Assembly: GCF_000769405.2 (NCBI RefSeq)
Contig: NZ_CP053439.1
Coordinates: 3,592,001 to 3,656,000 of the forward strand
Direction of reading: 5' to 3'
Length of the DNA: 64,000 bases
DNA from: Rhizobium brockwellii
GTDB taxonomy: Bacteria > Pseudomonadota > Alphaproteobacteria > Rhizobiales > Rhizobiaceae
The position numbers were made by a program, and so were the translations under genes. Positions 1-64,000 of this stretch are shown piece by piece. Position 1 is the first letter of the stretch, and each line of letters starts with the position of its first letter. A model generated the notes under the pieces. That model did not search any database. It saw only the letters and a list, made by a program, of their open reading frames with translations, and was not told the origin of the DNA.

Positions 1-391
1 ACGTATGGCCAGTGACGATGAGATCGGCCTCGAAACTTTCGGCGGCGGTCGCAAGCAAGCCATAACGTGCCTCGCGGGCCGCAACCATGATACCGGTTTT
101 CGGCTTGTCGCCCTGCCAGATCATGATGATGTGGGGAATGCCGAGCGATGCGCAGAGGGCAGCGACGTCACGCGCCTCGTCTGCGGAGCCGGCGCGCAAC
201 GCATGATCGACGGTTGCAGCGTAAAGGGAAATCTTGAGATGGGGCGCGGCCTTCACAGCTTCATCGAGGAGGAGAAGCAGGCCGGTGGAATCGCTGCCGC
301 CTGATATCGCGACGAGAATGCGCGCGGGGCTTTGAAGCGACGTGAGAAACTGGAGGATCGCCAGTTGAGGCGATGCGGCTTCTGGAGACAT
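1..391 (-). CDS. tilS: tRNA(Ile)-lysidine synthase, N-terminal part (runs off the left edge)
   Basis: This is the first ~130 codons of TilS, which uses ATP to attach lysine to C34 of the CAU-anticodon tRNA-Ile so that it reads AUA codons; it is normally essential and cytoplasmic. The translation from the ATG at 391 carries the PP-loop ATP-pyrophosphatase signature SGGSDST at about residues 30-36, followed by a Rossmann-like run (TVDHALRAGSADEA) typical of the family. The 3' part lies outside the window. It starts 11 bp downstream of the cpoB stop, so it is probably co-transcribed with cpoB; in many rhizobia tilS follows the tol-pal-cpoB cluster and precedes ftsH. Family assignment is secure; completeness cannot be judged. 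Confidence 0.93.
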   Translation of the reverse strand, partial: MSPEAASPQLAILQFLTSLQSPARILVAISGGSDSTGLLLLLDEAVKAAPHLKISLYAATVDHALRAGSADEARDVAALCASLGIPHIIMIWQGDKPKTGIMVAAREARYGLLATAAESFEADLIVTGHT

Positions 392-402
392 CCCGGAAGA
401 CC

Positions 403-1389
403 TTAGCAGGCGAGGCGCTTCTGTTCGCTCGCAACCTTGCTTATGACGGCGCGAGAGGCCTTCGGATAACGCTTCGACACTTCGCGCAGCGTCGCGCAGG
501 CCGTCTCGGTATTGTCGAGGGCGGCAAGCGACATACCGAGCTTCAGCAGCATTTCCGGCGCCTTTTCCGATGTGCCGTATTTCTGATGCGCATTGAGGAA
601 GGTCTTGGCCGCCTCATTGTACTTGCCCTGCGAATAGAGCGCTTCGCCGAGCCAGAAATTGGCGTCCGCTGCCCGCGCGCTGCTCGGGTAGTGGGTGATG
701 TACTGCGTGAATTCCTGCTCGGCCGTGCTGTAATCACCGGATAGCACGTGGCCATAAGCGGCCTTGTACTGGTCGGCCTCGCTGCCGAGCGAGGCGGTCT
801 GCTGCGGCGTTTTTGTGTTGGCATCGGGAATCGGCCCGGAACCGACCGTGGCATTCTCGTCGACACTTCCGCCGATCGGATTGCCGTTCTGATCGAAATC
901 GATCGAGCCGAGCTCCTTCGGCGGCTGGCCGAGGCCGCTATTCTCAGGCACGCTGGTGGAGGGAGCCGTTTCGGCTCCCTGCGGTGCTTGAATCACCTTG
1001 GCGATGTCGTCGCCTCCGGAGGCTGCCGGAGCGGCATCGGTCTCGCTCTTCTTGACAGGGGCCTTGGCGCCGCCGCCGGCACCGGTCTTTTCGAGCTGCT
1101 GGAAGCGGAATTCATTGTCTTCCTGCTGCTTGCGGATCGTCTCCTGCATCTGCAGAAGCTGAAAGCTCATCTCTTCGATCCGGCCGTTTAGCTGCCGCAA
1201 CTGCTCTTCGAGCTGCTGCACGCGGACCTCTGCATCGCCGCTCTGCACCTTGATGACGGGCGGCGCCGCCTGGTTTTCCGCGGATCGGCCGCCGAGATGT
1301 AGCCCGAAGAACGAGGCCGAATAGGCCGCCCGTTCGCTTCCGGTCACAGCCGCGAGGCAGAGCATGCCTGCCACGACAAATTTCTTCAT
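403..1389 (-). CDS. cpoB: Cell division coordinator CpoB (YbgF)
   Basis: A 328-residue periplasmic protein that in E. coli links Tol energisation to peptidoglycan synthesis during constriction. From the ATG at 1389 (MKKFVVAGMLCLAAV) there is a Sec signal peptide of about 25 residues, then a Gln/Glu-rich coiled coil (about residues 50-105, QQLEEQLRQLNGRIEEM), a low-complexity linker, and C-terminal tetratricopeptide repeats (about 205-320, including FWLGEALYSQGKYNEAAKTF). The frame stays open upstream to 1572, but the extension has no signal peptide and crosses the pal terminator, so the ATG at 1389 is preferred. It lies last in the tol-pal order and is separated from pal by a terminator, so it probably has its own promoter shared with tilS. 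Confidence 0.92.
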   Translation of the reverse strand: MKKFVVAGMLCLAAVTGSERAAYSASFFGLHLGGRSAENQAAPPVIKVQSGDAEVRVQQLEEQLRQLNGRIEEMSFQLLQMQETIRKQQEDNEFRFQQLEKTGAGGGAKAPVKKSETDAAPAASGGDDIAKVIQAPQGAETAPSTSVPENSGLGQPPKELGSIDFDQNGNPIGGSVDENATVGSGPIPDANTKTPQQTASLGSEADQYKAAYGHVLSGDYSTAEQEFTQYITHYPSSARAADANFWLGEALYSQGKYNEAAKTFLNAHQKYGTSEKAPEMLLKLGMSLAALDNTETACATLREVSKRYPKASRAVISKVASEQKRLAC

Positions 1390-1487
1390 ATGTATCGTCC
1401 TGTCCCAGTGATTCTTCGCACCTCGATGGCACGAACAGGAGATTTTTCCAATTGCTTTCAAAAAGCAACGGAGTCTGGCCAAAGTGT

Positions 1488-1527
1488 GGTCAAAAAGAAA
1501 AGGCGGCCCCTGAGGGGACCGCCTTTC
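1488..1527 (-). terminator. Rho-independent terminator after pal
   Basis: Read on the minus strand, a GC-rich hairpin (AAAGGCGG...CCGCCTTT with inner CCCC/GGGG pairing around a TCA loop) is followed by a T-rich tract (TTTTCTTTTT). It lies about 25 bp past the pal stop codon and should end the tolB-pal message before cpoB. Confidence 0.85.
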
Positions 1528-1552
1528 GAAAAAGCGAAGTGTTGCTCGGCAA

Positions 1553-2086
1553 TTACATGCCGGCGCCGCCAAGCACGGTAACCGCGCGGCGGTTCTGCGA
1601 CCAGCAGGAAATATCGTCGCAGACGGCGACCGGACGTTCCTTGCCGTAGGAGATCGTCTTCAGGCGCTGCGCCGGGACGCCGCGCGAAGCGAGATAGTCC
1701 TTGGCGGCAGCAGCACGGCGGGCGCCGAGCGCGAGGTTGTATTCGCGCGTGCCGCGTTCGTCGGCATGGCCTTCGACGGTGATCTGGTAATTCGGGTAGC
1801 GGCCGAGCCACTGGGCCTGACGGTCGAGCGTCTGCGAGGCATCGGCGCGGATCGACGAGGAGTCGGTGTCAAAGAAGATGCGGTCGCCGACATTGACAGT
1901 GAAGTCCTGGGCCGAGCCCGGCGTTGCAGCGCCGCCAGCACCGCTGCCGAGGCCGAGGTCGCCGGCGCTGTTCGGCGGCTTCTTGGCGCAGCTTGCGAGC
2001 GCGAGGCCGGCGATAAGCGCTATCATGACGGGGTTGCGGGCGAAATTCTGCATGCGGCTCATTGCCGGGGTATGAATTCGGCTCAT
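1553..2086 (-). CDS. pal: Peptidoglycan-associated lipoprotein Pal
   Basis: Outer-membrane lipoprotein that binds peptidoglycan and TolB and pulls the envelope layers together at the division site. The 177-residue product has a hydrophobic signal ending in a lipobox (LASC, Cys at about residue 33), a Gly/Ala-rich linker, and a C-terminal OmpA-like domain with the peptidoglycan-binding signature GHADERGTREYNLALGARRA. The start at 2086 is chosen because AAGGAG sits six bases upstream; a further in-frame ATG at 2062 is less well placed. The 152-bp gap to tolB suggests an internal promoter. A strong terminator follows. Confidence 0.95.
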   Translation of the reverse strand: MSRIHTPAMSRMQNFARNPVMIALIAGLALASCAKKPPNSAGDLGLGSGAGGAATPGSAQDFTVNVGDRIFFDTDSSSIRADASQTLDRQAQWLGRYPNYQITVEGHADERGTREYNLALGARRAAAAKDYLASRGVPAQRLKTISYGKERPVAVCDDISCWSQNRRAVTVLGGAGM

Positions 2087-2238
2087 GGCCGGTCTCCTTG
2101 CGATTTCATCAGGGTTTCCGGACAGTAACCGCACTCGGTTAACCGCCCCTCAAAGATTATGGTTAACAATTTGCTATTTTGTCCCTTGGCCGCTCGGTTC
2201 CATGACTTTGGGGCGACAAGAAGGCAGCAGCACATCGC

Positions 2239-3546
2239 CTATTCCATAAGCGGCGACCAGGCGGGGTCGGAGCCGTAGGTCGGCGTCTTCACGAGCTGCT
2301 CGTTGTAACCGGTCAGATCGATCGAATAGAGCTGCGGACCGCCCGAACCCGCCGCCTGGCGGAAGAACATCAGCACGCGGCCGTTCGGCGCCCAGGTCGG
2401 ACCCTCATTGTGGAAGCCGGTCGTCAGGATGCGCTCGCCGGACCCATCCGGCTTCATCACGCCGATCGAGAACTTGCCACCGGCCTGTTTGGTGAAGGCG
2501 ATGAGATCGCCGCGCGGCGACCAGACCGGCGTCGAATAGGAGCCGTCGCCGAAGGAAATACGGGTCTGGCCGGAACCATCGGCGTTCATCACGTAGATCT
2601 GCGGCTTTCCGCCGCGGTCGCTTTCGAAGCTGACGCGTGCGCCGTCAGGCGAATAGGAGGGCGACGTGTCGATCGCCGCCGTCGAGGTCAGCCGCGTCGT
2701 GGTGCGCGAGCGCAGGTCCATCGTATAGATGTTGGAATTGGCATCCTGCTGCAGGCTCATGATCACCTTTTGACCATCAGGCGAAAAGCGCGGCGAGAAG
2801 GTCATGCCGGGGAAATTGCCGACGACCTCGCGCTGCCCGGTTTCCAGCTGAAGCAGATAGACCCGCGGCTGCTGGTTGGCAAAGGACATGTAAGTGACTT
2901 CCTGCCGGCTCGGCGAGAAGCGCGGCGTCAGCACGAGATCGCTGCCATCCGTCAGCATGCGCACGTTGAAGCCGTCCTGATCCATGATCGCCAGTTGGCG
3001 CTTGCGCTGCTGCTTGGTGCCGGATTCGGAGACGAAGACGACGCGGGTGTCGAAATAACCTTCCTCACCAGTGATCTGCTTGTAGATCGCATCGGCGATG
3101 ATGTGAGCCACACGGCGCCAGTTCTCCGGCTGCGTATAGAACTGTTGACCGGTCATCTGCTGCCCGGCGAACGGGTCCCAGAGCCGGAATTCGGCGCGAA
3201 GACGGCCATCCGCTTCCTTGGTAACCCGGCCGGTAACCAGCGCCTGTGCATTGATGACCTTCCAGTCCTCGAACCGCGGCGAAGCGTCGGGATTAGAAAT
3301 CTTCTCGATGAAGGCGGTTTTGTTGATGGGTGCGAAGAGACCGGACCGCTGCAAGTCGGCGGCGATGACTTGCGAGACCTGCGCCCCCATGTCGCCCTGG
3401 AAGTCAGTCACCGCAATCGGCATCGGCTGGACATTGCCTTTTCGGATGTCGAGGGTGACCAGCGCGTTGGCCGGCGTTGCAAAGACGGCAGCGGTCATCA
3501 GACCGACTGCAACCAAAATGGCGCGAAAAAAGGAACACTTTGTCAT
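2239..3546 (-). CDS. tolB: Tol-Pal system translocation protein TolB
   Basis: Periplasmic 435-residue protein that binds Pal and, when displaced by TolA, lets Pal bind peptidoglycan. A Sec signal peptide (residues 1-28, ending ATPANA) is followed by the N-terminal domain that carries the TolA-binding region, and then by a six-bladed beta-propeller (about 165-430) seen as repeated SPDG/SPRG-type motifs ([40 protein letters not shown]). Length matches the family. It starts 20 bp after the small TolA-C-like gene and is part of the tolQRA-tolB transcription unit. Confidence 0.97.
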
Positions 3547-3566
3547 ACCAAACAGCCTTTCAGCAT

Positions 3567-3980
3567 CTATGGAGTCGGATCGCCGGATTCAAAGTGCAGG
3601 ACGACCTCGTTCCAGGATTCGTATTTTTCTTTCGGGGGCATCGGGAATGGCGACGAGCGCTGTACCGCCTGGAGAGCCGCGGCCGACAGGCCTTCTCGAG
3701 CAGCTTCGTTGTCGCCCGAGGCTGTTACCTCGGGTGAACCAACGATCGCCCCATTCTTGTCGAGCCGCAGATGGACGGTGATCGCAACTCTGCTGCCCCT
3801 CGCCTGCCCGGGAGGAACATTGAAGGAGGAAGCAATTGCGTGCTGGAAATCCATGGCTGACTTCTTGGAGGTCGCCGCGTCGACCGACTGTGCCAACGCC
3901 TCAGGCGCACAAGCCAGAATCGCTCCAAGCATGATGGCGGCTGCAAAAGACTTGTTGCCATGGGACAGATCCGTCAGCAT
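3567..3980 (-). CDS. Small exported TolA C-terminal-domain-like protein
   Basis: A 137-residue protein with a signal peptide (cleavage likely after APEALA near residue 30) and then a single domain that aligns to the last ~90 residues of TolA next door. Matching stretches are [17 protein letters not shown] against VHMKLDKDGNIIGQPEV in TolA, and [15 protein letters not shown] against FSMLPKDKYEAWNEF. It has neither the TolA membrane anchor nor the Pro/Lys-rich stalk. Its ATG follows the tolA stop codon directly (TAG then ATG), which predicts translational coupling. I infer a duplication of the TolA C-terminal domain turned into a soluble periplasmic protein; its function is unknown. It may compete with TolA for TolB, or assist it. 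Confidence 0.85.
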
Positions 3981-5120
3981 CTAGATTCCCATAGAACTCG
4001 GATCGAAATTCAGGTCGAACTCATTCCAAGCCTCATACTTGTCCTTCGGAAGCATCGAGAAAGGGGCGGACTTCATGACAGCTCTATAGGCCCCGCCTTC
4101 CAACGCACGGCGTGTGGCATCGCTGCTACTGCCGCCCGATGACTCGACTTCTGGCTGACCAATAATATTACCATCCTTGTCGAGTTTCATGTGCACCTTG
4201 ATGACCATGCCGGAAAGGCCTTCCATCCCCGGGGTGACAAGCCAATTGCCCTCGATCAAGCCGCGCACCGCATCTTCTTCGCTCTGGCTGAGCTTGGAAC
4301 CACCGTTGCTCTTCTTCGCGCCGAGCGATGCCTCCTGCGTCGAACGCTTGGCGCCGCCAGCGGAAGGGTCGGTCTTGTTCAGCAACGCCGCAACCTCGTC
4401 GGCATTGAAATCGCTCTTCATCGCCGAAGCGGATTTCGCCGTTTCCTGCTTCTTGTCCGCCTTCTTCTTGTCGGTCGGCACGTCGGCGGTCTTCGGCTGG
4501 TCCGGGGTCTTTTCCGGAGGCTTTTCGGCGGGCTTCTGTGGTTCCGGCGGCTTCACCTGCGGCTTGGCGACGGGGGTCGGTACATTGTCCGGCAACGCCT
4601 CGGCGTCCGGCTTCGGCGGTTCCTCCGGCTTGGCCTGCTCTTCCGGCGGTTTTTCCTCAGGCTTCGGCGGCGTCACTTCGACGGGCTTCGGCGGCGGAAT
4701 GGAAGCCACTTCTTTCGGCTGCTCGACTTCCGTTTCCTCCTTGACGATGTCCTTGACATCATTCGGCTTCGGATCGGTCTTCGGCATCGGCTTTTCGCTC
4801 GAATTCGCCGCGGCAGCCTCGCTATTGCTGGGCTTGGCGTTCGGCACCGGAGGCGTTTTCAGGTCGACATTGTTGTCGCCGGCGTTCTCCGCCGGTTGCG
4901 CGATCGGCGGCCGCGTCGTTGGCACGGGCGCGGAAGTCTCCTTCTTCGGAGCCTTCTTGTCGCCCTGCTGCATCTGGGTAATGGATTCCACCGGCACCAG
5001 ATCGACCGGCATGGCCTCGAAATCCTCCACCTTGAAGGATTCCGGAGCGCCGAGCGACACCATCGCCCAGGTGAGCACCAGGCCGTGCAAAACAGCAGAT
5101 GTGATGACACTGGCCTTCAT
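3981..5120 (-). CDS. tolA: Tol-Pal system protein TolA (TonB-like energy transducer)
   Basis: Inner-membrane protein of 379 residues that transmits force from TolQR to TolB-Pal. It has one N-terminal membrane anchor (about residues 5-25, SAVLHGLVLTWAMVSLG, carrying the conserved Ser-His type face), a long Pro/Glu/Lys stalk (about 55-245, repeats of KPEEKPPEE type) and a C-terminal TonB/TolA-like domain (about 285-375). The stalk is proline-rich rather than the alanine-rich helix of enterobacterial TolA, as is usual in Rhizobiales. It begins 8 bp after tolR and its stop abuts the start of the paralogous small gene. Confidence 0.94.
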   Translation of the reverse strand: MKASVITSAVLHGLVLTWAMVSLGAPESFKVEDFEAMPVDLVPVESITQMQQGDKKAPKKETSAPVPTTRPPIAQPAENAGDNNVDLKTPPVPNAKPSNSEAAAANSSEKPMPKTDPKPNDVKDIVKEETEVEQPKEVASIPPPKPVEVTPPKPEEKPPEEQAKPEEPPKPDAEALPDNVPTPVAKPQVKPPEPQKPAEKPPEKTPDQPKTADVPTDKKKADKKQETAKSASAMKSDFNADEVAALLNKTDPSAGGAKRSTQEASLGAKKSNGGSKLSQSEEDAVRGLIEGNWLVTPGMEGLSGMVIKVHMKLDKDGNIIGQPEVESSGGSSSDATRRALEGGAYRAVMKSAPFSMLPKDKYEAWNEFDLNFDPSSMGI

Positions 5121-5128
5121 TTTGAGCG

Positions 5129-5584
5129 CTATTGGTCCTTCTTCTGCTGCGTCACGAGGCCGATATTCTTGAAGCCTGCGCCCTGGATACGGGCCATGAC
5201 GTCGGCGATGACGCCGTAGGGCGCTGTCGCGTCGCCGCGCACGAAGATACGTTCGTTATAACCGGTGGTGGCGATCGCCTCGAGCTTGGCGGCGATCTCC
5301 GCTGCCGGGATCGGCGTTTCCTGCAGGAACACCTCGCCGTCATTCTTGACGGAGATGGTAATCGGCTGCGTCTCGGAATTCAGCGCCTTGGCCTGCGTTT
5401 CCGGCAGGTCGATCGGCACGCCGACGGTCATCATCGGTGCCGCGACCATGAAGATGATCAAAAGCACCAGCATGACGTCGACGAGCGGCGTCACGTTGAT
5501 TTCAGAAATTACGGCCCTGTTCCGACCGCCGCGACGACGGCGTCCGCCGCCCCCGCCGCCATTGCCTCCAACAGCCATACCCAT
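5129..5584 (-). CDS. tolR: Tol-Pal system protein TolR (ExbD family)
   Basis: Proton-channel subunit of the TolQR motor, 151 residues. After a Gly/Arg-rich N-terminal segment (GGNGGGGGGRRRRGG) comes the ExbD/TolR signature INVTPLVDVMLVLLIIFMV, whose aspartate is the known proton-carrying residue, and then a periplasmic domain. Start at 5584 has GGAG upstream; a second ATG two codons later is possible. It lies 18 bp downstream of tolQ. The polyglycine tract is a noticeable feature of this copy. Confidence 0.95.
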   Translation of the reverse strand: MGMAVGGNGGGGGGRRRRGGRNRAVISEINVTPLVDVMLVLLIIFMVAAPMMTVGVPIDLPETQAKALNSETQPITISVKNDGEVFLQETPIPAAEIAAKLEAIATTGYNERIFVRGDATAPYGVIADVMARIQGAGFKNIGLVTQQKKDQ

Positions 5585-5602
5585 GTCAGAATACTCCGTT
5601 GG

Positions 5603-6322
5603 TTACTGAGCGGCAGCGCGCGGCTGCAGTTTCTCGTCGATCTGGCGCGAAAGTATGGCGGAGAATTCATCCGCAAAACCTTCCATGCGACCCGAAAGCT
5701 TGCCGGCATCGGCAGAGAACTTGTTGTAGGCGATAACCGCGGGGATAGCGGCGACGAGGCCGATCGCGGTGGCAAGCAGCGCTTCGGCGATACCGGGCGC
5801 AACCACCGCAAGGTTGGTCGACTTCGAACCGGCGATCGCCTGGAACGAAGTCATGATGCCGACGACCGTGCCGAACAGACCGATGAACGGACCGGCCGAG
5901 CCGATGGTCGCCAGCGATCCAAGGCGGGCGCCGAGAAATTCGGTTTCACGGGCGAGCGTCACGTCCATCGCGCGGTCGATACGCATCTGCAGGCCGATCG
6001 GCGAGCGGGCGCCGCGTTCAAAAGATTTCTTCCACTCGCGCATCGCGGCCACGAAGATCGCCGCGAGCCCGGTATTGCTGCGTTCCGACAGCGAGCGGTA
6101 GAGTTCTTCCAGCGACTGGCCCGACCAGAACACCTGTTCGAACTTGTCGAACTGGCGCCTTGCGCGGCCATATGCCAGATATTTGTCGATGACGATCGCC
6201 CACGTCCATACCGAGGCTGCGATGAGCCCGAGCATGACGAGCTTGACGACGATGCCGGCCTGCATGAAAAGCGACCAGAGGCTGACGTCCGTCGTTGCTG
6301 CTGCCAATCCTACTTGTTCCAT
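5603..6322 (-). CDS. tolQ: Tol-Pal system protein TolQ (MotA/ExbB family)
   Basis: Channel subunit of the TolQR proton-driven motor in the inner membrane, 239 residues. Three membrane segments are visible (about residues 22-45, 130-155 and 170-195), with the family core TIGSAGPFIGLFGTVVGIM and GIAEALLATAIGLVAAIPAV. The start is set at 6322 (MEQVGLAAA); an open extension to 6373 lacks family similarity. It is the first gene of tolQRA-tolB. The 375 bp between it and ybgC probably contain the main promoter. Confidence 0.96.
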   Translation of the reverse strand: MEQVGLAAATTDVSLWSLFMQAGIVVKLVMLGLIAASVWTWAIVIDKYLAYGRARRQFDKFEQVFWSGQSLEELYRSLSERSNTGLAAIFVAAMREWKKSFERGARSPIGLQMRIDRAMDVTLARETEFLGARLGSLATIGSAGPFIGLFGTVVGIMTSFQAIAGSKSTNLAVVAPGIAEALLATAIGLVAAIPAVIAYNKFSADAGKLSGRMEGFADEFSAILSRQIDEKLQPRAAAQ

Positions 6323-6697
6323 TGGTCCAAAATCCCCGAATCCAAACGCCCGGTGCTGGACCGGGCGGCACAAACTGATCTCGCAAGAAGTGTCCGGCGG
6401 CCGCCGCCCAAAGCCCTGGTCAAACTTCCAAGCTCATCTTCCGCCTTCTTGCCGTCAAATTTGGTCAAAGGAAGGCGTGCACCGCACAAACTCCGACTTT
6501 CCCAGTAAGACACTATTATGGTTAATACATCGTTAGTGCCGGACTGTGACAGTAAGCCTGTGTTTGGAAGATTTCGTTCCATGGATTACTTGACCGGAGC
6601 AAGGTCCGGCTGCCGAAAGAGCGCTCATCCTGCGGCGCGGGAATTCCTTCACATAAAACTCAAGTTCTGACAAGACCTGAATTTCAGGCGATTCTCA
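6323..6697. other. Intergenic region between ybgC and tolQ
   Basis: 375 bp without a credible gene. Two GGTCAAA-type words occur in its first half and several short AT-rich tracts near 6520-6540 (GGTTAATACATCG). It must carry the tolQ promoter on the minus strand, but I cannot pick a convincing -35/-10 pair. No strong hairpin with a T-tract for ybgC was seen. Confidence 0.4.
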
Positions 6698-7153
6698 CTA
6701 CAACGGCGTACTGCCCTCCAGGAATTTCACCGCCAGTGTTTCCGGCAGCCGCCTCGGCCGCCCCCGAGCGTTGATGACGGCGATGATCACCTTGGCGGCG
6801 ATCAGCAGCGTTTCGCCCGAGCGAATCTGCTGATTGAGAACCATCTTGGCGCCGCCGGCTTTTTCCGTATGCGTCAGGATCGTCAGCACATCGTCCATGC
6901 GCGCCGGGCTCTTGAAGTCGATCTCCATGCGGTGGACGACGAAAACCAGCCCCTCCTCGTCGGCGCTGACGAGTTCGCGCTGCTCGACGCCGAGGCAGCG
7001 CAGATAATCGGTTCGGCCGCGCTCCAGGAAATGCAGGTAGCGGGCGTGATAGACCAGACCGGAAAAGTCCGTATCTTCATAATAAACCCGCTGGACAAGG
7101 CGGTGTCCGGTCTCAGTCAGCTCTCCCGAAATGGAAAAAGGGCGTTCCGTCAT
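6698..7153 (-). CDS. ybgC: Acyl-CoA thioesterase YbgC (Tol-Pal associated)
   Basis: Hotdog-fold thioesterase of 151 residues, conserved at the head of tol-pal clusters. The catalytic region YYEDTDFSGLVYHARYLHF (about residues 23-41) contains the Asp and His expected for the 4-hydroxybenzoyl-CoA thioesterase family. The start at 7153 is supported by GGAG seven bases upstream. It is separated from tolQ by 375 bp, so co-transcription is uncertain. In E. coli the enzyme acts on short-chain acyl-CoA or acyl-ACP and associates with phospholipid synthesis; its contribution to Tol function is not clear. Confidence 0.93.
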   Translation of the reverse strand: MTERPFSISGELTETGHRLVQRVYYEDTDFSGLVYHARYLHFLERGRTDYLRCLGVEQRELVSADEEGLVFVVHRMEIDFKSPARMDDVLTILTHTEKAGGAKMVLNQQIRSGETLLIAAKVIIAVINARGRPRRLPETLAVKFLEGSTPL

Positions 7154-7217
7154 AATTTTCTCCAAACTGAGGTGCCCTCTTTGGCGCAACGCTTCCGGAC
7201 AGGCAAGCATTGAATGA

Positions 7218-7247
7218 TTGTCACAATTCCTAACTATTCCCGATAAT
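7218..7247 (+). promoter_or_regulatory. Putative sigma-70 promoter of sqdBDC
   Basis: TTGTCA (7218-7223), an 18-bp spacer and GATAAT (7242-7247) lie 26 bp before the sqdB start codon. Both hexamers are close to the vegetative consensus. No PHO-box-like direct repeat was recognised here, although sulfolipid genes are often tied to phosphate supply. Confidence 0.45.
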
Positions 7248-7272
7248 GAGCGACCAATCAGGAGACGGTGCG

Positions 7273-8493
7273 ATGAAGATTGCGGTTATGGGCGGAGACG
7301 GTTTCATTGGTTGGCCAACGTCGCTGCATCTCTCCGATGCCGGGCATGATATCCATATCCTCGACAATCTCTCGCGCCGCTGGATCGACACCGAACTTGG
7401 CGTTCAGTCGCTGACCCCGATGGATTCGATCCAGGAGCGCACCCGCATCTGGCATTCCGAAACCGGGCGCCGCATCCACTTCAATCTGATCGATCTCGCC
7501 AAGGATTACGAACTCCTGAAGAACTGGCTTTCCGAACACCGCCCGGATGCCGTCATCCATTTCGCCGAACAGCGGGCCGCGCCCTATTCGATGAAGAGCG
7601 ACCGCCACAAGAACTACACGGTCAACAACAATGTCAGCGCCACGCACAACCTGCTGAACGCGCTGACGGAACTCAATCTCGATGCCCATCTCATCCATCT
7701 CGGCACCATGGGCGTCTACGGCTATTCGACGGTCGGGGCGGCGATCCCCGAGGGCTACTTGCCGGTCGGCATCGAAACCGCCGGCGGCGAGACGGTCAGC
7801 CAGGAAATCCTCTACCCCTCCAATCCCGGCTCGATCTATCACATGACCAAGTGCCTGGATCAGCTTCTCTTCCAGTTCTACGCGCGGAATGACGGCCTGA
7901 GGATCACCGATCTGCACCAGGGCATCGTCTGGGGCACGCATACCGAGCAGACGCGCCGCCACGCGCAGCTGATCAACCGTTTCGACTATGACGGCGATTA
8001 CGGCACGGTGCTGAACCGCTTCCTCATCCAGGCGGCGATCGGCTATCCACTGACGGTGCACGGCACCGGCGGCCAGACCCGTGCCTTCATCCATATCCAG
8101 GATTCGGTGCGCTGCATCGAGCTGGCGCTGAAAAATCCGCCGGCGCGCGGCGCCCGCGTCGAGATCTTCAACCAGATGACGGAAACCCACCGGGTGCGTG
8201 ACCTCGCCGAGATGATCGCCAGGATGAGCGGCGCCAGGATTGCCTGGCTGCCCAACCCGCGCAAGGAAGCCGCAGAAAACGAGTTGATCGTCCGGAACGA
8301 AAAATTCCGCGATCTCGGCCTCGACCCGATCACGCTGGAAGCAGGCCTGCTCGGCGAAATCGTCGACGTGGCGAAGAAATTCGCCTATCGCGTCGACCGC
8401 TCGCGCGTGCCTGCCGTCTCCGCCTGGACCAAGGACATCGCTGCGACGATCAATCACGATCCGGAAGGCAAGCGGCTGAAGTCGGTGTCGTGA
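7273..8493 (+). CDS. sqdB: UDP-sulfoquinovose synthase
   Basis: Converts UDP-glucose and sulfite to UDP-sulfoquinovose, the head-group donor for the sulfolipid SQDG. The 406-residue protein is an extended short-chain dehydrogenase: NAD-binding GGDGFIGWPTSLHLS at the N-terminus (matching the plant SQD1 / bacterial SqdB form), catalytic YHMTK around residue 194, and a C-terminal substrate domain. The start at 7273 is chosen for the AGGAG seven bases upstream. It is the first gene of a three-gene unit with sqdD and sqdC, the arrangement described for Sinorhizobium meliloti sqdBDC. A 178-bp gap holding a palindromic repeat separates it from sqdD. Confidence 0.93.
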   Translation: MKIAVMGGDGFIGWPTSLHLSDAGHDIHILDNLSRRWIDTELGVQSLTPMDSIQERTRIWHSETGRRIHFNLIDLAKDYELLKNWLSEHRPDAVIHFAEQRAAPYSMKSDRHKNYTVNNNVSATHNLLNALTELNLDAHLIHLGTMGVYGYSTVGAAIPEGYLPVGIETAGGETVSQEILYPSNPGSIYHMTKCLDQLLFQFYARNDGLRITDLHQGIVWGTHTEQTRRHAQLINRFDYDGDYGTVLNRFLIQAAIGYPLTVHGTGGQTRAFIHIQDSVRCIELALKNPPARGARVEIFNQMTETHRVRDLAEMIARMSGARIAWLPNPRKEAAENELIVRNEKFRDLGLDPITLEAGLLGEIVDVAKKFAYRVDRSRVPAVSAWTKDIAATINHDPEGKRLKSVS

Positions 8494-8526
8494 GTGAGCG
8501 AGTTCGCATTGGAAGGCTCAACTGGA

Positions 8527-8671
8527 ACTCCCTCATTCCTGTGCCTCTCACAGGAATCCAGCCACGGCGCGTCCGCGCCGTGAATGATGCTATTCATACA
8601 TCGCAAAAGCCTTTCGTGCCCAAGGACTTGGGCGCACTGGATTCCTGTGACAAGCACAGGAATGAGGGAGT
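8527..8671. repeat. Mosaic palindromic repeat (RIME-like) inside sqdBDC
   Basis: The 145-bp element has inverted ends: ACTCCCTCATTCCTGTGC at 8527-8544 is the exact reverse complement of 8654-8671. Next to these, CACAGGAATCCAG pairs with CTGGATTCCTGTG. Two internal hairpins lie between them (CACGGCGCG/CGCGCCGTG at 8563-8582 and GCCCAAG/CTTGGGC near 8618-8633). This layout of nested palindromes resembles the rhizobial intergenic mosaic elements. Its right end, GAGGGAG, sits seven bases before the sqdD ATG and appears to serve as the ribosome-binding site. Confidence 0.9.
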
Positions 8672-8677
8672 GTGGCA

Positions 8678-9517
8678 ATGGTGCACGTAACCACGCAGCC
8701 GCCTCATCGCTTCGCTTATGTCACACTCGTCACCAATGCCGATTACGCCATGGGCGCGACCGCGCTTGCCTGCTCCCTGCGCCGAACCGACACTGGGGCT
8801 GACATCGTCATTCTCCACACCGGCGGCGTCGATGCAGCCGCACTCGTGCCCCTGAAGGCGCTCGACTGCCGCCTGATCGAGGTCGAGCACCTGCCGCTGT
8901 CTGCGGCCTTCAACGAACGCCATGCGCGTGGGCAGCTCCATTCGGCAGCCCCTTTCACCAAGGGCCGCAAGCCGGATTTCCATTCGCCGCTCGACAATTT
9001 CTGCAAGCTCAGGCTCTGGCAGCTCACCGAATACCAGCGCTGCGTCTTCATCGATGCCGACGCCCTCGTGCTGAAGAATGTCGACAGGCTCTTCCTCTAT
9101 CCGGAATTTTCCGCTGCCCCCAATGTCTACGAAAGCCTCGTCGACTTCCGCCGCATGAATTCCGGCGTCTTCGTCGCCACGCCTTCGCAAGACACGTTCC
9201 GGCACATGCTCGAAAGGCTCGACAGGCCGGACACGTTCTGGCGGCGCACCGATCAGACCTTTCTCGAGACGTTCTTCCCGGATTGGCACGGCCTGCCGGT
9301 TTATTTCAACATGCTGCAATATGTATGGTTCACCATGCCGGACCTTTGGGACTGGAAGAGCATTTCGATCCTGCATTACCAGTATGAAAAACCGTGGGAA
9401 AAGGATCATCCCAAGGCAGCGCGACTACAACCTTTGATCGATCTGTGGCACCGTTTCCACGATGGCGGCGATGTGCCTGAGATCACGGCGCTGGACAATC
9501 CGGAAGGGACAGCATGA
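8678..9517 (+). CDS. sqdD: Sulfolipid biosynthesis glycosyltransferase SqdD (GT8-like)
   Basis: Probable glycosyltransferase that passes sulfoquinovose onto a lipid acceptor in the S. meliloti-type pathway. The 279-residue product has the GT8/glycogenin layout: an N-terminal nucleotide-binding region (FAYVTLVTNADYAMGA), the DxD metal-binding motif DADALVL (about residue 126), and a later RMNSGVFV block typical of the family. The ATG at 8678 is chosen over a GTG at 8672 because GAGGGAG from the adjoining repeat is correctly spaced. Its end overlaps the sqdC start by 4 bp (ATGA). S. meliloti work named this gene in the sqdBDC operon; the exact acceptor is inferred. Confidence 0.85.
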   Translation: MVHVTTQPPHRFAYVTLVTNADYAMGATALACSLRRTDTGADIVILHTGGVDAAALVPLKALDCRLIEVEHLPLSAAFNERHARGQLHSAAPFTKGRKPDFHSPLDNFCKLRLWQLTEYQRCVFIDADALVLKNVDRLFLYPEFSAAPNVYESLVDFRRMNSGVFVATPSQDTFRHMLERLDRPDTFWRRTDQTFLETFFPDWHGLPVYFNMLQYVWFTMPDLWDWKSISILHYQYEKPWEKDHPKAARLQPLIDLWHRFHDGGDVPEITALDNPEGTA

Positions 9518-10431
9518 AGGTACTGGTATCGGGTGGAACGGGTCTCGTCGGCCGGTATGTCGTCGAGGAGCTGCTGGTCGCCGGATATCAGGTGATCGTC
9601 GGCGGACGCCGCGCGCCGCTGCCGCGCCTCTTCTCCCGCCCGGTCGAGTTCGCAGCGCTTTCGCTCGAACCCGACAAGGATCAGATCGACGCCTTCGACG
9701 ACGCCTATTTCTTCGTCCACGCCGCCTTCAGCCACATTCCGGGCAAATATCGTGGCGGCGAGGGCGACGATCCGAAGACCTTCCACAGGTTGAACCTCGA
9801 CGGCACCGTCCGGCTTTTCGAAGCCTCCAAACGCGCCGGCACACGCCGCTGCGTCTTCCTGTCCAGCCGCGCCGCCTATGGCGAACATCCCGAGGGAACC
9901 GAACTGACGGAGGCGATGCTGGCCAAGCCTGAAACACTTTACGGCCAGGTCAAGCTCGATGCCGAACGCGCGCTTGACCACCTCTCCACGCCGGGTTTTG
10001 CCGGCGTCAGCCTGAGGGCAACCGGCGTCTATGGCGATCTCTCGCCGAACAAATGGGACGGCCTCATCGCCGATTACCTCGCCGGCCGGCCGGTTGTTGC
10101 CCGTCGGGGAACGGAAGTTCACGGCCGCGACCTCGGTCGGGCGGTGAGGGTGATGCTGGAAACGGAAAGCACCCGCATCTCCGGCGAGGTCTTCAACGTC
10201 TCGGACATCTCGGTCGACACGCGCGATATCCTTTCACCAATCCGTCGCGAGACGGGCTGTCGGCACGCGCTGCCGGCCCCTGCCGATAGCGCCGCGCTCA
10301 ATCCCATGAGCACTGCGAAAATCCGCACGCTCGGCTGGGCATCCGGCGGAGCGCATCTATTCGAGGAGACGATGCAGCAGCTGGCCGCGGCACTGCCTAA
10401 ATCCCCAAGACACAGGTCCACGCAAGCCTGA
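9514..10431 (+). CDS. sqdC: Sulfolipid biosynthesis protein SqdC (NAD-dependent epimerase/reductase family)
   Basis: Extended short-chain dehydrogenase of 305 residues with an N-terminal GGTGLVGRYVVEELL nucleotide-binding motif and a Tyr-x-x-x-Lys (YGQVK, about residue 149) preceded by a conserved Ser block (LSSRAAYG). It overlaps sqdD by 4 bp, so translation is likely coupled. By position and family it corresponds to SqdC of the rhizobial sqdBDC operon. Its precise chemistry is not established; it may modify or supply a sulfoquinovose intermediate. Confidence 0.82.
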   Translation: MKVLVSGGTGLVGRYVVEELLVAGYQVIVGGRRAPLPRLFSRPVEFAALSLEPDKDQIDAFDDAYFFVHAAFSHIPGKYRGGEGDDPKTFHRLNLDGTVRLFEASKRAGTRRCVFLSSRAAYGEHPEGTELTEAMLAKPETLYGQVKLDAERALDHLSTPGFAGVSLRATGVYGDLSPNKWDGLIADYLAGRPVVARRGTEVHGRDLGRAVRVMLETESTRISGEVFNVSDISVDTRDILSPIRRETGCRHALPAPADSAALNPMSTAKIRTLGWASGGAHLFEETMQQLAAALPKSPRHRSTQA

Positions 10432-10490
10432 CGTTGCAGAATGCCTCGAATTGCAATCGGGGGCCCGAATTAAAAATCGGGGGATTGTCC

Positions 10491-11192
10491 ATGCAGGTCG
10501 CAACCACGTCTGCCTCCATCATCTTGCGCGGCACGTCTTCGACGGCAGCCGTTTCAATCGGCGGAAGCGAGACCGATCAAGGCGTGCTGAAGCTGCAGCG
10601 CGCCACCCAGGCGCTGCAGCAGATGCGCCAGACCTTGGCGAACTCGGGAGACGAGGCCAAGGCGAAGGCGCAACGCAAGCTCGAAGAGGCAAAGCAGCAG
10701 TTGGAGATGCTGCGTAGCTCAAACATGGCTCCTGAGGTGGTCGCCCGTCTGGCCGCCGAACTGGCGCGCAAGGTCGGCACCGCCGCCTCCGAATTCGCAT
10801 CATCAGTCGCGACCGGCAGCCCGGCAACAGCGGTTTCGATGGATGCAACCACGGGTGCAGCGGCCGTCGCAATCAGCGGGGCCGATGCGGCGCTGACGGA
10901 TACCGCAGGAGAAACTGCGGCCGGCGAGACCGGCTCGCAGGAACCGGACGCCGCCACCAACGCCCGCAACGCCTATGCGAGCGTCGCCGAGGATGCCCCG
11001 AAATTCTCGGGCATTTCGGCCGATGATCGCGAAACGATGGAAGAGTTCAAGGCGGTCGTGCGCGAACTCAAACAAGTGCTCGACAAGGCGATGCGCGAGT
11101 TGCGGCAGCAAGACCGGCAGGCCGGAGCCGTTTCTGATATGGCAGGCTTCTCCATCGGCGCCGCGACTATACCGACAAGCATCGTCATCTGA
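10491..11192 (+). CDS. Hypothetical Ala-rich coiled-coil protein
   Basis: A 233-residue protein with no family I recognise. The start at 10491 is chosen because GGGGGA lies six bases upstream. The sequence has a Ser/Thr-rich start, a helical segment rich in Gln, Lys and Glu (about 35-85, KLEEAKQQLEMLRSS), an Ala/Thr/Gly-rich low-complexity middle (about 105-165), and a second coiled-coil stretch (about 185-220, MEEFKAVVRELKQVLDKAMRELRQQ). There is no signal peptide or membrane segment. It sits 60 bp after sqdC on the same strand and before the folate gene; neither neighbour suggests a role. Confidence 0.75.
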   Translation: MQVATTSASIILRGTSSTAAVSIGGSETDQGVLKLQRATQALQQMRQTLANSGDEAKAKAQRKLEEAKQQLEMLRSSNMAPEVVARLAAELARKVGTAASEFASSVATGSPATAVSMDATTGAAAVAISGADAALTDTAGETAAGETGSQEPDAATNARNAYASVAEDAPKFSGISADDRETMEEFKAVVRELKQVLDKAMRELRQQDRQAGAVSDMAGFSIGAATIPTSIVI

Positions 11193-11303
11193 CGATCCGC
11201 CGCGGGCGAGGCGTCAAACGCGCGTGATATCGTCGCGTCCGGCATTTGCATCAGACATCGAGCCGTCTATGCTCGGTCAAATCTCTCAGAACCGGCAGAT
11301 CGA

Positions 11304-11891
11304 ATGACTTCTAGAGAATTGAAAGCGCAGCTGCGCAACGAACGGCTGTCCGCACGCGACGCCATCCCCGCCGAGAAACGCGCCTCCAAAAGCCTCGCAA
11401 TGGCCGAACATGCCGGCGAGGCCGTCGGTTTTGCGCTGGGTACGATCGTCTCCGGCTTCCTGCCGATCCGTTCGGAAGCCGACCTCAGGCCGCTGATGGC
11501 ACGCTTTGCCGTGCGCGGTGCGCGGCTCTGCGTGCCGGCGATCCTCGATCGGCAGACCATCGTCTTTCGCGAGCTGGCGGAAGGTGCGCCCCTCGTCGAT
11601 ACCGGTTTCGGCACGGTCGGCCCCGGCGCCGATGCCGTCATTCTTGATCCCGAGATCATGCTGGTGCCGCTTTCGGCCTTCGATGCCCGCGGCCACCGCA
11701 TCGGCTACGGCGCCGGCCACTACGACCGCGCCATCAGCCGGCTAAGGCAAAAAGGCCTGCATCCGAAGCTGATCGGCATTGCATTCGACTGCCAGGAAGT
11801 GGCACATGTGCCCGCTGAGCCGCACGACATGAGCCTGGATGCCATCCTGACAGAAAGCGGCCTTCGCTTTTTTGCCTCTTGGATTGGATAG
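11304..11891 (+). CDS. 5-formyltetrahydrofolate cyclo-ligase
   Basis: Converts 5-formyl-THF to 5,10-methenyl-THF with ATP, recycling a storage folate in the cytoplasm. The 195-residue protein has the family's N-terminal basic start (MTSRELKAQLRNERLSARD) and the C-terminal signature VPLSAFDARGHRIGYGAGHYDRAI. In many alphaproteobacteria this gene (ygfA/fthC) follows zapA and the 6S RNA; here those lie about 25 kb away at 36.6-37.2 kb. It is followed after 3 bp by the YmdB-like gene, suggesting an operon. Confidence 0.92.
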   Translation: MTSRELKAQLRNERLSARDAIPAEKRASKSLAMAEHAGEAVGFALGTIVSGFLPIRSEADLRPLMARFAVRGARLCVPAILDRQTIVFRELAEGAPLVDTGFGTVGPGADAVILDPEIMLVPLSAFDARGHRIGYGAGHYDRAISRLRQKGLHPKLIGIAFDCQEVAHVPAEPHDMSLDAILTESGLRFFASWIG

Positions 11892-11894
11892 GGA

Positions 11895-12719
11895 ATGCGG
11901 CTGCTTTTTCTGGGTGACATGGTCGGCAAGACGGGACGCACGGCGGTCTGGGACCGTCTTCCAGGCCTGGTTTCCGACCTCAAGCTCGATTTCATCATCG
12001 TCAACGGCGAGAATGCCGCCGGCGGCTTCGGCATCACCGAGGACATCTTTCTGGAAACGATCAATGCCGGCGCCGATGTGGTGACGACAGGCAATCACGT
12101 CTGGGACCAGAAGGAAGCCGTCGCTTTTGCCGGCCGGCACGATCAGTTCCTGCGTCCCGCCAACTATCCGCAAGGCACGCCCGGCCGCGGATCCGGCCTT
12201 TTCTATGCCAGGAACGGTGCGCGCGTGCTCGTCGCCAACGTCATGGGCCGGGTCTTCATGCATCCCGAACTCGACGACCCCTTCAAATCGGCAGAGGTCA
12301 TCCTTGCCGCCTGCCCGCTGAAGGAACAGGCCGATGCGATCATCTTCGATTTTCATGCGGAGGCGACCAGCGAGAAGCAGTGTTTCGGCCATTTCGTCGA
12401 CGGCCGCGCCAGCTTCGTCGTCGGCACCCACACGCATGTACCAACGGCCGACGCACAGATCCTGAACGGCGGAACCGCCTATATGTCGGATGCCGGCATG
12501 TGCGGCGACTACGACTCCTCCCTCGGCATGGACAAGGAGGAGCCGCTCAACCGCTTCATCTCCAAGATGCCGAAGGGCCGCATGGAAGCCGCGAACGGCC
12601 CGGCGACAATCTGCGGCGTTGGCGTGGAGATCTCGGATACCACGGGACTTGCCGAAAAGATCGCGCCGCTCCGGCTCGGGCCCCGATTGGCAGAGACGGT
12701 GCCGGAGTTCTGGCGGTAA
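11895..12719 (+). CDS. YmdB-family metallophosphodiesterase (TIGR00282)
   Basis: Probable 2',3'-cyclic-nucleotide phosphodiesterase of 274 residues. It shows the dinuclear-metal motifs GDMVGKTGR (8-Asp), NGENAAGG, GNHVWDQKE, and the late FDFHAEATSEK and GTHTHVPTADAQIL blocks, all in the family order. It starts 3 bp after the folate gene, so the two are co-transcribed and possibly translationally coupled. Its Bacillus relative YmdB cleaves cyclic nucleotides and affects biofilm formation; the cellular role in rhizobia is not known. Confidence 0.9.
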   Translation: MRLLFLGDMVGKTGRTAVWDRLPGLVSDLKLDFIIVNGENAAGGFGITEDIFLETINAGADVVTTGNHVWDQKEAVAFAGRHDQFLRPANYPQGTPGRGSGLFYARNGARVLVANVMGRVFMHPELDDPFKSAEVILAACPLKEQADAIIFDFHAEATSEKQCFGHFVDGRASFVVGTHTHVPTADAQILNGGTAYMSDAGMCGDYDSSLGMDKEEPLNRFISKMPKGRMEAANGPATICGVGVEISDTTGLAEKIAPLRLGPRLAETVPEFWR

Positions 12720-12806
12720 CGGGCAACGCGCGGCCGTCCAACACGCAATTGTGAGAACCCGCCGTCTGGACCCCTGCGGCCTCATGCCGCATCCTCTCCG
12801 CAACTC

Positions 12807-12850
12807 GCGCATAACCCCGAAAATCGAAATCGATTTTCGGGGTTATGCGC
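12807..12850. repeat. Perfect inverted repeat, 20-bp arms
   Basis: GCGCATAACCCCGAAAATCG at 12807-12826 and its exact reverse complement at 12831-12850 flank an AAAT loop. It lies 34 bp before the exported hydrolase gene. The ATAA..CC..AAATCG core resembles the AT-rich palindromes at 13821-13844 and 45489-45520, so it may be a divergent member of the same repeat family. No T-tract follows on either strand, so it is not an obvious terminator. Confidence 0.85.
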
Positions 12851-12883
12851 CGGTTGAAGGTGATAGAGCGCCGGAGGGGTGGC

Positions 12884-13729
12884 ATGAAGCCGCGATATCT
12901 TGTCCTCGCTATCGCATGCCTTGCGGCCTTGGCGGCGCCGAATCTTGCCGGGGCACAAGAGCAGCGGCCACCGGTCAGCCAGTGCCAGGCGATCGCGCAA
13001 ACCATCCCCAAGGCGACCTTCGCAAGTTTTTCAGGCGCCTCGCCGCTAGTGCCTGCCGTCTCCGAGGGCGAGGACGTCAAACTGACCTTCCTCGGCCACT
13101 CCACCTTCGAGATCGAAACGCCATCAGGCATCGTCATCGCAACCGACTATAATGGCTGGTACAGGCCGGCAACGCCGCCCGATGTCGTGACCATGAACAA
13201 AGCGCACACGACCCATTATACGCTGACCCCCGATCCCGGCATCAAGCATGTGCTGCACGGGTGGAGCGACATTCCGGGCGAGAAGGCCAACATCAATCTC
13301 GTCGTCGGCGATGCCTATATCCGCAACGTTACGACGGATATCCGCTTCAGCTACGGTCTCGGCGGCGCGCATGAGAACGGCAACTCCATCTTCATCTTCG
13401 AGATTGCCGGCCTATGCATCGGCCATCTCGGCCACCTGCATTACGAGCTGACGGATGCCCATTATACCGAGATCGGCCGCCTCGACGTGGTCATGGTCCC
13501 GGTCGATGGCGGCCTGACCATGGGCGCCGACAGCATGAGCCGCGTCATCAAGCGGCTACGCTCGTCGTTGATCCTGCCGATGCACCGACGCGGCCCGCCA
13601 GTTGAAGCCTTCGTCTCGATGTTCGGCAAGGATTTCGACGTCGCCAATGCGCCCGATGACAGTATCACCGTCTCCATGCGCACTCTGCCGAAAAAGCCGC
13701 TGATCTATGTGCTGAAGGGTGTGCGGTAA
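12884..13729 (+). CDS. Exported metallo-beta-lactamase-fold hydrolase
   Basis: A 281-residue protein with a Sec signal peptide (MKPRYLVLAIACLAALAAPNLAGA) and a UPF0173-like beta-lactamase fold: LTFLGHSTFEIETPSG, ATDYNGWY, NKAHTTHYT, IGHLGHLHYELTD and a late PMHRRGPP motif. The start at 12884 is supported by GGAGGGG. The usual HxHxDH motif is replaced by NKAHTTHYT, so metal binding may differ from classic members. The substrate is unknown. It is flanked by palindromic repeats on both sides and seems to be a single-gene unit. Confidence 0.82.
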   Translation: MKPRYLVLAIACLAALAAPNLAGAQEQRPPVSQCQAIAQTIPKATFASFSGASPLVPAVSEGEDVKLTFLGHSTFEIETPSGIVIATDYNGWYRPATPPDVVTMNKAHTTHYTLTPDPGIKHVLHGWSDIPGEKANINLVVGDAYIRNVTTDIRFSYGLGGAHENGNSIFIFEIAGLCIGHLGHLHYELTDAHYTEIGRLDVVMVPVDGGLTMGADSMSRVIKRLRSSLILPMHRRGPPVEAFVSMFGKDFDVANAPDDSITVSMRTLPKKPLIYVLKGVR

Positions 13730-13750
13730 AAAGGCCCGGCGGTTTTCCTT

Positions 13751-13854
13751 CTACAGCGCCGCGCGTCTTTTCAGACGCGCAAAGGACGCTGTAGCACTTT
13801 GAATTCCTGCGTAATTTTATCCTTAAATCGATTCCGATTTAAGGAATTATGCAG
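13751..13854. repeat. Two-part intergenic palindromic repeat (copy 1)
   Basis: The first part, 13751-13794, begins CTACAGCGCCGCGCGTC and ends GACGCGCAAAGGACGCTGTAG-like, forming a long hairpin. The second part has CCTTAAATCG (13821-13830) facing CGATTTAAGG (13835-13844) and ends ATTATGCAG. The same two parts in opposite order occur at 45489-45586, and the GC-rich part alone at 23450, 24097 and 50824. It sits between convergent genes, where the hairpin may also help end transcription. Confidence 0.85.
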
Positions 13855-13866
13855 GAGCACTGCACG

Positions 13867-14370
13867 TCAAGCGAACTGCAGGTGACGCTTGATGCCGACA
13901 TCCGGCATCTTGTCGTCGTCGAGATTGGCTTTGGCGATCTCCCAGCCGAACTTCAGCTTGTTGCCTGTGGAAACCCAGATCTCGGCATCGTCGACATGGA
14001 GGGACAGCATGGTGAGCTTGGGGTCCTTCTTGCCGCCGTCATACCAGGCCGCGACGATCGAGCTCCAATATTCCTCGATCTTGGAGGGGTCAGGATGCAC
14101 CTCGATCACACCGGCGAGGCAGGCGTGATAGTCGTGATCCTTGCCGACAACGCAGAAATGCGCGCGGCTACCGGGCTTGATGGCGCGCACGATGTCGGCG
14201 TCGGTTTTGGTGTAGAACCAGATGGTGTTGGTGGTGGGATCGGCATGCGGCGCCATCGGCTGCATGTGCATGTCCAGTCCGGAAATTCCGAGCATACCGG
14301 CATGAACATCGTTGACCTGATCCCAGAGTTGGCGTGCTGGATGTTCCTGCGCCTCGCTGAGACTTGCCAT
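13867..14370 (-). CDS. General-stress-protein-26-like pyridoxamine 5'-phosphate oxidase family protein
   Basis: A 167-residue split-barrel flavin-binding protein. The region DPTTNTIWFYTKTDADIVRAI and SRAHFCVVGKDHDYHACLAGVIEV is typical of the Gsp26/PNPOx-like family, which generally binds FMN, FAD or F420. It is too divergent from PdxH for a role in vitamin B6 synthesis to be assumed. The start at 14370 has GAAAGGA upstream; the frame extends to 14523 without support. It is convergent with the hydrolase and divergent from yebC, 141 bp away. Confidence 0.85.
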   Translation of the reverse strand: MASLSEAQEHPARQLWDQVNDVHAGMLGISGLDMHMQPMAPHADPTTNTIWFYTKTDADIVRAIKPGSRAHFCVVGKDHDYHACLAGVIEVHPDPSKIEEYWSSIVAAWYDGGKKDPKLTMLSLHVDDAEIWVSTGNKLKFGWEIAKANLDDDKMPDVGIKRHLQFA

Positions 14371-14511
14371 GATCGTTCCTTTCCGTTGGATGGAGTTCGG
14401 TTGAAACGTCATCCCCTCGCCTTTGTTCCGAACTGCTTTTTCCTTGAACGGGTGCCGTTTCGCTCTTATAAGGCGGCCCATTCCGAACAATGAGACGTGA
14501 ACAGGGGTGCC

Positions 14512-15258
14512 ATGGCTGGCCATTCACAGTTTAAAAACATCATGCACCGCAAAGGCCGTCAGGATGCCGTGCGGTCGAAAATGTTCTCCAAGCTTGCGCG
14601 CGAAATCACCGTTGCCGCCAAGGCCGGCCTGCCCGACCCGACGATGAACGCCCGCCTTCGCCTGGCGATCCAGAACGCCAAGGCCCAGTCCATGCCGAAG
14701 GACAATATCGACCGCGCCATCAAGAAGGCAGCCGGCGCCGACGGCGAAAATTACGATGAAGTCCGCTATGAGGGCTACGGCCCCGGCGGCACGGCAATCA
14801 TCGTCGAGGCCCTGACCGACAACCGCAACCGCACCGCCTCCAACGTTCGCTCGAGCTTCACCAAGGCCGGCGGCGCTCTTGGCGAAACCGGTTCCGTTTC
14901 CTTCTCCTTCGACCATGTCGGCGAAATCACCTACAAGCTTTCCGTCGGCGATGCCGACAAGGTGATGGAAGCCGCGATCGAAGCCGGCGCCGATGACGTC
15001 GAGACCGACGAAGATGGCCACTACATCACCTGCGGCTTCGAAGCCCTCGGCGAAGTGGCGAAAGCGCTGGAATCGAGCCTCGGCGAAGCCGAAACCGTCA
15101 AGGCCGTCTGGCGTGCCCAGAACAACGTGCCGGTAGACGAGGAAAAAGCCCAGTCACTGCTAAAACTCATCGACAGCCTGGAAGACGATGACGACGTGCA
15201 GAACGTCTATTCCAACTTCGAAGTCTCGGAAGAAGTGCTGGCGAAGCTCTCGGCCTGA
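14512..15258 (+). CDS. yebC: YebC/PmpR (TACO1) family protein
   Basis: 248-residue member of the highly conserved YebC family, first described as DNA-binding regulators and now linked in some organisms to relief of ribosome stalling. The N-terminus [32 protein letters not shown] is diagnostic, as are [21 protein letters not shown] and [11 protein letters not shown]. The start at 14512 follows AGGGG. In many bacteria yebC precedes ruvC-ruvA-ruvB; here a flavin oxidoreductase and a chemoreceptor on the other strand separate it from ruvC. A terminator follows at once. Confidence 0.95.
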
Positions 15259-15278
15259 TCCCCTCAGGCAGGTGTCAA

Positions 15279-15307
15279 AACCCGGCTGCAATGCCGGGTT
15301 TTTTCTT
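15279..15307 (+). terminator. Rho-independent terminator after yebC
   Basis: AACCCGGC and GCCGGGTT pair around a TGCAAT loop, followed directly by TTTTCTT. It lies 21 bp after the yebC stop codon. Confidence 0.9.
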
Positions 15308-15354
15308 GCCGGAAAGGTGGCGCCGTCAGAGTGCCCCCTCGCGCGCGCCCTGCC

Positions 15355-16356
<1,002 letters not shown>

Positions 16357-16482
16357 GGGAAACCTGCCGGGCAGTTGAACGATGCCGTCTATGTAGGTTC
16401 GCGCCCGCACCATTCCAAACCATGCGCGCAAACAAAAAGAGCCGCGCGAGCGCGACCCTTCTGCAATGTTAGAATCGATAAT

Positions 16483-18798
16483 TTACCGATGACGGCGCAG
16501 CACATGCACCTCGGCGCTCGGCTGGTGGTGGCCGGGCGGCAGCGTGAAATTGCCGAGCTGGCGGTCCATTTCCAGGGCTTCCGTCGCCAGCCGGTGGATC
16601 GCCGCCGTCGTCTCTTCGACCATCGAGGCGTTCTGCTGCGTCATCGCGTCGAGTTCGGCAACGGCGCTATTGATCTCGCGCAGCGTATTGGCCTCCTCGC
16701 GGGTCGCACTCATGATCTCGTTGATCTGCCCGTTGATCGCCTCGACATGGGCGCCGATGCCCGTCAGGGCGACACCCGCTTTTTCCACAAGCGTAACGCC
16801 GCTTTCGACCTCATGCGTCGATTTCTGCAGCAGGCTGGAGATCTCCTTGGCCGCACTCGACGAACGCTGGGCAAGCTCACGCACTTCCATGGCGACGACG
16901 GCGAAGCCCTTGCCGGATTCACCGGCGCGCGCTGCCTCGACACCGGCATTGAGCGCCAGGAGGTTGGTCTGGAAGGCGATGTCGTCGATGACCGAGATGA
17001 TCGTGTTGATCTGGCGCGAGGAGGCCTGGATTGCCTCCATCGCCGCGATCGTCTCGCGCATGATCTGGCCGGAGCCGGTCGTCTCCTTCTTGGCGTCGCG
17101 GGCGATGCGCTCGGCCTGTTCGGCCCGCGCGATCTGCTGGCGGACCGACTGGGTGATGGCGCTGATCGCATTCGCGGTCTCGGTGATCGAGCCGGCCTGG
17201 CGCTCGGTGCGCCCGGCAAGTTCGTCGGCACCGGTGCGCATCTCCTCGGAGCCGGCGCGCACCGCCATCGAGTTACCGCCGATCGCCGTCATGGTTTCGC
17301 TGAGCGTCGCCAGCGCCTCGTTGAAATTGACGCGCAGGCTTTCAAGCTCGTTCGGGAAGCGGGTATCGATCTGATAGGCGAGATCGCCGTTCGCCAGATG
17401 ATGCAGGCCCTCGTCAATCGCCTCGACCACCTGCTGCAGCGTCTTCGCCTCGGCCTCACGCTCGGCCAGATTCTGCTGGCGGTCGTGCTCGGCCTGCAAA
17501 CGCGTCTCTTCGCTGGCAGCTTCGAGCTCGCGGCTTTCGATCAGCGAGTGGCGGAAGCGGTCGAGCGCGTTGGCCATCGTGCCGATTTCATCCTTGCGGT
17601 TCAGGCTGTCGATCTCGCTGTCGAGCTTGCCATCGGCGACATCGCGGGTGACGCCGGCAAGCCGCGCAAGCGGCGAAAACAGCAAATTGGTGACGAACCC
17701 GGTGGCAAGCGCCATGACGACGAGCACGCCGATGCCGATCATCGTCAGCAGGGTGGCGATCTCGATCGAGCCGGCATTGAGGTCGCTCAGAAGCACGCTC
17801 TCGACCACGAGGAAGCGGTCGCCGCGATAGTCGATGCCGCGGACATAGGCGCGGGCCGCGCCATCTGCCCGGCTGAAATCGGCAACCGTCATCGCCGAAC
17901 TGGCAAGCGCGTTCTTGACGAAGGTGAAGGGTGTCGCGTCGAGCGTCGCAAGCTTGCCGCTCGCGTCGAGACCGACGGCGGAGCCATCGCCGGAGACGAT
18001 CGCCGCCCGCGCCGTGCTACCCTGGACGATGCCCTTGGCGAGGATGCCGGCGACGATCTCGTCGCGCACCTTAAAGAGAATGATGCCCTTGGCCGCCCCA
18101 AGCTTAACGATCGGCACGGCATAGAAGATCGCCGACTTGCCACTGCCGGCATCGACGCGAAGGCCGGAAAAGCCTGTCGGCGCGGCGTCATCGGTCGCCT
18201 TGGCGGTATTCTCGATCGCCTTGGCGAAAGCGATGCCGGCGCCGGTCGCCTTCCAGGCGTCCGACTTCAGATTTTCGGCGAAATCATCTTCCTTCTTGTA
18301 GGAATAGAGTACGGTACCCTCGAGATCGACAATCAGCAGATCGCTGAAGGCCGTATCCTCGAGGTCGCGGGCGACTTCGCCCTGCGTCTTTTCGTGGCTC
18401 GAATAATAAAAGCCGCTCGGCCCTTCCGGCTTGATGAGCTTCTCGCGGTGGTCGGCGGGGTTGGGGTTGCTCGCTATGAAAACCTTCTTCAGCTCGGCAC
18501 GGGCATCGCCCGCGGTCTTCTCGATGGTCTTCCAGCCGCTCTTCAGATTGGTGATCGACATCTGCAGCGCCTCAATGCGCGCGATGGAATTGGCCTGGTT
18601 TTCAAGCTGCGTCAGTTGGTCCTGCAGCATGTCGCCGCGAAAAATCAGCACACTTTCCTTAGCCTTCAGCGCCTGCTCGTCGGAAATGCGGCTGCTGGCG
18701 AAATAGGCAAGCACATCGATGACCGCAATCGACAGCAAGGTCATCAGAATGAATGTGACGATGACCTTGAAGGACAGGGACTGAAATCTCCGAGCCAT
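16483..18798 (-). CDS. Methyl-accepting chemotaxis protein
   Basis: Chemoreceptor of 771 residues. The start at 18798 ([11 protein letters not shown]) gives an N-terminal membrane segment (about 10-32), a periplasmic sensing region of about 320 residues (double-Cache-like by size, not proven), a second membrane segment (about 355-380, [20 protein letters not shown]), HAMP regions, and a cytoplasmic signalling domain with the hairpin tip [24 protein letters not shown]. The C-terminus (VHVLRRHR) lacks an NWETF-type pentapeptide, so CheR/CheB would need help from other receptors. It stands alone, about 45 kb from the cheWRB genes in this window. A TTAA-N7-TAAA near-match to a CtrA box lies at 18948-18962. 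Confidence 0.95.
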
Positions 18799-18984
18799 GT
18801 ACGACGAACCCCTTCTGAACGCGCCTGCCAGCGCGGGCACGCTGCGCATGCCTGATCAACTGACCTGTAAACAGAACATCGGGGACCTAAATCTTCGCGA
18901 AAAGAAGCCCCTCTCGTATTCGATGACTAGAATTCAGGCATCTGTTTTAATTCGCGGTAAATGGCGGGGCCGAAATCCAGGAAT

Positions 18985-18999
18985 GTTTTTGTTTTGTTC
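18985..18999 (+). promoter_or_regulatory. Candidate LexA (SOS) box upstream of ruvC
   Basis: GTTT-N7-GTTC at 18985-18999 differs at one base from the alphaproteobacterial LexA consensus GTTC-N7-GTTC. It lies 43 bp before the ruvC start codon. ruvCAB belongs to the SOS regulon in several alphaproteobacteria. The tract is T-rich, so a chance match is possible. Confidence 0.4.
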
Positions 19000-19042
19000 A
19001 CATGTCGGTGGCAGTTAATTCGTAATCGCTATAGGTTGAACC

Positions 19043-19552
19043 ATGCAAAATACGATTCGCATCGTCGGCATCGATCCCGGGCTTCGCCGCACCGGCTGGG
19101 GAATCATCGAGACATCAGGCAATTCGCTGCGGTTTGTGGCATCCGGAACCGTGACCTCCGATGGCGACATGGACCTTGCCTCCCGCCTTTGCCAGTTGCA
19201 CGACGGCCTGGCGGAAATCGTCCACAGCTACAAGCCGGATGAGGCCGCCGTCGAACAAACCTTCGTCAACAAGGATGCGGTGGCGACCCTGAAGCTTGGC
19301 CAGGCCCGCGGCATCGCCATGCTGGTGCCGGCGCGCGCCGGGCTGCCGGTCTCCGAATATGCCCCGAACGCCGTGAAGAAGGCAGTCATCGGCGTCGGCC
19401 ACGGCGAAAAGCAGCAGATCCACATGATGCTGAAGATCCTGATGCCGAAGGCCGAATTCAAGGGCAACGACGCCGCCGACGCCCTGGCGATCGCCATCTG
19501 CCATGCGCATAATCGCGGCAGCAACCGGATGCGGCAGGCGCTGGCCGGCTAA
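19043..19552 (+). CDS. ruvC: Crossover junction endodeoxyribonuclease RuvC
   Basis: Holliday-junction resolvase, 169 residues, acting as a dimer with RuvAB in recombinational repair. The catalytic acidic residues are in place: Asp in [14 protein letters not shown] (N-terminus), Glu in [11 protein letters not shown] (about residue 69), and the paired acids in [17 protein letters not shown] near the C-terminus. It is the first gene of the local ruv cluster, but a toxin-antitoxin pair separates it from ruvA. Confidence 0.97.
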
Positions 19553-19584
19553 TCTGTTCTTGACTTGTTCCCATTCGATGATAA

Positions 19585-19605
19585 GTAATACCTCGGAGGT
19601 ATTAC
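19585..19605 (+). promoter_or_regulatory. Palindromic operator over the vapB ribosome-binding site
   Basis: GTAATACC (19585-19592) and GGTATTAC (19598-19605) form a perfect inverted repeat with a 5-bp TCGGA centre. The Shine-Dalgarno CGGAGG lies inside it and the vapB ATG starts 2 bp later. This is the expected position for autorepression by a VapBC complex. Confidence 0.65.
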
Positions 19606-19606
19606 C

Positions 19607-19870
19607 ATGCGCGTGACGGAAAAAGGCCAGGTGACCATTCCCAAGGACATCCGAGACCGTTTGAAGATCGGCCCCGGATCCGAGGTGGATTTCGTTGCCG
19701 ATGAAAAGGGTGCCCGCCTCGTTGTCCTATCCAGCAGGATAGAGCCATCACAGGACGATTTTGAGTCCTGGCTCGGCAGTATGAGCGGGACCCTCGACAC
19801 CAGCGGCATGACGACCGATGAGTTCATGGAATGGTTGAGGGGACCACGTGATGACCTCAGTCCTCGTTGA
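19607..19870 (+). CDS. vapB: AbrB/SpoVT-type antitoxin (VapB family)
   Basis: An 87-residue antitoxin. Its N-terminal swapped-hairpin DNA-binding domain reads MRVTEKGQVTIPKDIRDRLK then GPGSEVDFV, the classic AbrB fold. The acidic C-terminal tail (DFESWLGSMSGTLDTSGM) would bind the toxin. A perfect palindrome covers its ribosome-binding site, consistent with autoregulation. It starts 54 bp after ruvC and overlaps the toxin gene by 20 bp. Confidence 0.9.
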   Translation: MRVTEKGQVTIPKDIRDRLKIGPGSEVDFVADEKGARLVVLSSRIEPSQDDFESWLGSMSGTLDTSGMTTDEFMEWLRGPRDDLSPR

Positions 19871-20267
19871 TACGAACATCTTCATCGATATTTTCGGGCC
19901 GGATAATCCTTTCAGGGAATGGTCCGCGCGGGCGTTGAGCATATTGCGCCCGGATTCGCAATTCATCATGACACCGGTCGTCTGGGCGGAGTTGGCAAGC
20001 ATGACCCCGCGCGAGGAAACCCTCGCATTTCTCCTGTCGCGACTGAACCTGATCCGCGAGGCCCTGCCGTTTCCCGCCGCGTACCGGGCCGGCATGGCCC
20101 ACGCGCAGTACCGGAGAAGCGGCGGCCTGCGCGATCGCACCCTGCCGGATTTTTTCATCGGGGCGCACGCCCTCGTTCGATCGCACCGCCTTCTGACGCG
20201 CGATGGCGCGCGCTACCGCTCCTATTTCCCTGAATTGGACATCATTTCTCCCGAAACGCATCCTTGA
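19851..20267 (+). CDS. vapC: PIN-domain ribonuclease toxin VapC
   Basis: 138-residue PIN-domain RNase, presumed to cleave structured RNA such as initiator tRNA or rRNA. The four acidic residues of the active site appear in order: Asp in [12 protein letters not shown], Glu in VVWAELASM, Asp in [10 protein letters not shown] and Asp in [12 protein letters not shown] at 19851 is preferred over a GTG one codon upstream, with GAGGGG as ribosome-binding site. It overlaps vapB by 20 bp and ends 13 bp before ruvA, so ruvA may be read through from this unit. Confidence 0.92.
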
Positions 20268-20280
20268 GAGACCGCGACCC

Positions 20281-20895
20281 ATGATCGGCAAGCTGAAAGG
20301 CACCATAGACGAGATCGGCGAAGACTATGTGCTCGTCGATGTACACGGCGTCTGCTACGTCGCCCATTGCTCGGCCCGCACCCTGTCGAAGCTTGGCTCG
20401 ACTGGTGAGGCCTGCGTGCTGTTTATCGAAACCTATGTGCGCGAGGACCAGCTGAAGCTCTTCGGTTTCATGACCGCGCTGGAGCGGGAATGGTTCAACC
20501 TGCTCCAGAGCGTTCAAGGCGTCGGCGCCAAGGTGGCGCTCGCCGTGCTCTCGACGCTGACCCCAGGCGAACTTGCCAATGCGATCGCCCTGCAGGATCG
20601 CACCGCAGTCTCCCGTGCGCCGGGCGTCGGTCCCAAGGTGGCGATGCGCCTCGTCACCGAACTCAAGAACCGGGCGCCTGCCTTTGCCGGCGAAGCGATC
20701 AATATCGCTCTCAAGCAGGAACTCGGCGAAGGCGTCGCGGCCGCCCCGGTCGCCGACGCGGTATCTGCATTGACCAACCTCGGCTATTCCCGCGACCAGG
20801 CCGCCAATGCGGTTGCCGCGGCAATGAAGACAGCGGGTGATCACGCCGACAGCGCCAAGCTGATCAGGCTGGGATTGAAGGAACTGGCGCGGTGA
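20281..20895 (+). CDS. ruvA: Holliday junction branch migration protein RuvA
   Basis: 204-residue junction-binding subunit that loads RuvB hexamers. It shows the OB-fold start [21 protein letters not shown], the helix-hairpin-helix motifs around [15 protein letters not shown] and [15 protein letters not shown], and the C-terminal RuvB-binding domain [17 protein letters not shown]. The start is set at 20281 since the upstream frame overlaps vapC. ruvB follows 83 bp downstream. Confidence 0.97.
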
Positions 20896-20978
20896 AAAGC
20901 CGCAAAACCGATGATGGGATGTCGAGGCAGCCGTTTTTTGGTGTATTGGTGTGACAGGATTGAAAACGGAATGAGAGC

Positions 20979-22019
20979 ATGAGCGAACCCGCCCGCCTGA
21001 TATCGCCGGAAAAGCGGGGCGAAGACCTTGATATCACGTTGCGCCCGCAATCGCTGGACGAGTTCACCGGCCAGGCGGAAGCGCGCGCCAATCTCAAGGT
21101 CTTCATCGAGGCGGCGAAAAACCGCGGCGAAGCGCTGGACCATGTGCTCTTCGTCGGTCCGCCGGGCCTTGGCAAGACGACGCTGGCGCAGATCATGGCC
21201 AAAGAGCTCGGCGTCAACTTCCGCTCGACGTCGGGCCCGGTGATCGCCAAGGCCGGCGATCTCGCTGCCCTGCTCACCAATCTCGAGGAGCGCGACGTGC
21301 TCTTCATCGACGAGATCCATCGCCTCAACCCCGCCGTCGAGGAAATCCTCTATCCGGCCATGGAAGATTTCCAGCTCGACCTCATCATCGGGGAAGGCCC
21401 TGCGGCTCGCTCGGTGAAGATCGACTTGTCGAAATTCACACTGGTGGCGGCCACCACCCGCCTCGGCCTGTTGACGACGCCGCTGCGCGACCGCTTTGGC
21501 ATTCCGGTGCGCCTGAGCTTCTACACCGTCGAGGAGCTGGAACTGATCGTGCGCCGTGGCGCGCGGCTGATGAACCTGCCGATCACTGAGGAGGGCGCCC
21601 GCGAGATCGCAAGACGTGCCCGTGGCACTCCGCGCATCGCCGGCCGGCTGTTGCGGCGCGTGCGCGACTTTGCCGAGGTGGCAAGGGCGGAGGCCGTCAC
21701 CCGCGAGATCGCCGACGAGGCGCTGACCCGCCTGCTGGTCGACAATGTCGGCTTCGACCAGCTCGACAAACGTTACCTCAATATGATCGCGGTCAATTTC
21801 GGCGGCGGCCCGGTCGGCATCGAAACCATTGCCGCCGGCCTTTCCGAGCCGCGCGACGCGATCGAGGACATCATCGAGCCCTACATGATCCAGCAGGGTT
21901 TCATTCAGCGCACGCCACGCGGCCGTGTCCTGACCGCAATCGCGTGGAAACATCTGGGAATGCAACCACCTAAGGATATGGAGGCTGCGCAGTTCCGGCT
22001 GTTCCAGGAGGACAATTGA
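20979..22019 (+). CDS. ruvB: Holliday junction branch migration DNA helicase RuvB
   Basis: 346-residue AAA+ motor that drives branch migration with RuvA. Walker [20 protein letters not shown], Walker [17 protein letters not shown], the arginine-finger region [21 protein letters not shown] and the C-terminal winged helix ([12 protein letters not shown]) are all present, and the length is normal. Its stop TGA is directly followed by the GTG start of the next gene. Confidence 0.98.
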
Positions 22020-22922
22020 GTGATCACCCGCCGCGGATTTTTCAAGGTTCTCGGCGGCAGTGTCGCAGGCGTCATGTCGCTCGGTGGTTATGCCTTTGCT
22101 TATGAACCGCTCGCGCGTCTCTCCATCACCCGCTACCAGCTGACGCCGCCGGGCTGGACGCCAGGGCTCAAGCTGCGCGTCGTCGCGCTCGCCGATCTCC
22201 ATGCCTGTGAACCCTGGATGTCGGCAGGCCGTATTGCCGCGATCTGCCACAGGGCGAATGAACTCGAAGGCGACGTCACCGTCCTGCTCGGCGATTACGC
22301 GGCCGGCATGAACATGGTGACGCAATACGTGCATTCGAGCCAATGGTCGAAGGCGCTCTCTACCTTGCAGGCCCCTCTCGGCGTCCATGCGATCATGGGC
22401 AACCACGATTGGTGGGAGGACAGGACCGCTCAGAAGAACGGCGGGATGGAAACATTCGGACACCGAGCCCTCGCCGACGTCGGCATCCCGGTCTACGGCA
22501 ACCACGCCGTTCGGCTCGAAAAGGATGGCCGCGGCTTTTGGCTCGCAGGCCTCGAAGATCAGCTGGCGCTGCTGCCCGGCCGGAAGTGGGGCCGCACGCA
22601 GATGCTCGGCCTCGACGATCTCGATGGAACGATGGCTCAGGTGACGGACGATGCGCCCGTCATTCTGCTCGCTCATGAGCCAGATATCTTTCCGCGCGTG
22701 CCGGAGCGCGTCTCGTTGACGCTATCGGGCCACACGCACGGCGGACAGATCCGTTTCCTCGGCCGTTCGCCTATCGTGCCCTCGCGCTACGGCAACCGCT
22801 ACGCCTATGGCCATATGATCGAGGAGGGGCGTAATATCATCGTCTCCGGTGGCCTCGGCTGCTCCATCGCGCCGGTGCGCTTCGGCGTGCCGCCGGAAAT
22901 TGTCGTCATCGATCTTGGATAG
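22020..22922 (+). CDS. Tat-exported metallophosphoesterase (YaeI-like)
   Basis: 300-residue calcineurin-like phosphoesterase beginning with a GTG immediately after the ruvB stop. The N-terminus ITRRGFFKVLGGSVAGVMS is a twin-arginine signal (TRRGFFK), so the enzyme should be exported folded or held at the membrane. Metal-binding motifs: ALADLHACEPW, LLGDYAAG, MGNHDWW, and SGHTHGGQIRF. The related E. coli YaeI is a phosphodiesterase; a role in lipid or nucleotide metabolism is possible but not shown. It is translationally linked to ruvB by position. Confidence 0.9.
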   Translation: MITRRGFFKVLGGSVAGVMSLGGYAFAYEPLARLSITRYQLTPPGWTPGLKLRVVALADLHACEPWMSAGRIAAICHRANELEGDVTVLLGDYAAGMNMVTQYVHSSQWSKALSTLQAPLGVHAIMGNHDWWEDRTAQKNGGMETFGHRALADVGIPVYGNHAVRLEKDGRGFWLAGLEDQLALLPGRKWGRTQMLGLDDLDGTMAQVTDDAPVILLAHEPDIFPRVPERVSLTLSGHTHGGQIRFLGRSPIVPSRYGNRYAYGHMIEEGRNIIVSGGLGCSIAPVRFGVPPEIVVIDLG

Positions 22923-22928
22923 AATGGC

Positions 22929-23441
22929 ATGGCCAAGCGCACTCTCATCCGCCTGAATGCGGGCGCTGAGCGTTTCAACTATCGCATTGCCGGCCTCGGC
23001 TTTCGCGATGGCCACGTGCTCGTTCATCGCGCCGTGCATGAGCCCTTCTGGACCTTTCCGGGCGGCAGGGCGGAAGTCGGCGAGACGTCGGAGGAAACGC
23101 TCAAACGGGAGATGGTCGAGGAACTGGGCGTTGAGGTGACCGTCCATCGCCTGCTCTGGATCGTCGAAAATTTTTTCCACTACGAACAGCGCGACTGGCA
23201 TGAACTCGGGCTTTATTACCTGTTGGAGATTCCGCCGGAATTCCCCTTCCAGCCGGGCGAGATCATCCACCGGGTCGAGGACGGCGACAACCATCTCGAA
23301 TTCAAATGGGTGCTTGCGACGCGGGAGGCCCTGACCGCACTCGACATCCCGCCCTATTTCATCGCCGATGAAATCGAAACCCTACCCGTTGCGCCACGTC
23401 ATCTCGTCTGGCGGGACGGCGATCTCGACGGCAAAGACTGA
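22929..23441 (+). CDS. Nudix hydrolase
   Basis: 170-residue member of the Nudix family, which hydrolyses nucleoside diphosphates linked to other groups. The complete Nudix box is present at about residues 45-67: G-x5-E-x7-REUxEExGU seen as GRAEVGETSEETLKREMVEE then LGV. The substrate cannot be told from sequence. It starts 6 bp after the phosphoesterase gene and probably belongs to the same transcript. Confidence 0.9.
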   Translation: MAKRTLIRLNAGAERFNYRIAGLGFRDGHVLVHRAVHEPFWTFPGGRAEVGETSEETLKREMVEELGVEVTVHRLLWIVENFFHYEQRDWHELGLYYLLEIPPEFPFQPGEIIHRVEDGDNHLEFKWVLATREALTALDIPPYFIADEIETLPVAPRHLVWRDGDLDGKD

Positions 23442-23449
23442 CGCAAGCA

Positions 23450-23503
23450 ATTCAAAGTGTTACAGCGTCCTCCGCGTGCCTCAAAAGGCGCGCGGCGCTG
23501 TAG
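23450..23503. repeat. Intergenic GC-rich palindromic repeat (copy 2)
   Basis: ATTCAAAGTGTTACAGCGTCC leads into a hairpin that ends GCGCGGCGCTGTAG. It is the same unit as at 13751-13794 (inverted), 24097, 45532-45586 and 50824. It lies between the Nudix gene and the DinB-family gene. Confidence 0.85.
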
Positions 23504-23532
23504 CCAAAAGCGCTTAAAGAGGAGATGCGCCG

Positions 23533-24096
23533 ATGCCGACCTTCGATCCTGTCAGGCCATTCCGCAAACTTGCCTATAACAACGCCCTTGCCAACCGCCG
23601 GCTGCTTCAGGCCTGCGCGACATTGAAGCCCGGCGAATTCGAAGCGCCGCGCACAAGCTTCTTCCCCTCGATCAAGGAAACCTTGAACCACACCATCACC
23701 GTCGACTGGTTCTATATCGACGGCCTGGAAGGCGGCACGCTCGGACTCAAGGCCTTCGAGGTCGACGAACCATTCCATGACGTTTCCTCGCTGGCAGACG
23801 CGCAGGCGAAGGTCGATCAGCGCCTGGTGGCACTTTGCGAGGCCCTAACGCCGGAGAAGCTCACCTCGACAATCAGCCTCCATCGCGGCGCCCGCATCCA
23901 GGAAGAGCGGATGGAAGACGTGCTCGGCCACCTCTTCCAGCATCAGACCCATCATCGCGGACAGGTGCATGCGATGCTCTCCGGCACCAGCGTCGCTCCG
24001 CCGCAACTCGACGAATTCATCGTTGCCGACGATGCGCGGTTTCGCGGCGCAGAACTCCCCGCTCTCGGCTGGAGCGAAGAAACGCTGATGCGCTGA
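23533..24096 (+). CDS. DinB-family protein
   Basis: 187-residue four-helix-bundle protein of the DinB/YfiT superfamily. The three metal-binding histidines typical of the fold can be placed at about residue 53 (LNHTITVDW) and within GHLFQHQTHHRGQVHAML (about 136-153). Members include mycothiol- and bacillithiol-dependent transferases, but the substrate here is unknown. It is flanked by two copies of the GC-rich repeat and appears to be a single-gene unit. Confidence 0.88.
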   Translation: MPTFDPVRPFRKLAYNNALANRRLLQACATLKPGEFEAPRTSFFPSIKETLNHTITVDWFYIDGLEGGTLGLKAFEVDEPFHDVSSLADAQAKVDQRLVALCEALTPEKLTSTISLHRGARIQEERMEDVLGHLFQHQTHHRGQVHAMLSGTSVAPPQLDEFIVADDARFRGAELPALGWSEETLMR

Positions 24097-24145
24097 TTTC
24101 AAAGTGTTAAAGCGTCCTTAGCGCGTCCTATCGGACGCGCTGCGC
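24097..24145. repeat. Intergenic GC-rich palindromic repeat (copy 3), possible bidirectional terminator
   Basis: TTCAAAGTGTTAAAGCGTCC leads into GCGCGTCC-TATC-GGACGCGC at 24121-24140, a perfect 8-bp hairpin. It begins immediately after the dinB stop and ends 1 bp before the acvB stop on the other strand, so it forms the whole spacer between convergent genes. Confidence 0.85.
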
Positions 24146-24146
24146 A

Positions 24147-25529
24147 TTAATCCTGCAGCCGCCTCTTCAGGCCGTCGATGATCGTCTTCGTGAGAAGGTC
24201 GTAATTCTCGTCGAAGTGATGATCGCCCGGCAGTTCGATGACCTCGGCGCCGCTATCCTTCAGTGCCGGACAGGCGACATCGTCATCGTCGTCCTTGCCG
24301 TAGATGCATTGCACGAGCTTCGGATCGATGTTCTTCAGATCGCCGACGGGATCGCCTCCCGCTCCTTCCGTCTTCTGGCCGAGCCAGCCGAGAACAGAGA
24401 TGACGTAGTCAACTTCGTGCGAAAGTGACAGCAGCGACAATTGTGCGACCGCCGACTTTTCGGCTGGCTTGAGGAGCTGGTAAGTAGCCGGCACGACATC
24501 GGCACCGAAGGAATAACCGATGAGCAGCACATGCTTCACCTTCCACTGCTTACGGTAGAAATCGATGATCTTCGAAAGATCGGCGGCTGTCTCCTCCGGC
24601 TTGCGCTCCTTCCAGAAATAGTGGAGCGAATCGACGCCGACGACCGGAATACCTTCCTTCTGCAGCGTGCCGCCGACCTCCTTGTCGATGTCGCGCCAGC
24701 CGCCGTCGCCGGAATAGATCACCGCCATCGTATCGAAGGCCGGCGTTGCCTCGAGCACAGCCAGCGGCAGGCCGAGCGGGTTGCCGAAGGCGCCGGAGGC
24801 GGTGACGAGATCGTCGAGCGTATCGGCAAACGCCGTCTGCGCATCGTCGGTGGAATCGCGGATCTCGATCGCGTCATGGGCCTTCTTCAGCGCCTCGGCA
24901 TGCGCCCGACCATCCTTGTTGGCATCAGGCGTGAAGACGGTAACGATCGGGTCCGGCAACACGCCGTCGCTGAGGCCATAGACGGTGCGTTCGCCGACCA
25001 CTTGCTTGGACGCCGGCGTGCAAAGCTCCTTGGCAAGCGGAATGCCGGCGACCGGATTAACGGCAAGTGTCTGGCCGATCGTCGCATCCGGCGTTTGCGC
25101 GGCGATCGCCAGCGCTAAGGCCCCGCCCTCGCCGATACCGGCGACGATCGGCAGGTGATAGGCGTTGTTGCCGGTCGCGCGCTGCACCTGCTGGCTCAGC
25201 GATTCGATGTCGGACACCATGTAGACGCAGCCGTCGTTGAGGCTGACGTCATACTGGCTGAGCGCCTGGATATAGGATGGAAAGTCAACGCCGATGACGA
25301 CGGCGCCTTCGGCGACCAACCTGTCGGCTTCGGCTTTCTCATAGTCGCCCCAGCCGGCGGCATCCGAGATCAGCATCACCGTGCCCTTCACCTCCCCTTC
25401 CGGCAGGAAGATGTGCGGCGACGGGATGAGCCCGGTTTCGAAGCTCTGCGTGGTCTCTTCGGCGGCGTCAGCCGGTGCGGCCGCGAGCATGCAGGCGCAT
25501 GCCGTGGCAAGAAGGATTGTTCTGATCAT
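24147..25529 (-). CDS. acvB: AcvB/VirJ family protein, probable lysyl-phosphatidylglycerol hydrolase
   Basis: 460-residue exported protein with a Sec signal peptide (MIRTILLATACACMLAAAPADA). The C-terminal half is the VirJ domain with an alpha/beta-hydrolase nucleophile motif GYSFGADVV (about residue 335) and a late histidine in LPGDHHFDENY. Agrobacterium AcvB hydrolyses lysyl-phosphatidylglycerol in the periplasm and is needed for virulence. It overlaps the end of lpiA by 4 bp (ATGA), the lpiA-acvB operon order known in Rhizobium tropici. Synthesis and breakdown of the same lipid are therefore co-expressed. Confidence 0.93.
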   Translation of the reverse strand: MIRTILLATACACMLAAAPADAAEETTQSFETGLIPSPHIFLPEGEVKGTVMLISDAAGWGDYEKAEADRLVAEGAVVIGVDFPSYIQALSQYDVSLNDGCVYMVSDIESLSQQVQRATGNNAYHLPIVAGIGEGGALALAIAAQTPDATIGQTLAVNPVAGIPLAKELCTPASKQVVGERTVYGLSDGVLPDPIVTVFTPDANKDGRAHAEALKKAHDAIEIRDSTDDAQTAFADTLDDLVTASGAFGNPLGLPLAVLEATPAFDTMAVIYSGDGGWRDIDKEVGGTLQKEGIPVVGVDSLHYFWKERKPEETAADLSKIIDFYRKQWKVKHVLLIGYSFGADVVPATYQLLKPAEKSAVAQLSLLSLSHEVDYVISVLGWLGQKTEGAGGDPVGDLKNIDPKLVQCIYGKDDDDDVACPALKDSGAEVIELPGDHHFDENYDLLTKTIIDGLKRRLQD

Positions 25530-28129
25530 TTTCTCACTACCCCTTTCAATCCGCCCCCAATCAGAAATGTCGCGTCCATCAACGCGATCATCGGATTGCC
25601 CCCTCCTGAGACCGCAAGATAGCGCGGTTGCCAGTGCGGATGAAACTTGGATTTGAATGCCCGAAGGCCTTTGAAGTTATAGAAGCGCTCGCCGTGTTCG
25701 AAGACGGTGCTGCCGATGCGGTCCCAGACGGGCGCCGCCTCGCGTTTCGACATGCCGGAGAGAGGCGCCATGCCGAGATTGAAGTGGGTGAAACCCTGCC
25801 CTCGCAGATATTCCATGATCTGCACGAAGAGAAAGTCCATCGAGCCCTTCGGCGCGTCCGGCGAGAAGCGCATGAGATCGATCGTGCCCTCCTGTCTGGA
25901 TTCGGTCACTAGGATATTGGCGAAGGCGACGATCCTGCCGTCCTTTTTCAGGATGCCGACCGGCTGCGAGGAGACATAATCGAAATCGAACGCGCCGAGC
26001 GAGAAGCCCTTTTCCTTGGCATTGTGATGCTCGAGCCAGGCCGTCGAAACCGCGGCAAGATCATCGATGACCGAAGACACGTCCTGCGGTTCGACGACGG
26101 CGAATTCCAGCCCGTCGCGCTGGGCGCGGCTTGCCGTCTGGCGAAGGTTCGCCCATTTGCCGCCCTTCATCTCGAAGGTCCTGAGATCGGCCACCGCCAG
26201 TTCGCCGAGCTTGAAGGCGCGCAGGCCGGCATCGGCGCAATGGGACAGCAGCGCCGGCGATATCTGATAGAACACGGCCCGGCAGCCGGCGGCGCGCGCC
26301 GCTTCGACGAAACGCCAGACGAGTTCCTGCACGGCGCGATGGTCGCCGACCGGATCGAACAGCGCGATCCAGGAGCGGCCCTGCCGGCCATACATGATGA
26401 AGGCATCGCCGTTTTCCGAGAACATGATGCTCTTGTCGCCCATGCGCACAAGATTGGCATCGGCATTGCCCTGCTTCATGACGATCTCGACGGCACGCGC
26501 CAGCGCCTCGTCCGTCGCCTGCTCCGGCCGGAAGCTCGCCGGTCGGAGCAGGCTGAAGACGGCGATCGCCGACGAAATGATGGTGATGCCGAGCACGGCG
26601 CGCAGCCCGCGCGGCGCCTCGGCGGTGAATTCGAACTGCCACCAGAGCTGGTTGCTGTATTCGACGTCGCGATAGACGAAGAGCAGGATGACGACAGCCC
26701 CGACGACGATCACGGCGATCGCCATCAGCCAGGACGCCGTCAGCGCCTGGTTGAGCAGCGAGGCCTGGCGGGTAAAGAGCCGGCGGCTGACGAAGAGCCC
26801 GAAGATGAGGAAGGCAAGAAAAGCCGCTTCGACAAGCGCGATCGCCTTCAGCAGCGACAAGGTCAGCGCGGCAAGCGCCGAGAACACGGCGACCCACCAG
26901 GCGCCGTCGAGCCGCTGGCCGAGGCCGCGCGCGGCGACGACGAGTGCCAACCCCAGCAGGCTGGAGAGGAAATGCGCCCCTTCGACCATCGGCAGCGGCA
27001 GATAGTTGGAGAGGAATTCGAGGTTCTGGTCCGGCGTAGGCGTGACGCTCGAAAACACCAGCATGACGCCGAGCAGCAGCGCGAGAGCCGACAGCAGCTG
27101 CGGCATCAGCCGTCCGCCGATGCGCCGCATGCTGGAGGCGGCCGGATGGTCGACGAAACGACGCAGCTCCGCCGCCGAGACCGCGAGTACAGCGATCAGC
27201 AGCGGCAACACATGGTAGACCAGCCGGTAGAGCACCAGCGATCCGAGCACGGCATCGATGTTCACCGCGCTGCCGAGCGAGGCGATGATCACGGTCTCGA
27301 ACACACCGAGCCCGGCCGGAACATGGCTGAGCACGCCGAGACCGACGGCGATCGCATAGACGGCGAGGAAGACCGGCCAGCCGATGGCTGTCTGCGGCAG
27401 CAGCACATAGAGCACCGACGCCGAGGCGGCGATATCGAAGGCTGTGACCAGGAACTGCCGCGACCAGGTACGCGAATCCGGCAGGCGGATTGCCACAGGG
27501 CCAAGATCGAGCACGCGCCCGTCACGGCCGATGATCATCACCGCGCCCAGAATGGCGACGATCGAACCGGCGATCAGCCGAAGAAGGAAGGGGCTGATGC
27601 CGACGAGCGGGCCGATCTCGTCGGCGATGACGATGAGGGCGATCGCCGCGACGCCCGCAAGCCCCAATCCGAAGGACAACGTGACGAAGGCGATGATGCG
27701 GCCGATATCCTCCGGCGAGAGCCCGAGACGCGTATAGGCGCGGTAGCGGATCGCGCCGCCCGAAAGCGCGCCGAAGCCGGCGGTATTGCCGACGGCATAG
27801 GCGCTGAACGCGGTCAGCGCGACATGCGGAAAGGGCAGCTTCTTGCCGATATATTCGATGGCGTTGAGATCGTAGAAGATCAGTGCGAGGAAACTGAGCG
27901 CCGTGAAGAACAACGCAAGCAGGATCGAACTCGGCCTGGTGGCGGCGAGCGCACTAACGACGTCGTCATAGCGCACCTCGTTGGTGAGCTGCATAATCGC
28001 GTAACCGACGAGGCAGAAGACCACCAGTGATGCGGCCGCCAGCAGCGGCGTTCTGTACCGTCTGAACAGCCCACCAAAAGAAAACCCGTCCGTTTCTTCA
28101 ATCTCTTCCAAATTGCCGTGCCCCGACAT
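25526..28129 (-). CDS. lpiA: Lysyl-phosphatidylglycerol synthase LpiA (MprF family)
   Basis: 867-residue inner-membrane enzyme that transfers lysine from Lys-tRNA to phosphatidylglycerol and flips the product, lowering the negative surface charge. The N-terminal ~540 residues carry about 14 membrane segments (flippase domain with GNTAGFGALSGGAIRYRAY). The C-terminal ~320 residues are the cytoplasmic DUF2156 synthase domain (GDKSIMFSENGDAFIMYGRQ, FNLGMAPLSGM, NFKGLRAFKSKFHP). The ATG at 28129 is preferred to a TTG six codons upstream. In R. tropici the gene is induced at low pH; no regulatory site was identified in the 237 bp to doxX. Confidence 0.94.
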   Translation of the reverse strand: MSGHGNLEEIEETDGFSFGGLFRRYRTPLLAAASLVVFCLVGYAIMQLTNEVRYDDVVSALAATRPSSILLALFFTALSFLALIFYDLNAIEYIGKKLPFPHVALTAFSAYAVGNTAGFGALSGGAIRYRAYTRLGLSPEDIGRIIAFVTLSFGLGLAGVAAIALIVIADEIGPLVGISPFLLRLIAGSIVAILGAVMIIGRDGRVLDLGPVAIRLPDSRTWSRQFLVTAFDIAASASVLYVLLPQTAIGWPVFLAVYAIAVGLGVLSHVPAGLGVFETVIIASLGSAVNIDAVLGSLVLYRLVYHVLPLLIAVLAVSAAELRRFVDHPAASSMRRIGGRLMPQLLSALALLLGVMLVFSSVTPTPDQNLEFLSNYLPLPMVEGAHFLSSLLGLALVVAARGLGQRLDGAWWVAVFSALAALTLSLLKAIALVEAAFLAFLIFGLFVSRRLFTRQASLLNQALTASWLMAIAVIVVGAVVILLFVYRDVEYSNQLWWQFEFTAEAPRGLRAVLGITIISSAIAVFSLLRPASFRPEQATDEALARAVEIVMKQGNADANLVRMGDKSIMFSENGDAFIMYGRQGRSWIALFDPVGDHRAVQELVWRFVEAARAAGCRAVFYQISPALLSHCADAGLRAFKLGELAVADLRTFEMKGGKWANLRQTASRAQRDGLEFAVVEPQDVSSVIDDLAAVSTAWLEHHNAKEKGFSLGAFDFDYVSSQPVGILKKDGRIVAFANILVTESRQEGTIDLMRFSPDAPKGSMDFLFVQIMEYLRGQGFTHFNLGMAPLSGMSKREAAPVWDRIGSTVFEHGERFYNFKGLRAFKSKFHPHWQPRYLAVSGGGNPMIALMDATFLIGGGLKGVVRK

Positions 28130-28366
28130 TCTCGTACCCTGCTGCAACTGCCAGCTTGGCGGGAATCATTTCAGATGACGTAACATGAAAGGCATATAAG
28201 CTCTATGAAGCCATGCCGCCGCTACCCCAGCCCCGCCGCCTGCGCCTCAATCATCCTCAATTGGGGCGAATTTGCGCAGGCGGGCGGCGCAGCACATTGC
28301 ATTTTCGTAAGCTTCGGCAGAGCCTTGCGCTCGATGGAGAGTTGAGACGCGGGAGAAAGGTTCGAT

Positions 28367-28744
28367 ATGCAGGATGGTTCGGCCTTCGTGATGCTTGCTC
28401 TCGGCCGCCTGCTGCTCGGCGGCCTCTATGTCGCTGGCGGCGTTCATCATTTTTTCGTCATCGTGCCGCTGACCGAGGCGATCGAAGCCCGCGGCCTCCC
28501 TTTTGCGAAATGGGTGCTGGTCTTGGGCAGCATGTTCCAGATCGTCGCCGGCATCCTGCTGATGCTCGGCCTTTTTGTCGCGGCAGCGGCATTCGGTCTC
28601 ATCGTCTTCACGTTAGCGGCCACCGTCATGCTGCTGAATTTCTGGGACATGCAGGGAACGGCGCGCGACAGCGCCATCAATACCTGGAAAACCAATATGG
28701 CAATCATCGGCGGCCTGCTGATCGCAGCAGCCGGCGCAATGTGA
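28367..28744 (+). CDS. DoxX family membrane protein
   Basis: 125-residue integral membrane protein with four predicted helices. The N-terminal GRLLLGGLYVAGGVHHF and GLPFAKWVLVLGSMFQIVAGILLML are typical of DoxX. Related proteins are linked to thiol and oxidative stress, but no specific function can be assigned. GAGAAAGG precedes the ATG. It is divergent from lpiA and convergent with the MscS gene 6 bp away. Confidence 0.88.
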   Translation: MQDGSAFVMLALGRLLLGGLYVAGGVHHFFVIVPLTEAIEARGLPFAKWVLVLGSMFQIVAGILLMLGLFVAAAAFGLIVFTLAATVMLLNFWDMQGTARDSAINTWKTNMAIIGGLLIAAAGAM

Positions 28745-28750
28745 AGCGGT

Positions 28751-30862
28751 TCATGCCACCGGCTCGCTGCTCGCCCGTGCATGCGCGGCGTAACGCGCGA
28801 CGGCAGCATCCACCTCCGCGTCGCGATCGCCTGCCACCTGCACCGTCGGCACGGCGAATTCGATACCGTTTTCCTGGAAGGCATTGCGGATCATCGCCAG
28901 CGCATTGCGGCGGATGACGAATTGCTCGCCGGGCTTCGTCATCATCGACAGCCGGATTTCGATCGCGAATTCGCCGAACTGCTCAACACCCTTCATCTTC
29001 AGCGTCTCGATGATATGAGGACCGAATTCCGGATTTTCGAGCAGCGTCTGGCCGATCTGCTTGATCACCTTCTTCGCCTTGACGAGATCGGTGTCGTATT
29101 TGACGTTGAGGCTGATCTTGTCGATCGTCCAATCGCGATTGAGGTTCTTCACCGCGCCGAGTTCACCGAACGGCACCGTCGTCAGCGGTCCGCGATGATG
29201 CCTGAGCTTCACCGAGCGCAAGCTGAAGGCCTCGACCACACCCTTGTGGCTGCCGCTTTCGATGTATTCGCCGATGCGGAAGGCATCGTCCCAGAGATAG
29301 AACATGCCGCTGATGACGTCTTTGACGATCGTCTGCGCGCCGAAACCGACCGCGACGCCGACGACGCCGGCGCCGGCGATCAGCGGCCCGATTTCGATAC
29401 CGAGGCCGGAGAGCACCATCAGAACGGCGATGACGACAATGACGACGGCAAGGATATTGCGGAAGATCGGCAAGAGCGTCTGTATCCGCGCGCGTTTGGC
29501 CTTCTCCTCATCCGTTGCTCCGCCATCCACGGATGAATCGAGCAGCTTGCCGTCGATATAGGCCTTGATGACATGCCAGAGCAGATCGGCGGCAAGCAGG
29601 ATGACGATGCCGCCGATCACGCCGCGCGCGATCTTGTCGATCATCGTTTCGCCCGCGGCCATGGTATCGGCACCGACGCCGAGCATATGCCCAAGCCAGA
29701 TGGCGGCAACGGCAATGATCAGCGCCCGCACGCCACGGTCAAGCAGCACGGCTGCAATGCGGCGCGTGGCAAGGAAGCTCGCTTCGGTCTGCTGCAGCGA
29801 TTTTACCGCAATCGTCGAGACGGCAAGCACGCGCGGCAGCAGCAGCACGTAAATGCCGAGCCAGAGCAGCCAGTTGAAGCCTGCGACCCAGAGGCTCCAG
29901 AGCAACAGGAAATAGACGGTGAGCGCCCAGGAGGTCCCGTGACCACGCTTCTCGTCCTTGTGCGGCCGCGACCAGACTGCCTCGATGGCGATCAACAACA
30001 GGCCGATGCCCAGGATATAGCCGACGAGGAGCCGCACGCTCGCAGAATAACCGAGCGGCTCCATCGACTGGATCACCGCCCAGCCGAAAATGAAATAGAT
30101 GACGAAAGTCGCACAGCGCCGATACCAGAAGAATGCAACCGCACGCACCGGCATGATCGGAGCGGGGTTACCCTGCCGTTCCTCCTCCATCCGCGCCAGC
30201 CCGATGAGATCGACCAGTACGCCGCCGAGACAAATCGTGAAACGCTGGACCACAAGCGCGACAACGCAAACGATCGCTATGCTCTGGCTGACCGGCGGCC
30301 AGCTGACGCTGAGAAGAGCAAGTGCCGTCGCCATCGCGAAGATCAGCGCCGGGATGACGCGCGGGGCGAGATGCATGCCCGCCATCTGCGCCGCCTGGCG
30401 GCGGCGGCGGAAGGCATACCGGGCAATGCGCTCGACGATGGTGCCGAGCAGGAAAATCGCCAGAAACTGCGCCACCATGCGCGACCAGCCGGTGGCGGCG
30501 ATTTCACCGAAGAACAGCGAAGAAGCATGGCCGACCTGCGAGGGCAATGTCATCGCCGCATCGGAGACCATCGAGACGTGCCGGCGGGCGTGCTGGAGCA
30601 GACCTGACAGCACCGACATCTGGTCGCTGGCCGCCGAATCGCTCGCGGGTGCTGCCGCCATTTGCGTCGACATCCATTGTTTGACCTGAGGAGTCTGCAT
30701 CAGCTCCATCATCTGACGCACCTCGGCCGGCGGGGCGGACGCGGCCGGCATTTGCGCTGGCGGCGTCTGGGAAAAGCCAGGCGAAACCGCCGAAAAAAGC
30801 GCAAGCAATGCCAGTATGCCGAATATGACGGCCTTCAAGCCCCTTGCCATGCCACGCTCCAT
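28751..30862 (-). CDS. Large mechanosensitive-channel family protein (MscS type)
   Basis: 703-residue membrane protein with a signal peptide (ending SPGFSQ), a periplasmic segment, roughly ten membrane helices and a C-terminal MscS core. The pore-lining helix and beta domain are recognisable in PLIAGAGVVGVAVGFGAQTIVKDVISGMFYLWDDAFRIGE (about residues 535-575). The long N-terminal extension is like E. coli YbdG/MscM-type channels rather than minimal MscS. The start at 30862 has GGAGG ten bases upstream; the frame is open to 30985. It protects against osmotic downshock or tunes membrane tension. Confidence 0.9.
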   Translation of the reverse strand: MERGMARGLKAVIFGILALLALFSAVSPGFSQTPPAQMPAASAPPAEVRQMMELMQTPQVKQWMSTQMAAAPASDSAASDQMSVLSGLLQHARRHVSMVSDAAMTLPSQVGHASSLFFGEIAATGWSRMVAQFLAIFLLGTIVERIARYAFRRRRQAAQMAGMHLAPRVIPALIFAMATALALLSVSWPPVSQSIAIVCVVALVVQRFTICLGGVLVDLIGLARMEEERQGNPAPIMPVRAVAFFWYRRCATFVIYFIFGWAVIQSMEPLGYSASVRLLVGYILGIGLLLIAIEAVWSRPHKDEKRGHGTSWALTVYFLLLWSLWVAGFNWLLWLGIYVLLLPRVLAVSTIAVKSLQQTEASFLATRRIAAVLLDRGVRALIIAVAAIWLGHMLGVGADTMAAGETMIDKIARGVIGGIVILLAADLLWHVIKAYIDGKLLDSSVDGGATDEEKAKRARIQTLLPIFRNILAVVIVVIAVLMVLSGLGIEIGPLIAGAGVVGVAVGFGAQTIVKDVISGMFYLWDDAFRIGEYIESGSHKGVVEAFSLRSVKLRHHRGPLTTVPFGELGAVKNLNRDWTIDKISLNVKYDTDLVKAKKVIKQIGQTLLENPEFGPHIIETLKMKGVEQFGEFAIEIRLSMMTKPGEQFVIRRNALAMIRNAFQENGIEFAVPTVQVAGDRDAEVDAAVARYAAHARASSEPVA

Positions 30863-31068
30863 GACCGCCTCCAATGAAATGTCGGTCGCTTGTGCAAAGC
30901 AGCGCCGACATTTTGCAATGGATACTCGCGACCGTTGCCGCCAGCAAGCAGTAGGAAAACCATACTGATGGCTAGGAAAGGTCAACGTCGCCGCCTCTTC
31001 GAAACGAAACGCCGCGCTCGATTTCAGAATGACGGCTTTGTCGGAACGGTGAGTGAAGTCGCTCGCCT

Positions 31069-32100
31069 TCAGGATTTCGCGGCCGGTTTTTCCACGTGGC
31101 CGCCGAAGCCCGCGCGCATCGCCGACAGCACCTTGTTGGCGAATTCGTCATTGTCGCGCGAGGAGAAGCGACCGTAGAGCGCAGCGCTCAGCACCGGCGT
31201 CGGCACGCTTTCGTCGATTGCCGCCATGATCGTCCAGCGGCCTTCGCCGCTGTCCGAGACGCGGCCGGCATATTTCGAAAGTGCGGGATCGGCATGCAGC
31301 GCATCGGCCGTAAGATCGAGCAGCCAGGAGGTGATGACGCTGCCGCGGCGCCAGACTTCGGCGACATCCTGCAGGTTGAAATCATATTGGAAATGTTCCG
31401 GATGGGCGAGCGGTGCGGTCTCCGCATCGGCCTCGTGCGAGGCGGCGCCGATATTGGCGTGCTTCAGAATATTGATACCTTCGGCATAGGCGGCCATCAG
31501 GCCGTATTCGATGCCGTTATGCACCATCTTCACGAAATGACCGGCGCCATGCGGGCCGCAATGCAGGTAACCCTGCTCGGCGGTGCTGGCCGCAGCCGCC
31601 TCGGCGCTCCGGTTCGGCGAGGCTTCCGTCTTGCCGACACCGGGCGCCAGCGTCGCGAAGATCGGGGAAAGGTGTTCGACGATGCCCTTCTCGCCGCCAA
31701 TCATCAGGCAATAACCGCGCTCGAGGCCGAAGACGCCGCCGCTTGTGCCGACATCGACATAGTGGATGCCCTTGGTGATAAGGTCGGCGCCGCGGCGGAT
31801 GTCGTCATGGTAATAAGAGTTTCCGCCGTCAATGACGATATCGCCATTCTCAAGCAGCGGCACCAGGCTCGCCAGCACCTTGTCGACGATCGCCGCTGGC
31901 AGCATCAGCCAGATGGCGCGTGGATGGGTGAGCTTCGAGACAAATTCCTGGAGCGAAGCACTGCCGATCGCACCGAGGCCTGCGAGCTCGGCAACGCTTT
32001 CCGGCCTGGCGTCGTAGACGACGCATTCGTGACCGCCTCGCATCAAGCGCTGGACCATATAATTGCCCATGCGGCCCAAACCAACCATGCCAAGCTGCAT
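31069..32100 (-). CDS. gnd: 6-phosphogluconate dehydrogenase, decarboxylating (short form)
   Basis: Converts 6-phosphogluconate to ribulose 5-phosphate and CO2. The 343-residue protein is the short YqeC/GndA-type enzyme lacking the long C-terminal domain of the ~470-residue form; such enzymes often prefer NAD. Motifs: MQLGMVGLGRMGNYM (dinucleotide binding), VDVGTSGGVFGLERGYCLMIGG, and GAGHFVKMVHNGIEYGLMAAYAEG (catalytic Lys and substrate site). The ATG at 32100 has AGGAG upstream. It is a single gene about 5.7 kb from tkt, so the oxidative pentose-phosphate step is encoded near transketolase. Confidence 0.92.
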   Translation of the reverse strand: MQLGMVGLGRMGNYMVQRLMRGGHECVVYDARPESVAELAGLGAIGSASLQEFVSKLTHPRAIWLMLPAAIVDKVLASLVPLLENGDIVIDGGNSYYHDDIRRGADLITKGIHYVDVGTSGGVFGLERGYCLMIGGEKGIVEHLSPIFATLAPGVGKTEASPNRSAEAAAASTAEQGYLHCGPHGAGHFVKMVHNGIEYGLMAAYAEGINILKHANIGAASHEADAETAPLAHPEHFQYDFNLQDVAEVWRRGSVITSWLLDLTADALHADPALSKYAGRVSDSGEGRWTIMAAIDESVPTPVLSAALYGRFSSRDNDEFANKVLSAMRAGFGGHVEKPAAKS

Positions 32101-32236
32101 AATGAATCTCCTGGAAACCGAAATGAAGTATCGAATCCGGAAATTAGCACCCGCAGTGTGACAGGCAAGCGAAGTCTCGCTGATATTGGCGAATGCGACG
32201 ATTGCGCCGCCAATCTCCTTGAGACCGACGCACTCG

Positions 32237-32719
32237 TCAAACATCAGGCGCGCTGGCCGGCTCTCCCTTCATTTCGCTAAGGAACATGCCCTCGCGCAGA
32301 TTGATGCCGTATTCCACGAAAGCCTTCATGCTGCAGAGCATCTGCGTCCAGCCTTCGCAGTTGAGATAGGTGCCGCGCCGACCGGCATCGTCTTCGCGCC
32401 AGCCGGTCTCGGCGATCGTCACCAGCGTGCCGCCATCCTCCAGCGGCTTGAAGTTCATCTCGACCAGCGTCTTGTACTTCGCCTCGTCTTCGCCAGTGCC
32501 GCCATCCCAGCGCAGCACGATGCGGCTTTCCGGCACCAGTTCGACCACCTCGACCGGCGCATCCTTCCACCAGGTCACCGTCGTGCCCTTCACGAGCGGT
32601 GCGCTCGCTCCGCCGATCGAGGTGAAATAGCTGCTGAGCTTCTTCGGGTTGACGACGGCATCGAACACCTCTGCAACGGGGCGGCCGACACGGCCGGAAA
32701 TGCGGATTCCGAGAGACAT
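32237..32719 (-). CDS. SRPBCC (AHSA1-like) domain protein
   Basis: 160-residue START-like fold protein. Sequence features are the N-terminal GRVGRPVAEVFDAVVNPKKLSSYF, the strand pair PESRIVLRWDG, and the C-terminal helix GWTQMLCSMKAFVEYGINLREG. The start at 32719 has GAGG upstream. It is divergently paired with an ArsR-type regulator, a very common combination in Rhizobiaceae in which the regulator controls the SRPBCC gene. The ligand is unknown. Confidence 0.88.
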   Translation of the reverse strand: MSLGIRISGRVGRPVAEVFDAVVNPKKLSSYFTSIGGASAPLVKGTTVTWWKDAPVEVVELVPESRIVLRWDGGTGEDEAKYKTLVEMNFKPLEDGGTLVTIAETGWREDDAGRRGTYLNCEGWTQMLCSMKAFVEYGINLREGMFLSEMKGEPASAPDV

Positions 32720-32768
32720 GACACTTCTCCTCTTCTCCAATGTGTCTGTTCCATTGTCCTTGGCGCCA

Positions 32769-32787
32769 TTATGTTATAAAAACATAA
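32769..32787. promoter_or_regulatory. Palindromic operator at the arsR start
   Basis: TTATGTT (32769-32775) and AACATAA (32781-32787) are perfect inverted arms around ATAAA. The right arm ends one base before the arsR ATG, and no Shine-Dalgarno lies between, so arsR may be leaderless or poorly translated. The site lies 50 bp from the divergent SRPBCC gene and could control both. Confidence 0.6.
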
Positions 32788-32788
32788 C

Positions 32789-33121
32789 ATGTCAAGCGAA
32801 TCAACCGACGACCCCGTTTTCAAGGCGCTGGCGCATCATCGCCGCCGCGAAATCCTCGATCTGCTGAAGGATGGCCCCCGAACCACAGGGACCCTTTGCG
32901 AGATGTTTCCGCAGATGGATCGCTGTACGGTGATGCTGCATCTGAAGGTACTGGAGGAGGCCGACCTGGTCGTCGCCAGGAAGGAAGGCCGCGAGCGCTG
33001 GAACCACCTGAACAGCCTGCCGATCAAGCACATCTATGACCGCTGGATCAGCACCTATGCCGGCCATTCCCTGTCAATTCTCGACCGGCTGAAAGGCGAC
33101 CTCGAGGGCCAGCCCGAATAA
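32789..33121 (+). CDS. ArsR-family transcriptional regulator
   Basis: 110-residue winged-helix repressor: DPVFKALAHHRRREILDLLKDGP then TLCEMFPQMDRCTVMLHLKVLEEADLVVARKEGRERWNHLN. It has no CVC metal-binding motif in the recognition helix, so it is unlikely to sense arsenite; SRPBCC-linked ArsR proteins usually respond to other signals. It is divergent from the SRPBCC gene with a palindrome between them. Confidence 0.92.
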   Translation: MSSESTDDPVFKALAHHRRREILDLLKDGPRTTGTLCEMFPQMDRCTVMLHLKVLEEADLVVARKEGRERWNHLNSLPIKHIYDRWISTYAGHSLSILDRLKGDLEGQPE

Positions 33122-33197
33122 TAATCCAGCCGCCCAACAGCTTGCTTGCCGGCCAGCCGAAGCGCTATGCCGGCCAAAACGGCACGGGATCAGGCAG

Positions 33198-33734
33198 ATG
33201 ACGATATCGGGCGCCGGCATACGCCGCATGCGGCTGCTGCGCAGCATCAAGCAGGAACATCTCGCCGAACTCCTCGGCGTCAACCAGGCGACGGTCTCAC
33301 GCTGGGAGCGTAATCAGCTCGCCCTGTCGGCCGAACAGGCGGCCAAGCTGGAACGGATTTTCAGCTCACCGCAACATGCAGTCGTCGATGCGGCGCTGAA
33401 GCAGCTGGTCGAGGATTCCGTCCGGCCGGTGCATCTGATCTGCGACCGCACCCACCGGCTGCTCGCCGCCTCTCGCCCGCGGCAGACGGAGTGGCGGGCG
33501 CCGCTCGGCGCCTTTCTCGGCCGTTCGCTGTTCTCCTACGCCTCCACCGAAATCGCCGCCGCCGAGCAGTCGCTGGAGGAGCGCGGCTGGCATGAGGGCA
33601 GGCTCTCGTCGCTGATCCTCGATACCGGCGCCAACGGCAATGCGCTTCTGCCGATCGCCGCCGGCCGCGTGATCTGGGAACGGATCATGCTTTCCGATGG
33701 CAGCGCCGGCCGCCTCGTCACGACCATCGGCTGA
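33198..33734 (+). CDS. Xre-family regulator with C-terminal sensor-like region
   Basis: 178-residue protein. Residues about 8-58 form a Cro/C1-type helix-turn-helix (MRLLRSIKQEHLAELLGVNQ then TVSRWERNQLALS). The remaining ~115 residues, containing HLICDRTHRLLAASRPRQTEW, look PAS-like in pattern but cannot be assigned. It precedes the SDR gene by 97 bp on the same strand and may regulate it. AGGCAG just before the ATG is a weak ribosome-binding site. Confidence 0.8.
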   Translation: MTISGAGIRRMRLLRSIKQEHLAELLGVNQATVSRWERNQLALSAEQAAKLERIFSSPQHAVVDAALKQLVEDSVRPVHLICDRTHRLLAASRPRQTEWRAPLGAFLGRSLFSYASTEIAAAEQSLEERGWHEGRLSSLILDTGANGNALLPIAAGRVIWERIMLSDGSAGRLVTTIG

Positions 33735-33831
33735 GCCTGCAGCTTTCCTGCATTCCCCTGCATAATTTATGCGTTGTCTGAAAACCTTAGTCTTTATAGC
33801 GTCCGCCGCCGAACGGTCAGGAGACGATGTG

Positions 33832-34815
33832 ATGACGATATTGGTAACGGGAAGTGCCGGCCATCTCGGCGAGGCGCTGATGCGAACCCTGAGGGCGGAA
33901 AGCGGCTGGGTGCGCGGCATCGATATCAAGCCCTCGGTTTTTACCGACATGGTCGGCTCGATCAGTGATCGCGCCTTCGTCCGCCGGGCAATGTCAGGCA
34001 TCCGCCACGTCATCCATGCCGCAACGCTGCACAAACCGCATGTGGCAACCCACGGCAATTACGATTTCCTCGACACCAATGCCGCCGGCACCCTGAACCT
34101 GCTCGAAGAATCGGTCGCCGCAGGCGTTGTAAGCTTCATCTTCACCAGCACCACCAGCACCTTCGGTGCCGCATTGACGCCGGCTGCCGGCGAACCGGCG
34201 GCATGGGTGACCGAGGACGTACTTCCCGTCGCGAAAAACATTTACGGCGTAACGAAACTCGCCGCCGAAGGCCTGTGCGAACTCTTCGCCCGCAAATCCG
34301 GCCTGCCGGTCGCCATTCTCAGGACGTCGCGTTTCTTTCCCGAAAATGACGACGATCCTGACATTCGCAACGGCTATTCGGCAGAGAATGCCCAGGCCAA
34401 CGAGCTTCTTCACCGCCGCGTGGACATCAGCGATGTGGTCGGCGCCCATCTGCTGGCGCTGGAAAAGGCGCCGGCAATCGGCTTTGGCCGCTATATCATC
34501 TCCGCCACGACGCCGTTTTCGGCAATTGATCTTGCCGCGATCCGGCGCGACGCGCCTCCCGTCGTCGAACAACTGTTTCCGGGTGCAGGCGCTCTTTACG
34601 CATCACGCGGCTGGAAGATGTTTCCTTCGCTCGACCGCGTCTACGTCAACGAACGCGCAAGACGGGAACTCGGCTGGCAGCCGCGATATAATTTCCGTTT
34701 CGTGCTCGATTGCCTGCGCGACAACAGGGAGTGGCGAAGCCCTTTGGCGTTGGATGTCGGCTCCAAAGGTTATCACGACGAGGTCTTTGCCGAAGGACCT
34801 TACCCGGTCGGATAG
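33832..34815 (+). CDS. NAD(P)-dependent epimerase/dehydratase family protein
   Basis: 327-residue extended SDR. N-terminal MTILVTGSAGHLGEALMRTL gives the nucleotide-binding motif; catalytic residues are the Ser/Thr block FTSTTSTFGA and NIYGVTKLAAE (YxxxK, about residue 140). The start at 33832 is supported by AGGAG; an open frame runs upstream to 33769. The substrate is unknown. It follows the Xre regulator and is followed by 245 bp in which I see no gene. Confidence 0.88.
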   Translation: MTILVTGSAGHLGEALMRTLRAESGWVRGIDIKPSVFTDMVGSISDRAFVRRAMSGIRHVIHAATLHKPHVATHGNYDFLDTNAAGTLNLLEESVAAGVVSFIFTSTTSTFGAALTPAAGEPAAWVTEDVLPVAKNIYGVTKLAAEGLCELFARKSGLPVAILRTSRFFPENDDDPDIRNGYSAENAQANELLHRRVDISDVVGAHLLALEKAPAIGFGRYIISATTPFSAIDLAAIRRDAPPVVEQLFPGAGALYASRGWKMFPSLDRVYVNERARRELGWQPRYNFRFVLDCLRDNREWRSPLALDVGSKGYHDEVFAEGPYPVG

Positions 34816-35060
34816 AGGAGCGAGCTGCAATGCGGACACGCGAAAGCCCGACTTCCTCTCCAGCATGGCGCCTTCGCTGAGAAGTGTCATCCAGATATCA
34901 TGATCCCGTCATAGACCGTCTGCCGGGGATATGGGGCGACGAAATCCAGGGCGTGTTGTGCCATCGGGAATCGAATCCAGGCCGGGGTGTCATTTGAAGC
35001 GGTGTCCAGCCTGCGGGCGGAAGCCGTTTCGAGAACGCTTTTGACCGAGAGGGTATTTCC

Positions 35061-36548
35061 ATGAAGAATTTCAGACCTTACGCATCGCGGCTGTTCGCCG
35101 CGGTTCTCGCCGCATCCGCCGCCGTGCCAGTCGTCGCAATGGCCGAGAATTCCGCCACCGTCGGTGGCCTCACCTTCGTCAACAAGGGCCTCGTCGGCAT
35201 CGGGCGTATCCCGGCCAACCAGCGTGACAAATTCGGCGAGACCTTCGGTTCCGGCTCGGGCATGGCACTCGATCCCGCCGCCTGGAGCCGCGACGGCGCC
35301 AGCTACAAGGGCACGCTCTACCTGCTGCCCGACCGCGGTTACAACGCCGTCGGCACCGTCGACTATCGGCCGCGCCTGAACACCATCTCGATCGGCCTGA
35401 CGCCGACCGCTCCGGGTGCGGCACCCGAGGCAGGCAAGGAACAGTCGGGCGTCGACGCAAAGCTCGTCGATTCCACGCTCTTTGTCGATGACAAGGGTGG
35501 CGACATGACGGGTCTCGACCCAGAATCCGGCGTCCGCCCCGCTGCCGGCGATTTTCCGCCGCTGCCGCAGGCGACGAACGGCAAGATCGCGCTCGACAAT
35601 GAAGCCATCATCCGCATGGCCGACGGCAGCATGTTCGTCAGCGACGAATACGGGCCTTACATCTATCACTTCTCTGCTGACGGCCACCTGCTGTCTGCCA
35701 CCCAGCCGCCGAAGGCGCTTTTGCCGATGCGCAAGGGTGCGTTGAGCTTTGCCTCCAACAATCCCGGCCCCGGTGCCTCCGCTCCGGACCCGAAAGATCC
35801 GGAGACCGGCCGCCAGAACAACCAGGGTCTCGAAGGCATGGCGATGACGCCGGATGGTAAGTTCATCATATCAGTGCTGCAATCGGCCGCCCGCCAGGAC
35901 GGCGGCGATTCCGGCTCGACCCGGCAGAATACCCGCGCGCTGATCTATGACGCCGCCGATCCCGATCACCTGAAACTGGTGCACGAATATGTCGTGCCGC
36001 TGCCGGTCTTCAAGGACGCCAAGGACAAGACGACGATCGCCGCTGAGAGCGAAATCGTCGCTCTTTCCGACAAGACTTTCCTGATGCTCGCCCGTGACAG
36101 CGGCAACGGCCAGGGCCTGAAAGGCGACAGCTCGCTCTACCGCAAGGTCGACATCGTCGACGTTTCCGCCGCGACCGACATCGCCGGCAGCGATTTCGAT
36201 GCCGGCAAGCCGATCGCCCAGAAGGGCGTCATCGATCCCTCACTGACGCCGGCGACGCTAACAACCTTCATCGACCTCAACGACAAGGCCGATCTCACCC
36301 GCTTCAGCCTGCACAACGGCGCACCGAACGACAAGAACAATCTGTCGGAAAAATGGGAAGCCATGGGTCTTGCGAGCGTTCTCGACCCGAACCTGCCGGA
36401 CGACTATTTCCTGTTCGTCGCCAATGACAACGACTTTTTGACGCAGGATGGTTTCCAGGTGGGTGCCACCTACAAGGCAGACGGCGGTGCCGACGTCGAC
36501 ACCATGTTTCAGGTCTTCCAGGTCAGCCTTCCTGGCCTGAAGAAGTAA
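35061..36548 (+). CDS. Exported phytase-like esterase-activity domain protein
   Basis: 495-residue secreted protein with a Sec signal peptide (residues 1-28, ending VVAMA) followed by an esterase-like activity of phytase domain (PF13449-type beta propeller). Typical segments: GLVGIGRIPANQRDKFGETFGSGSG, LYLLPDRGYNAVGTVDY, MFVSDEYGPYIYHFSADG, NQGLEGMAMTPDGKFI. The family name comes from a fusion with phytases; a true phosphatase activity is not established. It is convergent with the 6S RNA/zapA unit. Confidence 0.85.
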   Translation: MKNFRPYASRLFAAVLAASAAVPVVAMAENSATVGGLTFVNKGLVGIGRIPANQRDKFGETFGSGSGMALDPAAWSRDGASYKGTLYLLPDRGYNAVGTVDYRPRLNTISIGLTPTAPGAAPEAGKEQSGVDAKLVDSTLFVDDKGGDMTGLDPESGVRPAAGDFPPLPQATNGKIALDNEAIIRMADGSMFVSDEYGPYIYHFSADGHLLSATQPPKALLPMRKGALSFASNNPGPGASAPDPKDPETGRQNNQGLEGMAMTPDGKFIISVLQSAARQDGGDSGSTRQNTRALIYDAADPDHLKLVHEYVVPLPVFKDAKDKTTIAAESEIVALSDKTFLMLARDSGNGQGLKGDSSLYRKVDIVDVSAATDIAGSDFDAGKPIAQKGVIDPSLTPATLTTFIDLNDKADLTRFSLHNGAPNDKNNLSEKWEAMGLASVLDPNLPDDYFLFVANDNDFLTQDGFQVGATYKADGGADVDTMFQVFQVSLPGLKK

Positions 36549-36631
36549 CGGACGCGCAAAAGGGGTGGACGCGCAAGCTGCGCGCTCGCCCTGTCGATCC
36601 GGCGTCTTCGCTGAAAATGGAAGGAAAGGGT

Positions 36632-36789
36632 GCGATCCACGACCACCGATGGATGTTTACGATCCTGGGTGCCTACAAACGTAGGTGGGCGCCGTGTGTC
36701 CAGGCCCACGGGCCTGGCCAGGGACAGCTCCCTTTGGATCGAGTATGGCCCCAGGGATTGTGGTTCCTGTCGAGAGGCGCAGACCGCAT
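36632..36789 (-). ncRNA. ssrS: 6S RNA
   Basis: About 158 nt on the minus strand directly downstream of zapA, the standard alphaproteobacterial location. The ends pair: GCGGTCTGCG (36787-36778) with CGTGGATCGC (36641-36632), ten consecutive pairs counting G-U. Inside, ACCAC pairs with GTGGT, and the apex is a perfect hairpin CCAGGCCC-GT-GGGCCTGG (36717-36700). A small hairpin CCTAC-GTTT-GTAGG (36685-36672) sits in the 3' side of the central bubble, as in known 6S RNAs. A TATATA -10 element lies at 36795-36800. 6S RNA binds the housekeeping RNA polymerase as a promoter mimic. The rest of the 309-bp spacer holds nothing else I recognise. Confidence 0.82.
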
Positions 36790-36857
36790 GGCGATATATA
36801 AGGTTGTTTGCGCTGGTGCGCCAGTGGCGACGGAAGGCAGCCGCTATTTAATTGAGA

Positions 36858-37235
36858 TCAATTGAGTTCGGGGGCGGAGCGGCCATTCAGCTTGTCGGTG
36901 ATGCCGCGGATGCGGCTCGACACTTCACTCAACGCTGCGGCAAGATTTTCCTCGGTCCGGGCGGTCGCGGCTAGCACCGTATCGCGATTGCCGCGCAGCG
37001 TCTCGAGCTCGGACTCCAATCCGGCGACGCGGCGCGTCAACTCGGCAATCTCGTCCGTGATCATAATGCCGGCCATGACGGTGATCCTCAGATCGCCGAT
37101 TTCGCCGAACTGATCCTTGAGATGGCCGACATAGCGGTCGAAACGGATGGCGAGATCGGTCAGGTGATCCTCCTGCCCTTCCTCGCAGGCCATGCGATAG
37201 GCCTTGCCGTCGATCGTTACCGTCACCTGCGCCAT
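36858..37235 (-). CDS. zapA: Cell division protein ZapA
   Basis: 125-residue FtsZ-ring-associated protein. The N-terminal globular domain begins MAQVTVTIDGKAYRMACEEGQEDHL and includes RFDRYVGHLKDQFGEIGDLRITVMAGIMI; the C-terminal half is a coiled coil (ELTRRVAGLESELETLRGN). It follows the DUF4164 gene by 15 bp and precedes the 6S RNA, so the two protein genes and possibly the RNA form one unit. Confidence 0.95.
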   Translation of the reverse strand: MAQVTVTIDGKAYRMACEEGQEDHLTDLAIRFDRYVGHLKDQFGEIGDLRITVMAGIMITDEIAELTRRVAGLESELETLRGNRDTVLAATARTEENLAAALSEVSSRIRGITDKLNGRSAPELN

Positions 37236-37250
37236 GCCAAACTCTTTCTA

Positions 37251-37526
37251 TCAGCGATCCAGAACTGCGCGGATCGTTTCCATCGCCGTCACCAGCCGCC
37301 GCGATACCTCGCGATTGACCTCTTCCAGCCGGTTGGCGCGGAATTCGGCTTGGTCGAGCTCCTGCGCCAGCCGCGAGCGGTCGGCGTGCACACGCCGCAC
37401 CTCGCCCTCGATCTCGCCCTGCTCTCGCTGCCGTTCGACGCGCATATCGACGGCGTTTTCGAGGCTCGATATCGCCTGTCTCAATTCGTTGAGCGCTGCT
37501 TCCATGGTTTTGCCTGTGGGCATCAT
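37251..37526 (-). CDS. DUF4164 coiled-coil protein
   Basis: 91-residue, almost entirely helical protein (MEAALNELRQAISSLENAVD, then VRRVHADRSRLAQELDQAEF). The start at 37526 (an ATG-ATG pair) has GGAAAG upstream. The conserved position upstream of zapA in rhizobia suggests a link to division, by inference only. Its promoter region is shared divergently with tkt. Confidence 0.82.
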   Translation of the reverse strand: MMPTGKTMEAALNELRQAISSLENAVDMRVERQREQGEIEGEVRRVHADRSRLAQELDQAEFRANRLEEVNREVSRRLVTAMETIRAVLDR

Positions 37527-37749
37527 GTCTTTCCGATTCCCGCGCAGGATCCGCGAATCGGCACGCCGCGCCGATCCTGCGATTTCAAAAGGATATGCAG
37601 CTCGCCGACGGCCCGTCAATAAATCCTGTCACTTGCCCACCGGCCTATCCTGTGGATGAGCGTTCTACACATCGGTTTCGTCATTTGTACAATCACGTGA
37701 TCAAATGTCAAAAATCGCCGCTGTCAGCCCGGATTTGGCCTGCCATTTA

Positions 37750-37777
37750 TTGACTTGCCCGTCCCAACTGCTATGTC
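37750..37777 (+). promoter_or_regulatory. Possible tkt promoter in the zapA-tkt divergent region
   Basis: The 322 bp between DUF4164 and tkt contain TTGACT at 37750-37755 and TATGTC at 37772-37777 with a 16-bp spacer, about 70 bp before the tkt ATG. The -10 is weak, so this is a suggestion. Nothing else in the spacer is recognisable. Confidence 0.35.
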
Positions 37778-37848
37778 TCTGCCGCTTTCACTCGATGGTC
37801 TTGGAGGCTCGAGGCCATCCCCCGACACCCGGAACTTGCGGAAAAGCC

Positions 37849-39822
37849 ATGACCTCTCCCGAACAACACGACCGGATGGCGAATGCGATCCGTTTTCTCG
37901 CCATGGATGCCGTTGAAAAGGCGAACTCCGGCCACCCGGGCATGCCGATGGGCATGGCCGACGTGGCAACGGTCCTGTTCACCAAATATCTGAAGTTCGA
38001 TCCGAAGAAGCCGCATTGGCCGAACCGCGATCGCTTCGTGCTGTCGGCCGGCCATGGCTCGATGCTGCTCTATTCGGTGCTGTATCTGACCGGCTATCCT
38101 GACATGACGATCGAAGATCTGAAGCAGTTCCGCCAGCTCGGTTCGAAGACCGCCGGCCATCCGGAATACGGTCACGCGACCGGCATCGAAACGACGACCG
38201 GTCCGCTCGGCCAGGGTATTGCCAATTCCGTCGGCATGGCGATTGCAGAACGCAAGCTGCGGGAGGAGTTCGGCTCCGATCTCCAGGATCACTATACCTA
38301 TGCGATCTGCGGCGACGGCTGCCTGATGGAGGGTATCAGCCATGAAGCCATCGCGCTCGCCGGCCACCTGAAGCTCAACAAGCTCGTCCTTTTCTGGGAC
38401 AACAACTCGATCACCATCGACGGCGCTGTCTCTCTGTCGGACTCCACCGATCAGATCGCCCGCTTCAAGGCCGTACACTGGAACACAATCGAGATCGACG
38501 GTCACGATCAGGCCGCGATCGCCGACGCGATCGAAGCTGCCCACAAGTCCGACCGCCCGACCTTCATCGCCTGCAAGACGATCATCGGCTTCGGCGCCCC
38601 GAACAAGCAGGGCACCCACAAGGTCCACGGCAACCCGCTCGGCGCCGAGGAAATTGCGGCCACCCGCAAGGCGCTGAACTGGGAAGCCGAAGCCTTCGTC
38701 ATCCCGTCGGATGTCCTTGACAGCTGGCGTGCAGCCGGCGCCCGCTCCGTCGACCTCGTCAAATCCTGGGAAGACGGCCTCGCCAAGGCTCCGGCCAAAG
38801 CCGAGTTCAGCCGCCGCATGGCAGGCGAACTGCCGGAAGGTTTCGACGCCGCGATCAGCGCATATAAAAAGAAGCTCGCCGAGACCAAGCCGACGGTCGC
38901 GACCCGCAAGGCTTCGGAAGACGCGCTCGAGGTCATCAACGGCTTCCTGCCGGAAACGCTCGGCGGCTCCGCCGACCTGACGCCGTCGAACAACACCAAG
39001 ACTAGCCAGATGCATTCGATCACGCCGACGGATTTCGCCGGTCGTTATATGCATTGGGGCATCCGCGAGCATGGCATGGCGTCTGCCATGAACGGCATTG
39101 CGCTGCATGGCGGCCTCATCCCCTATAGCGGCGGCTTCCTGATCTTCTCGGATTATTGCCGCCCGCCGATCCGCCTTGCTTCGCTGATGGGCATCCGCGT
39201 CATTCACGTCCTGACGCATGACTCTATCGGCGTCGGCGAAGACGGCCCGACGCACCAGCCGGTCGAACAGCTCGCCGGTCTGCGCGCCATCCCGAACCTG
39301 ATGGTCTTCCGTCCGGCCGACGCCACGGAAACGGCGGAATGCTGGCAGATCGCCATCAAGACGCACAACCGTCCCTCGGGCCTTGCTCTGACGCGTCAGA
39401 ACCTGCTCGCAGCCCGCACCGAATACAGCGAAAAGAACCTGTGCGAACAGGGCGCCTATGTGCTCGCCGGCAATGCCGACGCCAAGGTGACGATCTTCGC
39501 CTCCGGCTCCGAGGTCGAAATCGCCGTTGCAGCCCGCACGGCACTCGAAGCCAAGGGCGTCACCGTCCGTGTCGTATCGGTTCCCTGCACGGAACTGTTC
39601 TTCGAGCAGCCGGAAGCCTATCGCAAGGAAATCCTCGGCAACTCGCCGGTCAAGATCGCCGTCGAAGCCGCCGTTCGCGAAGGCTGGGATGCGTTCATCG
39701 GACCGGAAGGCACCTTCATCGGCATGAAGAGCTTCGGCGCTTCCGGCCCGGTCAAGGAGGTCTACAAGCATTTCGGCATCACCGCTGACGCCGTCGTTGC
39801 GGCCGCGGAAGCAAAGCTTTAA
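37849..39822 (+). CDS. tkt: Transketolase
   Basis: 657-residue thiamine-diphosphate enzyme of the non-oxidative pentose phosphate pathway. Hallmarks: [26 protein letters not shown] at the N-terminus, the ThDP-binding [13 protein letters not shown] followed by NNSITIDG, and the pyrimidine-domain region [23 protein letters not shown]. The start at 37849 has GGAAAAG upstream; the open frame to 37705 is not supported. It heads a plus-strand group with gap, then pgk and fba further on, as in other alphaproteobacteria. Confidence 0.97.
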
Positions 39823-39907
39823 TGAGGGCGCCTTGAGGCGCTCTCCATCTCCTCAATTCCAGGCCCTCACTCACTATCGGGCCATACTCTATCGGGAGTG
39901 AATGAAC

Positions 39908-40918
39908 ATGACAGTCAAGGTTGCCATCAACGGTTTCGGCCGCATCGGCCGCAACGTCCTTCGCGCCATCGTCGAATCCGGCCGCACCGACATCGAAGTC
40001 GTCGCCATCAACGATCTCGGCCCGGTTGAAACCAACGCCCATCTGCTGCGCTACGACTCGATCCACGGCCGCTTCCCGGCAACGGTGAAGGTCGAGGGCG
40101 ACTCGATCATCGTCGGCAACGGCAAGCCGATCAAGGTCACGGCGATCAAGGATCCGGCAACGCTGCCGCACCGCGAACTCGGCGTCGACATCGCGATGGA
40201 ATGCACCGGCATCTTCACCGCCCGCGACAAGGCTGCCGCTCATCTGACGGCCGGCGCCAAGCGCGTCATCGTCTCGGCGCCCGCCGATGGCGCCGACCTG
40301 ACGGTCGTCTTCGGTGTCAACCATGACCAGCTCACCAAGGACCACTTGGTCATCTCCAACGCGTCCTGCACCACCAACTGCCTGGTACCGGTCGTGAAGG
40401 TTCTCGACGACGCCGTCGGCATCGACCACGGCTTCATGACGACCATCCACTCCTATACCGGCGACCAGCCGACGCTCGACACGATGCACAAGGACCTGTA
40501 TCGCGCCCGCGCTGCTGCCTTGTCGATGATCCCGACCTCGACGGGTGCAGCCAAGGCAGTCGGCCTCGTTCTGCCGCATCTGAAGGGCAAGCTCGACGGC
40601 ACCTCGATCCGCGTTCCGACCCCGAACGTTTCCGTCGTCGACTTCAAGTTCGTCGCCAAGAAGGCGACCAGCGTTGGCGAAATCAACGAAGCCATCATGG
40701 CTGCTGCCAACGGCAAGCTGAAGGGTATCCTCGGCTACACCGACGAGCCACTCGTCTCTCGTGACTTCAACCACGACAGCCACTCCTCGATCCTCGCAAC
40801 CGATCAGACCAAGGTCATGGAAGGCAACTTCGTGCGCGTCCTGTCCTGGTACGACAACGAGTGGGGCTTCTCCAGCCGCATGTCCGACACGGCAGTCGCT
40901 TTCGCCAAGCTCATCTGA
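39908..40918 (+). CDS. gap: Glyceraldehyde-3-phosphate dehydrogenase
   Basis: 336-residue glycolytic/gluconeogenic enzyme. NAD-binding [19 protein letters not shown], catalytic [17 protein letters not shown], and C-terminal [17 protein letters not shown] are all intact. Two ATGs lie two codons apart (39902 and 39908); the second is chosen because its spacing from GGGAG is better. It is 85 bp after tkt and ends in a strong terminator. Confidence 0.97.
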
Positions 40919-40942
40919 GCGCTCTTGAGGCATCGACATGCT

Positions 40943-40971
40943 AGCGGCCCGGGAAACCGGGCCGCTTTTTG
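40943..40971 (+). terminator. Rho-independent terminator after gap
   Basis: AGCGGCCCGG and CCGGGCCGCT form a perfect 10-bp stem with a GAAA tetraloop, followed by TTTTTG. It lies 25 bp after the gap stop codon and ends the tkt-gap unit. Confidence 0.93.
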
Positions 40972-41165
40972 TTGCCGTGCCTCCGAACAAAACCGGCCTC
41001 CCCGCACTGGCATCTTTTCGTCCTTTGGCCGGATGAGATCTGCTAGAATACATCACCCTGGACATTCGAAATGCCCAGTTTCCTCGCGCATTGGCCATCG
41101 GCCAGGCGTAGCCACGCCAATACCGTGCGGCAGCACTGTCGCCCGCATGAAAATGAGAGAGATGG

Positions 41166-41480
41166 ATGGATTACTTTACCGTTGAAATCGCCGGCCGCGC
41201 CGTTGCCAGTTTCCGCTCGGAAAATCACGAGGAAGCGACGCATTTCTTCGAGGCTGAAGACTTTCGCGACGATCTGACAGTCCTGGAATCCGAAGGCAAG
41301 CCTCTCTGGGACCGCAAAGCGGCCCTGAGCCTGCGCAAGGCGACCACCGAGGAAGCAAGCGAAGTCGAGCATGCCTATGAATTCGACGACGATCCGGAAC
41401 GGACGATCGAGGACGAGTTCGTCGTTTTCCTGGTCCCAGTCGCGGATCTGACCGACGAGGGCGAGGACACAGAAGACTGA
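41166..41480 (+). CDS. Hypothetical acidic protein
   Basis: 104-residue, strongly acidic protein (MDYFTVEIAGRAVASFRSEN, C-terminal DLTDEGEDTED) without signal peptide or membrane segment. GAGAGAG precedes the ATG. No family recognised. It lies between the gap terminator and the small membrane protein gene and is likely its own unit. Confidence 0.72.
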   Translation: MDYFTVEIAGRAVASFRSENHEEATHFFEAEDFRDDLTVLESEGKPLWDRKAALSLRKATTEEASEVEHAYEFDDDPERTIEDEFVVFLVPVADLTDEGEDTED

Positions 41481-41671
41481 CCAACGATCCGCACCGGGTT
41501 CGATATGGCGCCGCCGTTCTCAGGACAGGATGGCGGTGCAGTTGAGGCTGCCTCGGGTTCGAATTCGATCGGCGTCTCTGCACGAATTGGTAATCCGCTG
41601 GCCAAGCGTGCTAGATTGAGGAAATGCGCAGCGCTGCACAATGGCTAAAATGAGCCAAGTGGAGGTGATAA

Positions 41672-41851
41672 ATGGCAGAGGCACAAAAACGCTTGTCCCA
41701 CACCACCCTCAAACGGCGGCAACGGTTTCACCCTAAGCGGGACGTCAGACCTGCCGTGCTGGCAAAGGCCAATCGTCTGGTCATCTGGGTCGCCGCGTTC
41801 ATTGGCCTCTCGTTTCTCGCCATTGTCATACTTGAGGCAGTGTTAGGATAG
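41672..41851 (+). CDS. Small single-span membrane protein
   Basis: A 59-residue product: a basic N-terminal half (KRLSHTTLKRRQRFHPKR) followed by one membrane helix (about residues 37-57, VIWVAAFIGLSFLAIVILEA). GGAGGTGAT, an almost ideal Shine-Dalgarno, lies seven to ten bases before the ATG, and codon use is ordinary. Positive charges before the helix predict the N-terminus is cytoplasmic. No family recognised. Confidence 0.68.
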   Translation: MAEAQKRLSHTTLKRRQRFHPKRDVRPAVLAKANRLVIWVAAFIGLSFLAIVILEAVLG

Positions 41852-42341
41852 CGGCGCAAGAGCCGGCCGCTTCTGGCACAAAACTACAGCCGGCTGCTCT
41901 CGCTCGGCGGCCGGCATGTCCACCCGATATCGAAATCTCTCAGCGCTCATTTTCCCTCTCCGCATCCGCGCGTGCAATTCAGGCTTCCCGTCATTGGACA
42001 AGGCAAACGGGCCGGGTGAAACGAGGAGTGGGTCTTATTCTGTTGCCATTCGCAGATACCGGCAGGAAAAATCCATGCCTGTCTTTTTTGCCCTGCTCTC
42101 GCCTGATTTTCCTATACATTCCTTATAGAGAATTTCTCCCGTAGCATTCCGTGTCGGTTGGCCGTCCGGCAGCCGTTCAGCAGCATGAAGCAGCATCGCG
42201 ACGAGGTTAAGCCGCAAGGCCTACCCTTCTCTGAAGTTTTGCCGTTTACTGACGGATCGCCGCGCGTGACGGAGGGGTTGAATAGAGGCGGATCGGCCGG
42301 GGCCGCTGCGTTCGCGAAGCAGTCGATGGAAAGGGGTGGGC
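41852..42341. other. 490-bp intergenic region before the K+/H+ antiporter gene
   Basis: No convincing gene on either strand. A 70-codon open frame at 41916-42128 has no ribosome-binding site and no recognisable domain. Around 42110-42130 there is an AT-richer patch (CCTATACATTCCTTATAGAG) that could contain a promoter. Confidence 0.4.
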
Positions 42342-44216
42342 ATGGAAGCGTTCTATATCGTGGTGCTGGTTTCGACGGCGCTCGTGCTTCTTGCCGCATT
42401 TTCGAGCCTGCTCGCCTTCCGCTTCGGCGCCCCCCTGCTGCTGCTCTTCCTGATGATCGGCCTTGCTGCCGGCGTCGATGGCCTCGGCATCGAGTTCAGC
42501 AACAATTATCTCGCCTATATTCTAGGCTCCATCGCGCTGGCCATCATCCTCTTCGATTCCGGCTTCGGCACGCCGATGCAGGCCTTCCGGCTCGCGGCCG
42601 TGCCCTCTCTGGCGCTCGCCTCGGTCGGCGTGCTGATCACCGCCTCGCTCTTTGCCTTCGCGGCCATGTGGCTTTTGAATTTCACCTGGCTGGAAGGCCT
42701 GCTACTCGGCTCGATCGTCGCATCGACAGATGCCGCCGCCGTCTTCTTCCTGCTGCGCATCGGCGGCATCAACATCCGCGACAAGGTGCGCTCGACGCTG
42801 GAAGTCGAATCCGGCACCAACGATCCGATGGCGATCTTCCTCACCATTGCCCTCGTCGAGGTGCTGGCGAGCGGCGAGCGTTACGCCGGCATCAATATCG
42901 GCATGCTCGCCATGTTCGTGCAGCAGATGGGCCTCGGCGTCATTCTCGGCCTGCTTGGCGGCATGATGATCGTGCTGATCGTCAGCAGGCTCGATACCGA
43001 TCGCGGCCTGACGCCGATCTTCGTGCTGGCGCTCGCTCTTCTCGTCTTTTCCTTCACCGGCGCGGTCGGTGGCAGCGGCTTCCTCGCCGTCTATGTCGCC
43101 GGCATTTACGCCGGAAACCGCAAGATGCAGGCGATCGGCACCATCAAACGCTTCCAGGACGGCATGACCTGGCTGGCGCAGATCATCATGTTCCTGGTGC
43201 TCGGACTGCTCGCCACGCCGTCGCAATTTCCTGTCATCATCGTGCCCGCCATCCTGCTTGCCCTCTTCCTGATCTTCGTCGCCCGGCCGTTGGCGGTCTG
43301 GCTGTCGCTGCTTCCCTTCGATTATACGCAACAGGAAATCGGCTTCGTCGCTTGGGTCGGCCTGCGCGGCGCCGTCTCCATCCTGCTTGCCATCATGCCG
43401 ATCCTCGGCGGGCTCGAGAACGGCCAAATCTATTTCAACACCGCCTTCATCATCGTGCTGGTCTCGCTGCTCCTCCAGGGCTGGACGATCAAGCCCGTCG
43501 CCAAGAAGCTCGGGCTGATCATTCCGCCGCGCATCGGCGCCGTCGACAAGGTCGAGGTCGACCTGCCTGGGGCGGCTAACCACGAGTTGCTCTCCTACCG
43601 CGTCATCAAGGATAGCCCGGTGCTGCGGGGCGAGCGTATTCCGCGCTGGGCGACACCCTCGCTCGTCATCCGCGACGGCAAGTCGATGCGCTACCAATAT
43701 GCAGGGCGGCTGCGCGAGCATGATCTCGTCTACCTCTTCATCGTGCCGAGCTATTCCCGCTTGCTCGACCGGCTTTTCGCCAGCCGGGCGCCTGTCGACG
43801 ACGACGATGCCGAATTCTTCGGGGCCTTCGCGCTCTCCCCCGCCCGTCCTGCCGCCGATCTCGACGCCGCCTATGGCCCCGGCCTGCTCAACGAATCCGA
43901 AAAGGGCCTGACGATCGCCGAATTGATGCGGCAGCGCCTCGGCGGCAAGGCCGATTATGCCGACCGCGTCCGCCTCGGCTCGATCATCCTTATCGTCCGC
44001 GATCTCGACGAGCACGATCACATCACCTCCGTCGGCATGTCGCTCGAAGCAGTCGAACCGGCAATTACGCTGCCGATCTTCCTCAATCTCAAGGACATCA
44101 CCCAGCGCATCCGCGACCGGCTGAACGGACGCAGGAACAGGGAAACCGCAGCCTCCGAAAGCACGCCGAAACCGCCGGCCGGACGCGACGAAGGCACACG
44201 CGAAAACGGCCGCTGA
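42342..44216 (+). CDS. nhaP2: Potassium/proton antiporter (CPA1 family, NhaP2/CvrA-like)
   Basis: 624-residue inner-membrane antiporter: about 12 membrane helices in residues 1-385, including [14 protein letters not shown] and the ion-site region [36 protein letters not shown] cytoplasmic C-terminal part follows with a TrkA-C-like and a CorC/HlyC-like region ([25 protein letters not shown]). E. coli and Vibrio relatives mainly exchange K+ for H+. AGGGG precedes the ATG at 42342; an upstream GTG is two codons earlier. It ends 70 bp before pgk. Confidence 0.9.
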
Positions 44217-44286
44217 ACGCCTTGCGTCTCGAATGATCCTTGCTATGTTCGGCGCAACTTTCGCCAACCACGACAGGATCCTCCCC

Positions 44287-45492
44287 ATGCCCTCTTTCAA
44301 GACCCTCGACGATCTTTCCGACATCCGCGGCAAGCGCGTTCTCGTCCGCGTCGACCTCAACGTCCCGGTGAAAGACGGCAAGGTCACCGATGTGACGCGC
44401 ATCGAGCGTGTGGCGCCGACCATCCTCGAACTGTCCGAAAAGGGTGCCAAGGTGATCCTGCTCGCCCATTTCGGCCGGCCGAAGGATGGCCCTTCGGCGG
44501 AGCTGTCGCTGTCGCTGATTGCCCCTTCCGTCGAGGAAGTGCTTGATCATGCCGTGCTGACGGCCTCCGATTGCATCGGCGAGGCCGCTGCCTCTGCCGT
44601 TGCCGCGATGAATGACGGCGATATCCTGCTTTTGGAAAACACCCGCTTCCACAAGGGCGAGGAAAACAACGACTCCGACTTCACCAAGGCGCTTGCCGCC
44701 AACGGCGATATCTATGTCAACGACGCCTTTTCGGCCGCCCACCGCGCCCATGCCTCAACCGAGGGTCTTGCCCACCACCTGCCGGCCTATGCCGGCCGCA
44801 CCATGCAGGCAGAACTGGAAGCGCTGGAAAAGGGCCTCGGCGAACCGGCTCGCCCTGTCGTCGCGATCGTCGGCGGCGCCAAGGTCTCCACCAAGATCGA
44901 CCTCTTGATGAACCTCGTGAAGAAGGTCGATGCGCTCGTCATCGGCGGCGGCATGGCCAATACCTTCATCGCCGCACGCGGCACCAATGTCGGCAAGTCG
45001 CTCTGCGAACATGATCTCGCTGAAACCGCCAAGCAGATCATGATCGAGGCCGCCACCGCCGGCTGCGCCATCATCCTTCCGGAGGATGGCGTGATCGCCC
45101 GCGAGTTCAAGGCGGGCGCCGCCAACGAGACGGTCGATATCAATGCCATCCCCGCCGATGCCATGGTGCTCGATGTAGGCCCGAAATCCGTCGAGGCCAT
45201 CAACGCCTGGATCGAGCGCGCTGCAACCCTGGTCTGGAACGGCCCGCTCGGCGCCTTCGAAATCGAACCCTTCGATGCCGCAACCGTCGCTACCGCGAAA
45301 TACGCCGCTGGGCGCACGGTAGCCGGCAAGCTCACCTCCGTTGCCGGCGGCGGCGACACCGTCTCGGCGCTCAACCATGCCGGCGTTGCCGACGATTTCA
45401 CCTACGTCTCGACCGCCGGCGGCGCCTTCCTCGAATGGATGGAAGGGAAAGAGCTTCCCGGTGTCGCCGTCCTCAACGCCGCTGCTACATAA
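44287..45492 (+). CDS. pgk: Phosphoglycerate kinase
   Basis: 401-residue glycolytic enzyme. N-terminal domain: [42 protein letters not shown] and [15 protein letters not shown]-terminal nucleotide domain: [16 protein letters not shown] and [12 protein letters not shown]. The start at 44287 (MPSFKTLDD) matches the family; the frame is open to 44233. Its TAA stop codon falls within the first bases of an intergenic repeat, and a terminator follows beyond the repeat. Confidence 0.97.
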
Positions 45493-45586
45493 TTCCTTAA
45501 ATCGGAACCGATTGAAGGACATAATTATGCAGCCATTCAAAGTGCCAAGCGTCCTTTGCGCGTCTGAAAGGCGCGCGGCGCTGTAG
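45489..45586. repeat. Two-part intergenic palindromic repeat (copy 4), supplying the pgk stop codon
   Basis: The AT-rich part (ATAATTCCTTAAATCGG...ATAATTATGCAG, 45489-45532) is followed by the GC-rich hairpin part (AAGCGTCCTTTGCGCGTC ending GGCGCTGTAG, to 45586). It matches 13751-13854 in inverse order. The pgk TAA at 45490-45492 lies inside its left edge, implying the element inserted at, or replaced, the end of pgk. Confidence 0.85.
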
Positions 45587-45625
45587 TAATCCGCAAGACT
45601 GATTTCGCAGATTTTACATGTCGAT

Positions 45626-45661
45626 AGACCGCGGAAGAAAAACAGCTTCCGCGGTCTTTTG
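45626..45661 (+). terminator. Rho-independent terminator between pgk and fba
   Basis: AGACCGCGGAAG and CTTCCGCGGTCT form a perfect 12-bp stem around AAAAACAG, followed by TTTT. fba must therefore have its own promoter. Confidence 0.9.
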
Positions 45662-45690
45662 CTCAAAGGACGAAAAAAATCCCAACTTTC

Positions 45691-45717
45691 AAACGATTGA
45701 ATTGAATTCAATCGTTT
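45691..45717. promoter_or_regulatory. Perfect 27-bp palindrome upstream of fba
   Basis: AAACGATTGAATT (45691-45703) and AATTCAATCGTTT (45705-45717) are exact reverse complements around a single G. It lies 97 bp before the fba start, upstream of a TATAAA (45746-45751) that could be the -10 element. The odd centre and 13-bp arms suit a dimeric regulator of the LacI kind. The regulator is not identified. Confidence 0.65.
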
Positions 45718-45813
45718 CAATGACTTAGCCTTCCATTTTCCTGCCTATAAACTTCTGGTATCCGCGTTCTATATTCCTGAAGTGCCGATGTTTATTGTTG
45801 TGGAGAGAACGAG

Positions 45814-46839
45814 ATGAGCGAACGACTGGAAGACATTGCAGTGCAGATGGTTACGGGCGGCCGGGGGCTGCTCGCCGCCGATGAATCGACCTCCACCATC
45901 AAGAAGCGTTTCGACGCGATCAACCTCGATTCGACCGAAACGAGCCGGCGGGACTACCGGGAGATGCTCTTCCGCTCCGACGAGGCGATGAAGAAATATA
46001 TCTCCGGCGTCATCCTCTTCGAAGAGACGTTGTTCCAGAAGGCCGCGGACGGCACGCCCTTCGTCGATGTCATCCGCGCAGCCGGCGCCATCCCCGGCAT
46101 CAAGGTCGATACCGGCGCCAAGCCGATGGCCAAATATCCCGCTGAAACCATCACCGAAGGCCTCGACGGTCTCGGCGAGCGCCTTGCCAGATATTATGAA
46201 GCCGGCGCCCGCTTCGCCAAATGGCGCGGCGTCATCGCCATCTCGTCGACCTTGCCGACCCGCGGTTCCGTCCGCGCCAACGCTCAGGCGCTTGCTCGTT
46301 ATGCTGCACTTTGCCAGGAAGCCGGAATCGTTCCGATCGTCGAGCCGGAATGCCTGATGGACGGCAAACCGGGCGACCACAATATCGACCGCTGCGCCGA
46401 AGTGACCGAATCCACGCTGCGCATCGTCTTCGAGGAACTGGCCGATGCCCGCGTCAACCTCGAAGGCATGATCCTCAAGCCGAACATGGTGATCGACGGC
46501 AAGAACGCCCGCAAGGCCTCGGTCGCGGAAGTTGCCGAGCACACCGTCAAGGTGCTGAAGGCGACCGTTCCGCCCGCCGTTCCCGGCATCGCCTTCCTCT
46601 CCGGCGGCCAGACGACCGAAGAAGCGACAGCCCATCTCTCGGCGATCAATGCCAGCGGCGACCTGCCATGGTTCGTCACCTTCTCCTACGGCCGCGCCCT
46701 GCAGGACAGCGCGCTCAAGGCCTGGAACGGCAAGCAGGAAAACGTCGCCGCCGGCCAGCGCGAATTCACCCACCGCGCCGAGATGAACAGCCTCGCCGCC
46801 AAGGGCAACTGGAAGAAGGACCTGGAAAAAGCCGCCTGA
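45814..46839 (+). CDS. fba: Fructose-bisphosphate aldolase, class I
   Basis: 341-residue Schiff-base aldolase acting in glycolysis and gluconeogenesis. Signature regions: RGLLAADESTSTIKKRFD, GIKVDTGAKPM, KWRGVIAI, VPIVEPECLMDGKPGDHNIDR, GMILKPNMV (the Schiff-base Lys) and FLSGGQTTEEATAHL. This is the eukaryote-like class I enzyme, not the zinc-dependent class II one. It is transcribed separately from pgk, behind a terminator and a long palindrome. Confidence 0.96.
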   Translation: MSERLEDIAVQMVTGGRGLLAADESTSTIKKRFDAINLDSTETSRRDYREMLFRSDEAMKKYISGVILFEETLFQKAADGTPFVDVIRAAGAIPGIKVDTGAKPMAKYPAETITEGLDGLGERLARYYEAGARFAKWRGVIAISSTLPTRGSVRANAQALARYAALCQEAGIVPIVEPECLMDGKPGDHNIDRCAEVTESTLRIVFEELADARVNLEGMILKPNMVIDGKNARKASVAEVAEHTVKVLKATVPPAVPGIAFLSGGQTTEEATAHLSAINASGDLPWFVTFSYGRALQDSALKAWNGKQENVAAGQREFTHRAEMNSLAAKGNWKKDLEKAA

Positions 46840-46995
46840 TTTTTTGGAGCCTTGAACTTTGGGCAGGGAGGGGCGAACGCAGCTTCCCGCCCTCTCCGCC
46901 GTTTCCTTTCCTCTCATTGTCACGGCGACAAGAAACCGCTTCGTTCCCTCGAAAACCGTGACTACTCATAGCGCCCTGTCACAACAGGAGCCGCC

Positions 46996-47919
46996 ATGAA
47001 CACCCTCTCCTACGTCACCGTCGATGTCTTCACCTCCACCCGCTTCGAGGGCAATCCGCTTGCCGTCATCTCCGATGCGCGCGGTCTGAGCGATGCAGCG
47101 ATGCAAAAGATCGCCACCGAGTTCAACTATTCCGAAGTCACGTTCGTCCTGCCGCCGGGAGACCCGCAAAATTCCGCCCGCGTGCGCATCTTCACGCCGA
47201 CGATGGAAATACCCTTCGCCGGCCATCCGAATGTCGGCACGGCTTATGTGCTCGGCCGGCAGGCGGAGATCTTCGGCAAGCTGGTCGGCGATACGCTGCG
47301 TTTCGAGGAAAAGGCCGGCATCGTCGAAGTCAGCCTGAAACGCGAGGGCGGAAGGGTTGCTGCTGCCGCCATCCGCGCGCCACAGCCGCTGACGATCGGC
47401 GACACCATTGCCGCCCAAACCGTCGCCAGCTGCGTCTCGATCGACCCCGGCGCCATCGTCAACACCACCCATGCCCCAGTCTTTGTCTCCGTCGGCCTGA
47501 ACTTCGCCGTTGCAGAAGTGAACGGGCTCGAAGCGCTGGCCGCTGCCCGCCCAAACCTTGCCGGGTTCCAGGCAGCTGCCGGCCGCCAGACGACCAGCGG
47601 CCACGACTTCTCGCTCTTCCTCTATGTGCGAACAGCCGAAAATCCATGGAAGATCCGCGCCCGCATGTTCGCGCCGCTCGACAACGTGCCCGAAGATCCG
47701 GCAACGGGCAGCGCTTCAGCCGCGCTCGGCGCCTATCTCGTCTCGCTGGCGCCGGAGGCCGACATGAATGTCCGCATCAACATTGAACAGGGCATCGAAA
47801 TGGGCCGCCGCAGCGTCATCACTCTTGATGTCGTGAAATCCGACGGCATCGTCACAGATGTCGTCATCTCCGGAGGCTGCGTTTCCGTCATGCGCGGAGA
47901 GATCAGTTTGCAGGACTGA
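46996..47919 (+). CDS. PhzF-family isomerase/epimerase
   Basis: 307-residue PhzF-like protein of the diaminopimelate-epimerase fold. The catalytic Glu is in FNYSEVTFV (about residue 46), and IPFAGHPNVGTAYVL and DPATGSASAALGAYL are family signatures. There are no other phenazine genes nearby, so the family name should not be read as a role in phenazine synthesis; the substrate is unknown. AGGAG lies five bases before the ATG. Confidence 0.92.
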   Translation: MNTLSYVTVDVFTSTRFEGNPLAVISDARGLSDAAMQKIATEFNYSEVTFVLPPGDPQNSARVRIFTPTMEIPFAGHPNVGTAYVLGRQAEIFGKLVGDTLRFEEKAGIVEVSLKREGGRVAAAAIRAPQPLTIGDTIAAQTVASCVSIDPGAIVNTTHAPVFVSVGLNFAVAEVNGLEALAAARPNLAGFQAAAGRQTTSGHDFSLFLYVRTAENPWKIRARMFAPLDNVPEDPATGSASAALGAYLVSLAPEADMNVRINIEQGIEMGRRSVITLDVVKSDGIVTDVVISGGCVSVMRGEISLQD

Positions 47920-47965
47920 CGGTAGCAGGTCGGCCGTAATCCCCGGGGTACATGCAATCCAAGGA

Positions 47966-48130
47966 TTACATCAGGAAATCGCGCGAAAGCAGAGCCACTG
48001 CCCAGACGGCGAAAGCGATCAGCGCGAGCTTCCAGAAATCCATCCGTCGCCTGAGGCCGGGAAGTCCGAGCGGCTTGATCACCTGTATCGCCATGGCAAG
48101 GATGAGCAGCAAGGCTATCAGCTTTGTCAT
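47966..48130 (-). CDS. Small two-helix membrane protein
   Basis: A 54-residue product, MTKLIALLLILAMAIQVIKP at the start, with two hydrophobic helices (about 4-20 and 33-49) separated by a basic loop (GLRRRMDFWK). The ribosome-binding site (CGGAAAA) is weak. It lies between PhzF and MFS genes on the opposite strand. Hydrophobic pattern and codon use favour a real gene; no family recognised. Confidence 0.58.
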   Translation of the reverse strand: MTKLIALLLILAMAIQVIKPLGLPGLRRRMDFWKLALIAFAVWAVALLSRDFLM

Positions 48131-48303
48131 GCTTTATTTTTTCCGTTTTTCGGAATGTCACAGGACGGACATTTTTCCGCGCGAACAAGAGGATCTCGAC
48201 ACGCCGTAAAGATATTCCGGGGCACAATCAATCATCTTGAGGCTGGGCTGAGGCAGGTCTTGCCTTATGTCCATTGCAAATCGCTAAGACCGAGTCTGGG
48301 GAA

Positions 48304-49602
48304 ATGAAGAGAAATCTGCTGTCCGTCGCCGCGTTGCTCTTTGGCACGCTCTTCCTTTTCATGGGCAACGGCCTGCAGGGCATCCTGCTCCCCGTGCGCG
48401 GCAATCTCGAAGGCTACGCAACGACGACGCTCGGCCTGCTCGGCACTTCGTGGGCGGGGGGCTTCGTCATCGGCTGCCTGATTGCACCGAAGATCGTGCG
48501 CCGCGTCGGCCATGTGCGTGCCTTTTCGGGCTTCATCTCGATCATCGCCATCATCGCGCTGGTCAGCGGTATCATCATCGATCCAGTCTGGTGGGTGGTC
48601 TTGCGCGCCGTCACCGGCTTCTCCACCGCCGGTACGTCGATGATCATCGAAAGCTGGCTGAACGAGCGCGCCAGCAACGAGAGCCGCGGCGCGATCTTCT
48701 CGCTCTATATCGGCATCACATTGCTTGGCGTCGTGGGCGGCCAGATGATGATCCCACTCGAGGATGTGCGCACGCCGGTGCTGTTCATGATCTGCGGCAT
48801 CTTCTATTGCATCGCCATGCTGCCGACGACGCTGTCGACCGCTGCTTCGCCGCAGCCGTTGAAGGCGGTGCGCCTCGACCTACCGGCGCTCTATCGCAAC
48901 TCGCCGGTCTCCTGCCTGGGCATCCTGCTCGTCGGCATCGCCAACGGGGCTTACGGCACGCTCGGCGCCGTCTTCGGCGCCGGCGCCGGCCTCTCCGACA
49001 CCAACATAGCCGTCATGATGAGCGCCACCATCTTCGCCGGGGCCGTGATGCAGCTGCCGGCCGGCCGGCTTTCCGACCGCATCGACCGGCGCTACGTGCT
49101 CGCCGCCATGTCGGGGATCGCCGCCCTTGCGGGCTTGCTGATCTTTCTCTTCCACCCAACGTCCCCCGCCTTGCTGATCGGGCTTGTGGTCCTCTACGGC
49201 GCGGTGGCGAATACGCTCTATCCGATCGCCGTCGCCCACGCGAACGACTTCGCGGCCTCGGAGGATTTCGTCAAGGTCTCCGGCGGCTTGCTGCTGCTTT
49301 ACGGCATCGGCACGATGATCGGCCCGACGCTCAGCGGTCCCGTCATGTCGGCGATCACCCCGCATGCGCTTTTCCTAGTCACCGCCATCGCCCATGTGCT
49401 GATCACCGTTTACGCCATCATCAGGAGCCGCATCCGCGCCGCCGTGCCTGCCAGCGACCGCGACGCCTACACGACGATCCCTACCGGCACCTCGCAGATG
49501 CTGACACCGCAAAGCATGTCGCTTGCCGATCGCGGCGCCGGCAAACCTCCCGAAACCGAAAAGTCTCCCGAAAGCGGCGATCCTGCTGTAAAGTTCGGCT
49601 AG
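48304..49602 (+). CDS. MFS transporter (YcaD-like)
   Basis: 432-residue major facilitator with about 12 helices. It resembles the YcaD group: FMGNGLQGILLPVRGNLEGY at the first helix, the helix 2-3 loop APKIVRRVGHVRAFSGFIS, LRAVTGFSTAGTSMIIESWLNE, and PAGRLSDRIDRRYVLAAMSG in the second half. The ATG at 48304 has GGGGA just upstream. The substrate is unknown. It is followed after 41 bp by the DUF1192 gene. Confidence 0.9.
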   Translation: MKRNLLSVAALLFGTLFLFMGNGLQGILLPVRGNLEGYATTTLGLLGTSWAGGFVIGCLIAPKIVRRVGHVRAFSGFISIIAIIALVSGIIIDPVWWVVLRAVTGFSTAGTSMIIESWLNERASNESRGAIFSLYIGITLLGVVGGQMMIPLEDVRTPVLFMICGIFYCIAMLPTTLSTAASPQPLKAVRLDLPALYRNSPVSCLGILLVGIANGAYGTLGAVFGAGAGLSDTNIAVMMSATIFAGAVMQLPAGRLSDRIDRRYVLAAMSGIAALAGLLIFLFHPTSPALLIGLVVLYGAVANTLYPIAVAHANDFAASEDFVKVSGGLLLLYGIGTMIGPTLSGPVMSAITPHALFLVTAIAHVLITVYAIIRSRIRAAVPASDRDAYTTIPTGTSQMLTPQSMSLADRGAGKPPETEKSPESGDPAVKFG

Positions 49603-49643
49603 AACAATTCCAGCAAAAGTGCGCAGCGAACGGAGGACGAGCC

Positions 49644-49835
49644 ATGAGCTTCATCGATGACGACCGGCCGCAGAAGAAAGTCGCCCACGAGGTCGGCGCC
49701 GATCTCTCCATGCTTTCGGTCGACGAGTTGAAGGCCCGGGTAGAATTGCTGAAGACGGAGATCGCCCGTCTCGAGGCCGAAGCCGGTCGCAAGGCCTCCG
49801 GGCGGCAGGCGGCGGAAAGCTTCTTCCGCACCTGA
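49644..49835 (+). CDS. DUF1192 protein
   Basis: 63-residue cytoplasmic protein typical of Rhizobiales. Sequence pattern: MSFIDDDRPQKKVAHEVGAD at the start, LSVDELKARVELLKTEIARLEAE (short coiled coil), and a C-terminal FFRT. GGAGG lies eight bases before the ATG. Function unknown; it is likely co-transcribed with the MFS gene. Confidence 0.88.
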   Translation: MSFIDDDRPQKKVAHEVGADLSMLSVDELKARVELLKTEIARLEAEAGRKASGRQAAESFFRT

Positions 49836-49908
49836 TCCGTTAAAACCCCAAAAAACAAGACTATGGGCCGATAAAACAGCCCGCCCCAAGTCTTAATTCA
49901 GCACAATG

Positions 49909-49923
49909 TTAATAAAATATTAA
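49909..49923. promoter_or_regulatory. CtrA box 1 (TTAA-N7-TTAA)
   Basis: TTAA at 49909-49912 and 49920-49923 are separated by exactly seven bases (TAAAATA), the full CtrA consensus. It lies just upstream of TTATAA (49927-49932) and CTATAT (49940-49945), either of which could be a -10 element for the RNA that ends at 50050. Confidence 0.7.
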
Positions 49924-49939
49924 GCTTTATAAGGTATTA

Positions 49940-50050
49940 CTATATTCATCCGGATTTCCTCTGGATCTCAGACAGTTTCCCAAGCGGTGAATTGGTCTGA
50001 TTTTTCTCCCTGTTTTACCTTGAGAGCCGCGTTTGCGGCTCTTCTTTTTC
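49940..50050 (+). ncRNA. Putative CtrA-linked small RNA with three hairpins
   Basis: A non-coding stretch of about 100-110 nt bounded by a CtrA-box promoter and an intrinsic terminator. Hairpin 1: ATCCGG (49948-49953), loop ATTTCCT, CTGGAT (49961-49966). Hairpin 2: TCAGAC (49968-49973) with GTCTGA (49995-50000). A pyrimidine-rich linker with TTTTTCTCCC follows. Hairpin 3: AGAGCCGC-GTTT-GCGGCTCT (50023-50042), then TTCTTTTTC. Exposed UUUCCU and CUCCC tracts could pair with Shine-Dalgarno sequences. The exact 5' end is uncertain. Whether it is a homologue of the cell-cycle sRNA EcpR1 of S. meliloti was not tested. Confidence 0.62.
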
Positions 50051-50084
50051 CTATGGCCGGCGCACTTCCACGAAACTGTGGAGA

Positions 50085-50099
50085 TTAACCCTTTCTTAA
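50085..50099. promoter_or_regulatory. CtrA box 2 (TTAA-N7-TTAA) upstream of rcdA
   Basis: TTAA at 50085-50088 and 50096-50099 are separated by CCCTTTC, again the full consensus. It lies 127 bp before the rcdA start codon, after the small-RNA terminator, and so is the site most likely to control rcdA itself. Confidence 0.7.
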
Positions 50100-50225
50100 G
50101 AAACGGCTTGCGCATTTGGGCTAATGATACCATCTTAAAGTCATAAAGACCGGGCCTGGAAACTTTTCCGTCGGTGCCGGCGTTACCTGAATATATGTAG
50201 CTGCGTGCGAACAGGGACTATTGCG

Positions 50226-50741
50226 ATGTCGGAAGTTGGATTGAACACGATCAGTTTTGCAGGCCGCGCCGCTGCATCCTCGCAGTTCAAGGCACTTTAC
50301 GCGGAAGGCATGTCGCTGGTCGAAGAGACTGCCGCCTATCTCGACGGCCAGGGCCGTGCCGCCTCCAAGGTTCTGCCGCGTATGGCCTCGGTTCTCTACG
50401 CCGCGGAATCGATGCGTCTCACCACCCGCCTGATGCAGATGGCTTCCTGGCTGCTGTTGCAGCGTGCCGTCAACAATGGCGAAATGTCCCGTGACCAGGT
50501 GCTGGCCGAAAAGAACAAGGTTCGCCTCGATGGCTTCAACGTCGACCGCGCCGCGCCCGGCTGGGGTGATCTGCCCGAATCCTTCCGCGACCTCGTCGAA
50601 CGCTCGCTGCGTCTGCAGAACCGCATTGCCTTGCTCGACCGCGAGATCTACCGCCCGTCCGAAGCAGTGATCGTTCATGATAATCAGAACAGCGTCCAGG
50701 CCCAGCTTTCCCTGCTGCAGACCGCCTTCGGCAACAACTGA
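50226..50741 (+). CDS. rcdA: RcdA-like protein (DUF1465), adaptor for CtrA proteolysis
   Basis: 171-residue, mostly helical protein of the DUF1465 family, to which Caulobacter RcdA belongs; RcdA helps deliver CtrA to ClpXP. Conserved segments: FKALYAEGMSLVEETAAYLDGQGR, LYAAESMRLTTRLMQMASWLL and LPESFRDLVERSLRLQNRIALLDRE. The start at 50226 (MSEVGLNTI) has GGGA upstream; an earlier ATG at 50205 is possible. Two perfect CtrA boxes lie upstream, suggesting that CtrA drives its own removal factor. A terminator follows. Confidence 0.85.
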   Translation: MSEVGLNTISFAGRAAASSQFKALYAEGMSLVEETAAYLDGQGRAASKVLPRMASVLYAAESMRLTTRLMQMASWLLLQRAVNNGEMSRDQVLAEKNKVRLDGFNVDRAAPGWGDLPESFRDLVERSLRLQNRIALLDREIYRPSEAVIVHDNQNSVQAQLSLLQTAFGNN

Positions 50742-50765
50742 CCGGATCCGGAAGAATTCGATATA

Positions 50766-50797
50766 AACCGGCTGCGTCTTACGCGGCCGGTTTTTTG
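50766..50797 (+). terminator. Rho-independent terminator after rcdA
   Basis: AACCGGC and GCCGGTT pair (with inner TGCGT/ACGCG) and are followed by TTTTTTG, 25 bp after the rcdA stop codon. Confidence 0.9.
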
Positions 50798-50823
50798 TTT
50801 GCCGCTGAACACCGGCATTCCTG

Positions 50824-50866
50824 AAGCATCCTTTGCGCGTACAAAAAAGACGCGCGGCGCTGTGAG
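50824..50866. repeat. Intergenic GC-rich palindromic repeat (copy 5)
   Basis: AAGCATCCTTTGCGCGT pairs with GACGCGCGGCGCTGTGAG-like sequence across an A-rich loop. It is a slightly decayed copy of the unit at 45532-45586, without the AT-rich half. It lies between convergent rcdA and rpmE. Confidence 0.8.
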
Positions 50867-50879
50867 CCATTGCGAACGC

Positions 50880-50905
50880 AAAAAAGCCCGGCGAAACCGG
50901 GCTCT
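50880..50905 (-). terminator. Rho-independent terminator after rpmE
   Basis: On the minus strand, GCCCGG and CCGGGC pair around a TTTCG loop and are followed by TTTTTT. It lies 27 bp past the rpmE stop codon. Confidence 0.9.
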
Positions 50906-50931
50906 CTTCGAATTCCGTCGAGCAGAAGCGA

Positions 50932-51153
50932 TTAGAGGCCGAGGCCGCCGAAACGCTTGTTGAACTTGGAAACGCGGCCACCGCGGTCCATGAGCTGCTG
51001 GTTGCCGCCGGTCCAGGCCGGATGCGACTTGGAATCGATTTCGAGGTTCATGACAGCGCCTTCCGAACCCCAGGTCGAGCGGGTTTCGTACTCAGTGCCA
51101 TCGGTCATGACCACCTTGATCATGTGATATTCGGGATGGATGCCTGCCTTCAT
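50932..51153 (-). CDS. rpmE: 50S ribosomal protein L31
   Basis: 73-residue ribosomal protein: [20 protein letters not shown] at the N-terminus and [29 protein letters not shown] at the C-terminus. It lacks the CxxC zinc motif, so it is the zinc-independent type usual in alphaproteobacteria. The start at 51153 has AGGAAG upstream. It is divergent from the ABC transporter gene, 192 bp away. Confidence 0.97.
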
Positions 51154-51345
51154 AACAATCTTCCTGCGATACCGGAGTTCAATTTGCCGCATGCAGTTGC
51201 GGCCAACGAACCGATTGAATAAATGAAGCCGCAGTCGGATGGCTACGGCTTCCCATTAGGATGCGGTGCCTATACATGAAGGACGCCTAGATAACAAGAG
51301 CCAACAGGCCGCATTGCGCGGGTCCTGCGGGCGATCGGAGACGAT

Positions 51346-53148
<1,803 letters not shown>

Positions 53149-53290
53149 CCGGCGCGCACTTTCCCGCCAACAGCGACTAAAGTCTGAACCCGCCACGCCT
53201 CTCTGCGGTTGTCTTTCGCGCGTCCTGCCCTAACCTCTTCATTCCCCGGGGTGGGGATATTGCTGCTGAAATCCTTGGGAGGAGATAGGA

Positions 53291-54283
53291 ATGGCGCTTT
53301 CCGATATGACGCGACGCACGGGCCTTGCGCTCGGTTTCGCTGTGCTTGCGGCCCTTGCCGTCGGCGCGTCTGCCGCGGCTGCGGATTTTCCCGATCGTAC
53401 GATCACCATGGTCGTGCCCTTCGCGGCCGGCGGCTCGACCGATGTCGTCGCCCGCATCATCGCACAGAAGATGTCGGAGGATCTCGGCCAACAAGTGATC
53501 GTCCAGAACGTCGCCGGCGCCGGCGGCAATCTCGGCGCCGGTAACGTCGCCCGCGCCGAACCGGATGGCTACACCATCCTGATGGGCACGGTCGCGACCC
53601 ACGCCCTCAATCCGCTGATCCTGAAATCGACGCCATATGATGCAGAAAAGGATTTCGCACCGATCTCGCTGCTCGTCGTCGTGCCGAATGTGCTGGTCGT
53701 CAATCCGGAACTGCCGGCAAAGACCGTGCAGGAGCTGGTCGCGCTGCTGAAGGCCGAGCCCGACAAATACAGCTACGCCTCGTCGGGAAACGGCACGCCG
53801 TTGCATCTTTCCGGCGAACTCTTCAAGTCCATGGCCGGCGTCAGCATGCAGCACATCCCCTATAAGGGCGCCGGTCCGGCATTGAACGACGTCATCGGCA
53901 ACCAGGTGCCGATCATGTTCGACAACCTGCCCTCCTCGTCGAGCCACATCAAGGCCGGCACTCTGCGGGCGCTGGCGGTGACCACGGCCGAGCGTGCGCC
54001 GTCCTTCCCCGACGTACCGACCGTCGCCGAGTCAGGCATTCCAGGTTACGAGACCTATACCTGGAACGCGCTTTTCGCCCCGGCCAAGACGCCGAACGAA
54101 GTGGTGATGCGCCTCAACGCCTCGGCTAAAAAGGCGCTCGCCGACCCAGCCGTCGCTGAACGCATGAAGGAATTCAGCGCCACCATCGTCGGCTCGACGC
54201 CGGAAGAACTCGCCACCCACGTGAAGGCCGAACTCGCCAAATGGGGACCGGTCGTCAAGGGCGCCAACATCCAGATGGAGTGA
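53291..54283 (+). CDS. Bug/TctC-family periplasmic binding protein
   Basis: 330-residue extracytoplasmic solute receptor with a Sec signal (ending SAAAA near residue 30). Hallmarks: FPDRTITMVVPFAAGGSTDVVARIIA, QNVAGAGGNLGAGNVARAEPDGYTIL, HLSGELFKSMAGVSMQHIPYKG and DVPTVAESGIPGYE. Such proteins usually serve tripartite tricarboxylate transporters, but no tctA or tctB lies in this window, so this is an orphan receptor here. GGAGG lies upstream of the ATG. The ligand is unknown; carboxylates are typical. Confidence 0.92.
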   Translation: MALSDMTRRTGLALGFAVLAALAVGASAAAADFPDRTITMVVPFAAGGSTDVVARIIAQKMSEDLGQQVIVQNVAGAGGNLGAGNVARAEPDGYTILMGTVATHALNPLILKSTPYDAEKDFAPISLLVVVPNVLVVNPELPAKTVQELVALLKAEPDKYSYASSGNGTPLHLSGELFKSMAGVSMQHIPYKGAGPALNDVIGNQVPIMFDNLPSSSSHIKAGTLRALAVTTAERAPSFPDVPTVAESGIPGYETYTWNALFAPAKTPNEVVMRLNASAKKALADPAVAERMKEFSATIVGSTPEELATHVKAELAKWGPVVKGANIQME

Positions 54284-54286
54284 TGC

Positions 54287-54383
54287 CGAAAAGTGTAAGC
54301 GGTTTTCGGATGACATCATGCTCTATTCTTTAAATGAGGACAGGATTCAGATTTTAGCCCGACCCGGCCTGAAATCATCCTGT
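54287..54383. repeat. Intergenic repeat with nested palindromes
   Basis: CGAAAA (54287-54292) and TTTTCG (54303-54308) form one hairpin; ACAGGAT (54340-54346) and ATCCTGT (54377-54383) close a second, longer imperfect stem. The sequence GCAGCGGTTTTGGGATGACGCGATGCG at about 62488-62515 is reminiscent of its left part (GTAAGCGGTTTTCGGATGAC), suggesting a dispersed family. The surrounding 272-bp spacer has no gene. Confidence 0.6.
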
Positions 54384-54555
54384 TCTCGGGCATAGGCGCT
54401 GGCGCCCTCATTCGCTTGCGTCCAATGGAAACGGTGACAATTGGACGCTAAGCAACCCAATCCTGATTAAGGCAGTGGAAAAGCTCGCCATTTTGATCTA
54501 GCCTCCGCTAAGCTGATGGTTGCAATTCAGCGTTTTGGGATTTCGGGAGACATCT

Positions 54556-54744
54556 ATGTATAAATTCGAAGTCTATAAGGATAAGGCCGGCGAGTTCCGC
54601 TTCCGCTTCAAAGCATCGAACGGGGAAGCCATGTTCTCGTCAGAGGGCTACAAGGCGAAGGCGTCCGCCATGAGTGCCATCGAATCCATAAAGAAGAACA
54701 CGCCAAGCGCCGAAATCGTCGACCAGACGAAGGCCGAATCCTGA
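54556..54744 (+). CDS. DUF1508 (YegP-like) protein
   Basis: 62-residue protein with a single DUF1508 unit: MYKFEVYKDKAGEFRFRFKA then NGEAMFSSEGYKAKASAMSAIESIKKN. E. coli YegP has two such units, so this is the one-repeat form. The start at 54556 has GGGAGA upstream. Function unknown; single-gene unit. Confidence 0.9.
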   Translation: MYKFEVYKDKAGEFRFRFKASNGEAMFSSEGYKAKASAMSAIESIKKNTPSAEIVDQTKAES

Positions 54745-55014
54745 GCAGACCGGCAGCGGCGGCGTGATTGCCGCCCTGCCCTTTCGCGCCCGTAAGCAGC
54801 GCCGGCGCCCCTGAGCTCGGCCGGCTTGCTTGCGATTTCGGGCGCCATTTTTCTTTTTCGCATATTTTTTGAAAGCCATGTCGAAACGACCGGTGGCCGC
54901 GCCTCATTGTTTCGGGACGGCCGCGCCGCCCCGCCGGGCTGCACGGTTTTCGGGATATCGATCCCCGACATCGGGGGCCCGGATCAACGTCAGCAACGAG
55001 ATCAGGAGTTTTCC

Positions 55015-55353
55015 ATGCAATATGCTCTCATCATCCGCGAAGCCGCCGAGGATTTCGCCCGCCGCGACGATCCCACCTATCGTGACGGCTGGGTCGCCTA
55101 CAGCCAGGCGCTCGCCCAGGCCGGGATCATGACTGGCGGCGCCGGGCTGACAGGCCCGGAGACTGGCACGATCGTGCGCCGCAAAGGCGAGGACCATGAT
55201 GTTCAGGACGGTCCCTACCCGGAAGGCAAGGAACAGCTCGGCGGCTTTTATTTGATCGACGTTCCCGATATGGACACCGCGCTCGAATGGGCGACCCGCG
55301 TTCCGATCTCCGACAAGGGTTCGGTCGAGGTGCGCCCGCGCCTGCAGATGTGA
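55015..55353 (+). CDS. YCII/DGPF-domain protein
   Basis: 112-residue YCII-fold protein with MQYALIIREAAEDFARRDDP at the start and VQDGPYPEGKEQLGGFYLID, which is the DGPF motif with Tyr for Phe. DGPF proteins are the usual genetic partners of ECF42-type sigma factors, and one such gene follows 7 bp downstream. The start at 55015 has AGGAG six bases upstream. Biochemical role unknown. Confidence 0.9.
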   Translation: MQYALIIREAAEDFARRDDPTYRDGWVAYSQALAQAGIMTGGAGLTGPETGTIVRRKGEDHDVQDGPYPEGKEQLGGFYLIDVPDMDTALEWATRVPISDKGSVEVRPRLQM

Positions 55354-55360
55354 GGCGGCA

Positions 55361-56593
55361 ATGCCGCCCGATGCCGGACGCGCTGCCGAAAAGGTGGCGC
55401 GTCAGTCCTACGGCAAGCTGATCGCCTTCCTCGCCGCCCGCTCGCGCGACGTGCCGGCGGCAGAGGATGCATTGTCGGAAGCGTTGGCTTCGGCTCTTCG
55501 CGTCTGGCCGGAACGCGGCGTTCCCGGCAATCCGGAAGCCTGGCTGCTGGTGGCTGCCCGCCGCAACCTCATGCAGGCGGCCCGCCACCGCACCGTCGAG
55601 GCCAATGCGCAAACGACGATATCGGTCGCCTTCGAGGAGGCTGAGGAACGCATGAACGCGGCCGGCAGCGCCGTCTTTCCCGATGAGCGGCTGAAGCTGC
55701 TCTTCGCCTGCACCCATCCCGCCATCGACAGCTCCGTGCATACAGCGCTGATGCTGCAGACCGTTCTCGGCATCGAAGCAAAGACCATCGCCCGATCGTT
55801 CGTCGTTTCACCCGAGGCGATGAGCCAGCGGCTGGTGCGGGCCAAGCTGAAGATCCGCGATGCCGGCATTCCCTTCGTCGTTCCGCCCCGTCCCGCCTTG
55901 CCCGGGCGGTTGGCGGCGGTGCTTTCGGCGATCTACGCAGCTTACGGTCTTGGCTGGGACGGTCTCGACGGAGAGAACGAACGCCATTCGCTTGCTGGCG
56001 AGGCGATCTGGCTCGGCCGCGCGCTTCTGGCGGTGCTGCCGGACGAGCCGGAAGCGGTCGGGCTGCTCTCCTTGATGCTTCACTGCGAAGCCCGCCGCAG
56101 CGCCCGGCGCGACGGTAGCGGCCGATATGTGCCGCTGGACGAGCAGGATACGGCCGCGTGGAACGCTATCATGATTGCAGAGGCGGATGCGCTGCTGCGC
56201 AAGGCCGGCAGCTTCGACCGTTTCGGCCCCTTCCAGTGCCAGGCGGCGATCCAGTCCGTGCATGCAGCGCGCCGGCTGTCGGGAACGACCGACTGGCAGG
56301 CGCTGACGACACTCTACGCGGCGCTGGTAATGATGAAGCCGACGCTGGGTGCACGCGTCAGCCAAGCTGCGGTGATCGGCCGGGCCTTGAGCGCCGCTGC
56401 CGGCCTGGAGGGGCTCGACAAGCTCGATCCGCGCGACATAGCAAGCTACCAGCCCTACTGGGCGGTGCGTGCCTTTCTGCTGACCCGGGCCGGCGATGAT
56501 ACCGCGGCAGCCGATGCCTATATGACGGCGATCGGCCTCAGCGACAGCCCCGCCGTGCGCGATTTTCTCGCGGGCCGCCTGAAGGGCATGTAG
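55361..56593 (+). CDS. ECF42-type sigma factor with C-terminal extension
   Basis: 410-residue extracytoplasmic-function sigma factor. Region 2 is about residues 10-75 (AEDALSEALASALRVWPERG, NPEAWLLVAARRNLMQAARH) and region 4 about 110-170 (TALMLQTVLGIEAKTIARSF, MSQRLVRAKLKIRDAGIPF). The remaining ~230 residues form the helical, TPR-like extension that marks group ECF42, which lacks an anti-sigma factor gene. The DGPF gene 7 bp upstream is the family's usual target. No candidate ECF promoter was identified before the DGPF gene. Confidence 0.9.
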   Translation: MPPDAGRAAEKVARQSYGKLIAFLAARSRDVPAAEDALSEALASALRVWPERGVPGNPEAWLLVAARRNLMQAARHRTVEANAQTTISVAFEEAEERMNAAGSAVFPDERLKLLFACTHPAIDSSVHTALMLQTVLGIEAKTIARSFVVSPEAMSQRLVRAKLKIRDAGIPFVVPPRPALPGRLAAVLSAIYAAYGLGWDGLDGENERHSLAGEAIWLGRALLAVLPDEPEAVGLLSLMLHCEARRSARRDGSGRYVPLDEQDTAAWNAIMIAEADALLRKAGSFDRFGPFQCQAAIQSVHAARRLSGTTDWQALTTLYAALVMMKPTLGARVSQAAVIGRALSAAAGLEGLDKLDPRDIASYQPYWAVRAFLLTRAGDDTAAADAYMTAIGLSDSPAVRDFLAGRLKGM

Positions 56594-56611
56594 CAGGGAA
56601 TGTCCAGCTGA

Positions 56612-57643
56612 TCATTTCTCGGTCAGCTTCAGCTCGATGCGGCGGTTGGTAGATCGCGCATCCGGCGTTTCCCCCGGCGCAATCGGCTGGAACTCGCCGA
56701 AGCCGGCAGCAACCAGCCGGTCGGCCGGCACGCCTTGTGCGATCAGGAACTTGACGACCGAAATCGCGCGCGCCGAGGAGAGCTCCCAATTGTCGCGATA
56801 GCGGCCCGTTCCGGCGAGCGGCACATTATCCGTATGGCCGTCGACGCGCAGCACCCAATTTATCTCCGGCGGAATTTCCTTGGCGAGATCGAGAAGGGCC
56901 GCGCCAAGCTTCGCCATCTCGGTCTGCCCTTCCGGGTTGAGATCGGCGCCGCCCGAGGGAAACAGCACTTCCGACTGGAAGACGAACCGGTCGCCGACGA
57001 TGCGGATATTCTCGCGGTCCGAGAGGATCTCACGCAGACGGCCGAAGAAGTCGGAACGGTAACGGTTCAGCTCCTGGACACGGGCAGCGAGCGCCACGTT
57101 GAGGCGGCTGCCGAGGTCGGCGATCTTGGTCTGAGAGACCCGGTCTTTATCCTCCGACGCCTGAAGGGCTGCTTCGACGGCGGCAATCTGGCTGCGAAGC
57201 GCTGCGATCTGCTGGTTTAGCAGTTCGACCTGGCTGAGCGCTCGTTCGCTCACCTGCTTCTGCTCGTCGAGCTCCTGTGTCATCGAGCCGATCCGCTTCT
57301 GCGCCGCATCCTGACCGCCCGAACCGGCATTCAGCAGCGCTTGCAGCCGCGACCGGTCGCCTTCGGCGCTAGCAAGCGAGGCCTGCAGATTGGCGACCGA
57401 ATCCTGGAGATCCTGGTTGCTGCCCTTTTCAAGCGCAAGAAGCTGCGTCAGCTCGTTGATCTGACTGTTAAGACGGCTGAGCACCTCATCGCGTCCGGTG
57501 ATCTCACGGCTGAGTATGAACTGCCCGACGACGAAGACTGTCAGCAGGAACATAATGGAGATGAGCAACGTCGACAGCGCGTCGACGAAGCCCGGCCAAT
57601 AATCGACCGTGCGTTCGCGGCGTCGGTTGCGGGCTAGAGCCAT
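56612..57643 (-). CDS. MotB/OmpA-like peptidoglycan-binding protein
   Basis: 343-residue protein: one N-terminal membrane helix in WPGFVDALSTLLISIMFLLTVF (with an Asp before the helix, as in stator B subunits), a long coiled coil (about 50-180, LLALEKGSNQDLQDSVANLQ and similar), and an OmpA-like domain (about 205-340) with DGHTDNVPLAGTGRYRDNWELSSARA. It starts 3 bp after the MotA-like gene. The pair looks like a proton-driven stator, but the partner machine is not evident. Confidence 0.88.
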   Translation of the reverse strand: MALARNRRRERTVDYWPGFVDALSTLLISIMFLLTVFVVGQFILSREITGRDEVLSRLNSQINELTQLLALEKGSNQDLQDSVANLQASLASAEGDRSRLQALLNAGSGGQDAAQKRIGSMTQELDEQKQVSERALSQVELLNQQIAALRSQIAAVEAALQASEDKDRVSQTKIADLGSRLNVALAARVQELNRYRSDFFGRLREILSDRENIRIVGDRFVFQSEVLFPSGGADLNPEGQTEMAKLGAALLDLAKEIPPEINWVLRVDGHTDNVPLAGTGRYRDNWELSSARAISVVKFLIAQGVPADRLVAAGFGEFQPIAPGETPDARSTNRRIELKLTEK

Positions 57644-57646
57644 GGC

Positions 57647-58753
57647 TTACTTGCCCTCGCTCTTTTCTGCCTGGCTGACGCGGTCGCGCAAACGCTCGCC
57701 CCTCTCGCCTGCGCGCTCCTGCACGCCGATGCGTTCGGCAAGCCGATCGAGCGTGCGGCGCATCGCCTTCGCCTCATCCTGCTGTGCCTCGATCCAGTCG
57801 CGCAGCATCTGCTGCTCGTTGCGCATGTTCTTGACGAGACCTTGAATGCCTTCGGCAAGGCTCGCCATGGCGGCGACGGAGCGCTGGCTGCCGGCACCAC
57901 CCTCTTCAGAGACCTTGCGCAGATAGTCGGAGAGCGCGCGCATATCGTCCGACGAAGCACCGGAAACGGCCTCGAGAGCCGGGGCAAGATGATCGGAGCC
58001 GACATCTGTGACCGAGGAGAGCCAGTTTTCCAGCTCCATATAGAAGCGGTTTTGCGCGCGGCCGGCCTGGAGGTCGAGGAAGCCGAGAATGAGCGAACCG
58101 GAAAGGCCGAGCAGCGAGGAGGAGAAGGCCTGGCCCATGCCCGAAAGCGGCGTGGAAAGCCCTTCCTTCAGCGCCGAGAGCACGTCCCCGGTGCCGTTCG
58201 AGCCGGCATCGAGCGACTGGATGACAATGCTTATCGAACCAATCGTGCCGATGAGGCCCCAGAAGGTGCCGAGCAGGCCGAGGAAGACCAAGAGGCCGAT
58301 CAGGTAGCGTGAAACATCGCGCGATTCGTCGAGGCGGCTGGCAATCGAATCGAGGATCGAGCGCAGCGCCGTCGTCGACAGCGACGCTGAGGACTTGCGA
58401 CTGCCGAGCAGCGCCCGCATTGGCGCAAGCAGCCGCGGATTGCGGTTGACCTTGTCGACGCTGCCGGCGGCGCGGAAGGAATTAAACCAGCGTACCTCGG
58501 GGCGAAGCGCCAGTACATGGTTGAAAACAAGGATGATTCCGACGCCAAGAACACCGACGATCAGGCCGTTGAGGCCCGGATTGTGCATGAAGGCGGTCTG
58601 CGTCTGGCGGAAGAGGATGGCGGCGATAAAGCCGACGATGACGAGGAAAAGCAGCATCGTCCAGAGGAAGGGCATGGGACTCGAAAGCCTGTTGGCATAA
58701 GTGCCAGCCGTCTTTTCGGTGGAGCCGATCTCCGCCACATTCACATTTTCCAT
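57647..58753 (-). CDS. MotA/TolQ/ExbB-like membrane protein
   Basis: 368-residue membrane protein with helices at about 28-50, 62-82, 148-172 and 205-228. It carries the channel-family region LLGTFWGLIGTIGSISIVIQ and GMGQAFSSSLLGLSGSLILGFLDL. A long cytoplasmic C-terminal tail is predicted coiled coil (about 290-368). It forms a two-gene unit with the MotB-like gene, distinct from tolQR in this window. Related to ZorA of Zorya defence by fold, but no ZorC or ZorD genes are present. Confidence 0.85.
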   Translation of the reverse strand: MENVNVAEIGSTEKTAGTYANRLSSPMPFLWTMLLFLVIVGFIAAILFRQTQTAFMHNPGLNGLIVGVLGVGIILVFNHVLALRPEVRWFNSFRAAGSVDKVNRNPRLLAPMRALLGSRKSSASLSTTALRSILDSIASRLDESRDVSRYLIGLLVFLGLLGTFWGLIGTIGSISIVIQSLDAGSNGTGDVLSALKEGLSTPLSGMGQAFSSSLLGLSGSLILGFLDLQAGRAQNRFYMELENWLSSVTDVGSDHLAPALEAVSGASSDDMRALSDYLRKVSEEGGAGSQRSVAAMASLAEGIQGLVKNMRNEQQMLRDWIEAQQDEAKAMRRTLDRLAERIGVQERAGERGERLRDRVSQAEKSEGK

Positions 58754-58864
58754 AGGGTCGCTGCCTCCGGAGTCATTGCTGGCGGAGACTAGAGCAACAT
58801 TGTGCCGAATTGAAGTATGCCGGGGCGAAAACCGTGACTTTACAACAGCCAGATTTTCGTTCGG

Positions 58865-59665
58865 TCACTTGGCGGGAACCGGCCGCTTGACGACTTCGAT
58901 CAGCGCCTTGTGGATGATCTCGTTGCCGGCGACGATCGTGCCGCTCTCCAGCATCGTGGCGCCGCCGTCCCAGTCGGTGGCGAAGCCGCCGGCTTCGCGG
59001 ATGAGCAGGATGCCGGCCGCCACGTCCCAGGGCGCAAGCTCCGCTTCCCAGAAACCGTCGAAGCGCCCTGCCGCGACATAGGCGAGATCAAGCGTCGGCG
59101 AGCCCAAGCGGCGGATGCCCGCCACTTCGCCCATTACGTGGCGAAGCTCGACCAGGAACTTGCCGTGATTGCGCTTGCCGAGCGCCGGTACGCCACAGCC
59201 GATGACGCAATCCGACAGCGCCCGGCGCGCAGCGACGCGCAGGCGCCGGTCATTGAGGAAGGCGCCGCCGCCGCGCTCGGCGGTATAAAGTTCGTCGGTT
59301 GCCGGATTGAAAACAACGGCGGCAACGATCTCGCCATTGCGTTCGAGCGCGATCGAGACAGCGAAGGCTGGGATGCCGTGCAAAAAGTTCGTCGTACCGT
59401 CGAGCGGGTCGACGATCCAGCGATGCGCGCCGTCGGTGCCCTTGATTTCCTCGCTTTCCTCGCCGAGGAAGCCATAGGTCGGACGCGCCTTGAGCAACTC
59501 TTCCCTGACGATCTTTTCGGCCTTGCGGTCGGCGGTGGAAACGAAGTCGCCCGGTCCTTTCACGGAAACCTGCAGGTTCTGCACTTCGCCGAAATCACGT
59601 CCCAGCGACTTTCCTGCCTTGAGGGCAGCCTGAACCATGACATTGAGAAGAGCTGAACGGGCCAT
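58865..59665 (-). CDS. suhB: Inositol monophosphatase family protein (SuhB-like)
   Basis: 266-residue Mg-dependent phosphatase. Metal-binding motifs are FLGEESEE (about residues 65-72) and WIVDPLDGTTNFLHG (about 82-96), plus WDVAAGILLIREAGG near the C-terminus. The start at 59665 (MARSALLNVMVQAA) matches the family. SuhB of E. coli also takes part in ribosomal RNA antitermination; whether this one does is unknown. Single-gene unit, divergent from tetR. Confidence 0.92.
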   Translation of the reverse strand: MARSALLNVMVQAALKAGKSLGRDFGEVQNLQVSVKGPGDFVSTADRKAEKIVREELLKARPTYGFLGEESEEIKGTDGAHRWIVDPLDGTTNFLHGIPAFAVSIALERNGEIVAAVVFNPATDELYTAERGGGAFLNDRRLRVAARRALSDCVIGCGVPALGKRNHGKFLVELRHVMGEVAGIRRLGSPTLDLAYVAAGRFDGFWEAELAPWDVAAGILLIREAGGFATDWDGGATMLESGTIVAGNEIIHKALIEVVKRPVPAK

Positions 59666-59847
59666 CGGCGCATTTTTCCTTGGGACTGATACGGGGCGCG
59701 CGCGCTGCCAGGGGCGGGAAGTGTCCCTGAACATGCATGACAGGCAGCGCTGCGAAGATTGGCGGCCTCAAGACCACAAAATCAGGGAAATTTCAAGGGC
59801 AGGCGCGCATGGCTGCCCTGCGGCGCCGGAAACCATCAATTTTATTC

Positions 59848-59863
59848 TGGACAGATTAGTCCA
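59848..59863. promoter_or_regulatory. Putative TetR operator 1
   Basis: TGGAC-AGATTA-GTCCA at 59848-59863 is a perfect inverted repeat lying 20 bp before the tetR start codon. It shares 12 of 16 positions with the site at 60503-60518 before the SDR gene. Confidence 0.7.
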
Positions 59864-59883
59864 ATAAGAGTAGAAGCCTGGTC

Positions 59884-60462
59884 ATGGCACGACACAAGGA
59901 ATTCGATCGCGACACCGCCCTTCATGCCGCCATCGGCGTATTTACCGAGCACGGCTATGAAGGCACCTCGACCGAAGAATTGCTGACGGCGATGAAGATC
60001 AGCCGGCAAAGCATGTACGACACCTTCGGCGACAAGCGCGGTCTCTATCTGGAAGCGCTGAAGCGCTACAATGTAGAGAGCATCGACAAGATCATCGCCG
60101 ATCTTCGCGGCGAAGGCCGGCCGATCGAGGCGCTGGAAGGCGCTCTTGTCGCCTTCGCCTCGCGTCCCGCTGCCGAGGCCCGGCGCGGCTGCCTCGGTGT
60201 CAGCGCCATCTGTGAATTCGGCCGCACCGATGCCGAGGTCGCAGCCCTGACCGACAGCGCCGGCCACGCGCTTCACGCGGCGATCGAGAGCCTTCTCAGG
60301 GAGGCTCGCAGGACCGGAGATCTCGCAGCAGATATCGATATCGCCGACGCCATTCCGTTTCTCGGCGCTGCGCTGTCAGGCATGAAAGTCAGCGCCCGGA
60401 ACGGCGCCCCACCCGCGACGCTCCGGGGTATCGCACACATGGCAATCAGAAGCCTCCGCTGA
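59884..60462 (+). CDS. TetR-family transcriptional regulator
   Basis: 192-residue repressor. The N-terminal helix-turn-helix (about residues 8-55) contains ALHAAIGVFTEHGYEGTSTE and SRQSMYDTFGDKRGLYLEAL. The C-terminal ligand domain includes RRGCLGVSAICEF, similar to regulators of small-molecule-induced reductases. A palindromic operator precedes it, and a matching one precedes the SDR gene 74 bp downstream, so it likely represses itself and that gene. Confidence 0.92.
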   Translation: MARHKEFDRDTALHAAIGVFTEHGYEGTSTEELLTAMKISRQSMYDTFGDKRGLYLEALKRYNVESIDKIIADLRGEGRPIEALEGALVAFASRPAAEARRGCLGVSAICEFGRTDAEVAALTDSAGHALHAAIESLLREARRTGDLAADIDIADAIPFLGAALSGMKVSARNGAPPATLRGIAHMAIRSLR

Positions 60463-60502
60463 CGAGGGGACAACTCCGAACCGGCCCTTTCATGGGCAAT
60501 TC

Positions 60503-60518
60503 TAGACTGATCAATCCA
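60503..60518. promoter_or_regulatory. Putative TetR operator 2
   Basis: TAGACTGATCAATCCA at 60503-60518 is an imperfect inverted repeat matching operator 1 at 12 of 16 positions (T.GAC.GAT.A.TCCA). It lies 18 bp before the SDR start codon, overlapping the region where RNA polymerase or the ribosome would bind. Confidence 0.62.
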
Positions 60519-60536
60519 GAAAAAAAGGAAACCTGC

Positions 60537-61277
60537 ATGTCTCAATCCCTTTCCACCAAGATCGCCCTCGTTACCGGCGGCGCGCGCGGCATCGGTGCCG
60601 CTATCGTCCGAAGGCTCGCTGCTGATGGCGCCGCCGTCGCCTTCACCTATTCCAGCTCCGAGCACAAGGCGAAGGCGATCATCGCCGAATTGGAGGCTCT
60701 TGGCGGCAGGGCGCTGGCGATCCGGGCCGACAGCGCCGATGCGAAGGCCGTACAGGATGCCGTCGCGTTGACAGCCGGGACCTTTGGCGGTCTCGACATT
60801 CTCGTCAGCAATGCCGGCATTCTCATCCTCAACCCGCTCGACGACTATTCGCTCGAAGATTTCGACCGGATGTTCGCCGTCAACGTCCGCGCTGCCTTCG
60901 TCGGTATCCAGGCAGCGGCAAGACATATGAAGGAAGGCGGCCGCATCATCACCATCGGCAGCGTCACCGCCGATCGCAGCGGCTTTCCGACCTCCGCAGT
61001 CTACAGCATGACGAAGGGCGCAATCGCCTCGATGACCCGCGGCCTCGCCCGCGATCTCGGCCCACGCGGCATCACCGTCAACAACATCCAGCCCGGCCCG
61101 ACGGCGACCGACATGAACTCCAATGAAGACGATCATGAGCGCCTCAAGCCACTGATGGCGCTTGGCCGCTTGGGTGAGGACCGCGAGATTGCCGGCCTCG
61201 CCGCCTATCTCGCCAGTGCCGAGGCCGCCTTCGTCACCGGCGCCAGCCTGACGATCGACGGCGGTTATCTCGCCTGA
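60537..61277 (+). CDS. SDR-family oxidoreductase
   Basis: 246-residue classical short-chain dehydrogenase. Cofactor motif VTGGARGIGAAIVRRLA, structural NAG (VSNAGIL), and the Ser-Tyr-Lys catalytic set in GSVTADRSGFPTSAVYSMTK; C-terminal TGASLTIDGGYLA. The start at 60537 has AAGGAAA upstream. It is regulated, by inference, by the TetR protein encoded next to it. The substrate is unknown; family members act on 3-oxoacyl groups, sugars or xenobiotic carbonyls. Confidence 0.92.
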   Translation: MSQSLSTKIALVTGGARGIGAAIVRRLAADGAAVAFTYSSSEHKAKAIIAELEALGGRALAIRADSADAKAVQDAVALTAGTFGGLDILVSNAGILILNPLDDYSLEDFDRMFAVNVRAAFVGIQAAARHMKEGGRIITIGSVTADRSGFPTSAVYSMTKGAIASMTRGLARDLGPRGITVNNIQPGPTATDMNSNEDDHERLKPLMALGRLGEDREIAGLAAYLASAEAAFVTGASLTIDGGYLA

Positions 61278-61306
61278 ATACAGAACCTGCACGGCTATGA
61301 TCAAAA

Positions 61307-61334
61307 GCCGGCGGCATCCTGCGATACCGCCGGC
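61307..61334. terminator. Hairpin between convergent SDR and cheB genes
   Basis: GCCGGCGG (61307-61314) and CCGCCGGC (61327-61334) form a perfect 8-bp stem. T-tracts are poor on both sides (AAAA before it would give four Ts on the minus strand), so it is a modest bidirectional terminator, mainly for cheB. Confidence 0.55.
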
Positions 61335-61358
61335 CTCAGCCCGTCCGTTGAAACCGAT

Positions 61359-62456
61359 TTAAAACTTCTGCTGCGTTATCAAAACTTCGCGAGCGATCTG
61401 ATCGAGCGGCAGGATACGGTCGACGCCGCCTTTGGCGATCGCCTCCTTCGGCATGCCGAAAACGACTGAACTCGCCTCGTCCTGCGCCACCGTGTAGGCG
61501 CCGGCCTGATGCATTTCCAGCATGCCGCGCGCGCCGTCGTCGCCCATGCCGGTCATGATGATGCCCATGGCGTTCGAGCCGGCCGAGCGCGCCGCCGAGC
61601 GGAAGAGTACGTCGACGGAAGGCCGGTGTCGCGACACCAGTGGCCCGGTCTTGACGCTGACATAGTAGCGCGCACCCTGGCGCTCGAGCAGCATGTGCTT
61701 GTCGCCTGGTGCGATCAGCACATGGCCGCGCAGCACCGGATCGCCATCGACGGCTTCCTTGACCTCGACCTCGCAAAGCCCGTTCAGCCGCTTGGCAAAG
61801 GCGGCAGTGAATTTCTCCGGCATATGCTGGACGATCACCATGCCAGGCGCATTGGCCGGCAATTCCTCCAGGAACTCGCGCAGCGCTTCGGTGCCGCCGG
61901 TGGAGGCGCCGACGCAGACGACCATCTCGGTCGTCTTGGCCATGGCCCGCCCCGTCGGCGGCGGCAGCATCGCATCCGCAGTCAGCTTCTTGGCCGGCCC
62001 CTCCATTGAGGCGGAGCGGATGGTTCCAGCGGCGCGGCGCACATTGGAAAGCCGCGCCTGCGCGGCGCTCTTGACGACTTCGCGAATACGCATTGCATCG
62101 TCGGAAAGGCTGTCGGCAGCCCCGATCTTCGATTTCAGGATGACGTCGACGGCGCCGGCCTCCAGCGCCTGGAGCAGCGTTTCCGATCCCGCCTCCGTCA
62201 GCGACGAGCACATCACGACGGGGATCGGCCGTTGCGACATCAGCTTGCGCAGGAAGGTGATGCCGTCCATGCGCGGCATTTCCACATCGAGCGTGATGAC
62301 ATCGGGGATCTCATCCTGCAGCTTCCGCGCTGCCATGAAGGGGTCGGATGCGACCGCCATGATCTCGATATCGGGATCCTGCTCCAGCACATGGGTCAGC
62401 GTCTGGCGGATGCTGGCGGAATCGTCGATGATGAGAACGCGAATTTTCTTGGCCAT
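61359..62456 (-). CDS. cheB: Chemotaxis response regulator protein-glutamate methylesterase CheB
   Basis: 365-residue CheB. The N-terminal receiver domain has acidic residues in [13 protein letters not shown], the phosphoacceptor Asp in [11 protein letters not shown] and Lys in VILKSKIG. The C-terminal esterase/amidase domain (about 170-360) has the catalytic Ser in [11 protein letters not shown], His in VQHMPEKF and Asp in [10 protein letters not shown]. It demethylates or deamidates chemoreceptors. It is the last gene of the local che unit, 61 bp after cheR, with no cheY, cheD or receptor gene following. Confidence 0.96.
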
Positions 62457-62517
62457 GAGTGCCCCTAATGCATGCCGTCCAGAAGCGCGCAGCGGTTTTG
62501 GGATGACGCGATGCGCT

Positions 62518-63375
62518 TTAGATACGCTGAAACACCGTATTCGAGACCTGCTTCAACGGCAGATCGAAGCCGGTGATCGATTCGGAATGGCCGATGAACA
62601 TGTAGCCGCCCTTCGCCAGGCAGGCACAGAGGCGGTTGAGAACCCCAGCCTGAGTCTGCTTGTCGAAGTAGATTAGCACGTTGCGGCAGAAGACGACGTT
62701 CATCAACTCGCCGATCGCGTATTTCTCGTCCATCAGGTTCATGCGGGCAAAACCGATCTTGCTGCGCAGTTTCGGCGTAATACGCACCTCCCGCCGACCC
62801 GGCTGCTTGGCTGTCAGCACGTATTTGCGCTGCAGATCGCGCGGCACAGGCGCAATCAAATCTTCCGGGTAGATGCCCCGGCGCGCCGTCTGCAGCACAT
62901 CGGTGGAAAGGTCGGTCGCCAGAACGCTGTAGGAGACGTCGTTGCGGCCTTCGGCGAATTCCGCCAGCACCATCGCCATCGTGTAGGGTTCCGCTCCCGT
63001 CGAGCAGGCCGAACTCCAGGTGCGGATAGTGCGAACGCCGCTATTGGCGATCGCTGGCAGCGCTACCGTCTGCAGATAGTCGAAATGCTTGGCTTCGCGG
63101 AAGAAGTCGGTCTTATTCGTCGTCACCACGTCGATCAGGTAGACGGTTTCCTGGTCGAGGCCGTCATGATTGAACAGGAAATCGCAATAATCGTCGAAGG
63201 TCGCATGGTTGGTTGCGCGAAGGCGGCGCCTCAACCGTCCTTCGAGCATCGTCAGCTTGGTCGGCGGCATCTTGATGCCGCTATAGTCGTAGATGAACCG
63301 GGCAAGCTTGTCGAAATTGCGCTTGCTGATCCGGTCACCCGGCAATTGGGTTTCCACCGCTGCTGCCATACTCAT
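62518..63375 (-). CDS. cheR: Chemotaxis protein methyltransferase CheR
   Basis: 285-residue S-adenosylmethionine-dependent methyltransferase of chemoreceptor glutamates. N-terminal helical domain with [21 protein letters not shown]; catalytic domain with [17 protein letters not shown] (SAM site), [17 protein letters not shown], and [17 protein letters not shown]-terminal FIGHSES. An alternative ATG two codons downstream exists. It starts 30 bp after cheW. Confidence 0.96.
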
Positions 63376-63405
63376 AGAATGCAGTACTCCGAGTTGATGC
63401 GCGGG

Positions 63406-63888
63406 TCAGGCCGCTGATTGCAGTGCCGAGGCGTCCTCGCGCGACAGCAAGCGTGCAAGGTCGATGATGACGACGAAGCCGTTTTCACGGCGAACGACGC
63501 CGGCGATATAGTCCGAGCGCCAGCGCACGCCGATATCGGGCGCCGCCTCGATCTGCTCGCGCCGGAATGGCGTGACCTCGAAGACGCGGTCGGCGACGAG
63601 GCCGAGGGTGAGGAGCCGGTTTTCCATCGGCACGTCGAGGACGAGCACCCGCGTGTGCGGCGTCGGCACGGTCTTCGTCATGCCGAGCTTCAGGCGAAGA
63701 TCGATCGTCGGCACGCCCTGCCCGCGCACGTCGCGCAGGCCGAGCAGATAATCGGGACCATTCGGAATCTTGAAAGCTTCCGCATAGTCGAGGATTTCCC
63801 GTACCACCTCCACCGGCACGGCGAAGATCTCATCGCCGAGGCTGAAGGTCACGAATTGCGCTTCCAGGGATGTCGTGGCCATGATCAT
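63406..63888 (-). CDS. cheW: Chemotaxis coupling protein CheW
   Basis: 160-residue scaffold that couples receptors to CheA. FVTFSLGDEIFAVPVEVVREIL at the start, LLGLRDVRGQGVPTIDLRLKLG in the middle and NGFVVIIDLARLL near the end are standard CheW blocks. The ATG at 63888 overlaps the stop codon of the upstream gene (ATGA) and has AAGGA six bases upstream. Confidence 0.95.
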   Translation of the reverse strand: MIMATTSLEAQFVTFSLGDEIFAVPVEVVREILDYAEAFKIPNGPDYLLGLRDVRGQGVPTIDLRLKLGMTKTVPTPHTRVLVLDVPMENRLLTLGLVADRVFEVTPFRREQIEAAPDIGVRWRSDYIAGVVRRENGFVVIIDLARLLSREDASALQSAA

Positions 63889-64000
63889 GCGCTTTCCTTG
63901 AATTCGGCGTCCCCATCATCGGGACCACCCATGGAGAGATCGAGAGCGAAGCCTTTCGCCCGCGCCTGCTGGCCGGCGACGCTGTTGGCGGCGGGCTTCT
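63885..64000 (-). CDS. 3' end of a chemotaxis-operon gene (cut by the window edge)
   Basis: The last 37 residues, ending GFALDLSMGGPDDGDAEF then KESA, read from the right edge to a TGA at 63885-63887 that overlaps cheW. Position and overlap make it part of the che operon, either a receptor or cheA. The tail is not enough to decide. Confidence 0.75.
   Translation of the reverse strand, partial: KPAANSVAGQQARAKGFALDLSMGGPDDGDAEFKESA

Follow-up and report, generated by a model that had tools for sequence, protein, structure and literature searches.

A BjrC1505-related small RNA gene beside rcdA in Rhizobium, its likely CtrA-type promoter and a candidate pairing with the rcdA ribosome-binding region

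The locus considered here lies in a Rhizobium genome of 7.1 Mb (7 contigs), within a window of 64 kb, by which we mean the whole stretch of DNA that was analysed. Its features are collected in Table 1. Profile searches identify the protein-coding neighbours as DUF1192, rcdA and an rpmE-like L31 gene, and the assignment of the gene downstream as an RcdA homologue, made in a first-pass annotation of this DNA, is thereby confirmed; an alignment of relatives shows that the ATG start of rcdA is kept across the genus. The same annotation had described a non-coding stretch flanked by two full CtrA boxes and closed by an intrinsic terminator at 50023-50050. These two TTAA-N7-TTAA sites are exactly the ones present in the window, and the terminator is recovered as a hairpin spanning 50022-50043 with a run of T's that extends to about 50049. 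The ORF check shows no frame with an ATG start across 49948-50050, and differences in the length of the stretch among relatives argue against a possible short GTG frame. GANTC (CcrM) sites are absent from 49836-50228. A promoter scan returned no sigma-70-type site in the region of the putative -10 element, which was picked out by eye.

Table 1. Features of the rcdA upstream region, in window coordinates.
Feature	Coordinates	Strand	Basis
DUF1192 protein gene, upstream neighbour	49644..49835	+	PF06698, E 9e-22
Distal CtrA box TTAATAAAATATTAA; 24 nt from box end to hairpin 1	49909..49923	+	motif scan; constant distance to hairpin 1 among relatives
Putative -10 element TACTAT	49938..49943	+	by eye, weak, conjectural
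sRNA gene, divergent homologue of BjrC1505 (RF02356), ~103 nt	49948..50050	+	5' end inferred from hairpin 1
Hairpin 1 (SL1)	49948..49966	+	pairing over 62 sequences
Hairpin 2 (SL2), Rhizobium-type form CAGAC...GTCTG	49968..50000	+	pairing over 62 sequences
Unpaired linker with CUCCCUGUUUUACC	50001..50021	+	sequence and alignments
UCCCUGUU within linker, complementary to rcdA SD region	50007-50014	+	
Hairpin 3, intrinsic terminator with T run	50022..50049	+	terminator hairpin and T run
Proximal CtrA box TTAACCCTTTCTTAA, before rcdA	50085..50099	+	motif scan
AACAGGGA in rcdA ribosome-binding region, fully complementary to UCCCUGUU of the sRNA	50210..50217	+	
rcdA (DUF1465), adaptor for CtrA proteolysis	50226..50741	+	PF07323, E 2e-58

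The segment 49948-50050 folds into three hairpins with a predicted energy of -35.4 kcal/mol (z -4.3), a value reached by none of 200 shuffled sequences, and the fold is preserved in relatives. In an alignment of 59 diverse sequences, 91.6% of the base-pair cells are paired, compared with 36-48% when the structure is slid along the alignment, and changes on both sides are found at 11 pairs against 5.2 in shuffles (0/500 as many); a weaker covariation measure, which counts further pair types, is at least equalled in 62 of 500 shuffles. Among 62 Rhizobium-type sequences the paired fraction rises to 99.1% (29-46% when slid), with 99.0% in hairpin 1, one pair of which occurs as A-U in 30, G-C in 23 and G-U in 9 sequences, and 97.7% in hairpin 2. 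The terminator stem pairs in 62/62 sequences and never varies. Both-side changes within the Rhizobium type affect three pairs, again a weaker measure (15/500 shuffles have as many). Two exposed tracts had been proposed in the first-pass annotation as able to pair with Shine-Dalgarno (SD) sequences, and they fare differently: UUUCCU, which lies in the hairpin 1 loop, already lacks conservation inside the genus, whereas the C-rich tract CUCCCUGUU shows no change across the Rhizobium-type alignments. Hairpin 2 and the linker set the Rhizobium type apart from other members of the order, but UCCCUGU is contained in the sRNA match at 237 of 239 loci. A small hairpin around CCUCCC is predicted in two of the three other lineages that were folded and is absent from the window fold.

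A permissive Rfam scan assigned positions 49902-50048 to the BjrC1505 family (RF02356) with 35.7 bits and an E-value of 3.6e-5 for 501 bases; in a search of the whole genome the E-value is 1.2e-4 and this is the single match at E<=1. The family gathering score of 50 is not reached, and the sole Rfam match over its curated cut-off in the window is a 6S RNA (RF00013, 86.9 bits) at 36630-36788 on the minus strand. BjrC1505, reportedly discovered in Bradyrhizobium by Madhugiri et al. in 2012, shares with the window RNA the position before rcdA, the plan of hairpins 1 and 2, the CUCCCUGU tract and the GC-rich terminator GAGCCGC...GCGGCTC, as well as a TTAA-N7-TTAA-like box within the first positions of the RF02356 model. 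It differs in hairpin 2, which in the Rhizobium type reads CAGAC...GTCTG, and in the linker, where UUUUUCUCCC replaces GACGCCUCCC. Given a score below the cut-off together with shared position and structure, sequence comparison identifies the window RNA as a homologous sister branch of BjrC1505 rather than a curated member.

The association of this RNA with rcdA extends well beyond the window. Among 41 genomes, the one under study included, RF02356 matches at E<=1 in 39 and exceeds the cut-off in 13, while of 14 well-known control genomes three match at E<=1, Caulobacter vibrioides not among them, and none exceeds the cut-off. The best match lies directly before rcdA on the same strand in 35 of these 39 genomes (own genome included), 11 of the 35 lying outside the genus of the window; of the remaining ones, three carry the match on a contig other than that of rcdA and one, G032, has only a weak stray. 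Across 297 genomes of the order the family is found at E<=0.01 in 249 and over the cut-off in 211 (controls, 0/14). The gene downstream of the sRNA is rcdA in 96 of 99 loci, these being the best-scoring together with hand-picked matches, with one rcdA 1.2 kb off; it is also rcdA in 68 of 68 testable loci among 80 named Rhizobiaceae loci that were found with a 25-base Rhizobium-type pattern and that include S. meliloti (4H41), Agrobacterium vitis, Shinella, Neorhizobium and Rhizobium species. Our own model of the RNA body matches 112 of 121 genomes of the family at E<=0.1 and, class-wide, 71 of 289 at E<=0.01, mostly weakly; clear class-level matches outside the order are confined to a few families, three (f61, f172, f174) with an adjacent rcdA and one (f93) without. 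By comparison of sequences, then, it is nearly certain that 49948-50050 is a stand-alone RNA gene, of the Rhizobium-type branch of BjrC1505 sRNAs and usually fixed beside rcdA; the gene is real, widely kept and already known to Rfam, although under the cut-off here.

Several exceptions to this arrangement were observed. Among those sRNA-less genomes that were checked for rcdA, eight lack it or hold pieces only, and nine, G032 among them, carry rcdA without a detected sRNA. In three genomes of one genus outside the order (G582, G486 and G360) the sRNA and its CtrA box stand away from rcdA, which in G582 lies 45 kb from the sRNA and has a frame with one stop; weaker extra copies of the sRNA occur in this genus about 9 kb further on. 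Another genome of the class (G527) has three more matches to the sRNA model (C10:48-329 and C15:27-108), two of them in tandem. At three loci of different families from which rcdA is gone (L034, L037 and L133, the last being that of G582) the upstream divergent neighbour is alike, quinone-oxidoreductase-like by eye, and the sRNA stays with this neighbour.

Three known sRNAs with cell-cycle connections were compared with the window RNA. The first-pass annotation had pointed to EcpR1 of S. meliloti, likewise a cell-cycle-related Rhizobiales sRNA of similar length. EcpR1, however, is encoded between divK-pleD and rpmG and has two hairpins, a different seed and a characteristic UCCGCCGCAUCU loop (PMC4414408), a motif absent from 49948-50050; with locus, structure and search all in disagreement this lead was abandoned, and the homologue is BjrC1505. 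GspR, another S. meliloti sRNA, touches CtrA control and has three stem-loops; flanked by SMc03844 and SMc03845, it acts as a repressor of ctrA and cspA5 (PMC5928217), and its homology was rejected on locus, structure and search. The nearest working precedent is CcnA of Caulobacter, which also has a CtrA-box promoter and recognises G-rich regions of cell-cycle mRNAs through a C-rich loop (PMC8959179). CcnA, of 182 nt, overlaps the replication origin and acts on ctrA and gcrA, and its authors report no clear homologue in S. meliloti (PMC8959179), whereas the window RNA adjoins rcdA, which is also its best-supported candidate partner. Homology to CcnA was rejected on the same grounds as for GspR, the window RNA sitting beside rcdA and not inside the replication origin, and we regard CcnA as a functional analogue at most.

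The motif TTAA-N7-TTAA occurs in the window only at the two sites flanking the RNA, where 0.02 occurrences would be expected from shuffled sequence and none of 100 shuffles reaches two. The whole genome contains 49, so that two inside 176 bp make a notable cluster. The reversed control pattern, however, occurs 84 times in the genome; the motif is thus not enriched genome-wide, the count alone proves little and comparison between species must carry the case. The bare motif is a poor genome-wide predictor of CtrA sites in this genome.

The comparison was based on 155 distinct loci, which are nevertheless related, so that the counts do not represent independent events. In 99 of these loci TTAA-N7-TTA(A/G) begins 34-44 nt upstream of hairpin 1, at exactly -39 in 57 of the 99, while the 249 other offsets together yield one match. 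If one mismatch at most is allowed in the eight half-site bases, the box is present in 147 of 155 loci against 1 of 465 control windows farther upstream, and the 7-base spacer within it takes 81 different forms. The strict distal box is absent in 56 of the 155 loci, and in 48 of these a single base deviates; in one Rhizobium subclade TCAA replaces the first TTAA. The S. meliloti homologue (L271) has the box TTAACCGCAAATTAA, and in that species the distal and proximal boxes stand about 330 and 155 nt ahead of rcdA. At loci without rcdA within 1.5 kb the distal box is retained in 8 of 8, as TTAA-N7-TTAA in six and TTAA-N7-TTAG in two; five of these loci belong to separate genomes (G033, G040, G031, G632 and G718) and three to one genus outside the order. 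In G094, with rcdA 1.2 kb away, the box has one mismatch (TTTA-N7-TTAA). The spacer between the RNA and rcdA behaves differently in the two groups of loci: in the Rhizobium type it holds a box in 92/92 loci, the strict distal box being present in 61/92, whereas outside this type 48 of 116 loci have a distal box and none in the spacer, and a spacer box is found in 30. The rcdA-proximal box is retained in 70 of 70 testable named loci.

In Caulobacter, activating full CtrA boxes lie near -35, and at -39 at ctrA P2 (PMC4287350). The window has a full TTAA-N7-TTAA box near -35 if the transcription start is placed at hairpin 1. These comparisons suggest that the upstream box goes with the RNA and likely constitutes a newly recognised CtrA-type promoter, and that the sRNA itself is likely under CtrA control. 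Since the box sits at a fixed distance before hairpin 1, the first ~45 positions of the RF02356 model appear to represent promoter sequence and not part of the RNA.

The exact complementarity between the linker and the rcdA ribosome-binding region (Table 1) had been missed in the first-pass annotation, which was right about the arrangement and wrong about the relative. None of the 136 other translation starts of this genome, as crudely predicted with a longest-ORF finder that may include false genes, contains the hexamer CAGGGA. To set this match in a wider context, complementarity between translation starts and the tracts inside the sRNA match of the same locus was scored against control genes, defined as ORFs with conserved counterparts in five or more other loci; the rcdA starts were picked by a fixed rule and are uncertain outside the Rhizobium type. 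Exact complementarity of at least 6 nt to the own sRNA tract is found for 59 of 135 distinct rcdA starts, that is, under half of them, and for 93 of 566 controls; shuffled rcdA starts reach this length in 14% and shuffled sRNA tracts in at most 30%. The excess persists among starts matched for SD strength (32/70 for rcdA, 31/204 for controls), inside the family (33/68 and 66/417) and outside it (26/67 and 27/149), and amounts to 36% versus 16% when families are balanced. Family by family, rcdA is above the controls in 22, below in five and tied in three (p 0.0015; two of the 30 families used a pooled control). Pairing of rcdA starts with their own sRNA amounts to 5.38 nt, compared with 5.23 nt when sRNAs are swapped between loci, and only 3 of 500 swaps are as good (123 of 500 for the control genes). 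Because this gain is small and the sequences are related, co-evolution of the sRNA with rcdA is suggested, not proven.

Duplex energies, for which the background starts came from the same crude ORF finder, are less discriminating. Here the rcdA start is equalled by 16 of the 136 others; the corresponding figures elsewhere are 9/78 in G239 and 17/81 in G159, where the start call is probably wrong, and rcdA is best only in G673 (0/74). The ctrA start, tried as a CcnA-like target, was rejected because its duplex energy is not outstanding (23/136 other starts as good here; 6/81, 4/74 and 14/78 elsewhere). The start of gcrA (L328, with GGAGACAGGGC before the ATG) out-pairs all but one of the 136 background starts with the sRNA linker; over the four genomes the figures are inconsistent, at 1/136, 7/81, 4/74 and 63/78. 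As complementarity is enriched but duplex energy does not single out rcdA, we consider rcdA a plausible target and the favoured candidate, not a proven one.

These data have to be weighed against the alternative that the RNA is a CtrA-driven anti-Shine-Dalgarno sRNA acting on many mRNAs, like other C-rich alphaproteobacterial sRNAs, with rcdA one of many fitting SD sequences and the linkage historical. The CUCCC tract does suit purine-rich SD sequences generally, gcrA pairs better than rcdA in this genome, loci that have no adjacent rcdA still keep the sRNA with its box, and the 3' part of the RNA resembles MmgR and SorY. Such a broad role is nevertheless somewhat doubtful in our view: the excess of matches at rcdA starts over the other conserved genes of these loci is clear, holds when SD strength is equal and recurs in most families, and the duplex energies from the four genomes show no consistent preference for gcrA.

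A second alternative would make the RNA the terminated form of an attenuated, cis-acting rcdA leader, in which the distal CtrA promoter gives a long rcdA mRNA whose ribosome-binding site is masked by the linker. The two elements are on the same strand with no intervening gene, multiple rcdA transcription starts are described in three agrobacterial lineages (PMC10469942), and in a read-through RNA of the window the linker is predicted to pair with AACAGGGA with a probability of 0.86-1.0. Only 41 of 133 genomes, however, predict a linker-RBS fold with at least four expected pairs, and we reject cis masking as a general device on this count; the survival of the sRNA and box at all eight loci without rcdA nearby and the terminator stem paired in every Rhizobium-type sequence likewise make a leader improbable. 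Least probable is that the distal box is just a second regulatory site for rcdA, with the intervening RNA outside CtrA control: one gene can have several CtrA sites, five at S. meliloti ctrA (PMC3616915), and agrobacterial rcdA has several starts (PMC10469942), but the distance from box to hairpin 1 is fixed while that to the rcdA match ranges from 136 to >500 nt, many loci outside the Rhizobium type have a distal box and none in the spacer, and the box is kept where rcdA is absent.

The reading that we favour, with a probability of about one half, is that CtrA activates the sRNA, that the sRNA restrains RcdA synthesis and that CtrA also binds before rcdA. Phosphorylated CtrA would bind the distal box, whose centre lies near -31 relative to the inferred start, and activate the sRNA, and would also occupy the proximal box. 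The C-rich tract (CUCCCUGUU) would pair with the rcdA ribosome-binding site (AACAGGGA), and this pairing would lower or delay RcdA synthesis while CtrA is high. The outcome would be an incoherent feed-forward loop, in which CtrA acts on the gene of its destroyer and simultaneously holds back its translation.

Published work on S. meliloti bears on this proposal. The rcdA gene is essential there and its level sets that of CtrA; a CtrA ChIP-seq peak is reported in the rcdA promoter region, and CtrA depletion caused no significant change in rcdA by microarray, qPCR or lacZ fusion (PMC4433202). The first-pass suggestion that CtrA drives both a small RNA and its own removal factor can thus be retained only in part: comparison favours an RNA gene with its own CtrA-type box and a second box before rcdA, while CtrA driving rcdA itself has the binding in its favour and the depletion response against it. 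A CtrA-driven RNA before rcdA is one possible explanation for CtrA binding without an effect on rcdA expression, although translational restraint by the sRNA would not alone explain an unchanged rcdA message unless pairing alters mRNA stability. In the three agrobacterial lineages rcdA has predicted CtrA sites besides its several starts (PMC10469942), one of which may be the sRNA start.

In the main texts of the open-licence literature we found neither a description of this RNA as linked to CtrA or rcdA nor one of a function for BjrC1505, whose name was met there as a table entry. What is new here is the upstream CtrA box that appears to belong with the RNA, and the enrichment of complementarity to rcdA. 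A BjrC1505 RNA placed under CtrA and beside the adaptor for CtrA proteolysis would give the family a concrete, testable role; the sRNA may act as a concealed brake on the cell-cycle circuit, and, if our reading is right, a conserved post-transcriptional step would be added to this circuit in the Hyphomicrobiales, the order of the rhizobia. More tentatively, and with less confidence than we attach to the locus itself, the RNA may form an order-wide arm of the CtrA destruction circuit, running from CtrA through BjrC1505 to the rcdA ribosome-binding site and delaying CtrA proteolysis until the RNA fades, in which case the CtrA sites that have been attributed to rcdA would, in many lineages, be those of the sRNA.

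A separate observation concerns the 3' end of the RNA. Positions 49971-50056 of the window contain a module (CUCCCU, ACUU and the GC-rich terminator) that aligns alike with BjrC1505, MmgR / suhB (RF00519) and SorY (RF02651). The scores for the latter two, 22.9 bits against a cut-off of 41 for RF00519 and 19.4 bits against 111 for RF02651, fall short of membership in either family; the shared module may reflect one ancestral 3' end common to several alphaproteobacterial sRNAs.
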